From Fusarium oxysporum f. sp. lycopersici 4287 (taxonomy: Eukaryota; Ascomycota; Sordariomycetes; Hypocreales; Nectriaceae): a stretch of 64,000 nucleotides of DNA. How positions within the stretch are numbered: position 1 is the stretch's first letter; each line of letters starts with the position of its first letter. The position numbers and the translations under genes were made by a program. The stretch is from contig NC_030993.1 of the NCBI RefSeq assembly GCF_000149955.1, positions 2,561,544 to 2,625,543 on the forward strand, written 5' to 3'. The notes below the pieces were generated by a model, which was given only the letters and a program-made list of their open reading frames with translations, made no database searches and had not been told where the DNA came from. This document shows positions 1-64,000 of the stretch, one piece after another.

Positions 1-882
1 GCCGACGGTGATCTTCTCATCGTCGCACAAGAGGGCGCTCTTGATATCCGCACCGAGTTCGGTTGGCTTCTTGTTCGACCCATGGAAATTGCTGTCATCC
101 CCCGAGGCGTCAAGTACCAAGTCCATCTTCCCTCCGGCCCAGCCCGTGGTTATGCTCTTGAGCTTTATCAAGGTCACTTCAACCTCCCTGAGCTTGGCCC
201 AATTGGTTCAAACGGCCTTGCCAATGCTCGTGACTTCCAGTCTCCCGTTGCTTGCTTCTCTGAAGACTTTGGAGCTACTGCTTCTGAGGGGTCTAGCAAG
301 TATACTGTTTCCGTCAAGTTCAACAATAACCTCTTCAAGACTGTGCAAGCTCATACTCCCTTCGATGTGGTAGCCTGGCATGGAAATTACTATCCTTACA
401 AGTACGACCTCGGGCGCTTCAACACTATCGGCACTATCTCCTTCGATCATCCTGACCCATCTATCTTCACCGTTCTCTCAGCACCAACCAACACTCCTGG
501 TACAGCAGTAGCCGACTTTGTAATCTTCCCACCACGCTGGCTCGTCGGTGAAGATACGTTCCGACCACCGTGGTATCACCGAAACACGATGAGCGAGTTC
601 ATGGGTCTGATCCAAGGTGGTTACGATGCCAAGAAGGGCGGCGCAGGTGGTTTTGTCCCCGGTGGTGCAAGTCTTCACAACGTCATGAGCGGTCACGGCC
701 CTGACGCAGAGAGCACAGAGGGTGCCAGGAACGCAGAGCTTAAGCCCGCCAAGGTTGGAACAGGAAGTTGTGCGTTTATGTTTGAGAGTTGTTTGATGGT
801 TGGTGTTACGCAGTGGGGATTGAGAACGTGTCAAAAGGTCCAGGAGGGATATAACGAGGAGAGTTGGGGGTGGTGTTGTTAA
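1..882 (+). CDS. hmgA: Homogentisate 1,2-dioxygenase, 3' part (5' end outside window)
   Basis: Frame 1 is open from base 1 to the TAA at 880-882 and gives the last 293 residues of an enzyme of about 450-480 residues. Homogentisate dioxygenase opens the aromatic ring of homogentisate to maleylacetoacetate in cytosolic phenylalanine/tyrosine breakdown. Family signatures are clear: [15 protein letters not shown] holds a His and a Glu of the Fe(II) site, and [11 protein letters not shown] holds the next His ligand. The tail FMFESCLM...TQWG is also typical. The last residues (EESWGWCC) are a little unusual but the stop is clean. No intron is seen in this part. It converges with the GNAT gene, with only 144 bp between the stop codons. 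Identification is very secure; the N-terminal part cannot be judged here. Confidence 0.95.
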
Positions 883-1026
883 TCATTGGAAGATGCCCCA
901 AGGATTGAAGGTGAAGCCTCATACCCTGTAAGAAACAAAATTGGCGACGAGATTGGGCGCGAGTAACGATGAGCAAATTGTCATACAATATGAGACATTT
1001 TCTATTCTATTTCATTCGCTTTGGTT

Positions 1027-1737
1027 TTAGATGCCTGTTCTTAGAACGACATTGGATGGCAAGTCCCTACCCTTGAACTCATAATCCATGTTATAGACCG
1101 TCTCAGGACCCTCTTGCTTAAAGCCCAACTTCAAATACACCGACCTTCCCATGGTCGATCCCTCAGTAACGCACTCCAAATTCCTTCTCTTGGCCTCATC
1201 AAGGCCATATTGCACCATCTTAGACGCAAGCCCCCTTTTCTGAAACTTTGGATCAACAGCACAAAGATCCATTACAAAAACTGCAGGGGGAGATGCCTCA
1301 GCTTTCTCGTTGATGATCTCAATTCGTCGTCCAAAGAGTGACTTATCCGCCTGAGCAAGAAATCTCTGCTCCTTTTCGTTTCCAGGGTACAACATCTTGA
1401 AATAACCCGATGCTTGAAGATCACTGGGGGGATTGCCATAGCCTGGAACAACAGAGGCTTGCTCCCATATAGCGAGGCCAGCGATGGTGTTGTCGATGGT
1501 GGCTTTTACAAAGATGGTGTTGGGTTGACCGTCCTGGTTCATGGTGATGTGTGAAAAGCGATCAACTAGACGTTGAGTACCGACTCTTTCACCCTCAGGC
1601 GTATCCCAGCCTGGGTTGAAGGCCATCCAGATGGCATCACGGGTTTGGTGGCCAAATGCATTAGCGACGGCTCTGAAAGCCTGCGTGAAGTCGCCGGGAT
1701 TGGTGATTGGCTCGACTCGGATATCTGAGGACGACAT
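1027..1737 (-). CDS. GNAT-family N-acetyltransferase
   Basis: A 236-residue protein starting at MSSSDIRVEP (ATG 1737-1735). An upstream in-frame ATG at 1776 would add 13 residues, but the shorter start fits the fold better. The C-terminal half has the acetyl-CoA binding pattern of GNAT proteins: a strand (VFVMDLCAVDP) then FQKRGLASKMVQYGLDEA, matching Q/RxxGxG/A, then GRSVYLKLGFKQEG, the usual end of the fold. The family moves an acetyl group from acetyl-CoA to an amine; the substrate here cannot be told. It resembles the many small fungal acetyltransferases of secondary or detoxifying metabolism. No introns. The gene points toward the homogentisate dioxygenase gene. Confidence 0.85.
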   Translation of the reverse strand: MSSSDIRVEPITNPGDFTQAFRAVANAFGHQTRDAIWMAFNPGWDTPEGERVGTQRLVDRFSHITMNQDGQPNTIFVKATIDNTIAGLAIWEQASVVPGYGNPPSDLQASGYFKMLYPGNEKEQRFLAQADKSLFGRRIEIINEKAEASPPAVFVMDLCAVDPKFQKRGLASKMVQYGLDEAKRRNLECVTEGSTMGRSVYLKLGFKQEGPETVYNMDYEFKGRDLPSNVVLRTGI

Positions 1738-1776
1738 TTTGATGGTGAGATTGTGAGTTTTTGGTCTCGTGAACAA

Positions 1777-2328
1777 TGAGAAGAAGTGAGAGGGGGGAAG
1801 AAGTATTTATACGCTCAGCGGATAAATATGAGAAATTGTTTCACTACGATTGAGGTATTAGTTCTCTTGAATGCATGATACTTGATCCACTTCTCTTCAA
1901 AGCATAGCCCCGTGGGGTTCTACTATGGAGTCGTCCAAGAAAATGGTGAACAATCCGAAATAAACTAGCGGCTTTATAGAAAAATAGGGTAATTTTATGG
2001 TTATTTATGATGAGTTCATGCATTGTGCTCTAATCTTAGTGGTCAGTTTAGGATACTATCCTAAACTTAGGTGACCTCTGTTCGGCGTGAGTCACTATGT
2101 TCTGAAGGTCTTGATACACAGCTATAACGGTTGAAAGGGCCTCTCACTTCGGGTTTAGTTGGTATTCACACGACTGTTTCCGCTGTCATAATTGGCCTTG
2201 TCAATCATCAGAGCTAGTATGAGAATAGTCAATCTTTTACATATCCAAAACTCGTTTCTAGACGGAACCATTCAACTCCAATCATCTCCAACACGATAAC
2301 AACCAACAACTTCAAGTCTTTCGTCCCA
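1777..2328. other. Intergenic region with a perfect palindrome
   Basis: This holds the promoter of the GNAT gene and the 3' flank of the ankyrin gene. No coding frame is supported. At 2045-2067 there is a perfect inverted repeat with 11-bp arms and a single-base centre (AGTTTAGGATA/TATCCTAAACT). The overlapping 13-mer CCTAAACTTAGGT (2060-2072) recurs at 46158-46170. Confidence 0.6.
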
Positions 2329-5300
2329 CTAATAATCAGAATCATAGTTGTTGCCCCAGCCTCCTCCACTGTATTGTCCACTGGTAGCCTGCTGATCCTG
2401 TTCATCGCTGCTATAGCCATTATTTATGTCTTGATCACTCTCAACCTCTTGGTCACTGTCGTAATTACCAGATCTGTGCCCAACTTGTTGCCCTTCATCT
2501 TCAGAATCGTGTTGCTGAGTTGCTTGTTGTTGATGCTGCCCACGATGGTAACCCTGCTGCTGGTACTGTTGTTGATAGGGCTCTTCTTCAGACTCGCTTT
2601 GTTCAGGCGCTTGATTTTGCTGATGCCCACCATAGTAGTCCTGCTGCTGTTGTTGCTGCTGGGTCTGGAAATTCTGTGGCTCATCCTCTTCCGATTCAAT
2701 TTGATCAGCGACTTGATTGTGTTGATTGTAGCAACCTTGCTGTTGATACTGTTGGTGAAAAGCTTGTGGTTCGTCCTCTTCTGACTCGCTTTGCTGAGCT
2801 ACCTGTTGCTGATATTGACCATTGAAATAACCTTGTTGCTGATACTGAGATTGGAAACTTGGCTGGGCATCTTCCTCAGACTCAGGTTCTTCAGGTATGG
2901 GTTGTTGGTATTGTTCATTGAAGTACCCTTGTTGTTGATACTGCTGGTTGGCGTAACTCTGGTGCTGAAATCCCATAGACTGAACCGAATCGTCGAGGTC
3001 ATCCTCGGATTCATTGTTAACAGACTCTTTCTCGTCAGATTCGGAGACTTCTCCAGCACTAGCTTGGCCTGGGTCTGTGTTGAGGTCACTATCCGACTCA
3101 GCTTGCAAGTCGCGAGCACCAACATCCTCTGCTTCTGAAGCTTCACTATCTGTAAAATCGGCGGACATGTATGGGCTATCCAGATCAATTTCATCAGAGT
3201 CCGAGTCTTCATGAATCGATTCTGCGTCTGACTCTCCCCAATCCGAGATCTCATCATCGGATGAAGCTTGCCCTCCAGAAACCTCGGAGTCTGAAAGCTC
3301 ATACTCTTCATCGGACAAAAAGCCATCAGAGCCACTGTCGCTGATAGAGTTGGCTTCGTCTTCAGACTCGGAAAACTCTTCAGAATGATTTGAAAACTCC
3401 ACATGTGTTTCCAGTTCCCGATCAGAGTCATATGTAGATTGCTGGCTCATACCTGCATCCATGTGGATGTAGCTGCTATCATCGGTGATGCTTGGATTAG
3501 AGTAATTTTCACGAATCTCGGAAGACAGGAAATAACCACCACTAGCTCCAGCCAAGACGCCAACGCCGGCAGCTGCAGCCATCTTGCCACTGGACATACT
3601 ACTCGTACCCGTCTGTTGTGTGTTTGGGTCGTAGCTGTTTGTAAATTCTCTGGTTGACGTAAAAGTTGAGGTTTGCGTCTGTTCGCCGTTTTGTCCACGG
3701 AAGAAGGTTTCAGTATAATGAGGTACTGGAGATATCGTGGAATTCTTGTCGATGTACTGAGGGGGTTTCTGGCCAGAACTCCCCCGTACTGGGATGCTCG
3801 TAGGAGACTTGACACCTCCGGGGGTTGATCCAGTATGTGATGGGATGGGCTTTCTCTGATCGGGCGTTGCCTTTTGAGGCTGAGTAGAGGTAGCAGAAGG
3901 CTTTGCAGGGGCTGCGACAGAAGTCTTCGGGACTGCAGGCTGCTTCTGTGCAGATGTACCGCCTTGGACTGAAGGCTTTGTTGGTTGACTCTGAACTTTT
4001 GAAGTAGGTACTTGAGGTTTCTGTGAAGGTAAACCTCCCTGACCCTGAGACTTTCCTGATGGAGTCTGCGAAGTTCCTGAGGGACCCTGCACCTTTTGTG
4101 CTTGGGGCTCTGCTTTAACATTTTGTGCCTGAGGCTTGGCTGTTTGGGGTTGTACTGCTTCAGTCGGTGTTTGAGACTTGGATGGTACTGCTGCTGGTTT
4201 GGCAATTTGAGCCTGAGGCTGCACATGAGGTTTGGCAACTTGAGGTTGTGTTGCTCCGGGAGGAGCTTGAGCCTTGGGTGGTACAGGGGCTGTGTTTCCA
4301 CTCGGCGGATGAGCCTGAGCCTGTCCTTGGAGCTTGGACATCTGGGGCTGTACTACCCCAGGAGCCGCTTGAGGTTTCCTTGGAGGCATACCACCTTGAG
4401 CTGGAGGCTTTCCTGGTAGAGCTTGTGACTTACTCGTGGGAGTCTGTGCTGGGCCGGCAGGGATATGCGGCTTGCTCGGCCAGGACTGTGTCGTACCAAC
4501 TTGTGTCTGGATTGGTACCGGAGGAGACTTTGCTCCTGCTGGAGCTTGCGGTCGTTGCCACGGAAGAAACGAAGATTGTTGAGTGGGCTTCCCAGCCGCT
4601 GCTTGCACAGCAGGCTTTCCTCCAACAGGTTTGCGTATTACCTGAGGCATAGGAGGTTTGGCTGCAGGTACTGGATTTGCAGGCTTCTGATAATGTGCAT
4701 TAATCTGTTGCTGTGACATATTCGGCTTTTGGGACGTGGCTCCAAACGCTTGATATGCTTGTGCTGGTGTATTCTGGCTAGCTGGAGAGGCAGAGGCAGA
4801 ACCGCTGATTCCAGGCTGCCCCCAAGAGTTAAGTGAGGGTACCGAATACCTCTTCTCAAACTGGCTCGAAGGCACTGGGGCTGTGGGTGAAGAAGCCTTT
4901 TGGGCTTGGACGGATGAAAATGGTTGGAACGTTTGGAAGGACTGGGCTGAAGCCGGACTTGCTCCCGGGCTTGTTTGGAGCGTACCAGGATATGGAACAT
5001 ACGCCTTCTGAGACTGTACGGTCTGAGCAGGTGCTGGAGAGCCTGATGCTAGGGAACTGTAAATATCCCAACTTCCTCTCTGTACCCTGGGCGCTTTCGC
5101 CGGAACAGAAGTAGAAGAGGGGCCACCATGATAAGGAGCTTGGGGAAGCTTTGAAGACTGTTCCTTGGCTTTGGAATCTGAAACACTTCCACTTCCACTC
5201 CCGCTGGGGATCCGAGGAGGTTGGTAACTCGTGAATGAGGAAAGTGGTCTAGATTGCTGCGTCCCTGGCTTTACTGATGCTACCATAGAGCTACTGAGGG

Positions 5301-8300
5301 TAGTCATCTGGTTTCCTTGCACTCCCGTAGAGACCTTCGGCACTGAGTTGCTAGGGGCTAAAGGAGCGGATGTGTTTGCCGTCGCCTGAGGCCGACTTTG
5401 GCTCTGACTCTGGCTCTGAGGCTTTCCTGACACTTCATTCTGCGGTGCAGGCTTAGGAGGTCCTTGAGCCTCTTGAGGTCTCTTAAGTTCATCAGCTCGG
5501 GCTTTAGGGACACTACTGGGTGTCTTTGAGACGATATTGGCCGGAACCTTGGGAGGCTTTGAAGCAGCATCGGTGTTTGATGTCAGAGGGGCATTCTTAA
5601 CCTTGGAAGGTTTGGCTTTATTCTTCATCTTACTGCTTGCGTCTTTCTTCTTCTCATGTTTGGCCATGAACTCTTGTTGACACTCCTTCCACTCAGGATG
5701 CCAAACCTGATACCTTTTCTGATAGCGTCTGAAGAGCAACGAAGCGATCGATTGTTCTTCTTCGGACAGAAAAGATACTGCTTTCCCTCTGAAAATGGCA
5801 TAGAAAGCGACGGTGTGTCCTTCACGACTTAGTCGATCAAGATCCGGATTCTTTTCCAATAGGATTCGGGTGAGTTTCTCGTCAGACGCTTGAACAGCAA
5901 CCATGATCATGGTGAAACCATACTTGTCCATAGAATTGATATCAGTACCTCCTTCGAGCAAAAGCTTCAAGAGGCTCCCGTGGCGGCCTTGAATAGCATA
6001 TACTAACGCCGTCTGACCGTCGTTATCCCTTGCATCAACAGCCACTCTGTGCTTCAAGAGAAGTTGTGTACAAGCCTTGTTCCCTGACAAAACTGCCTCG
6101 TGGAGAGCTCTTCTGCCGAGATTATCTGCAATATCTGTTCGAGAACATCTCTCAAGCAATGCCTTGACAGCAGAAGAATGATCTCCAACAATGGCAAGAT
6201 GTAGAGGGGTACGACCCTGTGCATTCTGTCGATTGACGTCTGAGCCACTATCCAGAAGCAACTTTATGACACTGGACTTTTCTGTATTCACAGCATGATG
6301 TAGGACAGAGTTGCCATATGTGTCAAGAGCCCTGAGGTCAGCTCTTCTATCAAGCAAAAGCCTCACTGCAGACGAGCTTCCACGAAAGACGGCTGAAAAC
6401 AGTGGCGTGTGCGATTGACCATCCGCTACAGTGATCAAATTCGGGTCACGCTCAAGCAGGTACTTCATGATACTTTGGTGACCTTGAAGGACCGCAAAGT
6501 GAAGAGCTGTATCCCCGCTAACTGCTTGGCCATTTGTCTTTGCTCCCGACTTGAGAAGTTGCTTTGATACAGTTGAGTGGCCATGAAGAGCAGCCAGGTG
6601 TAAAGGCGTCCTCTTTTGGCGATCCTGGACATCAAGGACATCATTTCCAGCTTTTCTAATAGCGACTGAAAGTAAGTGAGCATGGCCATAAATGGCAAAT
6701 AGGTGAGTCCAGGGTGTCCCCTGGAGACCGCCAAGGCCAAGCTTGACCAAGACATTGAGTGTTTGATCCGATGGCCAACCCAAAATCTTCAGGATCTTCG
6801 AGGCTTCTGGTTTTCCCAAGCCTGCAGAAGTGATGTGATAAGACCAGCTAGCCCCTGCGTATCCGGCGAGTCGGAGCGTTGGGTCTGTGCGAGTCATCGA
6901 CTCCCATCTTGGTTCCTTGGACAGGATTGCGAGGTATCGCAGGAGGCAAGTGGCGATGGAATGATGAGCCTGCTGAAGAGGAGAGGTTGTGGTGCCTGCA
7001 GCCTGAGCTTTGTAAGAAAGGATGTCCAACCCCTTCGAGGTAAAGAAATCCGACATGCTGTCATGCATAGGCTTCACAACTTTCTGACCACCCACAGTCA
7101 CAGCTTCAAGAAGACCCCAAGAAGTAGTCTTGATCCAGGATTGAAAACTCTCATCAGAACCAAATCGAGTAAAGTACTCCATCTGTGACAATTCCTTGAT
7201 GGAACCAAACTTAGGGAGGGCATCGAGAGCCAAAGCGACCCGAAGATCAGGCAGACTAAGTGGCCCCGATGACAAGCAACACCATTTAAAGAGTGAAAGG
7301 AGACCATTGCTCCCCTGGTGTGCCATGTCCTGGAAGTAAGCGCCGAGCAAGAAAGAGATTGGCGCGGGTGTAGGCGATGGCTGTTGAACAAGAGATGACT
7401 GCCCAGGTCCGAAGAGCTTGATGTGATTGACGATCAAACGAGCCGAGATGAAAGAAGAGTCGGCCTTAGTTGAGACCAACCGTTGTGTATTGAGGTCAAT
7501 ATTGGAGAGCTGTGCTTCCAAATACCTTCTCAAACTTGGTCCATTCTTTTCGTCAACTTGAATACACAATCTAGGAAAAGGATCTTTCATAGGATAAGGT
7601 GTGCTGGAAAAGATGATTCTTAGCCCATGAGTTGTCGCGGGATCCTTGGTGGGAATCTGAGACTTTTCGACCAACTTGGAAAAGTCTTGCACAAGCTTGG
7701 GAGCCGTTTCGCCTTCCGAGTAATTGAGACCATCGACATAGATGGAGACCGAATGGGTTCTGAGGATCTTTGGAAGAACTTTGATTAGTTCATCGAAGAG
7801 TTCTTGCGCGTTCCAGGCTACTTGTTGTTTGGGAGGTAAGCAAGACTGGATCTTCTCAAACCTGTCCTTGATGCCTTTGAAGGCCTCTGGTGCCTGAGGG
7901 ACTAGTTGGCGTAGGAGGGACTTGAATAGTCCTAGACGTGTTCTGGTCTCGTCTCCTGAAGGAAAGAAAGAGTAGGTCAAGTGAATTGAACTTGGCCCCT
8001 GGCAGGACTCAAGAGCCTGTTTCATCAAAGTTGACTTTCCACTCCCTTCTGAACCTCTCAGCCAAAGCAGCCCGTTGGAAGTCCTCCATTTGGTGAAGAG
8101 AGCTTCTTGAACCAACCATTGACTTTTACTAAGATCTCCAGAGCCGTGGCCAATCTTGCTGTCGGCGATCGAGGGAAACTCAAGGCTCTTAAGGAATTCT
8201 GTGTAATCTATCTTGGCCTTGAGAGGTTGCGAAGGCTGAGCTTTAAAATATGAAGTTAGCAAAGTGTGCACAGATCATACGTATAGCACAAGTACCTTGC

Positions 8301-8608
8301 TGAGAAGTATTTGGAATGCTGGAGAGTCCCTTCTTGTCAAAGCTCTTTGTTTTTGGGGCGTCTGATAATTGCTTCAGTGTAAAGCCTCGCGGAGCGTCGG
8401 CGACAGGCTGTTTCGGCGCAGTGCTCGCATAGTTTATCTGAGGGTTGGATACAGAAACACCAGAACCTGCAAAGTAAGGCATATCGTATGATTGGTCGCT
8501 AAAGTCAACTCTTGATGAGAAAGACTGAGCTGGTGGTTTTGTCGATGAAGACCCAGAGCCGAAGGCCTGGTAGGGCTTGAACTGTCCGGTGGGAGATGTG
8601 AAGCTCAT
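2329..8608 (-). CDS. NLR-like protein: P-loop NTPase, ankyrin repeats, long disordered acidic and Q-rich tail
   Basis: Two exons, 8608-8296 and 8240-2329, joined over a 55-bp intron (donor GTACTT, branch GCTAAC, acceptor AAAG), give 2074 residues. A Walker A loop GSEGSGKST lies at about residues 167-175, preceded by GLLWLR as in NACHT-type fungal proteins; IYVDGLN is a likely Walker B. Ankyrin repeats (TPLHLAALHGH, TALHFAVLQGH, TPLHLAIVGDH) fill about residues 640-900. Then come a P/Q/K-rich disordered part (about 980-1620), a glycine-rich hydrophobic stretch (GVGVLAGASGGYFL, about 1650-1670), a Ser/Asp/Glu region (about 1700-1850) and a Q/Y/G-rich repeat tail (about 1860-2070). NTPase plus repeat proteins of fungi are linked to non-self recognition and regulated cell death. 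A role here is inference, and no HET, patatin or other known effector domain is seen at the N terminus. Confidence 0.85.
2420..2965 (-). repeat. Imperfect tandem repeat encoding Q-rich/acidic units
   Basis: On the minus strand this codes about five units of roughly 30-35 residues. Each pairs a QYQQQGYxxxQ block with an acidic SESEEDEP block. At DNA level it is rich in CAG/CAA triplets, with the longest pure Gln run (seven) near 2645-2665. The pattern suggests expansion by unequal exchange or slippage. It is part of the ankyrin protein's C terminus. Confidence 0.8.
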
Positions 8609-10324
8609 TGTGAGGGGCTGAAGAATGGACCAAAGATAAAATGAATATCAAGAGAGCCGATGGAGCAAGCCTTGGCAGTAAGAAGGGGTCCGCTATATAT
8701 GTGTATGCAGTGCCTACCAGTTCTCCCTCCTATGGGAGAGGCTTAAGCGCCACGCATGCGCGGCACCATAGAGCCACTCCATAACGTGCACCAATATAAA
8801 GTAAAGAAGTTTCAATATCTGAAATGTAGCAGTATCATCCAATTCTCTTACAACTACCTACTCCGTCGTCCTTCCTATTCGAAGTTGGGGGCCAAGTGTC
8901 ACTCCCTATGCAGCAGCCTTATAAACCCTGTATGCGAACCAAACAGGCAAGGATAGATAGGTTAAGCATGTTGAGCTAGCTCAACCTTGTCTATACTCGA
9001 GCGTTTGGAACTACATCTTCCAGCGTCGGTTTACTTCTGCAACGTGCTTTGGCCCTTCTCTACTCTCTCTTATAAAGCCCCGGCTCGCTTATGGTGTTGG
9101 TACACACATTTTGACTGACTAAGGTATTTATTAAATTTGAATACAAGGAGTATAATTACCCGTCAATATTACAAACATTCACAATGTTCCTCTCGGCCAA
9201 GTGTCGTCTTGTCAAGGCTCCAGGTTGCATGGGAGACTTATGTTGGATATCCATACTCCGTACTACAAGGGTTATCTTCCAACGCATTCTCTTATTCGCT
9301 AGCTCGCTCAAAGACTCCAATGAATTTTCAGACCCTGCCAAAAATCAGCATGAGTTTCCGGTTATGCTTACTTTCTCAGAGTATTGTTTCAGGAAATCCC
9401 TGAAAGCCCAGTATTGTATCAACACCACGCGGAATTAAGCAGACCAGGGAATAACAGAAGGCTCAGACCCCGAGGTCTAACAAATAAATATAAGTCTACT
9501 TAAAAAACTTGAAATATTTTATAGTTTTTTATAATATTTTACAAGTCTTGGTATAAACTTGGCAAGTTCTTTGACCCGTTCATCTTCTCCCTCTGATTCC
9601 AGTCTCAACTCTTACAACACCCCGAGCGCACGCCAGGGCAATTGGGGGCCATTGTCAACCTCATTGAGCCATCCTGGAGGTTCTTTTCCAGACAAAGCTC
9701 GCCAAGATTCCTGCCCATGTGTCAATGCGACCTCAATTGCAGAAGCGTGATCCTACGCCCACTTTTTGGGTCGTTTCTCTTCAGCCTTGTGGAATTTCCG
9801 CTCCAATTGAGGTACTAGGCCGAGACGGAATCTGCAAGAGTAAGCACTGAAAGGCTTGGGTCAATTTCAAATAGCCGTAGTGGCGCTTTATATCCGCTTT
9901 CTCAAAATGCCTTGCAGTGCGGTTGCTCGAATAGGTAGGAGATCATATGAAACGGGCGACCCTTCGCGTAACCATCGGCCTGGTCCAGACGGTACTTGAG
10001 TCGTGGTGGTTGCTTGCTTTAGGTGGACGAAAAACATACTAGATGAGGCTATGATCTTCTGATTTTGAGGCCAAAAGGTGCCAAGAGTCCAAAGTTCTGA
10101 AGATAGACTTGTTCTTGGAGGCGCTACTCGACTTCAACATTACTATCTGCCATGGTGTGTCCATGTTGCACTATCTGACCACTAGTCTAGTTAGATCTCC
10201 AGCTTGAGGAACTGACTACCTAGGAGAAGACCAAGAAGTCTTTTTGCCTAGTTTCTACTGGGCTATGATCTTTCCCCAGCATCCAGAACACAATCATCAG
10301 AGACTTCTCATTCCTTACACCTCC
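8609..10324. other. Gene-poor stretch with an AT-rich patch and a decayed reading frame
   Basis: 8609-9480 is the promoter side of the ankyrin gene; the short open frames there have no support. An AT-rich patch lies at 9478-9545. On the minus strand, 9545-9845 reads like a protein interrupted by stops (listed separately). 9850-10324 shows nothing recognisable. Confidence 0.5.
9545..9845 (-). pseudogene. Decayed coding fragment, family unknown
   Basis: One minus-strand frame reads as normal protein for about 95 codons (FRLGLVPQLERKFHKAEEKR... then THGQESWRALSGKEPPGWLNEV... then KELAKFIPRL). It is broken by a TAG and a TAA that could each come from a Gln codon by C-to-T change. It runs into the AT-rich patch. 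I do not recognise the family; a mobile-element remnant or an old gene copy are both possible. Chance preservation of a frame cannot be ruled out. Confidence 0.3.
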
Positions 10325-11363
10325 TCATACAGACTCCCTCCTCCCATCCCAAGGAACGAAGGTTCCGTACATGACCGCCCTCTCCTGATCAGCTTCGTCA
10401 TCCTGAGATTCTACTTTCCATATAACAACAGCTCGGATGAATCCAAAGAGAGCAAGTCCCCACATCATGACATTGCACCCCATCAACACACCTTTGACGC
10501 TACGGCTCTCCTCCTGGAAGCACCGGGCCCAAAGCACGAGACTCGTTAGTGTCGTGGCAGCAAGGATGAGAGACTCGAGATAGAGTAGTGCGACTGACGA
10601 AAGAAGTTTGGCTTCGTGGATCAAAAGACTTGCTGAGCAGAGGAGAAGGACGACGACGAGGGTAGGGTCCGCGAATTTCCAGAGCCTGAGACCTATTAGA
10701 TGTGTTCTAAGGGTCAGTAAGGCTGACTTACCAGTTGTCAAAGTCGTTACCAGGTTCATTCTCCTTCCAGACGGTAACCCACATCAAAGCACTGAAAACA
10801 CCCAGTGTCACCGCAAACTGCAACACGAGCACGAGTCCATGTACCACAGAAATAACAACCCATCTCCCCTCAACCCTCATAATCGTCACAGGGACATGCC
10901 CTCCGTCATAGCTATGCCTCTTGCCATCCGTCCTGGTTGTAGATCCCTCCCAATTTCTGTTCTCGCAATCTCCATCACCTTCATCTTCCTCCTCGCTAAC
11001 CCACGGAGGAAACGGCGTAAGTGGCGGCGAACCACCTCTTTCATGGGTAGTAGGAGCTCGAATGGTAAGTGCTGATTCAGCGCGGGAAGGGTAGTCGATA
11101 CCAGCGAGCGATGTTCCTGGTGATGGACCCGAGCCGGAAATGTCGCGGTGGTGTGTTGCTGATGAGGCGCTTCTAGAAAGAAGGTCAGGGGAAACGAAAG
11201 ATGATCGCATTGATGGTGATGCTTTTGCGGGAGAGGTAAGATTCCGTTGTTGAGGTTGTTGAGCGCGTTCGGGGGAGAGGGAGAGGGTCAGGGCGCTGGA
11301 GCGGTTGCTTCTCTTTTTGCGAAGAGTGCGATTCGCATCTCGAGGAGGGGCTGAAAGTTCCAT
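10325..11363 (-). CDS. Multispan membrane protein of unknown function
   Basis: Exons 11363-10732 and 10685-10325 join over a 46-bp intron (donor GTAAGT, branch CTGAC, acceptor CTCAG) to give 330 residues. The first 150 residues are hydrophilic, Ser/Arg-rich and probably cytosolic. Then come about five membrane segments: WVVISVVHGLVLVLQFAVTL (likely extending on), TLVVVLLLCSASLLI, LLYLESLILAATTLTSLVLW and MMWGLALFGFIRAVVIW. The exon join falls between FDNW and LWKFADP and keeps phase. The layout is loosely like fungal MARVEL-type membrane proteins, but no diagnostic motif is visible. The gene lies just left of the assembly gap and its promoter runs into it. Confidence 0.7.
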
Positions 11364-11461
11364 AGTAGATACTCTTGTGGATAGAGGAAAGGAATGCGAA
11401 AAGAATCGGTTATTTTGGAAAGGGAGAAAGTTGTTGAAGAGAGGTTGGAAGTCGACGATAT

Positions 11462-11967
11462 NNNNNNNNNNNNNNNNNNNNNNNNNNNNNNNNNNNNNNN
11501 NNNNNNNNNNNNNNNNNNNNNNNNNNNNNNNNNNNNNNNNNNNNNNNNNNNNNNNNNNNNNNNNNNNNNNNNNNNNNNNNNNNNNNNNNNNNNNNNNNNN
11601 NNNNNNNNNNNNNNNNNNNNNNNNNNNNNNNNNNNNNNNNNNNNNNNNNNNNNNNNNNNNNNNNNNNNNNNNNNNNNNNNNNNNNNNNNNNNNNNNNNNN
11701 NNNNNNNNNNNNNNNNNNNNNNNNNNNNNNNNNNNNNNNNNNNNNNNNNNNNNNNNNNNNNNNNNNNNNNNNNNNNNNNNNNNNNNNNNNNNNNNNNNNN
11801 NNNNNNNNNNNNNNNNNNNNNNNNNNNNNNNNNNNNNNNNNNNNNNNNNNNNNNNNNNNNNNNNNNNNNNNNNNNNNNNNNNNNNNNNNNNNNNNNNNNN
11901 NNNNNNNNNNNNNNNNNNNNNNNNNNNNNNNNNNNNNNNNNNNNNNNNNNNNNNNNNNNNNNNNNNN
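11462..11967. other. Assembly gap (506 N)
   Basis: A run of 506 undetermined bases. It separates the membrane-protein gene from the 3' end of the Pex30-like gene. Open frames that appear to cross it are artefacts. Confidence 1.
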
Positions 11968-12041
11968 CAGTCGTTGACCTATATGTCCCAATCCATCAAA
12001 CGCCGATAACCTCAATGCAGTATCGCCGTCAAAGTGCACCG

Positions 12042-14001
12042 TTACTCAAGACTCATTCGTGCCTCGTCGCCTATCCCCCATTGTCCACCGGGCCTACCCT
12101 GTTTCTGGATTTCAAGGGCCAACTCAGCACTTAGAGCATCGGCGTCATCATCGTTGTACAAACTACTCGTCCTACTAGTCCTACTGTCTCTTCTGGTGCG
12201 CTCTTTGTTATCCGCTCCGGATCGGTCAGCGATTCGTTTCCGCATCAAGGGCGACTTGAAGAAAGATCTGGAAGATGTCGAGTGTACTGACAAGGAATCG
12301 TCTGCTGCTTTGGAGCTCGCGTCATCGTTACTGATGTCTTCACCATGACTCTGGTCGGGCACAGCTCGTGTGGGAACCATGGTTTCGTTGCTGGAGTTGT
12401 ATGGCTGAGACCTGAGCTTCGTTACTGAAGGGGATTCTTTAAGCTCCTTCTCAGTCTCCTGGCCATCTTCCGGTTGATCCACCTCGACCAACTCGGCATC
12501 GCGATACCACTTTCTTCGTCGGGTCCAGCGACCCCATCCATCTTGACCCCGCTGGCCATTTTGCCACTGAAAGTCTGTTAGAGGAGACAATGCGTTGCCA
12601 TATATGATGGTTTCTCACCTTGTTGTCGTAGAAGATCCAACCATTCTTCCCCTCATTCCCGTCATAGTCCACAGGGCCATGCTCATCAGACACACCGTCA
12701 ACACGCCAACGGGTTCCAGGAACCCATCGCCACTGCATACGACTTCCGTCTTCTACCTCGGGTAGTTCGAAATCGTCTTTAGCGGGAACGGAGTTGTTAT
12801 GGTCATCTGTCCAGGCCGCCCGTTCATATGCAAAGAGATTATTCGTCCATCCCAAACCAATCCATCGTCTTTGGTTCTCGTATATAATAAACGTGAACTT
12901 GACACCCGCAGTCTTTGCATTGCCATTCCTTCTTCCATGATTAGTTTGGAAGCTCGACGACTTGCCAAGGGCTTTTGTAAGTTCGGATTCCTGCTGTTGA
13001 GCAACACGGTCAGGGCCTTTCTTAGCAGCCTTGGCCAAGTCCTTTTTGAACGGTTGTTCGGGTGTATCAAACTGCAACCCGGTGATGGCGGCTGCAAGTC
13101 GTCTAACTGTGGAGCTTCTCCAGAGAATGGCCCGCGATACTCGCAGAACCCTTGCATGCCAAGTCAAGATGATGGTTCCAGCCACTAGTATTACACGTCT
13201 TGTCGTGACAACTCGCCAGGGAGGAACAGTAAGCGCAATCCAAATAGGCGTGATGATAAGCAGTCGCATGAAGATGACAGTCAGCGCCGGGCGCGTGGTC
13301 GCACTAGTTGGGGTCGTCTGAGTGCTTAGGAAATCCGTCATGTCGAGCAGAGGTTCCATCAGAACATTACATCTCCCAGTAAGTTGTTTAAGAGTCTCGA
13401 CGATCTCGTCCAGTGTCTTCTGATGTTTGGTGTTGGTAACTTCGGAATTTCCCCTAACATGTTTCGACTGTTTCTCGCCGGCGTTTGCCTTTCCATTCTG
13501 CTGGCTGCTCTCGCCGGCGTTCTGATTTGCTCCCTTGGTGCCAGCATTCTGACCTCGAATATCAGTCCACCCACTGCTACTGAGGGGACTGTATCTCCGG
13601 CCGTACATGCCAACAATGAGTGCCACTCCGACCAAGACGGGGCCGGCCCACGTTATTACTACATCGCCATACAGAACAACCGCCCAGAAGAAGCACAATA
13701 GTAAGAAGCTCTGCCAAGGATCTCCGGTGCTCCAGGTGAGGAGGCCTGCGAATGTATTTAACGGGAGGAGAAAGGGATGACTGTAGGCGAGAGCGCGGGT
13801 GATCTGTGGAGGAGTAGCGAGGAGCAGGGGGCTCTTTTGGTGGACGAGGATAGTCGACCTTCGGGATGATCGGGATGGCGTATTCGCGGAGAGCGTTACT
13901 GGAGAGAAAGATGCAAATGTCGGAGGAGCACCAGTACTCGAAGGCTGAGGTTCGTACGAGGGAGGTGATGCGCCGTGAGACGCATCATCGCGGGAAGACA
14001 T
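12042..14001 (-). CDS. Pex30/Pex23-like peroxin with dysferlin domain
   Basis: Exons 14001-12619 and 12566-12042 join over a 52-bp intron (GTGAGA...TTTCAG, phase 0) to give 635 residues. Hydrophobic hairpins at about residues 95-140 (FLLLCFFWAVVLYGDVVITW) and 245-290 (VIFMRLLIITPIWIALTVPPW) look like reticulon-type membrane regions. The second half holds a dysferlin (DysF) module: FTFIIYENQRRWIGLGWTNNL (DysF-N) and the Trp/Arg-rich pairs MQWRWVPGTRWRVD, GWIFYDNK and WGRWTRRRKWYRD (DysF-C). This is the architecture of fungal Pex23/Pex30-family proteins, which shape ER domains where peroxisomes form and regulate peroxisome number. The C-terminal 110 residues are acidic, Ser-rich and probably disordered. 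Which member of the family it is cannot be settled by eye. Confidence 0.85.
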
Positions 14002-15609
14002 GGGCGCCGGTGCAAGATGCGACAGCCACGGCGTGTCCTAATGAAGTTGTGTCGTTAATAAGCAGGCCAGTCGATTTAATGGATATTTCCGGCAAAGTCG
14101 ATGAACAGTGTAAACGAGAGTTGTGATAGAATCTTGATCGTGGTGACTTGCCCGCGTGGCCGGCCGCGACGCGACGTCAGAGGGTCAAGTCACTAAAGTG
14201 AAGCCCTGGATCTGGGCTGAGAGGACACTGACGGTTATGTCATGGGGCGCCACTTTAGCGACAAAGCTCCTAGTGCTGCCTAAGAGATATAGAGGGGAAC
14301 ACAGCAACTGAAATGGGACGAAAGAGGTATCAAGATAAAAAGGGAAGTGATAATGAAATGAGGACTTACAAATGCTGCCATTGACAATTCTAGGTAGTCT
14401 TCCAAGTTTTGCTTGTTCTGTAACGTTATAAGCCACCTCTCAATACAGGCGTCATTCAGCATTGACATTACCCCAGATTGACCTTGCTTGCCCCGCGACG
14501 TCAGCTGTGCAGTGCAGCGGCATGTCACGATTGGATTGGATCTCGATGTAAATTCGTCTCAACCAAATCAAGTCAAATCAATAAAAAATGATATAAAAAG
14601 ACAGAAATATGTAAGAGACAAAGGGATATGAAAAGGTCCACGTGAGTCTCCTTGGTAGGCGCAGTCATCCATCCATGCCCTTTTCTTACTTTCTCTCTCG
14701 GCTTGGGTTCTAGCTTATCACATGCTTTCTCGGCCACCAAGCACATGAATCAGTTGCCGGAATGGACAAAGGCCTTGCTTCTAATGATCAGCAGTGGAGT
14801 CTCCAGGGTCTGTCCGTTTTCGATCAGAGGTCACGGGCTGTTGTGCTGGAATATGGCAGCTTCGGAAGCTAGTATGAATTCGATTTTGGCTCTCATTGCT
14901 TACTGGGACGTGTCACTGCTGTTAACTCGGTACTACAAGACGACATCACATTAATGATAATTTAAAGAATTTCGGAGGCTTCCATATGAGAATTGTACCA
15001 CAACATGCACATCATAGCAAGTCACCTGCCATGTCACTTGCATGCCAAGACTATGAAGCGAGGTTTCCCACGTTGTCAGCTCCATTATCTCTAAACTAAC
15101 ATGGACCATTTCCAAGACTGTTCTTGATTTATTTTGACAAGATGCTAAAATATTCTGCAACTACTCTGATGTCCCCTACAGAAAGTCCTTATCAAATATA
15201 CATACCCATTAAGAAGGCAACTGGCCCAAGAGTCACTTCCGTGCCGTACAGCACTCCCTAGCTGCCAAAGATGTGTTTCGGTTCTGATGTTCTGATGTTC
15301 TGATGTTCATATTCTCAGATCTGTCAGATCCGCGAAAATCCTTATAGTTCACGCGTACAATGAACGGCCTATGAACAGGTGTTTCATGACTCTTAATGCT
15401 ACAAGAGCTTCAGACTCGATCATGGCTATAAATTCGACGTGCACGCCTGTTTCGCCTCGCAGGAGCTTGAATGTCCTTGTTCTATGTGACCTAGTGTTAG
15501 TCTTCGTGGGATGATTTCCAAGCCATTGACAGAGGAGCTTGATCATCATTCATCAATCTGTCTTCCCAGTACCCATTCAACTCCGTATGCCCAAACCGCT
15601 CATTCAAAA
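14002..15609. other. Intergenic region, no gene seen
   Basis: Promoter of the Pex30-like gene on the left. The small open frames (for example around 14185-14530 and 14650-14950) lack family motifs or supporting splice structure. A short tandem array of TTCTGATG (three copies plus TTC) sits at 15282-15308. Confidence 0.5.
15282..15308. repeat. Short tandem repeat (TTCTGATG)x3
   Basis: Three head-to-tail copies of an 8-bp unit plus a partial fourth. A candidate length-variable locus; no function is implied. Confidence 0.85.
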
Positions 15610-17121
15610 TGTCTGATCAGAGGCAGAGTAATCTCGCAGCCATACCGGTTGAAGTGCTCAACCAATTACATCCTTCCTACCGAATAGCGATGTCAAGAAC
15701 TTACGTCTCACATCTGCCGGCTTTTGGAGCACCGTTCTCTTGCATATAAAACGAGTCTTTTCCTCGGCAAATATTCTCAACATCAAAGTCCTTCAAGAGA
15801 TTGCGAATAGCAATAAGTATCGCAAGGGTGTGGCCGAGCTACTATGGGACGACACCTGTTTCGGCAGTGTAGAGAGTATGTCCCGTCCAGGAGTTCAGGA
15901 TCGCGATGTGAACTTAGCCAAGCGATGCCCGGCATAGTATTATTACAATTCTATGAATAGTATTGGTCGGTTTTTATACAGCATACGACCGAACTGTCGG
16001 GATCATGATGTCCCAATGTGCCAGCTGGCAGCAGCCATGACCCCAGAAGATTCCTACGCTTACTACTACAGCCTTGCAGACCAACAGCATCAGGTACACG
16101 TATCCAGAGCAGATATCGATGCATTTTTGTATGCCCTGGAACGATTTCCTTCGCTCTCTCGCGTAACCACTACCTCAAGAGCACATGGGCGCCTATTTAT
16201 GCCTAGGATCGAGACCCCATGATTCGAGCCTTTCCCTACAGCTTCGTGTATCCTCTACTGGCGCACAGGGTTTTCGATACAGATACCGATTTCTTGTGGG
16301 ACCCCAAGGAGTTTTCGGTGACACCCAAACTCATCACTAGACATGGTTTCTGTTCCGCCCTGCGCATGCTTGCCAAGCGCGAAAGGCACAAAGTCGTCGA
16401 GTTCGTTGTCGAGGATCAGGCTTATACTGACGGGGTGAACATCGATCTTTTCGACAGCACGGGTTATACTTACGCAGACGTCATCTCTCTTATCCAGAGG
16501 CCCGGCTTTTCCAGGCTGTAACTCCCTATTCGCACGACAAGGTTCTTAAGGAGTCCTGGTCTCCTTGACAAGCCTCTTGGTTATCTTCATGAGACTCTCA
16601 AACAGGCGGAGAATCTCAAGAGCTTGAACATATTCAACGATGGCTTTAATGATTCCTGGGGAAACTATGCTGATACACGCTTCTCCCTGCTTATCAAGAG
16701 CCCATTAGAACAACTGCAACACCTCACACTCCGTGGCTTTAAGATAGATAAGAATGACTTATTGACTCTCCTAGCTTCACTACCCAGTCTTCGCTCTCTT
16801 GAGCTGCGGTTCTTTACGTTCTCATCTCCCTACTCCCTCCCCCCATTACTTCTCGGCATGCGACAGAGGCTTGGTTGGGGTAAGCGACCCGTGGCGATGA
16901 GACCAAAGGTCACATTTGTCTGGGCTGGCCCAACGAGGCTAGAGGGCCAGATCGTCAAGCATGTTTCTTACGACCTTGTGGACATTACCGATATAACTGA
17001 GCTAGATGAGTTTGAGCCAGCTCATGAGCGGCTAAACTTCAGTGGGAGATCACAGCAGCAAATCCGGAGAGCAGGATGGCAAGGCCATCTACAATGGGAA
17101 GGTGAAGAATGGCCTATCTAG
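15610..17121 (+). pseudogene. Decayed F-box protein gene
   Basis: The region follows the layout of the large Fusarium-type F-box family but in broken frames. An ATG near 15610 opens MSDQRQSNLAAIPVEVLNQ, the start of an F-box. A frameshift near 15665 moves the rest (SFLPNSDVKNLRLTSAGFWSTVL) to another frame. A TAG near 15935 interrupts it between AKRCPA and YYYNSMNSIG. A one-base deletion near 16215 breaks the expected ETPMIRAFPY segment. A TAA at 16519-16521 interrupts FSRL/LPIRTT. After that the frame is open to 17121 and codes leucine-rich-repeat-like text (LEQLQHLTLRGFKIDKNDLLTLLASLPSLRSLELR). Both stops could come from CAG/CAA by C-to-T change. F-box proteins recruit substrates to SCF ubiquitin ligases; this copy cannot make one. 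Introns do not explain the breaks, as there is no room for them. Confidence 0.75.
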
Positions 17122-17549
17122 CCTTGAATGTACACAAGTACTAGAGATCAGAGACCAGAGGAGATCAGGAAACGCAAGCATTGCGGATTGCGAACACATG
17201 TTTATGATACTTAGGTAGGTAGGGGACTTTTAGATCGCGTGCGTCAAGGGAGCGTATAGGTCAAGTTCACGAAGTGCTTCTGATTTGCTCGTGACATTAT
17301 AACACATCAATGAATGAGAAGATAGTACGCGGACCATCAGAGCACTAAGTAGACAATTATGGTGATGAAGAAATGTATTTCAGAATTGCACTACAAGCAA
17401 ACCAGTGAAACTGTAAGTCCAACCGCCATCTCCCCGAGCACACTGGGCTCAACACCAATATTTATGAATCCATGTATTGTTTCGTAGAATTGCGGCAAAG
17501 GTCACGGGTGGTATCTCAATAAATCTTGCTTGAAATGAGATGGGAGAGC
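17122..17549. other. Intergenic region, no gene seen
   Basis: Between the F-box pseudogene and the metallothionein stop. It contains the metallothionein 3' flank and nothing else recognisable. Confidence 0.5.
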
Positions 17550-17683
17550 TTATTTTCCGCAGCCGGAGCAAGAGCCTAGCGCATATTAGTATTGATGGAC
17601 TGATGAGAATAGAGTCATGTTGACTTACAGCTAGAGCCGCAGTTGCAAGAAGAGGCACCAGAGCAGCCACAGTCGCCAGCCAT
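17550..17683 (-). CDS. Copper metallothionein, 26 residues
   Basis: Two tiny exons, 17683-17629 and 17575-17550, join over a 53-bp intron (donor GTAAGT, acceptor GCTAG) in phase 1. The product is 26 residues with seven Cys, mostly as C-X-C: DCGC, SSCNC, SSCSC and SGC. Its spacing matches the Neurospora crassa copper metallothionein, including the shared run CGCSGASSCNCGS. Such peptides bind Cu(I) in the cytosol and buffer or detoxify it. The intron falls at a Cys codon (T|GC). It is too short and split for ordinary gene callers. About 175 bp upstream is an inverted pair of stress-response elements. Good match to the family; I am confident it is real. Confidence 0.9.
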
Positions 17684-17855
17684 TGTGATTATTGTTTGGT
17701 GGATGAGGTTTGAAGTACAGAAAAAAGTGTTGAGTTTGTTTTGAAGACTTGTTTGTGAGATGAGGATGAAGAAAAAAAAAGAGAATCTGATCGGATCATG
17801 CAGGGTCTTATATACTCAGCATGTGGGATGCGGCCTTTGTGCGTTGATCTCAAAA

Positions 17856-17881
17856 GACCCCTCCTTGTTGAATGAGGGGTC
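17856..17881. promoter_or_regulatory. Inverted pair of STRE-type sites upstream of metallothionein
   Basis: GACCCCTC and GAGGGGTC form a perfect inverted repeat (8-bp arms, 10-bp spacer). Each arm contains the AGGGG/CCCCT core bound by Msn2/4-type stress regulators in yeasts. It lies about 175-200 bp upstream of the metallothionein ATG. Stress control is inferred from the motif only. Confidence 0.45.
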
Positions 17882-19266
17882 CTAACGTGGGATTACACTC
17901 TGGTTGGCGATCTGAGTTGGCTTTGTGGGGGTGATGTGAGTGATTTTGGCGGTTCCTTGATTTGGCCCAGCTTTTTAGCCTCCGCGTGATGATCCACGAT
18001 GGTTCGAGATTTGATGACAGGGTATCGCGGTATTGGCAATCTCGAATGTTCTCTACATTTCTACTCTCTATAACACTTCGAGTTTATTAATCCTATTGAA
18101 AACACTAATCCTGTCGATATTATAGGCAAGAGAAGACCAAGTGATCCAGCTTATCTAACATTATACAACATGCAATCTTGAGAAATCCCAAGGCCAAGCT
18201 TTAAGGTTCGTCGCCATTAATATCACACATCCTGGCTACATTTTTTTATTGGATCGCAATAACAACTCGTCCTTGCCACTAACACGACCAATCCCGGCAC
18301 TTCACTTAGGCTTCTACTTCACGTGGCTCCATATTTCACTTGTAGCCTTAGCTCGTTATCTTGGTGAGGTAATGTGACGTTCTCATGCTCGAGGTAAACG
18401 GAGGAGCGGAGCATATTATTCCACTTCTTACTACACATCACTCACAGACAGCTGAACAAGAAGATGTATACCGACAAACTCGACAGGAAGACATTTGTCT
18501 AAGAATAGAACGCTTTTAGCAGTAAATGTGCTTTGCACTTGGGTTAATTGACGAAATGGGACGGACAGCAGCATCGAGTGTTGAAGCTTGTCAGAGTTGT
18601 TACACGTATCCCTCTGAGTTTAACGAGAAGAAGTATTGGCGATTTCTTTGCCTTTCCATCTAGATATTCACAAGTTAAGTCACTGGTAGCCATATGAACG
18701 GTCCCCTCTGCTGCCTGTTGCTACCAACCTTCATTGCTTCGAGGTATATACAGGGTTTCTCAAGCGAATCACGTCAAGGTAGGTTTATTGCTTATTGGAT
18801 GCTTCAATGCTTTCAGCAAAGACGTCGATCCATGAATTAGTCAAGAACTGCCTGGCAGCCGCTCCATTTTGAAGCATGATCAATCCGGTCGACAGATTCA
18901 CCTTTACGTGGCCTTTACTGAGTTTTTCTGGCATCAGTTGAGGTCAACTGTGATTTTATGCAGAAACTTGCATTCTTGGTGTCCTGTCGGTAGCTTATCA
19001 CATATCAATCTACCCAGGCAGGTTCTCTGTAACTGGATGATATATGTGAGGGAGTGGAGGTTGGTGAAAGCTTCACAAAACATCCAATGCAAGGGTTCTC
19101 TCGCACAAGTTCCATATGTCAGGACCCTTCTCTAGAGAGGGACACAAAACTCTATAAGATTTATTGCGGTATAAATATACTGCTCTTCTTCCCATTTGTC
19201 TCTATCTTGCTTCTGCCTTGTCCAAGTCAGCAAGTGCTATCACTACCCATCAATCCAATACACACA
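17882..19266. other. Intergenic region, no gene seen apart from promoter signals
   Basis: Upstream flank of the metallothionein and of the small gene starting at 19267. A TATA-like GGTATAAATATA near 19168-19180 is followed by a CT-rich tract leading to that ATG. Nothing else is recognised. Confidence 0.45.
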
Positions 19267-19566
19267 ATGTCAGCCATAGCCCCAACTACGGATGAGGGTC
19301 CCGAACCAGGCAAATGGGTCGAACTAAAGCTAAACTTGAAATGGTACAAATCTGTGCATTCCACTGTGTTGCCGGCTTTGGCGCCATCTTTTGGTTCGTG
19401 ATGTACGCAGACATGCAGCTAATCTCAATGGAATTCTTTGACTGGTAGCAGAGCTGACCCAATAAATTCAGACTCCCCGAGTTTTGCGAAGCTAATGCAA
19501 CTGCTGCCACTGGGCATTATGCTCGTTCTCATCCTCGCCATCTTGGCTTTCTCCCTCCTAAATTAG
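19267..19566 (+). CDS. Possible small tail-anchored membrane protein
   Basis: ATG 19267 follows a TATA-like box, a CT-rich leader and a good context (CACACAATGTC). The frame ends soon at a TGA, but removing a 54-bp intron (19398-19451; donor GTGATG, branch GCTAAT, acceptor TAGCAG) gives 81 residues. It would have a hydrophilic N-terminal part and a C-terminal membrane helix, LLPLGIMLVLILAILAFSLL, followed by a single Asn. A second acceptor at 19470 with a donor at 19394 also keeps frame, so the exact join is open. No family is recognised. The C-terminal hydrophobic tail would fit a tail-anchored protein. Moderate to low confidence. Confidence 0.4.
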
Positions 19567-19908
19567 GACCGCCCTTCCCATGACCAGGTCAACTGCCAAT
19601 TGATGGTCTGTCATGAACACGTACTCCACCAAACGAATAAAAGCGACACGCCATAACAACAGCAGCAAGTTTCGGGCTGATGACAGTTCAAGCGTTGTAT
19701 TCGGAGGAAGCCAGGCGCAATCTTTCATGGCAATCATGCCACAAGCTTTTTATAGGGTTAGTTCAGACAATGGTATGATCACCGTCGATTGATCGTCGCT
19801 TATGCCTCTTGCACACTTCGTATTTCTGTCGTGTTGTAGTCATTAGTGTCTCGTAAAGTTCTTGATCTTCTGGTTATTTCCTGATACTGTTTCGTAGTAA
19901 GCAAAAGC
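19567..19908. other. Intergenic region, no gene seen
   Basis: Between the small putative membrane-protein gene and the hypothetical gene on the minus strand. No motif is recognised. Confidence 0.45.
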
Positions 19909-20595
19909 TCACAGCATCATAAACATTGGCTGTCGACACGTATCAATAACATATGACAAACCTTCACAGTGAAACGTCTGAAACTCTGCTATCCCAAAGT
20001 CTTTCCATATGTTAAGCCTTGGAGGACGCCTAACAGGTGCCATGTTAGCCCAAGGTGCCGTGTGCTCCCCCATAAACAGCAGGTTTTCTTCAGTTGATTC
20101 GCCTGTCTTGGATATGCACATTTTGCATGCCCAGGGAGTAGGTCCAAAGGGACAGCTGAATTCTTCGTCTTCTGTAGCATCTCTCCTCTCCTTCACCTGC
20201 TGCTGCACCAATGTGATGAATGCATTCCACCTCCTCGAGCTCTGGGCTGTATAGTTAGTTTTCCGTTTCCTTGTTGTAGATTTTGGCAAATCCCCATCTG
20301 CCTCACGCTTCTTCGTGATCTTTCCAAGAGGATGCTTATCTTTTGCGACTCTTCGTGGTTGAATTCGAGTTGGACCCGACTGTATCGCTCTTGTTGATGT
20401 CAACTGCTCGATTTGGATCTGTTGCGTGATGTAGTTGAATATAAATGATTGAAAGTGCTTTTCGCAAAATGGTACCCCAGTAGGTGGCCTTGTCTGAATT
20501 GTTTTAGCTATCATGATGAAAAGTGTTAAAAGGTGTAATTGATCTTCAAATATTGAAAATTCCGAGTCTTTCAGCCCAGAGTGCCTCAGGGTCAT
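19909..20595 (-). CDS. Hypothetical protein
   Basis: An open frame of 228 residues with a plain start at ATG 20595. It is basic in the middle (RRVAKDKHPLGKITKKR, TTRKRKTN) and has four Cys in two groups (FSCPFGP, WACKMCISK). No known domain is recognised. It stands alone in a gene-poor stretch. The length and composition are better than random, but no homology signal is visible, so it may be an orphan gene, part of a spliced gene or spurious. Confidence 0.35.
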   Translation of the reverse strand: MTLRHSGLKDSEFSIFEDQLHLLTLFIMIAKTIQTRPPTGVPFCEKHFQSFIFNYITQQIQIEQLTSTRAIQSGPTRIQPRRVAKDKHPLGKITKKREADGDLPKSTTRKRKTNYTAQSSRRWNAFITLVQQQVKERRDATEDEEFSCPFGPTPWACKMCISKTGESTEENLLFMGEHTAPWANMAPVRRPPRLNIWKDFGIAEFQTFHCEGLSYVIDTCRQPMFMML

Positions 20596-21967
20596 TGATC
20601 CTAGACGTTGTTATGGTTGTTGTTGGGCGACAGCTGTTCACAACATGTACCCTGAACTGATGAACATGTTGGATTCTTTGTCAGACATGAGCTTCTTTTT
20701 CTTTTTCATCATTACCAAATGCGAGAGCGCTTGATGGATCTTTTCGTGTCTTGTTCTCCCTGTCTTTGTTCTTCTTCCATGGACTTGCCTCAGATTATCA
20801 TAGCCCTTTGATTTCCATAAAGCGCCTATAGGTCAGACAGGATGAATGGTTAGTTGTTTGACTTGTTAATGACCGTAAAATCCTCTTAGATATGATACCC
20901 TATTCCTCAATACTACTCATCATATTTTTATTATTAAGGATAAGGGCTTCTGGGCCGTGCCTTTATTCTCATGTGATGAAGGTTTAGTATAAATGATCAG
21001 TTTGTGTCACAACACGACTTGTGATCATAAGAAACACTCTTAGATAGCATCTAGTGCTCATAATGAATAGGAGATCCAGTAACTATTTGCTTATCATACC
21101 TCATTCGTATTGCCTGATAGACCTCGAAGTTTCGTTAGGTTCTGCCGTTGGACCAAATGCAGCTACCCTATGCCAAGACATCGGAGTTTGGATAAGGTGT
21201 ATTGTATTCCGGCATTGCAACCCCGGCCTCTACACCGGAAATCCATGCAGAGCCTGTCTAAAAGTGTCACAAGGACAAGCTGCATAGAGCATTTCTAGAA
21301 GGCGTACCGATAAATTGATATCATAAACATCAAATCAACTGACGAACAAAGGAACCGGCCAGACCACCCCGAGCTCGGCCCCCAGGTTTCGGTCCAACGC
21401 CGAGGAAGTATTTCCAGGGCAGAACCCAGTGGAACCAACCCCAGCTTGGCCTAAAAATCAAGCGATAAGACCCCCGCGGCTCATTTACCGACCACCTGAT
21501 TTGTTGCGGTGCATTTGACTCAGTGAAGAATTACCGTTGACTCGGTGAATTTGGGCGCGATAGGGTGCTTATCTTTCACCGAGTCACTTGGTTTCACTGA
21601 GTCAAAGCCAGCGAATCACAGGGTTTATCGCGCTTTAGTTGCCGCGCTGGCACTTTCACCGAGTCACATGAAATGTCTTCTGGAAAGGTTCAGACCCAGA
21701 TGTACCCTCATGTACCTTTTCCGGCCGGTTTGGAGAAAGGAACCGGCGACATGATCGGACCATGACGGCCGACGCCACTCATGCTCATGCCCGCCCGTAC
21801 CCTTAAAATCTTTGGATGCGGGCTGTGTTTTTTTTGATAACACTCCATACTAATACTCATAATCAGTCAATCCCCTTTCCCTCCTCCTTTCCTTTCTTTG
21901 TTTTCTTCATAATTCAGAACTGAATTGTGTTGAAGAGGGGTCTGGTCTAATAGGCAATCATCCCATC
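20596..21967. other. Long upstream region of the glycine decarboxylase gene
   Basis: No coding frame is supported. 21516-21666 holds five copies of the TGACTCRGTGA element (listed separately). The last 120 bp before the ATG at 21968 are pyrimidine-rich with a T tract at 21829-21836, typical of a strong fungal leader. Confidence 0.6.
21516..21666. promoter_or_regulatory. Five-copy TGACTCRGTGA element array upstream of glycine decarboxylase
   Basis: Copies at 21516-21526 (TGACTCAGTGA), 21538-21548 (TGACTCGGTGA), 21576-21586 (TCACCGAGTCA), 21594-21604 (TCACTGAGTCA) and 21656-21666 (TCACCGAGTCA). Both orientations occur and only the seventh base varies (G or A). They lie 300-450 bp upstream of the P-protein ATG. 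The TGACTC half is the core known for yeast Gcn4 and Bas1; the GTGA extension makes the element longer than either. Confidence 0.8.
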
Positions 21968-24900
21968 ATGATGTCTGCCACTCGTATCGGACAACGGCTC
22001 GCCCGTCAGTCTCGTCGTTCCCCCATCACCCTTCAACCACGTCTCACACAATCGATTCGTCTCAATGGCGTATCCCGGGCATTCTCAGTCACAGCCCAAG
22101 TCAGCGCCCCTCGCTTTGTCGACTCACAGAGCAGCACTAAGCTGCAGGAGCATGAGCTCTTCTCAAGGAGGCACATTGGCAGCGAGTCCAGCGAGCAGAC
22201 AGAAATGCTCAAGGTGCTGGACCCTCCCGTGAGCTCCATGGAGGAGTTTCTCGAGCAGACTATTCCCCCGCAGGTTCGGAGGAAACAGAAGGGTCTCAAC
22301 CTCGTTGAACAGTGGTATGAGGGCGGCGAGGAAGCTGCTGTTCCTGCCAATGGTCGTACTGAGCACTACATCCAGCAAGAGATGCGAAAACTTGCCAAGA
22401 ACAACAAGGTCTACGAATCTTTCATTGGTGCTGGTTACTATGGAACTCTTGTTCCTGCTGTTATCCAGCGCAATGTGCTCGAGAACCCTGCCTGGTATAC
22501 CAGCTACACCCCCTACCAAGCTGAGATCAGCCAGGGCCGTCTTCAGTCTCTCCTCAACTTCCAGACTCTCATCACAGATTTGACTGGTCTCGACATCGCC
22601 AACGCCTCTGTTCTCGATGAGGCTACCGCCGCTGCTGAGGCCATGACCATGTCTATGGCCAACGCACCCAAGGGCAAAGGCCAGAAGGTCTTTGTCGTCT
22701 CCAAGGACTGCCACCCCCAGACCATCGCCGTCCTCCAGTCCCGAGCTGAGGGATTCGGCATCAAGCTCGTCATCGGCGATGTCCTCGCCGACAACTCCAA
22801 GCTCGTTCGCGAAGCCGAAGGCGACCTCATTGGAACCCTGATTCAGTACCCCGATACCCACGGTGGTGTTCACGATTACCAAGCTCTCGCCGACATCGTC
22901 CACGAGAAGAAGGCTCTTCTCAGCGCATCCACCGATCTTCTCGCTCTTACCATGCTCAAGCCCCCTGGAGAATTTGGCGCCGACATCGCCATCGGTAACT
23001 CCCAGCGCTTCGGTGTTCCTCTCGGTTACGGTGGTCCCCATGCTGCTTTCTTCGCTACATCTGAGAAGTACAAGCGCAAGATTCCTGGTCGTCTCGTTGG
23101 TGTTTCCAAGGATCGTCTCGGCAAGCCTGCTCTTCGCCTGGCTCTCCAGACTCGTGAGCAGCACATTCATCGTGAGAAGGCCACCAGCAATATCTGCACT
23201 GCTCAGGCTCTTCTTGCCAACATGTCTGCTTTCTACGCTGTCTACCACGGTCCTAAGGGTCTTAAGACCATTGCTGAGGATATCTGGAGCAAGACCCGTC
23301 TTGCCCAGAGCTTGATCCTTGAGAAGGGCGAGTTCAAGCTTCACACTGAGGGTCTCCGCGAGGATGGTTCTGTTCTTTTCGATACTGTCACTCTCAAGGG
23401 ATCTCCTGAGGCCATTGCCAAGGTTCACAAGAACGCTGAGTCTCAGAACATTAACCTTCGCCGTGTTGCTGAGGACAAGGTTGGCTTCTCTCTTCACGAG
23501 GGTGTCACCCTTGAGAGCCTCGGTAACCTCGTTAAGGCCTTTGGCGTTTCTGAGGCCGAGTTCAAGTCTGCTCTTGCGTCTGATAAGGCTACCTTCCTCA
23601 ATGACCAAATCCCTGCTTCTCTCCAGCGAAAGACCGGCTACCTCGAGCAGCCTGTCTTCAACCAATACCACACCGAGACCGAGCTCCTTCGATACATCTA
23701 CCACCTCCAGTCCAAGGATGTCTCCCTCGTTCACTCCATGATTCCTCTTGGATCCTGCACAATGAAGCTCAACGCCACAACCGAGATGCTTCCTATTTCC
23801 GACCCTGGTATCAACAACATCCACCCCTTCGCCCCCGTTGAGCAAGCTTCTGGTTACCAAGCTCTCATCAGCTCTCTCGCCAAAAACTTGTCTGAGATCA
23901 CTGGTATGGACGCTACCACTCTTCAGCCCAACTCTGGTGCACAGGGTGAGTTTGCTGGTCTTCGCTGTATCAAGGCTTACCACGAGGCTCGTGATGGAGA
24001 TAAGCGAAAGGTCTGCCTTATCCCTGTTTCGGCTCACGGTACCAACCCTGCTTCTGCTGCCATGGCTGGTATGAAGGTTGTTACTGTCAAGTGTGACGGT
24101 AAGACTGGTAACCTGGATATCGAGGATCTGAAGGCCAAGTGTGTCAAGCACGCTGATGAGCTTGCTGCTATCATGGTTACCTATCCCTCTACTTTCGGTG
24201 TCTTCGAGCCTGAGATCAAGCAAGTCTGTGATCTTGTCCACGAGCATGGCGGTCTCGTCTACATGGACGGTGCCAACATGAACGCCCAGATCGGTCTTTG
24301 CAGCCCCGGTGACATTGGTGCTGATGTCTGCCATCTCAACCTCCACAAGACCTTCTGTATTCCCCACGGCGGCGGTGGTCCCGGTGTTGGCCCTATCGCT
24401 GTTAAGAAGCATCTTGCTCCTTACCTCCCCGGTCACCCTGAGATTGATCCTCAGCGCATTGGTGCCGAACGTGACAGCACAGCCGTTGCTCCCATCAGCG
24501 CCGCTCCCTGGGGTAGCGCCTCTATTCTCCCCATCAGCCACACCTACATCCTCATGATGGGTGGAGATGGTCTTACCAAGCAAACTGGTACCGCCCTCCT
24601 CAACGCCAACTACATCATGTCCCGTCTCCTCCCCCACTACAAGGTTGTCTACACCAACGCCAACGGCCGCTGCGCCCACGAGTTCATCCTCGACGTTCGT
24701 CCCTTCAAGGAGACCGCCGGAGTTGAAGTTGCCGACATCGCCAAGCGTCTTGCAGACTATGGCTTCCACTCTCCCACCATGAGTTTCCCCGTTTCAGGAA
24801 CCCTCATGATCGAGCCCACAGAATCCGAGTCCCGCGCTGAGCTTGACCGTTTCTGTGATGCTCTCATCCAGATCCGACAGGAGATTGCCGACGTTGAGTC

Positions 24901-25129
24901 TGGCAAGGTTCCCCGCAAGAACAACCTTCTCACAAACGCCCCCCACCCTCAAGAAGACCTTCTGTCCTCCGAGTGGGACCGCCCTTACACTCGTGAGGAG
25001 GCTGCTTATCCCCTGCCTTGGCTCCGGGAGAAGAAGATGTGGCCCTCTGTGGGACGCGTGGACGATGCTTATGGTGACACCAACCTGTTCTGCACTTGCC
25101 CCCCTGTTGAGGGATCTGAGAACTTGTAG
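21968..25129 (+). CDS. GCV2: Glycine dehydrogenase (decarboxylating), P protein, mitochondrial
   Basis: A single exon of 1053 residues, the normal fungal length. The first 45 residues are Arg/Ser-rich and nearly free of acidic residues, a mitochondrial import signal. The enzyme uses PLP to decarboxylate glycine and pass the aminomethyl group to lipoyl-H protein. The PLP lysine is Lys794 in CHLNLHKTFCIPHGGGGPG; the glycine-rich loop after it is intact. VPLGYGGPHAAFF and SHAHGT-like HGTNPASAAMAGM segments match both halves of the protein. The start is MMSATRIG at 21968; the next ATG is the second codon. Codon use is strongly biased to C/T-ending codons, suggesting high expression, which also explains the very long open antisense frame. 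The H-protein gene follows convergently. Five upstream elements are shared with its neighbours. Confidence 0.97.
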   Translation: MMSATRIGQRLARQSRRSPITLQPRLTQSIRLNGVSRAFSVTAQVSAPRFVDSQSSTKLQEHELFSRRHIGSESSEQTEMLKVLDPPVSSMEEFLEQTIPPQVRRKQKGLNLVEQWYEGGEEAAVPANGRTEHYIQQEMRKLAKNNKVYESFIGAGYYGTLVPAVIQRNVLENPAWYTSYTPYQAEISQGRLQSLLNFQTLITDLTGLDIANASVLDEATAAAEAMTMSMANAPKGKGQKVFVVSKDCHPQTIAVLQSRAEGFGIKLVIGDVLADNSKLVREAEGDLIGTLIQYPDTHGGVHDYQALADIVHEKKALLSASTDLLALTMLKPPGEFGADIAIGNSQRFGVPLGYGGPHAAFFATSEKYKRKIPGRLVGVSKDRLGKPALRLALQTREQHIHREKATSNICTAQALLANMSAFYAVYHGPKGLKTIAEDIWSKTRLAQSLILEKGEFKLHTEGLREDGSVLFDTVTLKGSPEAIAKVHKNAESQNINLRRVAEDKVGFSLHEGVTLESLGNLVKAFGVSEAEFKSALASDKATFLNDQIPASLQRKTGYLEQPVFNQYHTETELLRYIYHLQSKDVSLVHSMIPLGSCTMKLNATTEMLPISDPGINNIHPFAPVEQASGYQALISSLAKNLSEITGMDATTLQPNSGAQGEFAGLRCIKAYHEARDGDKRKVCLIPVSAHGTNPASAAMAGMKVVTVKCDGKTGNLDIEDLKAKCVKHADELAAIMVTYPSTFGVFEPEIKQVCDLVHEHGGLVYMDGANMNAQIGLCSPGDIGADVCHLNLHKTFCIPHGGGGPGVGPIAVKKHLAPYLPGHPEIDPQRIGAERDSTAVAPISAAPWGSASILPISHTYILMMGGDGLTKQTGTALLNANYIMSRLLPHYKVVYTNANGRCAHEFILDVRPFKETAGVEVADIAKRLADYGFHSPTMSFPVSGTLMIEPTESESRAELDRFCDALIQIRQEIADVESGKVPRKNNLLTNAPHPQEDLLSSEWDRPYTREEAAYPLPWLREKKMWPSVGRVDDAYGDTNLFCTCPPVEGSENL

Positions 25130-25581
25130 ACAAAAAGGAAGAAGTAATGGTTTAACGATAGATGGTGGACGGGTCATATTAAGCGATTATTTTTTTTTTT
25201 TTTTTTTTTTAGCGGGAAAAGATATATCATATTCAACCATGATGGGTCCCTGACATGCATATGGAATGGTTTTTGGGAAGCTATTCAACCAAGGCGAACT
25301 GATCTCTGTATTGGCGGAGTTTTGCGAGATATGATGAGATTAGAATAAAAGTTCTAAAACTAGAAATTTATGAGTTCAAATATTCAAGCAGTTTTCTGTT
25401 GAGAAATGAAGTGGTTTAGAGGACAATATCTCCTGTTCCAAGACTTGGCCTTTATTATGATCACACATGTACACGATCTACAAATTGTGCCTTGGGACAG
25501 ACACACCGAAAATGAATGCGAAAAATCTGATATCATTTGCTTTTAAATCACCAATTATTTAATATAACCAAAAACCATCGC
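25130..25581. other. Convergent 3' region between P- and H-protein genes
   Basis: It contains a T tract of about 20 bases (near 25191-25210) just past the P-protein stop and AT-rich 3' flanks for both genes. No coding frame. Confidence 0.6.
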
Positions 25582-26195
25582 TTAATGCTCCTCAAGGTGC
25601 TTAGCATAAGCAGCCTCGTCCATCAATGAATCAAGGGCAGAAACATCCTCAGCCTCAACCTTGATCAACCAGCCCTCGCCCTCAGGATCCTTTCCAAGAT
25701 CAGCGGGTGTGTCGACGATGGGATCGTTGACCGCCACGACAGAGCCTGATACAGGAGAGTTGATGTCAGAGGCAGACTTGACGGACTCGACGCTACCGAA
25801 AGACTCGCCCTCAGAGACATCCTCGCCCTGAGAGGGAAGCTCCACGTAGACAACGTCGCCGAGAGCTTCAGCAGCGTAGTTGGAGATGCCAATTGTGCCT
25901 GGTAATGTTAATCGATGAGCTTTAGATCAGACAAATGAACTTACAGGTCTTGCCATCGGCGGCGACGTCAACCCACTCGTGGCTCTCAGTGTATTTCCTC
26001 GCGAGGACTAAAGACTATTAGATTTGATTGAGCTTCAAAAAGGAGGCAGAACCTACGGTTCATGGAAACTGAGAAGCATCGTCGGGGAGCAATGCTGTTG
26101 ACTTTGCAGGCAAAGGCAGTCTTGGGAGCTCGAAGAGCAGTGGATCGGAGCTTAGAGGCAGAAGCCCAAGCTTGACGAGCAAAGAGACCAGACAT
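25582..26195 (-). CDS. GCV3: Glycine cleavage system H protein, mitochondrial
   Basis: Three exons, 26195-26057, 26007-25945 and 25898-25582, with 49- and 46-bp introns, give 172 residues, the usual size. The start MSGLFARQAWASASKLRSTAL is an import signal. RKYTESHEWV after the first join and TIGISNYAAEALGDVVYVELP after the second are standard H-protein sequence. Lys108 in GSVESVKSASD is the lipoyl attachment site. H protein shuttles the aminomethyl group between P, T and L proteins. It converges with the P-protein gene and lies just downstream of the SHMT gene on the same strand. A TCACTGAGTCA element lies 355 bp upstream. Confidence 0.95.
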
Positions 26196-26965
26196 TGTGA
26201 GTGAGTGAGAGAGGGAGTGAGTATGAGGAATGGATTGAGGTTGAATGAGTGAATGCGAATGTCTGTGATGATGATGATTTTAGGTGACCTACTCCCCATT
26301 TACAATCCCTAGCACTTCTCATCCCCCGTCTTCGGCGGCGCTCCGGTCAAGTACCTCGGAGTCACTATCCGGCCCCAGTTCAAGCGGTGCCTCGTAGCGT
26401 CATAACAGTTGGAGAATCAGGTCATGAGCGCTACTTCAGTGTACCCACATCTTTAAGTAGCGGTACCGCTTATCTCGCCAAAAAGCTGCCATGATGGGCG
26501 GTGTAACCTGCTTTAGCCGCTTGCGAAAGGTACTCGCTACTGGCATCTTTCACTGAGTCAAGTACCGATAACCCCAGATCCAAGAGCCCTGAAATATTTT
26601 TTTTGGGTATGCGGGGAAGACTTGGAATTCCGAGGAGTGAGATATTCGGAGTTTGACGACGGAGAATGAAGTGCAAGGCAATTTTATCATGTAATTTTAG
26701 TCAATTGGGTCAATTGCTACTGGAGTAAGTTGGCATCAAATTTGCATGAGCATTGAAGTGGCGGTTATTACACAGTCGTGGTGTTGGTCCAAACAGCTTA
26801 ACTTCCAGTGCTCTAGCCCATCATGATTACAACATGGATGATCAACACAGCTACAACACAACAAATTTGGTGAGAATCATGCAATAGACTCTTTAACTCA
26901 TGTAAATTTTGCTATGATACTATTTTCCAAACGCCAAAAACGATCTTTACTCTTCATCAAAAACA
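26196..26965. promoter_or_regulatory. H-protein upstream region with TGACTCRGTGA element
   Basis: TCACTGAGTCA sits at 26550-26560 and a degenerate relative (CTCGGAGTCAC) near 26356-26365. No gene is seen. The region also carries the 3' flank of the SHMT gene. Confidence 0.55.
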
Positions 26966-28623
26966 TCATGACTTGAGCCAGGGCTGGGGGAACCCTCCAA
27001 CCCACTCAGCGACCTCATCTCGTAGCGCCTTAATCTCCTTGACATTAGATCCATCACCCAAGAACTCCAAAAAGTTCTTTACAGTACCGGGGTTCTTAGC
27101 ACCCTTGGCCTCAGCAGCCGCGCGGGCGTCCTTATCAACCGCTAGAGTGATCTGCACACCGCGGTCCACAATATCAGCCACGCGCTTGAAGTCCTCGCCG
27201 TTAAAGCCCCGCGTTGTCATGGCGGGTGTTCCGAGACGAAGACCACCGGGCTTGAGGGCGGAGCGGTCACCGGGGACGGTGTTCTTGTTGCTGGCTACAC
27301 CGACGAGTTCGAGAACACGTTCGACGCGTGCGCCGTCGACACCCTTAGGCTTGAGGTCAACGAGGACGAGGTGGTTATCGGTACCGCCTGAGACGAGCTT
27401 GTAGCCCAGACCCTCGGAGAGTTGCTTGGCCAGAGCTTGTGAGTTCTCGAGGACCTTTTCTTGGTACTGCTTGAACTCGGGTGTCTGAGCTTGGCGAAGG
27501 GCAACAGCGAGGGCGGTGATGGTGTGGTTGTGAGGACCACCCTGGTGACCAGGGAAAACTGAAGCGTTGATAGGGCCTTCAAGATCATACATGATCTGCT
27601 TGCCCTTCTTGTCTGTGCTTCGAACGCCCTTGCGGTAGAAGATCATGGCACCACGAGGTCCACGAAGGGACTTGTGGGTGGTGGTAGTAACGATATCAGA
27701 ATCCTCAAATGGTGTTCCAATAACACCAGCAGCGACAAGACCAGAAACGTGAGCCATGTCAGACAGAAGGTAAGCACCAGCCTCGTCGGCGATAGCACGC
27801 ATGCGCTCGTAATCGATCAGGCGGGAGTAGGCAGATGTACCAGCGACGATAACCTTAGGACGGTACAGAAGAGCGTTCTCGCGAAGTTTGTCGTAGTCGA
27901 TGAGACCAGTCTCCTCGTTCAATCGGTAGGGGAAGGTCTCGTAGTACTTGGAGACCATGGAGATCTTCTTGTTGGGGATTTGGTAGCCGTGTGAGAGATG
28001 ACCTCCATGGGGAAGGTCAAGACCCATGATACGGTCGTGGGTGTTGAGGATAGCAGAGTAGGCGTAGAGGTTGGCAGGTGATCCAGAAAGGGCTGAGGCT
28101 GTTAGCATTGAACAAAGAGTTGAACGCGAAGTCGAGACTTACGCTGAACATTGACACCCCATTTCTCAGGGTCAAGACGGAAGGTCTCGAGGGCACGTCT
28201 TTGGCATAGACGCTCTGCCTCATCGATATGTTCGTTACCACCATAGTATCGCGCGCCGGGGTAGCCCTCAGAGTACTTGTTTTGCATAACACTGCCTAGG
28301 GCATCGAGAACGGATCGCGAAGTGAAGTTTTCGGAAGGGATGAGGTTGATGAAATGGTTCTGGCGCTTCTCTTCCTACGATGGTGTGAGATTGGATCAAT
28401 TGGTGTATTGGAAAGTGACTTACACGCTTGAGAATGGCGTGGATCTCAGGGTCGCCTTGCTCGAGGTTGGCACCGAGAAGCTGTAGAGTGTTAGGTATTG
28501 TTGGACATGGCTTCATTGAAGACTTACATCAGATTGAGAAGCAAATGTCCTGGTGGTAACGCGGCTGGCCAGAGATGGCTTTGTGCGAAGGCATTGCTGC
28601 CGAAGGAGCCTCAAGTTCATCAT
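26966..28623 (-). CDS. SHM1: Serine hydroxymethyltransferase, mitochondrial
   Basis: Four exons, 28623-28528, 28480-28424, 28374-28143 and 28092-26966, with introns of 47, 49 and 50 bp, give 503 residues. The enzyme interconverts serine plus THF with glycine plus methylene-THF using PLP. The N terminus ([22 protein letters not shown]) is an import signal, so this is the mitochondrial form. [32 protein letters not shown] and [17 protein letters not shown] cover the conserved N-terminal part. Lys269 in [13 protein letters not shown] is the PLP lysine. Mitochondrial SHMT works directly with glycine cleavage: methylene-THF made from one glycine converts another to serine. It shares its 5' region with a divergent Zn2Cys6 regulator. 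Confidence 0.97.
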
Positions 28624-29331
28624 GATGTGTATGATGAGGGGTATCTCTGTATGAACTGAAGAGAAAGGAAAAAGAAGATGAAATTACGATACAGTCTCAA
28701 ACAGCAAGTCTAAGCTAGAGCAGCACAAGATCTAATAAGAATGTCGCTGTCCGCCGCCTTCGGCTCATGAGTTCCAGGACCGGAGCATGAGATCAAGATG
28801 CCGGTACGTACCTCATGGTCAATGTCACCGAGTCAATCTTATCAAACGTCACTGAGTCGAGATCTAAAGCCGGGGGTGAAAGAGTCCCACATGATCCTCG
28901 GAGGTTTGGTCTTGGAGGGCTGGGAGTGAGTTACCTGACGGTACATGCGCTATCTCTGAGCCTAGAACACTTTTAGAAGCTGACTCGGTGAACGGGGATG
29001 AAGTGGCTTGGTACAGGGTAACCAATTATTCCCGTTACCTACGTTATGTAACTGAAGCGAATGGGCATTAGTCCAGAAGCATTCTCAATCCGTGGCCCTG
29101 ATTTGATTTGACTTGACTCCCCCACAACAAAAACAAACACGATCCACTCCCAAGGCCACGGACGTTGCTTTACGGTTCGTCTCGCTTATTCCGGAGCCTC
29201 CATCCGATTTGCATTGCACCTGATTGTGCCTGTGTTCACCTCTAACCGCGCTGTACTTTACCACTCAAAGCCAAGCAATCCGCTTGCTTTGTCACCGAGT
29301 CTTTCGGTGGCAAAAAAAAAGAGGGCTCAAT
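28624..29331. promoter_or_regulatory. Divergent SHMT / Zn2Cys6 promoter with shared elements
   Basis: A 708-bp head-to-head region. TCACCGAGTCA at 28825-28835, TCACTGAGTCG at 28849-28859, TGACTCGGTGA at 28981-28991 and TCACCGAGTCT at 29292-29302 match the element upstream of the P-protein gene. The last copy is 30 bp before the regulator's start codon. No gene is seen in the interval. Confidence 0.75.
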
Positions 29332-31202
29332 ATGTCACCGTCACCAACAAACCCAAACCCAAACCCCTCAATGCGCCCCGTGCCTATAATCCGCAGTAGG
29401 ACGGGCTGTTTTACCTGTAGGAAGCGCAAAAAGAAGTGCGACGAGAGGTACTACCAACCGCTCTCCAAACAGTCATCTTGACTTGACTTACGTGATGATG
29501 TAGTAAACCAATCTGCAGCGGTTGCAAACGCAACAAGCTCGACTGTGTCTGGCCTGAACCACAGCCTGCCAAGGGACCATCACGGTCTTCATTTGGTGCT
29601 GCATCTACAAGCTCACAACAGAGCGTTGCTTCGCTGAGGCAGGGTCACGATGCAGACTCGGTGAATGACCCGGTGATACCGGACCCGGTGCCGGAGGAGG
29701 ACCGAGCTGCTGAGAATCCCGATGTACCCCAGAATGGCGACAGTTCTCCGGTGCATGGGCAAGGGGACACCCACATGGTCGATGCTGAAGCTGATGTGGA
29801 TATCATCGAAGCCGTTGATGATGTTGATCAGCCATCTCCTTCACAGTCATCCAACTCATCAGACTCACCGACTGTTATCACAACATGGGATGCAGATACC
29901 GCCAATGCTCTCACTCTCGCTCTGCCGCCGTCCCCAGACACAGGACTCTCATTCAATGGAGCCATTACTATGCCAATGTCGATGCTACCTGAGCAGGGAC
30001 ATCAGTCATATGAGCTTCTCAGTTACTACCTGTCACGAACGGCCAATAGCATGGGCAACGGTTCCACGGACGTGAATCCCTTCATCGCCAAGCTTATACC
30101 ATTGGCCTTCTCAAAACCACTTGTGCTACAACTCATCCTCGCCCAGAGTGCTGCGCATCGTCAGGCATCAGCAGAGCGACATCCAAGCGATGAGATCGCT
30201 CAGAGGTATTACACCGACTCGCTGCGGATGTTTAGGAATGTCGTCGATGAGTATGTATCCGGAAATGCCGAGAACACCCTTGTCTTGACAGTCGGCAGTC
30301 TTATCATGTGTTTGACTGAGGTCCGTACCATTGATTCCATGGCACGATTGTTGACTAACATGCTGCAGGTTGCCAAAGGAGACATTCACGGCACAATATT
30401 TGACCATCTAACAGCGTCCAAGTCATTAGTGAGCACATTACTCACAGGGACGCAGAACATGGTGTACGACGACTTACCAGACTTTCTAATCGAGTACTAC
30501 ATGCATATCGCAGCCACCAGTATGATCTCGATTGATCCCCAGTATAACTCACAGTCATTACTCAGCCCCGATATTGAAGTCCGGGCCAGAAACTTGGTCG
30601 CAAGGAAGTATGTCGGCCAACTATGTGGCTGCTGGCTCGAAATCCTCATCCTTATATCCCAGATCTTTCACCTAGGACAAGTAATGTCTTCACCGACTGT
30701 CGATGGAGAGATCTCACCAAGCCCCGACAACATTGTCAATTTCGCTTTCCTTCAATCTCAAGTAATGGGCTTCTTCCCAGGTCCTTCTGTCACACCATAT
30801 ACACGTCTTGCGGGGCTGGTATGGAAACAAGCTGCCCTCCTGTATCTCTGGACAGTCCTCGGGAAACCTCATCAGCAACCTGAAGGCAGCTTCCAACGAG
30901 CATTAGTAGAATCGGCCGTCGCTGAAGCAGTTGCATTACTTGATCAATTCCCCGCTTCGGTCAGGATAAATACGAGTCTTTGCTGGCCACTCGCTGTTAT
31001 CGGGTGTAGCACGTCAGATCCTTCAGTCCAGCAGGTCTTGAGGACGCGGTTGCAAACTATGTTAGACACAATTGGGCTGGGGAATATGAGACAAACACTG
31101 GTGCTATTGGAGCATATTTGGGAGCAGCCGCCGGATCAAGTCAGTCCTTGGATGCTATGTAGGGCGATGCGTGAGCGTCAGATCTGGATATCTTTTGCAT
31201 GA
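29332..31202 (+). CDS. Zn2Cys6 transcription factor, candidate regulator of the glycine cluster
   Basis: Two exons, 29332-29447 and 29504-31202 (56-bp intron), give 604 residues. The intron splits the DNA-binding domain: exon 1 ends in GCFTCRKRKKKCDE and exon 2 continues KPICSGCKRNKLDC, together one complete six-Cys binuclear zinc cluster. The middle region with LIPLAFSKPLVLQLILAQSAAHRQ is typical of the second class of fungal-specific regulatory domain. Acidic and Ser-rich linker at about residues 90-180. The start MSPSPTNPN is chosen because it directly precedes the domain; an in-frame ATG at 29224 would add 36 residues. Divergent from SHMT and carrying the shared element 30 bp upstream and again inside its coding region (29654-29664), it is a natural candidate regulator of the block, including of itself. 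That role is inference. Confidence 0.9.
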
Positions 31203-31450
31203 AAGGACATCATTAATCCTAGATACCCGCCTCGATATATAAAACTAGGGGTCCTTGAGGCACATGCAATACAGATGCCGTATATATGACTGTCTCCACC
31301 AATTCCTTTGCTCAAATTGAGCACCCAGTTACGTTGGCCGCTGAAATTTGAGCACATCAACGAGGCCACCCTCAAACCATTTTCATCACTCATATGAAGG
31401 ACACTGCATTGGATCTGGTCGAAAAAAACACGTTTCTATTGTCTAATTGT

Positions 31451-32295
31451 TCAAAGAAGGAACTCCCAAATCTTCGCAGCCACAAGAAGTCCATCATGAT
31501 GCGCCCTTGCTCTCGTTATACCTTCCTCATACATCTCCTTTGAGAAGATCTGCTGGGCATATCTGGCCTCCATAATTTCCTGCATGATAAAGTCGTCAAA
31601 CTCCGGATGAGCCTGGAACGAGATGATACGCCCAGGCTTGTAGAGTCCTTGAACCTCGCACCTTGAGCTGCTGCCGAGACTGACCAGACCTTCGGGAACT
31701 TCCAGGACTGCGTCTCGGTGCATCTGATGAAGGCCCTGTTCTTTTGTTAGTGAGGCCTCATGGAAAGGATTGGTGGTACTTACGAGAGATGAAACACCCA
31801 ATAGCTTCTGGCCAGTCTCGTTGAGGTTGATTCTATCAACACAAACCTCCCAACCACCCGGGCTCACCGCAACCTTTGCACCAAGTGCTCGTCCAATGAT
31901 CTGATGGCCAAAGCAGATGCCAACAATGGGCTTCTCCGTCGTTGTATAAACCTTCTTGACAAACTCAACAAGCTTCAAAATCCAAGGGTCATCAGCGAAG
32001 GATGTGTGTTCTGCATCCTGTTAGCTTTGCAGATATAACTTGATAAAAAAAACTTACTGCTTCCGGTTAACAAGAAACCATCAACATCTTCAATGTTTGG
32101 GTACTCTTGTGCTGTGACAACATCCCATTTGCTAAGATCCAGGCTCACATCCTTGCCCTTGTCACCAAGTGCTTCATTCTTGAGACCCTTGGTAAGAAGA
32201 TCACGAAAGATATCTCCATAAGAACCGCGCTTTTCATTGACAGAAGGAAAAGGCGTATCGCACTCTAGAACAGCAATTCTATATGTTCGAATCAT
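31451..32295 (-). CDS. Class I glutamine amidotransferase-like protein
   Basis: Exons 32295-32058, 32010-31784 and 31735-31451 with introns of 47 and 48 bp give 249 residues. A full catalytic triad is present: Cys in IVGICFGHQIIGRALG, and His and Glu in FQAHPEFDD. FLLTGSKHTSFADDPWI appears only after the first intron is removed and is the usual family sequence. Stand-alone proteins of this kind resemble the GMP-synthase glutaminase domain; some are gamma-glutamyl peptidases or amidotransferase partners. The substrate here is unknown. The second intron is 48 bp without an in-frame stop, so leaving it in would just insert 16 residues. Convergent with the regulator gene. Confidence 0.9.
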
Positions 32296-34277
32296 GATGA
32301 CGATATTGTGTGATGATAGTGGTTTAGATTAATGAAGGTCAAAAAGGGTTCATTATCAAAAGACAGAGATATTCAACGCCCTTTAATCTACAAGAATATC
32401 CCCACCAACAAGGAACCTCATGACCATGTCGTTCACAAACGACCCTCAGTTTAGTAATGTTAGCCGGAATGGCGGAATGTGAGTCTATTGGTGCTTTATT
32501 CGGTCCGCGTTCATAGCCGCGCTTTACCGCGCTCCACAGGACCACATAGGATTGTACACGTATTGATCTTGAACACCATGGTTGAGGAAATGGCGAGATA
32601 AGATCTGACAGCCTATCTGCGGACCTTATAACTATAGACCTTCTGATATTGTTTCTATGTAGGCAGTGAGAGGGCATAATACTGGTTGAAGATAGTCTGT
32701 TTACAGCGAAATACTGATTCTTTCTCTCTCTTTTTTGTCGAGACAGATTCCAATGGATCTAAATCAGGGTCTATTCTTCTCAAAGGTCATAAAAAGGACG
32801 TGTATTATTTCATACTCACGACCATAACAACCCCTCATCACAATTTGCTTGGTAGTGGTGGTTTGTTCAGATGCTGCGATCAGTTGGGAATCGCGATATT
32901 GTCTGACTCATATAAAGCATGGTATGATAAAATGTGATTTATGGAATGGTTTTGTCTTGATTAGACTGGCATATAAATCGCTTGAGCTATTTATGTAGCA
33001 TAAATCCTGCATGTAATTCACTTTGATGTAAGTCATACAGTAAGGCGAGCTGCTTTAAGTTTCTTACTTTGAATTGCATTTGTTTGTCTCTTGGTGGCAA
33101 TAATGAGTCAAGGCCAAGTCACTTTTTGATTAAAATACACATAGTAGCTTCTCATTTCGGCGGGGGATGGTAACAATCACGAATAATGATATTCAACGGT
33201 GTCGTAATAATAGAGGCCAGGTGAAACATCGATAACAGCTGTAAAATATCAAAACCAATTCTCTCATAGTTATCAGATAGTACATCAAAATTCGAGTCAC
33301 ATCAGACTGCCCTTAAACATGAGCTCTCTTGTTCCGGATCTTGAACTCCCAATAGCCAGCTTACAAAATGATGATTTCAGAAGCGAACCTGGACATGATA
33401 AACACATCGGAAGGCTTCGCTGACTGAAGAGGCCTGTTGGAGTAACTTTTCTACTATGAGACTGCTGAGCGCTCTGTCCATGTCGTTGAAAATTCATCGT
33501 CACTTCTTCACAATATCAAACCAGCCACCTCAGAGAGGCTCAAGTGATAAGATCGGATGTCTCGGAGACAAAGTGATATATATCCTGCATAAACCTCGGT
33601 AGATCCAATTAACAAGCATTCAGCAACACATGCAATTGCTCAGCTGAATCTGATCCACGAACGTGAATGTGGATAATTCTTTGATTCCTTGGGTGTCAAT
33701 CAGCCTCGGCCCAATTGACAAGTATAAAAAAGAAAACACGAACCAATGAGGCAAAAGTTTCGTAACAAAAGCTCCTACGTTTGGACCAATTCCAGGCACT
33801 GCCGTTTCTTAGCGCATCAATTAAGCAAGTTTTTTGAGTTGAGTGGCCGAGCTAAGTCGAAATGAGCAAGGATATGGCTGAGAACAAAGAAGCTGTAGAC
33901 GTCATAAACATGGCAATCAATCACCACAATGAGTCTGACACTTTAACCGGTAGGGTTAGTGATAACTACACAATCAGCCAAGACTAGGTACTAGGGTCAA
34001 GGAAGAGTTCTAAATGGTCTCGTGTGAGCGGGGAGTCGCAGTGAGATCGGTGATGTTGATGATATTATGACGTCCAAAACCTCTCATTTACAGTTCATCC
34101 ATTATGTTATGCCATCCCAGCCTCCCATTGAGGAGAATTGGGTTTGCTAAATCACTCATTGATTGACACTAGAGTTGTGCTTAAATGGTGCTGCATCTCT
34201 CGTCGAAATTGGCCATCTTGCGCTCGTCTATCACTATCACTACATCTGACCCTCACAGTCGCTGTCTGTGATCATCA
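32296..34277. other. Gene-poor region, no gene seen
   Basis: About 2 kb of AT-leaning sequence. Small open frames around 32340-32940 and 33300-33500 have no motif, splice structure or coding-like composition that I trust. It contains the promoters of the flanking genes. Confidence 0.45.
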
Positions 34278-34742
34278 ATGGCTCCTCTCAGTTCCCCGCA
34301 AGATCTCGGCTTGGGTGCCATCCTCGCCAGAGCCCTCTCTTCTCCAACACTGTCTCCTCCTCCAACTCTGGTGGCTCGGCAAAACACAGAGACTGTCACT
34401 GTCACTTCGTCCGGCGATAATGGCAACAGTGCCCAAACATTGAGCGGAGGCGCAATTGCCGGCATCGTTATTGGTTCGATTGCTGGCTTTCTTCTTCTTC
34501 TCTGGGTTGTTCGATCGTGTCTCAATTTAGGCGCGCCACCTCAAGAACGGGAGAAGTGGTATCACTACAAGGAAGAGCCTCGACATTCACACCATCATCG
34601 CTCTCGAAGCAGACGATCGCATCGATCAAGCATCTCTGCACCTCCCCCAATTGTTGTTAGAGACTCAAGATCTCGAAGCCATCGCCGTGGCCGATCGCCT
34701 GGATATTATGGAACTGATCGCGGCACACGGTATTACGTATAA
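34278..34742 (+). CDS. Small single-pass membrane protein
   Basis: 154 residues from ATG 34278. A Ser/Pro/Thr-rich N-terminal half (residues 1-55) is followed by one membrane helix, GGAIAGIVIGSIAGFLLLLWVV (about residues 57-78). A basic His/Arg/Ser-rich tail follows (RHSHHHRSRSRRSHRSS and a second Ser/Arg stretch). Such proteins, with a Ser/Thr-rich outside and Arg-rich inside, are common in filamentous fungi and usually uncharacterised; a cell-surface position is plausible. No introns and no catalytic motif. Confidence 0.75.
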   Translation: MAPLSSPQDLGLGAILARALSSPTLSPPPTLVARQNTETVTVTSSGDNGNSAQTLSGGAIAGIVIGSIAGFLLLLWVVRSCLNLGAPPQEREKWYHYKEEPRHSHHHRSRSRRSHRSSISAPPPIVVRDSRSRSHRRGRSPGYYGTDRGTRYYV

Positions 34743-35288
34743 GTGCTGCGCGACCGACACGGCAAAAAGCGTTTGCGACAGAGCAACCTTCGCTTTGATA
34801 CCTCGTGATGCTTTTACAATGCATCAATTCAATTGATCAAAATCGGTCCGATAAACGGACAGGAGTTACGGCGTATGGATATAATTAGCACGTCATGCAA
34901 CATCACGACTTATGAGATGAAATCATGAATCACGTCACGACAGAGAAAGAAATACATGTGTACGAAGGCATTGGATACACGCGAGTACTTTGATACCATC
35001 TCTTGTTATACATCATTGTTATGAAAGCTCGAATTTCCTAATTAATGTTCAATTACACATAATGATGGCCCCAACCACGTCCAAACCTTCCATGCGCAAC
35101 ACAAGGCATTGTTTTTCGTATCATCTCGCACGTGCAATCATGCAATTAAGCTTAATTGATAACGTGGCGCTCGTGTCACCTCGTCGACGTCATACTCGGG
35201 TGAAGCCGTCTACGTCAAACTGACATTTGACAGCTCGATCATGGCGCCGCAATACTCAGAGGTAATGTCGACAAGCCATGAGCTTCAT
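34743..35288. other. Intergenic region, no gene seen
   Basis: 3' flank of the small membrane-protein gene and of the HET gene, which converge here. No feature is recognised. Confidence 0.5.
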
Positions 35289-37272
35289 CTAAACTAGCCG
35301 AACCCTGATGAACTCCAGGCCCTCGGACTCTAACTCCCCATGCATAATCCCATAAACATAGGCGTCGCCAACCAGACTTAACGACGTTTCCGAACCTGAA
35401 TCTTGACGAAATACATGCGGAACTTCAGCGCCTTGCAATATGCCCACTTCGTCACCGACCTGAATAGTCTGGGGTGCAAGCCCAAGATGTCCTTTCTTCG
35501 TTCGAAAGAGACTTCTTTTGTGTGATGCAGAACCCCAGTCAAGCTGTATCAATGAGGTTCGAGCCTTGAGGCTCTGATCTTGAGACTCTGTGGGCTTAGA
35601 CTCTAACTCCATTTGTTCCTCTGTTTTGTATATTTGTCGATAGGGGTGTAGTAGACTTGGCAGCAAGTCTCCGCGGTCCTGAATTCCTGTCGAAAACAAA
35701 GCTTTGGAAAGACTGGCCTCAGGGTTTTTGAGCAGTTGATATACCATCTCTGGGTTCTTTGAAATGCTCAGCCACAGCATGCCGTATGTCATTTCCCCAA
35801 ATTGACCAACAAAATCATATGAATCATAGTCGTATATCCCTGCTTGATCTGCCGTTAAGGTTCTGGCCATGACTGACAAGACATTGTCTCCTCCGGACGT
35901 CTTGACAGGAAATGGATTCAAAGCGAGATTCAGAATTTCAATCATCTGAGAATAGCCCTCTATATCTTCCCAGTATGCAGTTGTGGCGGCAGTAATCGTA
36001 TCGAAGTAAGAATATGGCGAACAGATAGTGTATGGTGAGTTGATATCGTACTCGATGCAGACTTGTTGGTGAGTTGCTGTTTTGAAAGTATCTTCACTTC
36101 TTCGTTGAAGAAGCCTCCAAGGAATATCTTGTGTGTAGTCTGGAACCCAGGATGGTAGATCTGGGATGCGATATCTACTGCGGTCTCCGATATAGCTCAG
36201 GCCTCGCCAGCCTATTGTGTTGAGCAGACAATGTGCTGCGGCTATCGAGAATACCTCCCGGACTGGTTTTGAATAATCGGCAACTACTGGTTCCATATAA
36301 TTATCCGCTGTAGTAGTATCTGAATTCCATCAGCCAAGCCATCCCTTTTTAAAATGGGGGAAAGCTACCGGATATTGCCAGTAGACCATAAACCTTGTCT
36401 CTAGGATCTGTAGCATGCCTCGCACGATGATAGTCGACTTCGAATCCAAGTGGCGAAGGAGAAGTCCCATCAACTTCCTTCCTCAGTTTGGCTATCAAGT
36501 CGTAGGTGAAGTTCATCAGCCACGTAATCGCTGGGGTCCTCTGGATGTCTTCTGTAACACTCCTCGACGAGTAACTATCATGTGCAATACTACTTCCGGC
36601 GAGGATAACATCCACGGAAGCATAGATTGTTCCGCACATAAATGTCATCTCTCGAGCTAGCCACATCTCTTGAAGTGTCCATGTCCGGCCAAACCATGCA
36701 TGGTCAGTGAAGTAACGTGTCATGGCTAGCAGTTCCGAGTCTTTGAAGCTGCACGATGCGAAGGCTTTGTCCCTCAAGACGACATTCTCATCTGAAAGGA
36801 GCTCCTGGCGGGTGATGGGTAGTCTTTGAAAGCAAGCCACCGCTCTCCGAGTGTATTCTCTCTCATGGCCGAGCCATACAATGACTTCCTCGGAATTTTT
36901 GTAGATGTTTGCCATCTGAGAAACCTGAGCGTTTCGTTCCTCTATATCGTTTTGATTAATGCAAAGAGCATCTATCCATATGGGTCCTAGAATTCCAGAT
37001 TGACAGAACGCAATGAGGGCGTTGTAAAGGTTTTGCCTGATATGCATCTCAAAGCCATCAATGAGAATAGTCTGGGAAGGCTTCGACCAAATCTCATCGG
37101 TTTCATCTCCACCCGGCTCGCCCCAAGTATATGACAGACATTTGTATGTTGGGTTGTCATCAAGGTTGACGACACTCATATGGCTCGAAACCACGGCATT
37201 CTGAGTTCCAGGAATGATTTTGAGAAGTCGAATCTGCCCAGGTGGTAGCAGGGAGTCATATTTGTATACCAT
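35289..37272 (-). CDS. Heterokaryon-incompatibility (HET) domain protein
   Basis: Exons 37272-36369 and 36319-35289 join over a 49-bp intron (phase 1) to give 644 residues. The HET domain fills about residues 40-200 with its three blocks: YKCLSYTWG, PIWIDALCINQNDIEERNAQVSQMANIY, and FGRTWTLQEMWLAREMTFMCG. The join restores DPRDKVYGLLAISD, a block that normally follows. The C-terminal half, with DLPSWVPDYTQ, is also typical. HET-domain proteins trigger cell death on recognising non-self after hyphal fusion; most of the many copies per genome are untested, and this one is assigned only by its domain. Confidence 0.92.
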
Positions 37273-37611
37273 CTCGAAGTTATACAGCTGCGTTTACCAA
37301 TGTTGATCCTTCATTGAGCGATTATGTTGCCGAGGATGACGTCTGATATTTCTTGACAGGGTTAATCGCATGGGGGCCATGTCCCTTTTAGGACTGACCA
37401 GGGTCATGGTTACTTGTAACGATATCTTGCAATCTTTTTCTCCTTTGCTTCAATAAAGACTGGTCGGCAGAAGCAGAAACTCTTCATCGGAAATCACGAG
37501 AAATAGAGCAGAATTCAAGGAACAATACATGACTTGTATTTAATCTAGCTATTCGGTGATAGCCTGTTGTTAAATCCACGCTCTAGATATGTTAACAGCA
37601 CATACGCTGAT
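37273..37611. other. HET gene upstream region
   Basis: 339 bp between the HET start and the permease 3' end. No feature is recognised. Confidence 0.5.
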
Positions 37612-39257
37612 TTAAGCATGATGGTTCTTCATATCATCTTCAGGATTTGAAGTGCATGTGGTCTCGGCCATGGATGCGCCCTCAAGAGTGGCACCATCCA
37701 TATTAATTTCAATGAGGGGGCCCTTGTAGTGTTTTCGACCATCAACGATCCAAGTACCCACAGCAATCAGAAGGATGACTCCAAAAGCAGCGATACAGTA
37801 GTTCATGTTGGTAGAGAAATTGGAGTGGGAGCTCGGGTGGGAATACGAAAAGGACGGTGGTGAGGATGGCCCAGGCAATACCAACGAGACTGCAAACCCA
37901 TCGGACAGGAGTGCTGAGCTTGAAAGGTCGGTCTTCGGGAAGTAAGTTTCCGCCGCGGAGGAGATGAATGGCGGGAGGGATCGCGTAGGTGACACCTTTG
38001 AAATGTTAGTTGAGGAGAGGCACAGATGGAGGACAACATACCGAGAGCAACAACGGAAGCAGCAGTAATGGCGTTGAAGGCACTTGAGCTTCCAAGAAGA
38101 ATAAGACCGAAGATGATAACCCAGGCTGTAGTCCAGAGAAGAGCGTTGAGAGGAACCTCGAGGGCGTCGTTGTACTTGGCCCAGATATGGCTGAAGGGAA
38201 GACCTCGGTCACGGCTGAAAGCATAGGTCATGCGGGCACTGGTGGTCATGATAGCAGTGGCAGTGAACACCATGCAGACGATAGAGAAGACGATGAGGCA
38301 GATACTTCCAGCCTTGCTGTTAGTAGCATCGAAGTACATCTGCAGAAGAGCGCCGGCTGGTGACTCGATAACGGTTTGAACGTCCTTGAGAACGAACAAC
38401 AGGCATGAGAGGAAGATGAAACCAGACAGCATGCCGATAAGAATGCACCAGATCATAATTCTGGGGCCCTCCTTCCGAGCATTAGGGATCTCTTCGATCA
38501 TATGCGCAGCGGCATCGAATCCGGTGAGAGCAAAGGCACCCTGGAGAAGTCCAAGCATCCAAGAGAGGCCGTCAGGCCAGCCGACCTCATTGATAAACTT
38601 TCCATAGACGAAAGCACCACTCTGATAATCAGGAGCAGCACAGGCCAAAACAGTTATGCTGATGATGATGAATCCCGAGATACTCCACAGAAAGGCGGCT
38701 TTGTTGAACAGTGGTAGAATTCGTGTCGCAAAGGCATTGATGACGAGGGCGATGATCGTGAAGGCTAGATAAATCAGGAACTGATGCCATGCCTTGGCTT
38801 CGTAGGTAGGATGCATAAAAGTAATTGAGTCCATAACAAAAGTACTTCCAAGCAGAGGGGCCGTCGCCGTCAACACAACATAACCAGCAGCGTTGATCCA
38901 ACCGGTGACGTAGCTGATACCTCTTGACCACTTCGGCCAAGCAATGAGAGCAGCCCAGTGATATTGACCACCAGCGGTAGGATAAGCCGACAACATCTCG
39001 GCCAGAGGAGCAGCTAGACACAAGTTACAAATACCAGCCACGATGAGACCCCAGATGACGGAGCTGGGGCCTCCAGAGGGGAGGGCGAGACTGATAGAGG
39101 CTGACAAGGCGGTCCATGTGTTGAGGATAGCAAAAGCGAGACCGAGAAGAGAGATCTTGGAAAAGTTGCGCTTGAGTTCCTGTTTGTGACCGAGCTGTTC
39201 TAAAGCAGCTGAATCGTCAATATGGACATTTCTGTCCCGCGGCGTTTGGGACTCCAT
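37612..39257 (-). CDS. Amino-acid/GABA permease (APC family), with apparent C-terminal frameshift
   Basis: Exon 1, 39257-38042, codes 405 residues with about ten membrane helices and the family block TAGGQYHWAALIA near the start; SARMTYAFSRDRGLPFS is also diagnostic. These transporters bring amino acids, GABA or choline into the cell. After a 46-bp intron (38041-37996) exon 2 continues correctly as VTYAIPPAIHLLRGG...TVLFVFPPELP. The expected last helix (NMNYCIAAFGVILLIAVGTWIVDGRKHY) is present but in the next frame, with its own stop at 37612. The change falls between about 37805 and 37830 and needs one base fewer. Read literally, the protein would end at 37742 with 489 residues and lack helix 12. 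A sequencing error or a recent inactivation are both possible; no intron fits. Confidence 0.8.
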
Positions 39258-41841
39258 GATTAATGAGATGAGGAAGAATATCGAGTGAGGTCAGAGTGTG
39301 ACATATTGGGAGGTTAGCAAAGCAGGTATTTAAATGCCAGACGTCAAGCCCGTTAACGGAGGATCACTTCTGCTGTTGGGCTAGGCTGTAACTTGGACTA
39401 TTTGGTATCTAGTTCGGCGATCGTAGCTATCTCTGGGGGGCGTCATTGTGGTTGCGTAACAAAGTCGCTTTTCCCCATCCTCAGGGAGCAAGAAAACTTG
39501 TGACCTGGGGACAAGGTATCAAAAATACCTAGTCTAAAACTTACTAAATCGACACTAAGTCTAGCTGACTCTTTTTGTCACTTGGGATAGATGTCTTAGG
39601 TTTCCTTGTCTCCCCTGGCCCATGTCGCCGTGACAGTCTAGGGATGGCGATCCACCCTTCGCGGTGAACTCGATGCCTGAATGACGTTGTGGGGATTATG
39701 CCCCCGGGCCGGGGAAGGGCCTATCTCTTTTTGTTCTAGAATTGTTTTGTGGTGATTGTCTGGGTCGGGGATTGGACAAGCGATCCTTGAATGAGGCTTT
39801 TGAGTGATGAGTTCGACTCATGTTCTAGAAGTCATTCGTGGTATGGAATCCATTGTAAGTTGATGAACTGCATAAGCAATTAACTGCCCAAGACAGCTGT
39901 ACTCCTGCAGGTAATGCAATCTTTTACAGCGCTCGTCTAATGATTACAGGGCCTGTCTTATCATGTCCCCTCTGTACAGTACCCGTCCTTATGGGGATCT
40001 TCAAAGCTGAAGTCTAGGCTTGCAACAATAGCGCGCTTCGGAGCCGACACTCCCAAAGCCAAGTCCACGCTCCGGAATCAGCGGCCTTTTAGTCTCAAAC
40101 AAAATTTCCTTCTCCTATGCGCCCTTCTTTAGGCATGTCATCTCTCCAACTCTTTTTAATTGGTTTGAAACACGTTGTTATGGTCAGACTGGAATGAATC
40201 TAGCTCCCCCATGAACGGATGTGCGGCTCCCTAGCTGAATTACCCCAATTAAAGGAACTGTTGGAGATAAAAATCAGGAGACCTCTGGAGAATAACTCTA
40301 ACAGGGTGAGGAGAACCTTGAGCTGGTCTATCTTTGAGGCCCATTTCAGTGGAGATGTTCCCCCAGCTTGGTGACTTTTGGATATTGTTCATGAATAAGG
40401 CAGATAATCAAATTGCGGCTCTCTGAACATATTCTGGTCCGTGCTGTCTGCTAACTCATCCGTCTTAACCGAGTCGACCGGCCGAACCGGCAGATATTGC
40501 ATAAATGCATAGCTATCACGGCCTTTATCAGGGAATTATAACTCTCAGGACCGGCATCGACCGGCTTCTCGACGGGGTTGCCGTGCCATGTGGGAATATT
40601 AAATTGGAGCCTAGTGGCGAGAGAAAAAAGCTTCACTTCTGAGTTTCAAATCCCCGTATTGACGACTCTGGAGAAATGATTTTTATTACGTTTTGGAATA
40701 TGACAAGACGCCCAGTTATACAGATTTTGCAAGGCACTCCGCGATATGACCCCGCGACCCTGAGGGGTTTTACTTTTCCCCAGGCTTTTCTCCGGCTGTT
40801 TGGATTTGTGTTGAGTAATGAATATTCACAACGTTCCACTTTGCTTTCGGAGCTTGACCGTTGGGTTTGAGATGAGAGCACCAAGTCGCTATTGTTTTGG
40901 AGACCGAACTAAAGCGACTCGAACAAAGTGGAATCTTCGGCATCTTAACACGGACCGCCCAAGATGAACTGATCGTTAGATGCTGTCTAAGTTGCAAGTG
41001 ATGAGACGTTGTTGGTGATGACGACGTTGATAAATAAGCTCTACGATTCTCGTTGTTCCTGGCAAAGTCCGTCAAATTGGGTTTGTTTACAGATAACGGT
41101 AACTCAAAATCAACCAATTAAACTGTTTTGATAGATAGCTGATATCAAGTCCATATCTAAATTCGACTTCTGATATTGAGGCTCTGCTCCAAATCGCATC
41201 GCCAAGAGCCGCCAAGGCGGGAGGTGCACGCCATAGCTTCCAAAGCCTGTCAATTACCAAGCCACAATCATTGAGACACAAAATTCTCAATTGAGAGCAT
41301 TGATCGATAATCAAGAGTGCGCATAGATATAGTAAAAGAAAGTCGATCCTGAGATAGCACGAGAAGCAATAGCGGGTGCAACAGACTTAAACCCTTGAAG
41401 GATCGAGGAACAGGTAACAAAGCCAATTACGACTGGTTGAAAATTCCACAGGGTAATAACTGATATAGCTCGAGAATTTTAAGTCACATAAGGTAGATCT
41501 GTAATGCTCTGTCACTCGAGGCGTAACTCTTTGATATTGAATGAGCTGTAGAGCATGAAGCTGAGGATTCTAGAACACTGTATTTGCAAAAGGTTTACAG
41601 ATATCTGAGCATAGGGGAGCTTCCAACACATTCGACATGATTTCGAAGGAACGAGTCATTTGTAGACTCTCGCAAAACCCTGGGCCTAAATTCAAACCTC
41701 TTATGCTTCATATACACATAGGCTGGTGGTTCCTCGAGACTCTCCATCGTTCAACACTGGACTCCAGCATTGCGCATGTGTATAGACATTCCTAGGCCCT
41801 CCCCTCACACAATGCGCCAGAGATCTCATCTCATCAGCTCA
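39258..41841. other. Long gene-free stretch
   Basis: About 2.6 kb. It begins with the permease promoter. Near 39553-39600 there is a short dispersed repeat also found near 60073-60110. A minus-strand frame at 41087-41314 (LRILCLNDCGLVIDRLWKLW) could be a worn leucine-rich-repeat fragment but is too short to call. Nothing else is recognised. Confidence 0.45.
39553..39600. repeat. Short dispersed repeat, copy 1
   Basis: It shares an 18-base match (TCTTTTTGTCACTTGGGA, 39570-39587) plus flanking ACTAAGTC and GTCTTA blocks with 60073-60110. Probably a mobile-element remnant; both copies lie in non-coding DNA. Confidence 0.5.
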
Positions 41842-41915
41842 GGTTCCGTGGTCTAGTTGGTTATGGCATCTCGTTAACACCGAGAAGGTCCCCGGTTCGA
41901 TCCCGGGCGGAACCA
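41842..41915 (+). tRNA. tRNA-Val (anticodon AAC)
   Basis: 74 nt with a full cloverleaf: acceptor stem GGTTCCG/CGGAACC, an anticodon loop TTAACAC closed by TCTCG/CGAGA, and a T arm CCCGG-TTCGATC-CCGGG. Discriminator A. No intron. The B-box GGTTCGATCC is consensus. Reads GUU and, with inosine, GUC codons. Confidence 0.96.
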
Positions 41916-42014
41916 CATTTTTGCGGATCCGATAGGATTCGTGTCTCCTTTTCTCTCACCGCTCACAACTCCGCAAACTTAGACCCAAATCTGTTCTCTC
42001 CAGGCATCTCCATT

Positions 42015-42088
42015 GGTCTCGTGGCCTAGTTGGTTATGGCATCTCGTTTACACCGAGAAGGTCCTCGGTTCGAGCCCGAGCGGGACCA
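42015..42088 (+). tRNA. tRNA-Val (anticodon TAC)
   Basis: 74 nt, 99 bp after the first tRNA-Val and nearly identical in its middle. The loop is TTTACAC (anticodon TAC). Acceptor stem GGTCTCG/CGGGACC and T stem CTCGG/CCGAG differ from the neighbour in ways that keep pairing. No intron. Confidence 0.96.
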
Positions 42089-42250
42089 TTCTTTTGCTCG
42101 TTGGAGCATCTCTTCCTTTTTATCACTCATGCAGACATTGGGGAGCAGTTATGCGTGAGTGATCATGTTGCTTGTTTGTCTAGAAAGTCCAGTTTACCAA
42201 ATCTTCTTATACATTCAATGCCAATTCCTTCTTATTGTTCCACTGCACCC

Positions 42251-43331
42251 TTAATGATTTCGGTTCACGAAGTAGTTGTAGTTGTCCTCAACCATCTTCA
42301 AAGCCCTCTTATTGGCCTCATCCACATCTTCTTTAGGTAGACCCAAAGCCTCATTCGCAAGGCCATGCTTAGCTTCAAAATTTCCATCACCGTTGGGATA
42401 GAACGTTCGAGCATACATAGCGAGTCCAAAGCCAGAACGATCCCCCTTCTTAAGAAGATCCATGCCCCGCTGCCAGCGCTCCTTGGAACTTTCATACTCA
42501 ATCTCCCAGTCCTTATCTGTAGTACCGGTAATTCGTTGGAAACTGTCGAGCATCTCTCGCTGAGAGATGAGAAAGCTGGAGATGTAGAGGGGCTTGTTAC
42601 GCCACTGGGAGATGGTAGGTGACTTGTCGTTCTCATCGTCAGGAATAACCCTCAAGCTCAGAAGAGCTGCGAAAGCTCGACCACACTGATCCCAGGTTGA
42701 ACTGTTGATCCGGGTGTTGCCATCATCGTAGAACGTAACCTTTTTCTTGTCGCCGGTCAAGTCGAAGCCATACCATTCAGGACCTTGAGCCAGAGAGAAC
42801 TCGTACCAGAAGGAACAGCACATAGCAATCCATGAAGATGCACCATTTTCCTCGACGGCATTGATTCCTGGGAACACACTTCCACCAGTCAAGTTCTCCT
42901 CGGCGAGTGACTTGTTGGTGATGTCGATGCCGTAACAATTGGGCATGATCCATGGAACACCTGCCTTGGCGGCTGCTCCAATGATCTTCTCTTGGGTACC
43001 AGGCGCTGCGGATACTGAGAGAGAGATTGCGAGGAATTGTTGACCTCGAAGTGCCTCAACGATGGAGTTCTCATCATCGTAGTCGACAGTGACAGTGCGG
43101 GCGCCTTCAGGGACCTTGCTAGTACTGCCTTTACGGGTGACGGCAGTTACTGTATGCTTGCCTGTCGCGATGAGATACTTGGCCAAGTACTTGCCAACAC
43201 TTCCACCAGCCTGTAGCATGTTGGTCATTGACTAGACGATAGAAGAATGTGATACTTACACCAATGATGGCAACTCGCTCAATCTTGTTGACAAAGCCCT
43301 CGGGCTGGTCCTTGGCGTATTGTTGAGACAT
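42251..43331 (-). CDS. NmrA-like / isoflavone-reductase-like oxidoreductase
   Basis: Exons 43331-43260 and 43210-42251 join over a 49-bp intron (phase 0) to give 343 residues. The join completes the nucleotide-binding motif RVAIIG|AGGSVGKYLAKYL (GxxGxxG) at about residues 18-32. PNCYGIDI and FYDDGNTRINSSTWDQCGRAFAALLSL follow the atypical short-chain dehydrogenase (NmrA-like) pattern. These proteins bind NAD(P) and act as reductases or as redox-sensing regulators; the substrate is unknown. No usual Tyr-X3-Lys pair is obvious, as in other NmrA-like proteins. Confidence 0.85.
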
Positions 43332-44433
43332 CGTAGTATCTGAGATTTGGAAGATTTATGTATATCAAAGTGGTAGTGATTGTTGAGTGAAGTTGATGAA
43401 TGTGATGATAATGAGATACTTCTCCAAAGGGAAGACACCTCGACATCTTTATACTTGAGTCCTCACTACTAGCTTTGAGTAGGAAGCATTTAATTGCTCG
43501 GACATTTCGTTAACTCCTACCATCCGCACCTTGGGCCGTCGTCGATGATGCTATCGCGGACTTTGCATTTGGTGTCGGTCGAGACTTTTACCATATCAGG
43601 TAAGTGCTTTTACTGTAACGGGTAAGAGGGTCTCCGGCTCGGGGCGGACGGCCCCCATCAAAACGTCGCGAACCAATCAGAGGCTGTCAAATACGAGAAT
43701 AAGTTAACAGACCTCATGAGCCCCCGTTGCGGGACAATTTAGGGTTGTATCGCTGATAGTGAAACGAAAGCGCGAGTCCGAGTTTATCTCCTTACTCTCG
43801 TAGTTCGGACTTCTCTTGGACCGGAGTCGTATCATGATTCATAATGTCGCAAATTGACAAAGTGTGATCTGCCGTTTACGGCAGTTGGTTACCGAAGACT
43901 GAACCTTGTTGAGCTGATCTCAGTAGTTCAGGGGATCTCGTAGATATTGATTAGAGTTCGATTTATAGGCTTTCATTAACAACTACTAAAACAGTCGACT
44001 CTGTCTACTCGTCACATCAGGGGCATATATTCAATACAATATCATGCATAGAAGACGCGAGGAACTCCGAGGACTATTGAGCTGACTGAACATATATACG
44101 ATGTGAAAATACAACCGAGTTCTTCACTACAATGACATTAATAAAGAATTACCCAATAATGAATGAATCTGCGACTTTCTGACCAGAATAACAATAAAGG
44201 GATCGAGGGAGGACTAGGTACATATCTTCCGAAAGGTCCGACACAAAAATGTATCTCTACAGGGTCGAATGCTCTTACGACTATCGCAAGAGACTGCGCC
44301 ATGAATACAACATGTGATAGTTTTATATATACTCTCCGATTTTAATTTTTCCTTAATGCCTTCGCTTCGAATACGACCTCAATGTTTGATACTCTTCATG
44401 TGATAAATTTCTCTTGAATTTTATTAAAAGTCT
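43332..44433. other. Intergenic region, no gene seen
   Basis: NmrA-like gene promoter and the 3' flank of the aldo/keto reductase gene. Small frames such as 44163-44345 have no support. Confidence 0.5.
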
Positions 44434-45647
44434 CTAGCTCTGTCTAGCAGGGTCCAGCTCAACCTTGTTCTTCGTAATAGTGTCAATCTCTTCCATTATC
44501 TCTGGTGTCAGCTTATCAAGAATCTTCAGCGAAGCAACAGTATCATCCAACTGCTCAGGTCGGCTGGCACCGGTGATAACACTGGTAACATTAGGATTCT
44601 TAAGACACCATGCAATACCAAGTTGAGCCTGGCTGATGCCCAGCTTATCAGCAATGGGCTTCAACTGCCGAACCTTGTCGATCTCCTCCTTCCAGTCATC
44701 AGTGCCAATGCGGCCGCGCATGAAGTCTGCGAAGTTGTCCTTGCTAGCTTCAAAACGGGAGTCTTTGGGTGGCTTGCCGTCAACTATGTCGTTGTACTTT
44801 CCACTGAGAACGCCCATTTTCAGGGGGGAGAATGAGGTGATGCCTAGGCCAGTGCGCTCATATAGGCGTTGAAATTGGCCTTCAACTCTGTCTCTGACGA
44901 GGATGTTGTAAAAGGGTTGCTCGGCGATAGGTCCAATCATTCTTAGATCACGAGCAATTCCGACCTGTTGTTGTGAGAATCCAGGCAGATTGTATAAAAG
45001 TGATGGTGACTTACAGCTTCGGCAATCTCATCAGCGGACCACTCTGACGTACCCCAGTAGAAAGCCTGGTGACTTTGTCAGCGCTGCTACTATCAGGCTT
45101 GGCGAATGCTATGCAAACCTTTCCGTTGTCAATCAGGTAGTTGAAGGCTCGGACAGTCTCCTCCATAGGAGTCAGTCTATCTGGCCGGTGAGCGTAGACA
45201 ATGTCGACATAGTCGAGCTGAAGACGCTCCAATGAGGCGTCCAGACCCTCGATAATGTGCTTTCTCGAAAGCCCATGGTTGTTGACGAGAACCTCTCCAT
45301 TAACGGCGCCCCAGTTGATCTCTGAGAAGCATTAGCATAAAGCTTCGAATATTTGGCGCATTTGAGGACTCACTTGTGCTAATGACCAAATCGCTGCGCT
45401 TCCACCCAAAGTGCTTAATAGCCTTTCCCATGACAATCTCAGCTTGGCCAGCGGTATAGTTCTCGGCTGTGTCAAAGAAGTTGATTCCAAGGTCGTAAGC
45501 CTTCTTCATGCAAGCAAATGCCTCCTCATCTTGAGCGTAACCTCCATAGGTCATCCAGCTACCAAGACCAATCGCAGAGACATGTAAACCGGATCTACCG
45601 AGACGACGGTAGATCATCCCAGTGTTTCTAGGTTCAGCCCAAGCCAT
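44434..45647 (-). CDS. Aldo/keto reductase, potassium-channel beta-subunit type
   Basis: Four exons, 45647-45374, 45321-45119, 45065-45015 and 44964-44434, with introns of 52, 53 and 50 bp, give 352 residues. The AKR catalytic set is visible: Asp and Tyr in [15 protein letters not shown], Lys in DLVISTK at the first join, and His in [27 protein letters not shown], coded by the small third exon, is typical of the Kv-beta-like branch of AKRs, as is the late [10 protein letters not shown]. The family reduces aldehydes and ketones with NADPH. The natural substrate is not predictable. The start at [17 protein letters not shown] could be replaced by the Met at residue 11. Confidence 0.92.
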
Positions 45648-46164
45648 TTTAACGATTTATGAGACCTTGGTGATGGGAAATTTGCGCGAAGTGAATGTTT
45701 CTTTACAACTTGGTCAGTATAAAATGGTGGAAACGGCTCGTCGCCGAATTGGGGTTGTGTAGCCGGAGAATATTTCGGAGATTGATTCGGAGCGGGGATG
45801 ACTGACAGGATTGTTGATTGTTCTAGGAATCAGTGCCGCCAACAATTGGGAGGGACTTGTTTGTTGAGTTACGTTGAGTAGAGTCAGCAAATTTGAGGTA
45901 CTGAAAAGTTGACTCATACGGCGAATGTCATAGAGCTTCATCAAGTCAGATATTCCGACTGTCTTGCTGTCATACCTGGGCTTCTGCCTTCCCCATCTGT
46001 ATGTCTTGCAGCGGGGAATTGCAGTAGCTTAACAAGGGTACAATGGCGCAATACGGGGTCCTCGTTGCACCATAAGCCAGCGATAGAAGAATCTTCCAAC
46101 CTTAGAGTGGATTTAGGCCTAATTTTGCCTTAAGACCGTAATCTCATCGATCCTTTACCTAAAC
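45648..46164. other. Intergenic region, no gene seen
   Basis: Aldo/keto reductase promoter and the 3' flank of the second Zn2Cys6 gene. The palindrome ACCTAA-AC-TTAGGT (46157-46170) overlaps that gene's stop codon. Confidence 0.5.
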
Positions 46165-47938
46165 TTAGGTTGGTGTCTCAATTATCTGCTGGACCTCGTC
46201 CTGCTCAGCAACATCGCGGGGCATCGACTCCAGTAGCATGCGAGTAAGCGGCGACGGCGATCGAACCAAGTAGCCGAGGTCTAGAGGTGGCCAGCAAATT
46301 TGAGAAGCTTGGCCCTCCATGAATTGATACGTTGGCATCGTGAGGTTCGGTTGTGCTGTCAAAAGCTCGGCAGTATCTTGAAAAGTCGATGCTAGATTTG
46401 CTTCAAACGCCACTGAATCACCCTCCGGTTCCAGCATGCGCCCTGAATTGAAGATTGCGTCCATTCGTATTGTGAGAAGTGAAAGAAGAGTACGATTGCC
46501 TCCCCGACAGGACGAAAGTATGTCGCGTAGTTGATGGAGTATTGGGCCAGATTGATCGTTTTGTATTGAGTGATCGCTCGCGATTGCATCAATTACTGCC
46601 GTAGCAATCTCAAATGTTTTGAATTCCTGCCCCGATTGTAAGCTTGCATCATATTATACTCGATCGACAATGAGACTCACCAGTGTCGGTCCATGAGACT
46701 CAAGAGCAGCTTTTGGAAGTTCAGAAACGAGACTCAAGAAGTCTTTGGCAATATTAATGGGATTCATAGAGGGTATGACTATCCCAAATCGAAGAGCCGC
46801 TCGCCATAACACAGCACGCATCCACTGTCTTGTAACAAACATATCTGCTCGTTGAACCTCGTTAATGGGACCCCAGTCGTCATTATCAGCCGAGTCGAGT
46901 AGCTTTTGCTGCAGAAGTTCCAGACAATTCTGCGCGACAGCAGCCATATTGGGTATATCCGAGTCCGCATCAATGTTGCGAAGTATCTCAAAGATGTTAG
47001 ATTGATCAAAGACCCAGAACAGATGGACCAGTTTCAGAAACGCTGGGAGGACTTCAGCACGGTCATCAGCCCCTCCGAACCAAGGAAAGAGAATGTTTGG
47101 CTTGAGAACTATGGGGAGCTTGTGCAATAGAGCAACACCTCTGAGCGACACACATTAGCAAAAGATCCATCTCAAATCAAGATGCCTACCTTTCAGTGAC
47201 AAACAGTAGCCAGAGGATCCGTCGCGAAACATGTTGGTCGGCTTCTGATAGCGAAGGATATGTAGACTCACGATCAAGCCTCAATATTTGTGCCTGCGTG
47301 ATAGCTTCACGCAAGTACACAAGCGACTTTGTGCCTCCAGGCAAAGCGTTCTCATGGTAAATATGCAAGAAGAAGGAAATCCTTAAAGCATCCAACAGGC
47401 CCAGCTTCTCACTCAGCCCACTTGTTTCCGCTTCCTCTACACTGGGTCGCCATGCAGTGTCCAGTTTCAGTTGAGCAATTGCAGCAAGAGCCACAGCATT
47501 AGCAAGGCATCTCGCTGCACCGCCTTCACTGGGATTCTGTCGAATTTTGTTCCTTAGATCGGTTGCATCGACGATGGGCCAGATGGGGTACAGTCTTTCA
47601 GAGTAAACCTCTAGAATGTCAAGTAAACAAGCTACTTCATCAACAGGTGACGGTGACTTCTTGGCAATAGCTTGATCTGGACTTGAGGTATCGCTCTTTG
47701 CTCCATCCCCTTGGCGTCTTCGCTCAATCTTATCCAGCGTTCTTGGTCTCAATCCTCGCGGCCCTCTCGTCCCCTGTGAACGATTGAAGGTACATTCTAT
47801 GCCTGATGCCTCACACGCTGTACAGGGGGGCGTTTCTGAGCAGCGGATCTTTCGAATCTTGCATGAATCGCAGGCTCGTCTCGCGAGCTTCTGACGAGAA
47901 CTCGGAGTGTTTTTCGGAGGTCGTGGAGGTGGGGTCAT
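46165..47938 (-). CDS. Zn2Cys6 transcription factor (sugar-regulator-like)
   Basis: Exons 47938-47190, 47140-46681 and 46626-46165, with introns of 49 and 54 bp, give 556 residues. The binuclear zinc cluster RACDSCKIRKIRCSETPPCTACEASGIECTF sits at about residues 21-51 with all six Cys. The central fungal regulatory domain follows (RLYPIWPIVD... ILWLLFVTERGVALLHKLPIVL, the latter completed by the first join). This layout resembles regulators of the amylase/maltose-activator type, but the resemblance is loose. Target genes are not evident; the nearest gene upstream on the same strand is the H+-ATPase. Confidence 0.88.
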
Positions 47939-48309
47939 GGCTCAGAGGTAGAATTGCTAGATGGGAGTCAGAAGGATCACCATTGACCAGTGAAAAAGAA
48001 CGAAAGTGCGGCAAATGAGAAGACTCTGCAGAAGTGAATTGTTTCTGTGCTACTTTTGGTGCAAATGACGTGCTGATCCGTTGTGATCTCGCCTTCCAGG
48101 ACCCCTGTCTACCCCGGATTTTGATGCCCTTCTAAGCCTCGGTAGCTCCCCCGCCATTCTCCGACGAGATTGCCCCAGCATCTGTGTTCCCCTCTCCTCT
48201 TTTAGAGCTTAGACAGTCTGGCTCTTACAGCGGGCGTCAGTCCTGGCTCGTCGTTCCTGCCCTGTATCATGAACTAGCTTAAATGAACCACTTAGGTAAT
48301 CAAATGTAA
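47939..48309. other. Upstream region of the second Zn2Cys6 gene
   Basis: No coding frame beyond short ones; no recognised motif. Confidence 0.45.
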
Positions 48310-48474
48310 CTAACAGGTAAGTTCGACCATCGGCTCCCTCTCAACAGGAGCAGGGACTTCGGGTACCAGTAGGAGCGAGGGAGCGGCGACTGTAGGCCAG
48401 ACGGTTTCAACGTTTTCGTCCCATTGCTTCCAGGACGCATCTTCTTCAGATAAAGACAGCAATGGAGTAGCCAT
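48310..48474 (-). CDS. Possible 54-residue small protein
   Basis: A short frame from ATG 48474 to TAG 48310 coding a Trp-containing acidic N-terminal half (LSEEDASWKQWDENVETVWP) and a Val/Pro-rich end. Codon use looks like coding sequence and the ATG context is acceptable. No family is recognised and no membrane or signal segment is seen. It may be an upstream ORF, an exon or chance. Confidence 0.25.
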   Translation of the reverse strand: MATPLLSLSEEDASWKQWDENVETVWPTVAAPSLLLVPEVPAPVEREPMVELTC

Positions 48475-49118
48475 CTTTCTTCAGGTAAATTTGGTGTGAA
48501 TGTCTAGCGCTTCAATATGTCAAAGACATGGGAACTCGTATGAAGGTTGGGATATCGAGGTTGGAAAAATGCCGTAGCGACCGGCCAATATCTTGATTTC
48601 GGTTTTGTGTGCGCTTCTTCTGCCTATGACACTAAATCATGCCCAAATAATTTCTCCTGTCGTGAGGACGGAGGGGGCTGCTGGGCAGGTTACCAGTGGA
48701 GAACTTGGGAGGAACGTTAATTCTCGGAAGGCGCGACTCGGACACTAAATAGAATCGGAAGATGATTATAACCACAACATAGGTAGTTCGAACTATGATC
48801 ATTATCTAGTAGTGTACTCCAGACCATTTATGGGTTTTATAATATTTGTCAAATTTTAACTGAGTTTATTAATGCTCAATGGGAGATGTGTCTTCCTCGC
48901 ATGGCAAGTGTGAGGCAATGGCAGGCAGAATATGGGAAGGATATATTGCTGAAAAGAGGTATAGAACTAGAAACTCTTCCTCAACGGAAGTAACTACCTA
49001 CCTGACTAGCAGGTACCCATGAAACATCAAACTGCCAGCCTTGTCTTTATCGAGAAACTCAACAAACTCAACAAACTTCACACCTTCATGGACCTTCATC
49101 ACCACAACACAGCAGTCT
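48475..49118. other. Intergenic region, no gene seen
   Basis: 3' flank of the H+-ATPase gene. Nothing recognised. Confidence 0.5.
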
Positions 49119-52100
49119 CTAGATATCATCATCCTCATCAGTAACCTTCTCCGCCAGCATAAATCTACTCTTTCCAGTCTTCTCGTCAACCTCATGCTCA
49201 ATAGCAAGCTTCTGCAGGTGGCCAAGAATGTTCTCAAGCTTGGTGTCCTTCTTTTTGCGATCTTTCCTACCGAGATTATCCAACCAAGACAGCTTATTGA
49301 GAACGAAGTAAACGATAGCGATGACAACGGTCACACCGAAAGAGTAAAGCCAGACTATCACAACAGTCACGATGTCGACCCAGCCATTGCTGCTCTGCTT
49401 GAAGTTCGACTCAGGGTGGGAGATCTCGCCCCTACCGGACATCCAGCCAAAGAGGCAAAACAGGGTAGCTAGGACATCGACGCCGAGAATGGCGAACACG
49501 AGTTGCCATGATGGCCAGGTCTTTCCGCCTCGTGTGACAAAGATGAGCCAGTTCTCTGTGAGGGCGACTTCGAGGAAGAGGATCTCTTGAATGGAACCGA
49601 AGTTCTGAACGAAGCCCCCATTGGGTAGAAATAAAGCACCTCTCAATACCCAAGTGGCGAGAGCTAGAAGGATCCCAAGAATCACACTCATAACCCACTG
49701 TTACAATGTTAGTATTCGTCATCAACTGATAGGGCATTCCCTCAACACGACGCATCACCAGCCGAGGGTAATCGTCTTCTGAAATGCCGATCTGGAGTTA
49801 TCAAAGCTAGGTATAAAAAACTTACAATCTTCGGTACTGTCATTGCGTTAGCTTTTGTCATCAACCCCAAAACCAAACAGCACTAGCCATTGAGGAGAAT
49901 CACAACTTCCAAATTATGAAACCTACTTACATTGCCACTCTACAGGTCTTGGTTCCCAATGAGCATTATCGTAAGCAACTGCAACCGTTGCTAAATCCGC
50001 AAAAAGTGCAAGAAATACTATCAGGTCGACGCGAATGGTTTCGTTGATGATGACCATGGAAAGCGTCAAATAGATTTCCAGGTGGAGACAGAGCGCAATA
50101 CGGTATTGAATATACGCTTTCATTCTTTGGAAGATTTGCCGAGCGGTTTTGATAGCCAAAACGATGGTGCTTAGGCCGGGAGCGAGGAAAACGATATCTG
50201 CTGCAGCTTGGGCAGCTTCTGAAGCACCCTCAACAGCAATACCACAATCCGCTTTCTTCAGGGAAGGAGCATCATTAACACCATCACCAGTCATTGCCGT
50301 GAGATGGCCTCTTTGCTGGAGCATTTCGACGACCGTGTACTTATGCTCTGGGAACACTTCCGCAAAGCCATCTGCTCGCTCGACGAAGTCGTGCTGTACA
50401 CTTCCGGATAGACCACCATGGATGAGTCTCTCAGAGTTATATACTTTTGTTCCGAGGGACAGCATTTTGCAGGTTTCCTTTGCAATGGCTATGGCATCTC
50501 CCGTCAACATCTTGACAGGGACTCCAAGATGACCTGCCTCGATGATTGTCTGGGCTGTGTCCTCTCGAGGAGGATCAAACATGGATAGCAAACCCAAAAT
50601 GACCCAGGGACCATCGTTCTTTTTGTAAGCGACACCAAGCGAACGGAATCCTCTTCGGGCAAAATCCTGGGCTTTTTCTTTGTAGATTCGGCTTTCATCC
50701 TCCGAGCCTGAAGCCAGTTTCAGTACCGCTTTAGGGGCTCCCTTGACACACCAGAACCTGTCATTCCCGAGGCGGCAAACCGCAGTGATGCGTTTAGAGA
50801 CGGGGTCGAAAGGCGTGAACGACTCGGTCACCCATCCCTGCTTGAGAATCTCTCGCGCTTCGGGGTAACGCTTGAGAGTAAGGATGGTGACTTTGTCGAT
50901 TGGGTCTAATGTTCTGAGATTGTGACTAGAAGCCAGAGCTGCGACTGCCATCATCCAATTAACATCCTGGCCTTCTGCCAGCCAAGGATCGCGAATCGAT
51001 AGCTTGTTTGCAGTCAATGTGCCAGTCTTGTCAGAACAGAGAATGTCGACGCCAGCAAGAGATTCAATAGCGGTAAGCTTTTGAACAATGGCTTTTTGCT
51101 TGGCGAGATAGGCTGCTCCAACGGCGAGGGTCGTGGTTGTCACCACTGGAAGACCAACGGGAACACCTTTGGATCGACTGTTAGCCAATTTACTCTGTGA
51201 TAATGGAGTTAGGGTTTATTTGGGACCTACCAATGATGAGGAGAACAAGAGCATAATGAAGAAGATTCTGCGATCCAGGCTCCGTCATTCCAATGTGGTG
51301 GAAGAATCCTCCGATCCAGGCTATGAGGATCCAGAACATAACGAGAACGAGAAGCGAGGTTCCAATGTTGTTCATGATAGCCTTGAAGTGGCCTTGATCC
51401 TTGGCTCCCTGCACAAGGTCTGCAGTGCGGCCGACGAAAGACTCTTTAGCAGTGGTTTGAACAAGGGCAAAGGCCTTGCCTCTTTTGCAGCCAGTAGTAT
51501 AGTAGACCATATCGCCAAGATACTTCTCGACAGCAAGCGACTCGCCAGTAATAGCAGACTGATCAATGGCTGCGAGAGGACGGCTTCGATAGTCGTGTGG
51601 CTCCTGCTCATGACTGTGTTGATGGGCATCATGTTCTGTTGATGTGTCATGATCTTGTTCTTTGTCTGCACCATCAGCAAATTCATCTTCCTCGTCGCTA
51701 CGGTCGAGTTTATCTTCGGCTCGGAGACGTTTGTACAATTCAAAGTCTTCGGGACGTGTATAGTCGCAAATAAGACGAGCATCTGCAGCGACGGTACCGC
51801 CTTCTTGAACAATGAGCTAGGACATTAATCAGCAAGTCTGATGGTTTCAAGAAGGAACCACTTACGATGTCTCCTGGAACGAGTTCTCGTGCCAAAATTT
51901 CTTGTTCGTTGCTGTCGCGTATGACTGTGCATCGCATTGCGATATCACCCTTGAGACTAGCAACAACATCTGCGGCCTGCTTCTCCTGGTAGAACCCGAC
52001 GAAGGCGTTGAGCATAAGAATACCGACGATGACACCGAAGTCCACCCAATCCCCGAGACCGACTGCGAGAAGGGCCGCGACCTCCATAACTGCAATGCGA

Positions 52101-52574
52101 TGATCAGTAAGTGAGCCCCTCAGAGGGACGGCAGAATGGCTTACCATAAAGAATTGGACCGGTAAAGAAACCAAGAAACTTGGCAAACATATTCTCCTTC
52201 TCAGAAACCAATTCGTTCCATCCTGTTACCTGCCTTCGTCTCTCAACTTCATCCGACGCAAGACCAGTCGTGAGATCCGTCTCAAGCCAAGCATCAGGAG
52301 TACCCTTCTTAGCAGGAGGCTCCTCCTGAGCATCGACACCACTGCCAAACTGCCACCAATGCTTCTTCTTGACCTTCCCATCACGATCATCAGTTGCGCG
52401 ACGACGATCTTCGCGATAGTTGCTGATGTAGTGATCCAGGGCAGGATACTCGCCGAGACTATCGTCTACAATGCTGGCGGCTCTTCCGCCCCTAGAAGCG
52501 CGGGAGGCTCGCCGGCCAGCGTTGGATTCCAGGTCATCGTTGTTGTTCTTGCGACGACGGAATAGTTTAGACAT
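49119..52574 (-). CDS. Plasma-membrane H+-ATPase (P-type, IIIA)
   Basis: Six exons: 52574-52145, 52089-51866, 51816-51231, 51166-49931, an 11-bp exon 49836-49826, and 49697-49119. Together they give 1021 residues. The pump moves protons out of the cell using ATP and powers nutrient symport. [34 protein letters not shown], the TGES actuator motif ([12 protein letters not shown]), [11 protein letters not shown] with the phosphorylated Asp459, and [20 protein letters not shown] are all present. Phase is kept at every join. Unusual points are a long charged N terminus, a His/Asp/Glu-rich insertion at about residues 253-297 before TGES, and the 11-nt exon, which gives LPKI of the conserved EWQLPKIWVM stretch. 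The Lys/acidic C-terminal tail fits the family's regulatory domain. It is longer than Pma1-type pumps (about 920), so probably a second, specialised isoform. Confidence 0.93.
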
Positions 52575-53739
52575 TGATGATATCGTTCAAGCAGATTATG
52601 ATGGTATAGAGGATAATTAGGGTCACAAGATCTACGTGTACACACTTGTCTTGAGAACAGGATGCAAACACACACTCCAACACTTTCTTTCCAGGCGCAA
52701 CGAGCTGTTATTTATTGCTTTTCGCATTTTCTATGAGCGCATAGCTTACTGCCTTTTACGGATAGCTCTCATCTTTGTAGCGTTGCAACCCGTTCACTGC
52801 AACCTCGCGTTCGCGAACATGAATATTGACCGACTTCCTGTGACTCTTGAGCGTTATTTTCCAGAAGCTCCCGTGTGATCCGGAAGGCAGATCTGCATCG
52901 CTAGAGCCTAGAAGCAATTCTTAGAGGGTTGCGTGCCAGGATGATTCTGTCACCAATAACACAATTTCCGTGAAGATGTACAATAAACAATGAGGGATTA
53001 AGAATTGAGTTTCTGGGTATTTCATTAAAGCCGGGCGATGGGTGCATAACTATGACGACCTTCAGGTGCCGCATAGCCGTTGTCAATTCGTGATCTCGGT
53101 TCTGACGGATGTGATATTCGACAACTTGGATACATTATATAGTGTAGCCTCAACCCCGCGAAACTGTGAAAGGTACAATTAGCCGTTGTATATTTGGGGT
53201 CATGCGGAGAGATTTGTCGGCCAAAATGCCTGCCGAGTCGGCAACCCCCAGTGACCAATTCCTTGTTTTCGGAAATCGAGACTAGAGCTGAAGAGTAAGC
53301 TCTTGGGGTCTTCTAACAAACGGACTCAGCTAAAACTTCCTGGTAGACCCTGATTTCAGAGGTGGAAGCATTTCCATGGAGGTGCACTTCACCGACCAAT
53401 GTCACATCATGTTACGGGGTTGGTTTGGTTGGTAAACATGGTGTCGAATTGGCAGAAAACAACGGACCCAGTAGCTTTTTGCCTATTGTAGCCATAAGTC
53501 GCGTGCTAGTTCAACAGACCCCGAATTCCAAGTCTTTCTTGCTCTCCTATGCCGTTCCATGTACATTATTATGAGTCGTCGACTGGAGGTGAAACGATCT
53601 GATCAGAACATCTCCCTTATCGAGTCATGGTACTGAGGCCGCCCGTATGCTTCATGTTGACATTGCTACAAGGATATCTGACTGTTCACTGAGCCTCCGA
53701 TGTGCGATAGCATCACTCACATTTCCTTGATCTATTCTT
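52575..53739. other. H+-ATPase upstream region and gene-poor flank
   Basis: About 1.2 kb without a supported gene. A small perfect palindrome TGCCGA-G-TCGGCA lies at 53231-53243. No other feature is recognised. Confidence 0.45.
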
Positions 53740-54790
53740 CGGTCGTTTCAAGATCGAGCTGACCGACACGACTCTTGATACCATCCCAGCCATTGAGTCG
53801 AGAAGTTGGGTGCACACTGCGGAATTGGTTAGCCTCTTCAAATATCATATTATTGTCATATCATGACTTACTATTTGCACGGTTGAATTCTGCAACATCA
53901 ATCCAAAGAGTGACACAACAAACTTTGATAGACCAAGTCCTCAGGCTCAATAATCTCGTATATGGCAGGGGCCTTGGGCCTTGATGTTGACACCAGCCTT
54001 GTGGGTGAATACACAGAATTCAGTGAAGGGTTGTTGAAAGGAACGTTGATATAGTGAAGAGAGTCAAGGCCAGCTTCTCTCAACAGCCTGGACGACAGTT
54101 GTCAATGGTCTTGAGTTGATGGAGCTTGTATTTGGAAAGGATGCGGTCTCTGCTGATGGTCATCATGCAGGAAATCTAGAGTTCGGGTCAGACATCATTC
54201 AGTTTGTAAGGAGAGTTTCCAACATACAAGATCTCTGAGAGGGCACATTCCCATTAGTCTCCAATACCAACGACAGATGTTAACTTCTGGGCAACATGTG
54301 AGTATTGAAGCCATTAATGCTGCCCCGTCGTCTGGAGTCCATGTAAGTATCCTAGGTATAACTCCCAGTCACTTCTCGTTCCACGAAGTGGAATACATGA
54401 GCACCGATCTCGATGGCACGAACGTGTTCTGTAAATGATTAGCAGACCATCCAAGGCATGACTTTTAGTAACATACCGCCACAGCATATACTGTGTCGTT
54501 GTGGAACTGGACCACACCAGCCAAACCTCACGCCATGCATGTTCGTGGTAGCGCATACGTGTACTTCAATATCAGTCTACAGCCTTGAAGGGTTCTCGCG
54601 AGGCCCTGAGAACCCAGCGGGTGAAACACTGAAGAACTCGCAACATCGCCCACGTAAACCTATCTGACGGCAAGTGTCGATAACACCAATTCGGGTGTTG
54701 CTACCAGCACGGGAGATGGAGAGCAAGTCGACAAAATCAGGACTTCGCCTTTGTTAACACAATGCCCGGCCAACATCAGCCGACTCCTTC
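53740..54790 (-). pseudogene. Remains of a homocitrate-synthase-like gene
   Basis: On the minus strand, pieces in all three frames follow homocitrate synthase in order. These are DFVDLLSISRAG and RIGVIDTCR (54660-54730), EIGAHVFHFVERE (near 54390), DRILSKYKLHQLKTIDN (near 54130), the hallmark CVFTHKAGVNIKAQGP (near 53985) and, after a recognisable intron (GTAAGT...CCGCAG), TSRLNGWDGIKSRVGQLDL (near 53770). Stops and frameshifts separate them, and the N-terminal part is missing. The intact enzyme makes homocitrate from 2-oxoglutarate and acetyl-CoA for lysine synthesis; this copy is dead, presumably a duplicate. Confidence 0.75.
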
Positions 54791-55472
54791 AAAGCTTCGC
54801 CGAGCATCCCGTCAAGAGGCTTCTTGCGATGGCGCCTTAAGGTCACACTGATGATCGGCCACAGTCCACACCTTTACTTTCGCTTCGGAACCTCGCCATG
54901 GCTGTCGGCGGCATATGTCTAGGCTGGGACGAGAATGCTGATCAGCCACTGTATTGAAACAGTCGACTGGACGAGCAATGAATCGCACTCATCAGAGAGA
55001 GTTTGGTGATTCGGCTTGAGCAAGGGGAATTGCAGCTGAACCTCGGATAAAATGAGCATATCAAACTTGTTGTTCCAGTCCCCAAGAGGCACCATAAAGA
55101 CACAATCGCCTGTGCTTGTTCGATAGTGAGCTTGCAGGCGTGAAGTTAGGCATGCGCTTGCTAAAAGAGTCGCTGGGTTCCCATAAGAGAGCCGTCCATG
55201 GTCACAACACAGTGGAAGTTCGCTTCGCATTAGATACTGAAGGTTGTAATAAAACAACAAGCTGGTATTGAACAGCAACAAAGCATTTGCTGGCCCAAGA
55301 CATAATGACGCCATACTTTTGCAATGCTGGGCACTCACATATTCACTAGAAAATAGCTGGATAAACAAACGATTCAAGCTCAATAAACTGTATATAAATC
55401 ATACTATCAGAATGTTAGCGGACAAATATTACCAAAGCCTAGGGGCCGAATCCATACTTTCACAATAACGCT
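54791..55472. other. Flank of the pseudogene, no gene supported
   Basis: The 154-residue minus-strand frame at 54919-55383 has no motif or splice evidence and is not called. The region probably holds further decayed sequence. Confidence 0.4.
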
Positions 55473-55838
55473 CTACATATCCAACAGAACAAGTCCAAGA
55501 GAAAGAGCCGCGGGAGCGGCTTGGATATAGAGAATCTTCTTGTTGGCGGTGAGACCGCCATATGCACCCGCAACCAAGACACAGCCGTTGAAGAAGATCT
55601 GAAGCTGCTTCGAGAACTCAGGATTCGGGTGAAGAAGCGACCAAATCAGTCCAGCGGACAAGAAGCCGTTGTAGAGGCCCTGGTTGGCAGCCATTGTCTT
55701 GGTCTGCTCAGCGAATTCGGGTGTGAGTCTGAAAGCCTTTCTTCCACGAGGCTTCGTCCAAAGAAACATCTCCAGAACCAGGATGTAGCTGTGCAAAGCG
55801 CCGACGAGGCCGCTGGCAGTGAGTCCGATGACGCCCAT
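55473..55838 (-). CDS. DUF1304-family membrane protein
   Basis: 121 residues, no introns, with about four hydrophobic helices: GLTASGLVGALHSYILVLEMFLW, YNGFLSAGLIWSLL, FFNGCVLVAGAYGGLT and IQAAPAALSLGLVLL. HSYILVLEMFLW followed by FAEQTKTMAANQGLYNGFLSAGL is the core pattern of the DUF1304 family, found in bacteria and fungi and without known function. The length is normal for the family. Confidence 0.88.
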   Translation of the reverse strand: MGVIGLTASGLVGALHSYILVLEMFLWTKPRGRKAFRLTPEFAEQTKTMAANQGLYNGFLSAGLIWSLLHPNPEFSKQLQIFFNGCVLVAGAYGGLTANKKILYIQAAPAALSLGLVLLDM

Positions 55839-56319
55839 TTTGACTATTTTTATTCAAGAATGATGTTTTTAAGAATGAGAAATGCGTGAGATGAGGCAGT
55901 TGAGATAAAATGAGAGGAATTGGATAGGAATTAAGCTTTAAGACAAAGTTGGCGATATGCCTTAAACATGCTTAATTTGATGACTAATAAAGACCAGGCA
56001 ATCGCGAAAAAATGTCATTGCGCTCGCATTTTCATCCGCGTTTGGGATTCTTGGCCGAAGACAGCGGGAATAGCGACTGAAACCAGTAACGACTTGAACT
56101 CTAAATCTAAAAAGCGTTGCTGTGGAACGGCAGTTCTCGCAGTCACAAAAGGGTTTTACAACAGTGGCACCACAGAAGACCTTGCTATAAATGTGTGCAA
56201 TATATCCAATACGTAACCATTCTCAGGCCTTGAAGAAATCAACTGCTTAATATACAGCATATACATATGCTGAAGAATACTAACTCGACCCAATCACCAC
56301 AATACTCCTAGTCATCCTC
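55839..56319. other. Intergenic region, no gene seen
   Basis: DUF1304 gene promoter and the 3' flank of the MFS gene. Nothing recognised. Confidence 0.5.
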
Positions 56320-58018
56320 TCAGTAAGCAAAGCGGAAATCAAGTCGCTTGTTTCCATCAATCTCTCGCTGTTCCTTGTCCGTCTGATATTCGAGCTTCTG
56401 CTCCGGTGTCATCTGTTCCCACTGTTCGATCTTCTTCTTGTTGAGGTGGATGAGCCAGAATCGCTGGGCGAGGAAGGCCACGACAGAGAGGCACAGGATC
56501 GAAATGAGCACCTTGTTACCGTTCTTGTAGTAAGGAGCATCCCATTTGCGGTAGATCTGGGAGCTTGTAACGCTTCCCCTGTTTTCTGTTAGTATTTGTT
56601 TGTTAAACGGACCAGGGTGGAACTCACATTTGAACGATGACGTTATATGTAGCTGCAGCAATGGCTCGCTTCTTAACATCAAAAGAGTTCTCGGATATCC
56701 AAGAAGAAACCAGAGGATGGAAGTAGGGATATCCAGAGATTAGAGTAATGATAGAGAATCGTCCCCATTCTCGGCCCTCATCAGGAAGAGTGAGAAGCGC
56801 TGTAAGAAGAGGAAGTGACCAGATCTCTCCGAACAGACAGTGGAACGTCCTCTCGTTAAAGTACTCAGAACTGTATGCCAGCGCAAGCATAGTGATGATC
56901 TGGAGTGCAGCGGAGGGTGCAGTGAGCAGGTTGCTAGCCAAGGTACTGAACTTTCCAACTCGTTTAAGTGTAAGAGTCAAATAAGCCTGAACAGGCGCGG
57001 CAGGAATGTAGGCAACGAGACCAATAAAGTAAAGACCCCAGAGCGAAGGGTCTGACCATGCGTTCTTGACATCCTGCCATGTAGCAGGCTCCTTCAGTGC
57101 CGTGAGACCCTTGGCAGGATCATCTCGAAGGATACGGTTGATCATGATGACCTCCTCACGTTCAGTATACCAAGACTTTCGCCAGATGAGAGACTTGGTG
57201 CCGGTAGGCGAAGTAGGAAGATAGGCCATGGAGACGAGACCAATGACCACGGTAAGAAGACCTTCAAGGAGGAGAAGCCAAAACCAACCGGGGTGGCCGT
57301 TGACGCCTCGCATCTCAATCAATCCAGCAGCAAGGAGAGCAGAGATGACACGGGCGATGTTGAGAGTTGACCAGAAAGCGGCGAGTCGAATAGACAGCTC
57401 CTTCGAGGTGTAGAAATATGTCGCCATGAGAATAACACCGGGGATGAAACCACCCTCAAAGGTGCCGATCAGAGCACGGGTAACGTAAAAAGCAGCTCGT
57501 CCAGTCATGAAGGCTTGGAAGGTTGAGACAAGACCCCAGCAGACCATGAGCGTGGGAAGAACATGCTTGAAGCCATATCGCTTGGTGAGGAATTGGACTG
57601 GGAATTCAGCCAGCAAGAAGCAAAGGACTTGGATGGTTGTTCCGTTGTTGTAATCGTCGGTGGTCAATCCGAGATCAGTCAAGAGGTCATCAGCGAGCGC
57701 GTTGGAGATGTTTCCTCGATCCAATTGCAGACCAAAGAACTATATCGTGTAAGTCAATTTCATCACCAATTGAGTAAAAATACATACCATAAGACACAAC
57801 CAAGACAAAAGCTTGAGATCAGTCTTTCGTACAGCCCGTCTCTCCTCTTCAGGAGTCCATGTAGCCGAGGGATCCCACCGATGGCCGCCTTCGTAGTCGG
57901 CATGAGGCGGCAAAGCGTCTGACAATTGCTCTCGGCCAACTCCGACTTGCGTCTTGGTGATTTCCACCGACACGCGCTGAGCAACTGCCGAGCTCGTCTC
58001 GATATCCGGATTGCCCAT
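56320..58018 (-). CDS. MFS transporter, allantoate-permease (ACS) family
   Basis: Exons 58018-57788, 57739-56628 and 56578-56320, with 48- and 49-bp introns, give 533 residues. The start is MGNPDIETSSAV; an earlier in-frame codon adds only three residues. LKLLSWLCLMFFGLQLDRGNISNALADDLLTDLGLTTDDYN spans the first join and is the typical first-helix region of Dal5-like anion:cation symporters. RALIGTFEGGFIPGVILMATYFYTSKE and MGSVTSSQIYRKWDAPYYKNGNK (second join) are also family hallmarks. Substrates of relatives include allantoate, nicotinate, small peptides and sulfonates. The divergent TauD-type dioxygenase gene suggests a sulfonate-like substrate, but that is inference. Confidence 0.93.
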
Positions 58019-58708
58019 GGTAAACAAAGAATCTCACTCAATGAGTTTTGGTAACTATTAAGAGGCTCAATTGAGGTGATCGTCGCTGAGGAATGATCCC
58101 AAAGCTTGGGTTCTCGGTCAGATATATAAGAGACATCTACAGTTTGACCATGGATATAGTTTATCGTCGGAGACTCTTTCGGTAGGTAGTATACACAATA
58201 GTCCCCTTGGTGGGTGGCTCGATCGCGCACGCCATAAGGACATGAAGCCAGATCTGGTAACACTCAATTCTCACAGTCAAGGGCCATGATCCGCCAAGGG
58301 TTCTCCAGGTGAGATGCAACAGGTGGATTAGGAACTCAGAGCATCATGCAGTGACCACCTGACAGGGCATTTGTAGAAATTACGGCCACAAGATTGGTCC
58401 AAACCCCTCGTTAGAGCTGGGGTAGATTCTCCGAGAAATTCTCCTCTCTCAAGCATGCCATCATTAGTCCCGATGTCGTCTTTGTGGGGGGAAATGATTC
58501 GGCATTGTACGTTTGGCCTGTAACGGTCTGAAGATTCCATTCTTGGTTAGACTCATTCCCGTCATGCTGGGCCCTTGTTATTTATCAATGGGTGGTTATC
58601 CTCCGAAAGAGTCTCCGGCTTGGATACAGCTTCACATAATTGTCACTGTTGGCCCTCGTTTTCTTATCAGTTGAGAAATATTGTTCAAACTCAAGCACAT
58701 ATTGCATC
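58019..58708. promoter_or_regulatory. Divergent promoter of the MFS / dioxygenase pair
   Basis: 690 bp head-to-head with no gene. A shared control region for both genes is likely but no known site was recognised. Confidence 0.5.
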
Positions 58709-59855
58709 ATGCCTTCTGCTGCGCCCGAGACCGTTTCTAGCAATATCGTCGGCGGAGATGTCCAAAGCCGTCCACGTCTATCAGAACCCTTGACTTACAC
58801 GGGTAGTCTTGATGACATTCCTCAGCTTGACGTCACCCCGGTCATCGGTCGTGAGTACAATGGTCTTCAAATTCGAGACCTCTTGAAATGGGATGAGAGA
58901 CACATCCGTGACCTTGCAGTCACTATTTCTCAGCGAGGTGTTGTCTTTCTGAAGAACCAGGATGTCACTCCTCAAGAGATGAAGGAATTTATGCTGCGGC
59001 TTACAGAGGTTGCTGGATGCCCTACTAGCTCAGGTCTGCATGTGCACCCTTTGACTGAAGAGGGTAGTGAGTTGGGTGATCAGATCAGTGTTATCTCAAG
59101 TGAGAAGCAGAAGAAGGGGGGTGGTTTGACACATCAGCTCAGCGATGTAAGCCGATATGCATCTGCTGGGTGGCACAGCGATATCACCTTTGAAAAGGTA
59201 CCCTCAGACTATGCTATGCTCAAGATACACACTCTACCTAAGACAGGTGGTGATACGGTATGTCTTTGCCACTCAGAGGTTCAAACAACCCGTGTTGCTT
59301 GGTTCTGTTCTTCTCGGCCACCTACATCTTGCTAATTTGGAACAGCTTTGGGCATCCGGATATGAGGTCTACGATAGACTCTCAGACCCCATGAAGAAGT
59401 TCCTCGAAGGATTGACCGCGACTCACGATGCCAGCTTCTTCCACGACGAGGCACGACGCCTGGGCAACCCAATCCGCAAGGACATCCGTGGCTCTCCTCT
59501 AAATCAAGGCGAGAACCTCACATCTGTCCATCCTCTTATCCGAACAAACCCAGTCACAGGCTGGAAGTCAGTGTTTGTCAACAAGGGCTTCACCAAGCGC
59601 ATTAATGGATTGTCAAAAGATGAGAGCGATACACTACTGGCGTACCTCTTCAACCTAGTGACACAGAACCACGATGCCCAGGTCCGGTACCGTTGGAGCA
59701 AGAATGATCTTGCGATTTGGGATAATAGATCAACTTTCCACTGCGCGACATATGACTATGAGGAAGCGAGAGCTGGAGATCGAGTTTGTAGTCTTGGCGA
59801 AGCGCCTTATCTTGATCTGAATAGCAAGAGTCGCAGGGAGGCACTCGGTATCTGA
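58709..59855 (+). CDS. TauD/TfdA-family Fe(II)/2-oxoglutarate dioxygenase
   Basis: Exons 58709-59257 and 59346-59855 join over an 88-bp intron (phase 0) to give 352 residues. The start MPSAAPETVSS is chosen over an upstream in-frame ATG at 58640 because the fungal family begins here. The iron site is complete: HxD in GWHSDITFE, and the distal His in FHCATYDYEEARAGDRV, whose later Arg would bind 2-oxoglutarate. RGVVFLKNQDVT is the conserved early block. Relatives release sulfite from taurine or other sulfonates, or oxidise aryl and alkyl acids. With the divergent transporter it forms a likely uptake-and-use pair. Confidence 0.93.
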
Positions 59856-60202
59856 TAATACCGGCTTATGTGTAAAATTGAACGAAGAATGTGTAATGTC
59901 ACCACATAGTGTCGTCGTCTCTAGTGATAATAAGCGTATCATGACTGCTCTGTTAGTAGGCCTTGGGGTGGGTTAAAAGACATCCATGATAGTCTTGCAG
60001 AAATAAACTGCTATAGGTAGTTGAAGGGTCGGCCAAGTTTATACTGAACTGCAGTAAATTCAGGTAAACTCAACTAAGTCTTTTTGTCACTTGGGACTAA
60101 AGTCTTAAAGTTTTAGGTAAATGATGATGAAGAGGTCTAAGTTGAGACGAGAATTTGATGACTTGATCAATCTATTTTAGTGCTCGTTAGCGATTAATAG
60201 GC
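59856..60202. other. Intergenic region with dispersed repeat copy 2
   Basis: Dioxygenase 3' flank and aminopeptidase promoter. 60073-60110 carries the second copy of the short repeat seen at 39553-39600 (18-base identical core at 60079-60096). Confidence 0.5.
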
Positions 60203-63200
60203 ATGGCCCAAGCTTTTTTATCCAAGGGTGTGGTCCAGTCTGCACGAAATCTTCCGAATCACACTCAATGTGTTTCTTCGAGGGCAATTGCAACCCTGTT
60301 TCCATTTTCAGGGTGCAATGAGATTATTTTCGCTTTGCTGGTGACTATGAAGAATTCATTGATATCTTCAATGCGGCGGGCTCTTTGCCTGCCGTTCAGT
60401 GCTCCTACTCCTGCTCCCGCTGCTCCTCCAGGTCGTTCAGCGCTGACGAAGCCCGGAGGTTACGATGCCGACCTGCCGATGATCCGTCGCACCTTCCATT
60501 CAGGACCCCTCCCCCGCATCAGCTCAAGAGCTAGAGCCTCAACTTACGGGTCAGCTCCTTCTATAACAACACCATATCAACCTCTTCACCGCTCTCAATT
60601 ACATTACTTTCTCTCCTCTACCTTTACCACAGCTTCTTCCTCTCGATCGGTTCTCACTCAACCTCTCCACAACTCAAAAGTCTCTTCTCTCGTCCCTCGT
60701 CAGCAGCAGCGTAACTGCTCTTGTCGACGAGCCATGTATCGCAACGGAAACGATGTCGCTAGCGCGAGTCTCGACATTCGTCGTGGACGCGAAGTGCTTC
60801 CCAAAAATGTCAAGCCTCTGCACTACGATCTCACCCTCGAGCCAAACTTCGAGACCTTCAAGTATGAAGGTACCGTCATTATCGACTTCGATGTCGTCGA
60901 AGATTCAACCTCTATTGCCCTGAACACGGTCGAAATTGATATCCACGAGACACTTGTTGAAGCCAATGGTGCCACTATTAGCTCCTCGCCTACCCTCGAT
61001 TACAACAAGGATACCCAAACCACCACCGTTACCTTCGATAAGACGATTCCCGCTGGCCAAAAGGCGAGGTTGACTCAACGTTTCACCGGTACTCTCAACG
61101 ATGACATGGCAGGTTTCTACAGGTCATCATACAAGGACGAAGATGGCAACACCAAATACCTTGCTACCACCCAGTTCGAGGCCACCGATGCTCGCCGCGC
61201 ATTCCCTTGCCTGGACGAGCCAGCTCTGAAAGCGACATTCACCGTAACACTCATTGCTGACAAGGATCTGGTATGCTTGGGTAACATGGATGTCGCTTCT
61301 GAGAAAGAAGTCGACTCCAAGGTTACAGGCAAGAAGCGCAAGGCCATTACCTATAACAAGACTCCCATCATGTCTACCTACCTTCTGGCTTTCGTCATTG
61401 GTGACCTCAAGAACTACGAGACCAACAACTTTCGAGTCCCTATCCGAGTATGGTGTACTCCCGATCAAGACCTTGACCATGCCGTCTTTTCCGCCGAGCT
61501 AGCTGCTCGAACACTCGAGTTCTACGAGCAGCAATTTGGCAGCCAATATCCTCTTCCCAAGATGGACATGGTTGCTGTGCCTGACTTTGCTGCTGGAGCC
61601 ATGGAGAACTGGGGTCTCATCACATATCGAGTCGTTGATCTTCTATTGGATGAAAAGACCAGCAGCGCCGTCACCAAGAAGCGCGTGGCCGAGGTCGTTC
61701 AACATGAACTGGCTCATCAATGGTTCGGCAACTTGGTCACAATGGACTTCTGGGATGGCCTGTGGCTCAAGGAAGGTTTTGCAACATGGATGTCTTGGTA
61801 TTCTTCTAACGCCTTCTACCCCGAGTGGAGGATTTGGGAGGGTTATGTTACTGAGGATCTCCGATCTGCCCTCGGTCTCGACTCTCTGCGCAGCTCTCAC
61901 CCTATTGAAGTGCCTGTCAAGCGTGCTGATGAGGTCAACCAAATCTTCGATGCTATCTCATATGAGAAGGGTTCTTGTGTCCTGCGCATGATCTCAAAAT
62001 ACTTGGGCGAGGACGTCTTTCTGAAGGGTATCCGAATCTACCTCGATAGACATGCATACAGCAACACTGAGACCACAGACCTTTGGGCCGCTCTCAGTGA
62101 GGCCAGTGGTAAGGATGTTGAGCGCGTTGCTGACATCTGGACCAAGAAGGTCGGTTACCCAGTCGTAGCAGTCACAGAAGACGAAGGCAAGGGCACAATC
62201 CATGTCAAGCAGAACCGGTTCCTTAGAACGGCCGATGTCAAGCCTGAGGAGGATGAAGTCCTTTACCCCGTCTTCCTCAACCTTCGAACTAAGGACGGTA
62301 TCCAGGAAGATCTGGCACTCAACACACGTGAGGCCGACTTCAAGGTGCCTGACTTTGACTTCTACAAGATCAACTCTGGCCATTCTGGTATCTACCGTAC
62401 ATCTTATACTAGCGAGCGACTTCAAAAGCTTGGTCAAAACGCCAAGGCGGGTCTCTTGGGTGTTGAAGATAGGGCCGGAATGATTGCAGATGCCGGTGCC
62501 CTTGCCGCTGCTGGTTACCAGAAGACATCTGGCTTGCTGTCGCTCCTCCAAGAATTTGACTCCGAAGACGAGTTCATTGTCTGGGATGAGATCACTCTCC
62601 GTGTCGGATCTCTCCGTGATGCTTGGATCTTTGAAGATGATGATGTCAATGAGGCTCTCAAGACTTTCCAGAGGGATCTGGTCAGCAAGAAGGCTAACGA
62701 GATCGGTTGGGATATTTCTGACAAGGATGACTTCACTGCCCAAAGAATGAAGGCCCTTATGTTCGGCAAGGCCGCCATTGTCGAGGACGAGCCTACCAAG
62801 AAGGCCGCTTTCGACTTGTTCGAGAAGTTCATCAATGGTGATCGAGATGCCGTACAGCCCAACTTGCGACCTAGTGTTTTCGCTGTTGTGGTTACATATG
62901 GAGGCGAGAAGGAGTATAATGATATTTTGAAAGAATATGAGACTGCCAAGCAAAGCAGTGAGCGAAACACTGCTCTCCGGTCACTTGGTTTTGCAAAGGA
63001 TGCTGCTCTTATCAAGCGAACTCTGGAGTACACTCTGAGCGATAATGTCAAGACCCAGGATATCTACATGCCTCTCAGCGGTCTCCGCGCTCACAAGGAG
63101 GGTATCTTGGCTCTTTGGGGATGGGTCAAGGACAACTGGGACGTTCTCACCAAGCGACTCCCACCTGGCATGTCACTCCTTGGCGATATGGTCGCCATTT

Positions 63201-63385
63201 CTACAAGCTCTCTCACACAGAAGGACCAGATTTCCGATGTGAAGACTTTCTTTGAGCAGAAGGGCACCAAGGGATTCGACCTTGAGCTGGCCCAGAGTCT
63301 TGATTCTATGACCGCCAAGCAAAACTGGCTCGCAAGGGATAAGGAGGATGTCAAGGAGTGGCTACGCAAGAATAAATACCTGTAA
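60203..63385 (+). CDS. M1-family zinc aminopeptidase (puromycin-sensitive type)
   Basis: An open frame of 1060 residues without introns. The peptidase proper starts near MYRNGNDVASASLDI (residue 178, ATG 60734) and is about 883 residues, the length of yeast Ape2/Aap1. The exopeptidase motif GAMENWGLI starts at residue 465 and the zinc site HELAHQWFGN at 501, with the third ligand Glu in LWLKEGFATWMS. ATQFEATDARRAFPCLDEPALKATF is the standard N-domain block, and a long helical ERAP1-like C-terminal domain follows. It removes N-terminal residues from peptides. The first 177 residues are Ser/Arg/Pro-rich and could hold a mitochondrial signal from Met49 (ATG 60347, MKNSLISSMRRALCLP). The true start is uncertain. 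Confidence 0.93.
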   Translation: MAQAFLSKGVVQSARNLPNHTQCVSSRAIATLFPFSGCNEIIFALLVTMKNSLISSMRRALCLPFSAPTPAPAAPPGRSALTKPGGYDADLPMIRRTFHSGPLPRISSRARASTYGSAPSITTPYQPLHRSQLHYFLSSTFTTASSSRSVLTQPLHNSKVSSLVPRQQQRNCSCRRAMYRNGNDVASASLDIRRGREVLPKNVKPLHYDLTLEPNFETFKYEGTVIIDFDVVEDSTSIALNTVEIDIHETLVEANGATISSSPTLDYNKDTQTTTVTFDKTIPAGQKARLTQRFTGTLNDDMAGFYRSSYKDEDGNTKYLATTQFEATDARRAFPCLDEPALKATFTVTLIADKDLVCLGNMDVASEKEVDSKVTGKKRKAITYNKTPIMSTYLLAFVIGDLKNYETNNFRVPIRVWCTPDQDLDHAVFSAELAARTLEFYEQQFGSQYPLPKMDMVAVPDFAAGAMENWGLITYRVVDLLLDEKTSSAVTKKRVAEVVQHELAHQWFGNLVTMDFWDGLWLKEGFATWMSWYSSNAFYPEWRIWEGYVTEDLRSALGLDSLRSSHPIEVPVKRADEVNQIFDAISYEKGSCVLRMISKYLGEDVFLKGIRIYLDRHAYSNTETTDLWAALSEASGKDVERVADIWTKKVGYPVVAVTEDEGKGTIHVKQNRFLRTADVKPEEDEVLYPVFLNLRTKDGIQEDLALNTREADFKVPDFDFYKINSGHSGIYRTSYTSERLQKLGQNAKAGLLGVEDRAGMIADAGALAAAGYQKTSGLLSLLQEFDSEDEFIVWDEITLRVGSLRDAWIFEDDDVNEALKTFQRDLVSKKANEIGWDISDKDDFTAQRMKALMFGKAAIVEDEPTKKAAFDLFEKFINGDRDAVQPNLRPSVFAVVVTYGGEKEYNDILKEYETAKQSSERNTALRSLGFAKDAALIKRTLEYTLSDNVKTQDIYMPLSGLRAHKEGILALWGWVKDNWDVLTKRLPPGMSLLGDMVAISTSSLTQKDQISDVKTFFEQKGTKGFDLELAQSLDSMTAKQNWLARDKEDVKEWLRKNKYL

Positions 63386-63748
63386 ATTAGTTGCATAAAG
63401 AATGAGACAAGATGCTCAAGCATGGTTGCACCTGCATGAATGAGCAAGTTCAAATAAGTAACCATCTTTACGACTTTTATGCTATATGCTTGTGCTACGC
63501 TGATACATGGTCTTTCCTCATGTAGGAATGCTGAAGAGGCGCTGCAGAAAGTGCTTCAAAATCGTTTCTATGCAATGATAGAAGTTGAGGATGTTGGCTG
63601 TGTGCGTAGTTATCTCGAGAAAGGTATAGTTGGTCAGCACCGCATCACATTAATAGCAACAGTGATGCAAGATTTCTTTGTTCGTCTATTATACATGTAC
63701 AGATATACAGTCATACATCACCTCTGTTCATACAACTCACATGAACTT
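63386..63748. other. Convergent 3' region, no gene seen
   Basis: Between the aminopeptidase stop and the stop of the right-edge gene. Nothing recognised. Confidence 0.5.
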
Positions 63749-64000
63749 TTAAGCCTTACCAGTCAGCCAATCCCTTTCCTTATTCTTCCCATATTTCCCT
63801 GTGCCAGTAACAGGCAGATCTCGCTTTTGCAACTCCTCCTCAATAATCTTCCAGCGACCAACAGCAACCTCACGGTCAATAGGTGTGACTCTCCTGTTGT
63901 GCACCTTGACGTTAGGAAGTGCGAACAGGGCCTTCTGATCCTCAAGAACCTCGGCGAGCTTCTTGCCCCGCTTGGCGAATGTTAGGGCTACAGTGATGAG
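63749..64000 (-). CDS. Unrecognised protein, 3' part (5' end outside window)
   Basis: The minus-strand frame is open from the right edge to the TAA at 63751-63749 and gives the last 83 residues. It is rich in Lys and Glu (LTFAKRGKKLAEVLEDQKALF, GRWKIIEEELQKRDLPVTGTGKYG) and ends KERDWLTGKA. The composition is like a mitochondrial ribosomal or other small basic protein, but no family is recognised. Coding nature is likely from composition and the clean frame. Confidence 0.6.
   Translation of the reverse strand, partial: LITVALTFAKRGKKLAEVLEDQKALFALPNVKVHNRRVTPIDREVAVGRWKIIEEELQKRDLPVTGTGKYGKNKERDWLTGKA

Follow-up and report, generated by a model that had tools for sequence, protein, structure and literature searches.

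In Fusarium oxysporum f. sp. lycopersici 4287, the genes for the P and H proteins of the glycine cleavage system and for a serine hydroxymethyltransferase (SHMT) lie side by side with a Zn2Cys6 regulator gene, and copies of an asymmetric promoter element, GACTCRGTGA followed by A or C, precede all four genes as well as the T-protein gene on another contig. The shared element indicates a common input for these five genes. We consider it probable, with some reserve, that these genes form a dedicated glycine-to-serine regulon, in which the adjacent Zn2Cys6 protein reads the element and activates P, H, SHMT, and T together.

Organization of the gene cluster

Positions given without a contig refer to the window, the whole 64-kb stretch of DNA that was analysed, and the genome searches covered 61.2 Mb in 71 contigs. 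The span 21516–31202 contains, in order, the genes for the P protein (+), the H protein (−), SHMT (−), and the Zn2Cys6 regulator (+). The P-protein (glycine decarboxylase) gene (21968–25129, +) is a single exon encoding 1053 aa, which matches the Pfam family GDC-P with an E value of 7.5e-184. The H-protein gene (25582–26195, −) consists of three exons (26195–26057, 26007–25945, and 25898–25582) encoding 172 aa, and a scan of its main exon matched GCV_H (E 5.9e-34). The SHMT gene (26966–28623, −) has four exons, the main one of which matched the Pfam SHMT family when scanned (E 2.4e-154), and its product carries an arginine-rich leader and was judged by inspection to be of the mitochondrial type. 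The regulator gene (29332–31202, +) has two introns (29448–29503 and 30321–30368) and encodes 588 aa with a Zn_clus domain (3e-08) and a Fungal_trans_2 domain (5.8e-45). The identities and adjacency of the four genes, as put forward in a preliminary description of this DNA, are borne out by these Pfam matches: three genes of one pathway stand next to each other, with a Zn2Cys6 regulator gene inside the cluster. On its far side, the regulator adjoins a class-I glutamine amidotransferase-like gene (31451–32295, −; Pfam GATase, 1.7e-14 on 31451–31978), upstream of which the TGACTCRGTGA scan of the window found no element.

The regulator and a Fusarium oxysporum f. sp. phaseoli protein share 97% identity. 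The zinc-cluster cysteines of the regulator are invariant or nearly so across 23 aligned relatives, and the only solved structures with sequence similarity to it belong to other zinc clusters (RSC30, LAC9, and PPR1, for example).

Copies and consensus of the promoter element

The exact 11-mer TGACTCRGTGA occurs eight times in the window, and all eight copies fall within 21516–28991, in agreement with the preliminary description, which had reported no full copy elsewhere; 100 shuffled versions of the window contained a mean of 0.11 copies and a maximum of 1. The claim that copies lie upstream of all four genes also holds, with five before P, one before H, and four in the divergent promoter shared by SHMT and the regulator. 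In the P promoter, TGACTCAGTGA (21516–21526) and TGACTCGGTGA (21538–21548) lie on the + strand, 452 and 430 bp before the ATG, and are followed on the − strand by TGACTCGGTGA (21576–21586), TGACTCAGTGA (21594–21604), and TGACTCGGTGA (21656–21666, 312 bp before the ATG). The lone H copy, TGACTCAGTGA (26550–26560, −), is located 355 bp before the H ATG and is weak evidence by itself, the probability of one 10-mer GACTCRGTGA in this 769-bp promoter being 0.003. The shared promoter holds two exact copies and two with a different first base: TGACTCGGTGA (28825–28835, −) and CGACTCAGTGA (28849–28859, −), 202 and 226 bp before the SHMT ATG, and TGACTCGGTGA (28981–28991, +) and AGACTCGGTGA (29292–29302, −), 351 and 40 bp before the regulator ATG. 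With these 10 promoter sites, the cluster span holds 11 copies of the 10-mer, the last being AGACTCGGTGA in exon 2 of the regulator (29654–29664, +), whose role is doubtful. A one-mismatch copy, TGACCCGGTGA, follows 12 bp past it, and both lie in the regulator coding exon (29654–29676), where they may reflect chance or an intragenic site.

To define the consensus, 13 promoter sites were collected by the 8-mer core ACTCRGTG, which imposes the GTG part and leaves the flanking bases free. In every one of the 13 sites, a G precedes this core and an A directly follows it. The next base is A in 8 sites and C in 5, the base before GACTCRGTGA is T in 9, A in 3, and C in 1, and R stands for G in 8 and for A in 5. 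The element is asymmetric, with a fixed core of GACTCRGTGA and then A or C; only 9/13 sites retain the T that opens the 11-mer, and flanks beyond the core vary between sites. The five sites with A at the R position contain no CGG triplet within the 11-mer. In these promoters, TGACTC is continued by the tail RGTGA in 9 of 12 cases, compared with 0 of 115 in a 238-kb background that is not a random sample but comprises 30 loci, 29 around lone sites (with the site cut out) and one around a long GCV_T gene. The promoter sites are thus more than the bare TGACTC or TGACTCA of a Bas1 or Gcn4/CpcA site.

Distribution of the element in the genome

Whether the element is common and randomly placed across the genome, one of the objections foreseen in the preliminary description, has a divided answer. 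As a bare 10-mer, GACTCRGTGA is at chance level, with 255 copies compared with 240 for the reversed control. The form with T first is in excess (78 compared with 38), which the cluster alone does not account for; the corresponding counts for the other first bases are 78 and 100 for A, 37 and 56 for C, and 62 and 46 for G. Clustered copies, on the other hand, are confined to glycine-cleavage genes: copies no more than 500 bp apart occur at two loci only, the cluster (11 copies) and the T-protein promoter (3 copies), and among the remaining 241 copies 0.47 pairs within 500 bp were expected and 0 were seen. The positions of all 255 10-mers rule out chance or general abundance as an explanation.

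Outside the window, TGACTCRGTGA has 70 sites, of which 50 were scanned with their flanks, and among these a second exact 10-mer within 250 bp was found only at T; one other scanned site (L020) has a one-mismatch copy nearby. Paired 8-mer cores gave 12 direct pairs genome-wide, compared with 3 in the control. Five of the 12 belong to the promoters of P, SHMT, and T, and seven lie elsewhere, together with one place elsewhere that holds an inverted pair, and none of the pairs outside these three promoters has the full 10-mer on both sides. Two pairs of elements, C15:2079894 with C15:2092532 and C71:310032 with C71:322669, have nearly equal spacings (12638 and 12637 bp), which suggests a segment duplicated between both contigs. 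The size of contig C58 (48502 bp) is that of phage lambda; this identification was dropped, as 3 kb of the contig matched no phage record, and the size is probably a coincidence.

One-carbon genes outside the cluster

The Pfam family GCV_T has two matches in the genome, at C1:2396739–2397545 and at C13:1210235 (an 873-aa frame), the former of which is the T-protein gene. Three elements at C1:2396352–2396393 lie upstream of its ATG at distances of 241, 225, and 210 bp, in a single orientation and spaced by 16 and 15 bp; the Poisson probability of at least three elements in this 663-bp promoter is 3e-9. The C13 protein resembles the long FgGCV2-type protein in the available text on Fusarium graminearum (PMC13038437), and the 8 kb surrounding its gene contain no exact 10-mer.

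Enrichment upstream of the T- and L-protein genes had been proposed together, and the T gene, on its separate contig, follows the proposal. The L-protein gene does not: the nearest GACTCRGTGA lies 172 kb from the best Pyr_redox_dim match, which was assigned as L protein by score rank only. The L protein is common to other dehydrogenase complexes. At four places (C3:2379943, C3:3767165, C6:2080888, and C70:208692), 552-aa frames match Pyr_redox_dim with equal scores; each match lies 6625 bp from a copy of AGACTCGGTGA, and together they look like a repeated segment or a large mobile element present in four copies. The other one-carbon genes expected of a Bas1 or Gcn4/CpcA set are not marked by the 10-mer either, the nearest copy being 143 kb from the SHMT gene on C4, 10.5 kb from that on C7, and 55 kb from the C1-THF synthase gene.

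Gene order in other fungi

Gene order was read from locus tags in the matches listed (the best 120 of 160 for the regulator, 120 of 8000 for P, and 120 of 3775 for H), among which nine assemblies have tags for both H and the regulator. The two tags differ by exactly 2 in seven of the nine: Fusarium sarcochroum (H/regulator, 3824/3826), Fusarium sp. NRRL 66182 (5916/5918), F. decemcellulare (6834/6832), F. zealandicum (784/786, with P at 783), F. nematophilum (9436/9438), F. phalaenopsidis (5385/5383), and Stylonectria norvegica (2867/2869, with P at 2866). The free tag between H and the regulator would correspond to SHMT. The spacing is looser in Sarocladium strictum (3615/3620, a difference of 5, with P at 3614), and the genes are unlinked in Clonostachys chloroleuca (020253/002149). 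The conservation of gene order that the preliminary description had proposed to check is therefore seen, by locus tags, in other Nectriaceae.

Contigs of equal size suggest further linkage of H with the regulator in F. austroafricanum and F. acuminatum, of P with the regulator in Dactylonectria estremocensis, and of all three genes in Xylariales sp. PMI_506. In Capronia epimyces, P and a 42% identical relative of the regulator are on different contigs, as are P and H in Acrodontium crateriforme. Relatives of the regulator with 40–55% identity (best 120 of 160) occur in Purpureocillium, Cordyceps, Metarhizium, and Trichoderma, genera for which the matches listed, some of them unnamed, include no named cluster-type P or H. 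Judging by these sequences, the regulator may be older or more widespread than the cluster.

Second H-protein and SHMT genes

A second H gene is located at C9:483648–484022, and its product is 51% identical to the cluster H protein over 135 residues. GACTCRGTGA, ACTCRGTG, and TGACTC are all absent from the 1.4 kb around it. In a tree of 109 H proteins, built without rows shorter than 145 residues (Cosmosporella among them), all 16 rows marked as linked to P or to the regulator fall into one clade of 30, with a support of 99/99 and a stem of 0.6, values to be read with a bootstrap that is not settled and a root that is arbitrary. The cluster H protein belongs to a clade separate from that of the C9 protein, which groups with the second H protein of Paramyrothecium and with those of Drechmeria and Pyricularia.

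The genome contains three SHMT genes, in the cluster, on C4, and on C7. The C4 protein starts without a leader. The C7 protein (C7:2654045–2655352) is 75% identical to the cluster SHMT over 409 residues, a resemblance by which it may be mitochondrial. The cluster looks like an extra set of copies, with T shared. Named rows near the cluster P protein (best 120 of 8000, many of them unnamed) belong mostly to genera having the cluster-type H, and the cluster P may represent a separate lineage too.

Discussion

The P, H, and T proteins, together with the L protein, convert glycine to CO2, ammonia, and methylene-THF, and SHMT combines the methylene group with a second glycine to form serine, the net products from two glycines being one serine, CO2, and ammonia. 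In the regulon that we favour, the Zn2Cys6 protein would bind GACTCRGTGA(A/C) before the P, H, SHMT, and T genes and before its own gene, and its targets would be activated jointly when glycine is to be used; induction of the cluster H and SHMT genes need not disturb the element-free H and SHMT genes elsewhere. Given its place beside H and the elements in its own promoter, the Zn2Cys6 protein is most likely the binder of the element, and it is the most economical reader because its gene is a neighbour kept in place and carries elements upstream of the ATG, at 40 and 351 bp. Autoregulation probably follows the same pattern; activation, and glycine as the signal, are guesses. Several findings weigh against this regulon: the 5 of 13 sites without CGG, a triplet typical of Zn2Cys6 sites whose lack is unusual; the regulator relatives of 40–55% identity in genera without a named cluster-type P or H among the matches listed; the unlinked H and regulator genes of Clonostachys chloroleuca; the L-protein gene without an element nearby; and the excess of the 11-mer beyond the cluster.

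The regulon could also be real and have another reader, a Bas1-like Myb or a Gcn4/CpcA-like bZIP protein, with the Zn2Cys6 gene as a target or a bystander. In yeast, Bas1 and its partners control the GCV/SHM and purine genes through TGACTC sites, and to our knowledge these GCV/SHM genes are not clustered. TGACTC, the Bas1 core, opens 9 of the 13 Fusarium sites, and the A form of the element contains TGACTCA, the Gcn4 site, but 8 sites have G where TGACTCA requires A, 4 lack the first T, and all 13 carry the GTGA tail, of which the search core imposed GTG and not the final A. The sites that lack CGG fit such a reader as well, and in Candida albicans, according to the available text of PMC5541157, Bas1 is required for basal expression of SHM2 and ADE3. 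The C1-THF synthase gene and the C4 and C7 SHMT genes, however, have no 10-mer near, and the Zn2Cys6 gene stays next to H in 7 of the 9 assemblies. Taken together, we judge a Myb or bZIP reader to be unlikely, though worth keeping in mind. The simplest alternative is that the genes are mere neighbours and the repeats a product of chance or local duplication without regulatory meaning. The chance-level count of the bare 10-mer agrees with it, but the three T-promoter copies are on another contig, the density of pairs within 500 bp excludes chance, and the copies are not a duplicated block because the flanks outside the core differ among sites; we give this explanation next to no credence.

The Zn2Cys6-controlled regulon resembles the fungal catabolic clusters with a pathway activator of this class, namely Aspergillus prn with PrnA, Neurospora qa, and Aspergillus qut, in which adjacent enzyme genes of one pathway are likewise accompanied by a zinc-cluster regulator gene and a common promoter element. 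It differs from them in that the pathway is mitochondrial glycine cleavage, an essential subunit (T) is unlinked yet bears the element, other loci of the genome encode relatives of the cluster H and SHMT, and the Zn2Cys6 protein is a candidate binder. Compared with the Bas1 control of yeast and Candida, sites containing TGACTC likewise precede one-carbon genes, whereas the Fusarium element is longer, with its GTGA tail, and the 10-mer leaves the C1-THF synthase and other SHMT genes unmarked. The bacterial gcvTHP operon with GcvA/GcvR shares dedicated control of glycine cleavage genes, but the Fusarium regulator is of an unrelated type and there is no operon. Among the open-access literature matches listed, we found no description of a fungal glycine-cleavage cluster with a regulator, of the element, or of any factor that regulates the glycine cleavage system of filamentous fungi; a motif match in a Trichoderma paper (PMC10956257), as far as its available text goes, was a primer sequence and not the element. 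The available text of PMC13038437 describes, as here, a canonical T protein and a longer protein with a GCV_T domain in F. graminearum (FgGCV1 and FgGCV2), reports that ascus formation requires the T protein, and leaves the other components and the regulatory networks for later study; it describes neither a gene cluster nor a promoter element nor a regulator for this system.

The arrangement supplies a candidate for the regulator and an element of 10 bp, and it predicts five target genes as well as clear non-targets. We further advance, tentatively and as a reading slightly more apt to fail than to hold, that the cluster represents a second glycine-to-serine system of Sordariomycetes, old and inducible. 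Its basis would be that the cluster H protein lies in a separate deep clade, that the cluster SHMT is a second mitochondrial-type copy, and that the cluster P protein may likewise be a lineage apart; the other H and SHMT genes would remain at their own loci, and the T gene would have been recruited through the shared element. H proteins have two jobs, glycine cleavage and lipoyl transfer. Lipoyl transfer and basal one-carbon supply would then fall to the other H protein, and growth on glycine to the cluster copies. If this is true, the two jobs of the H protein would be split between two genes, and each could be studied alone.
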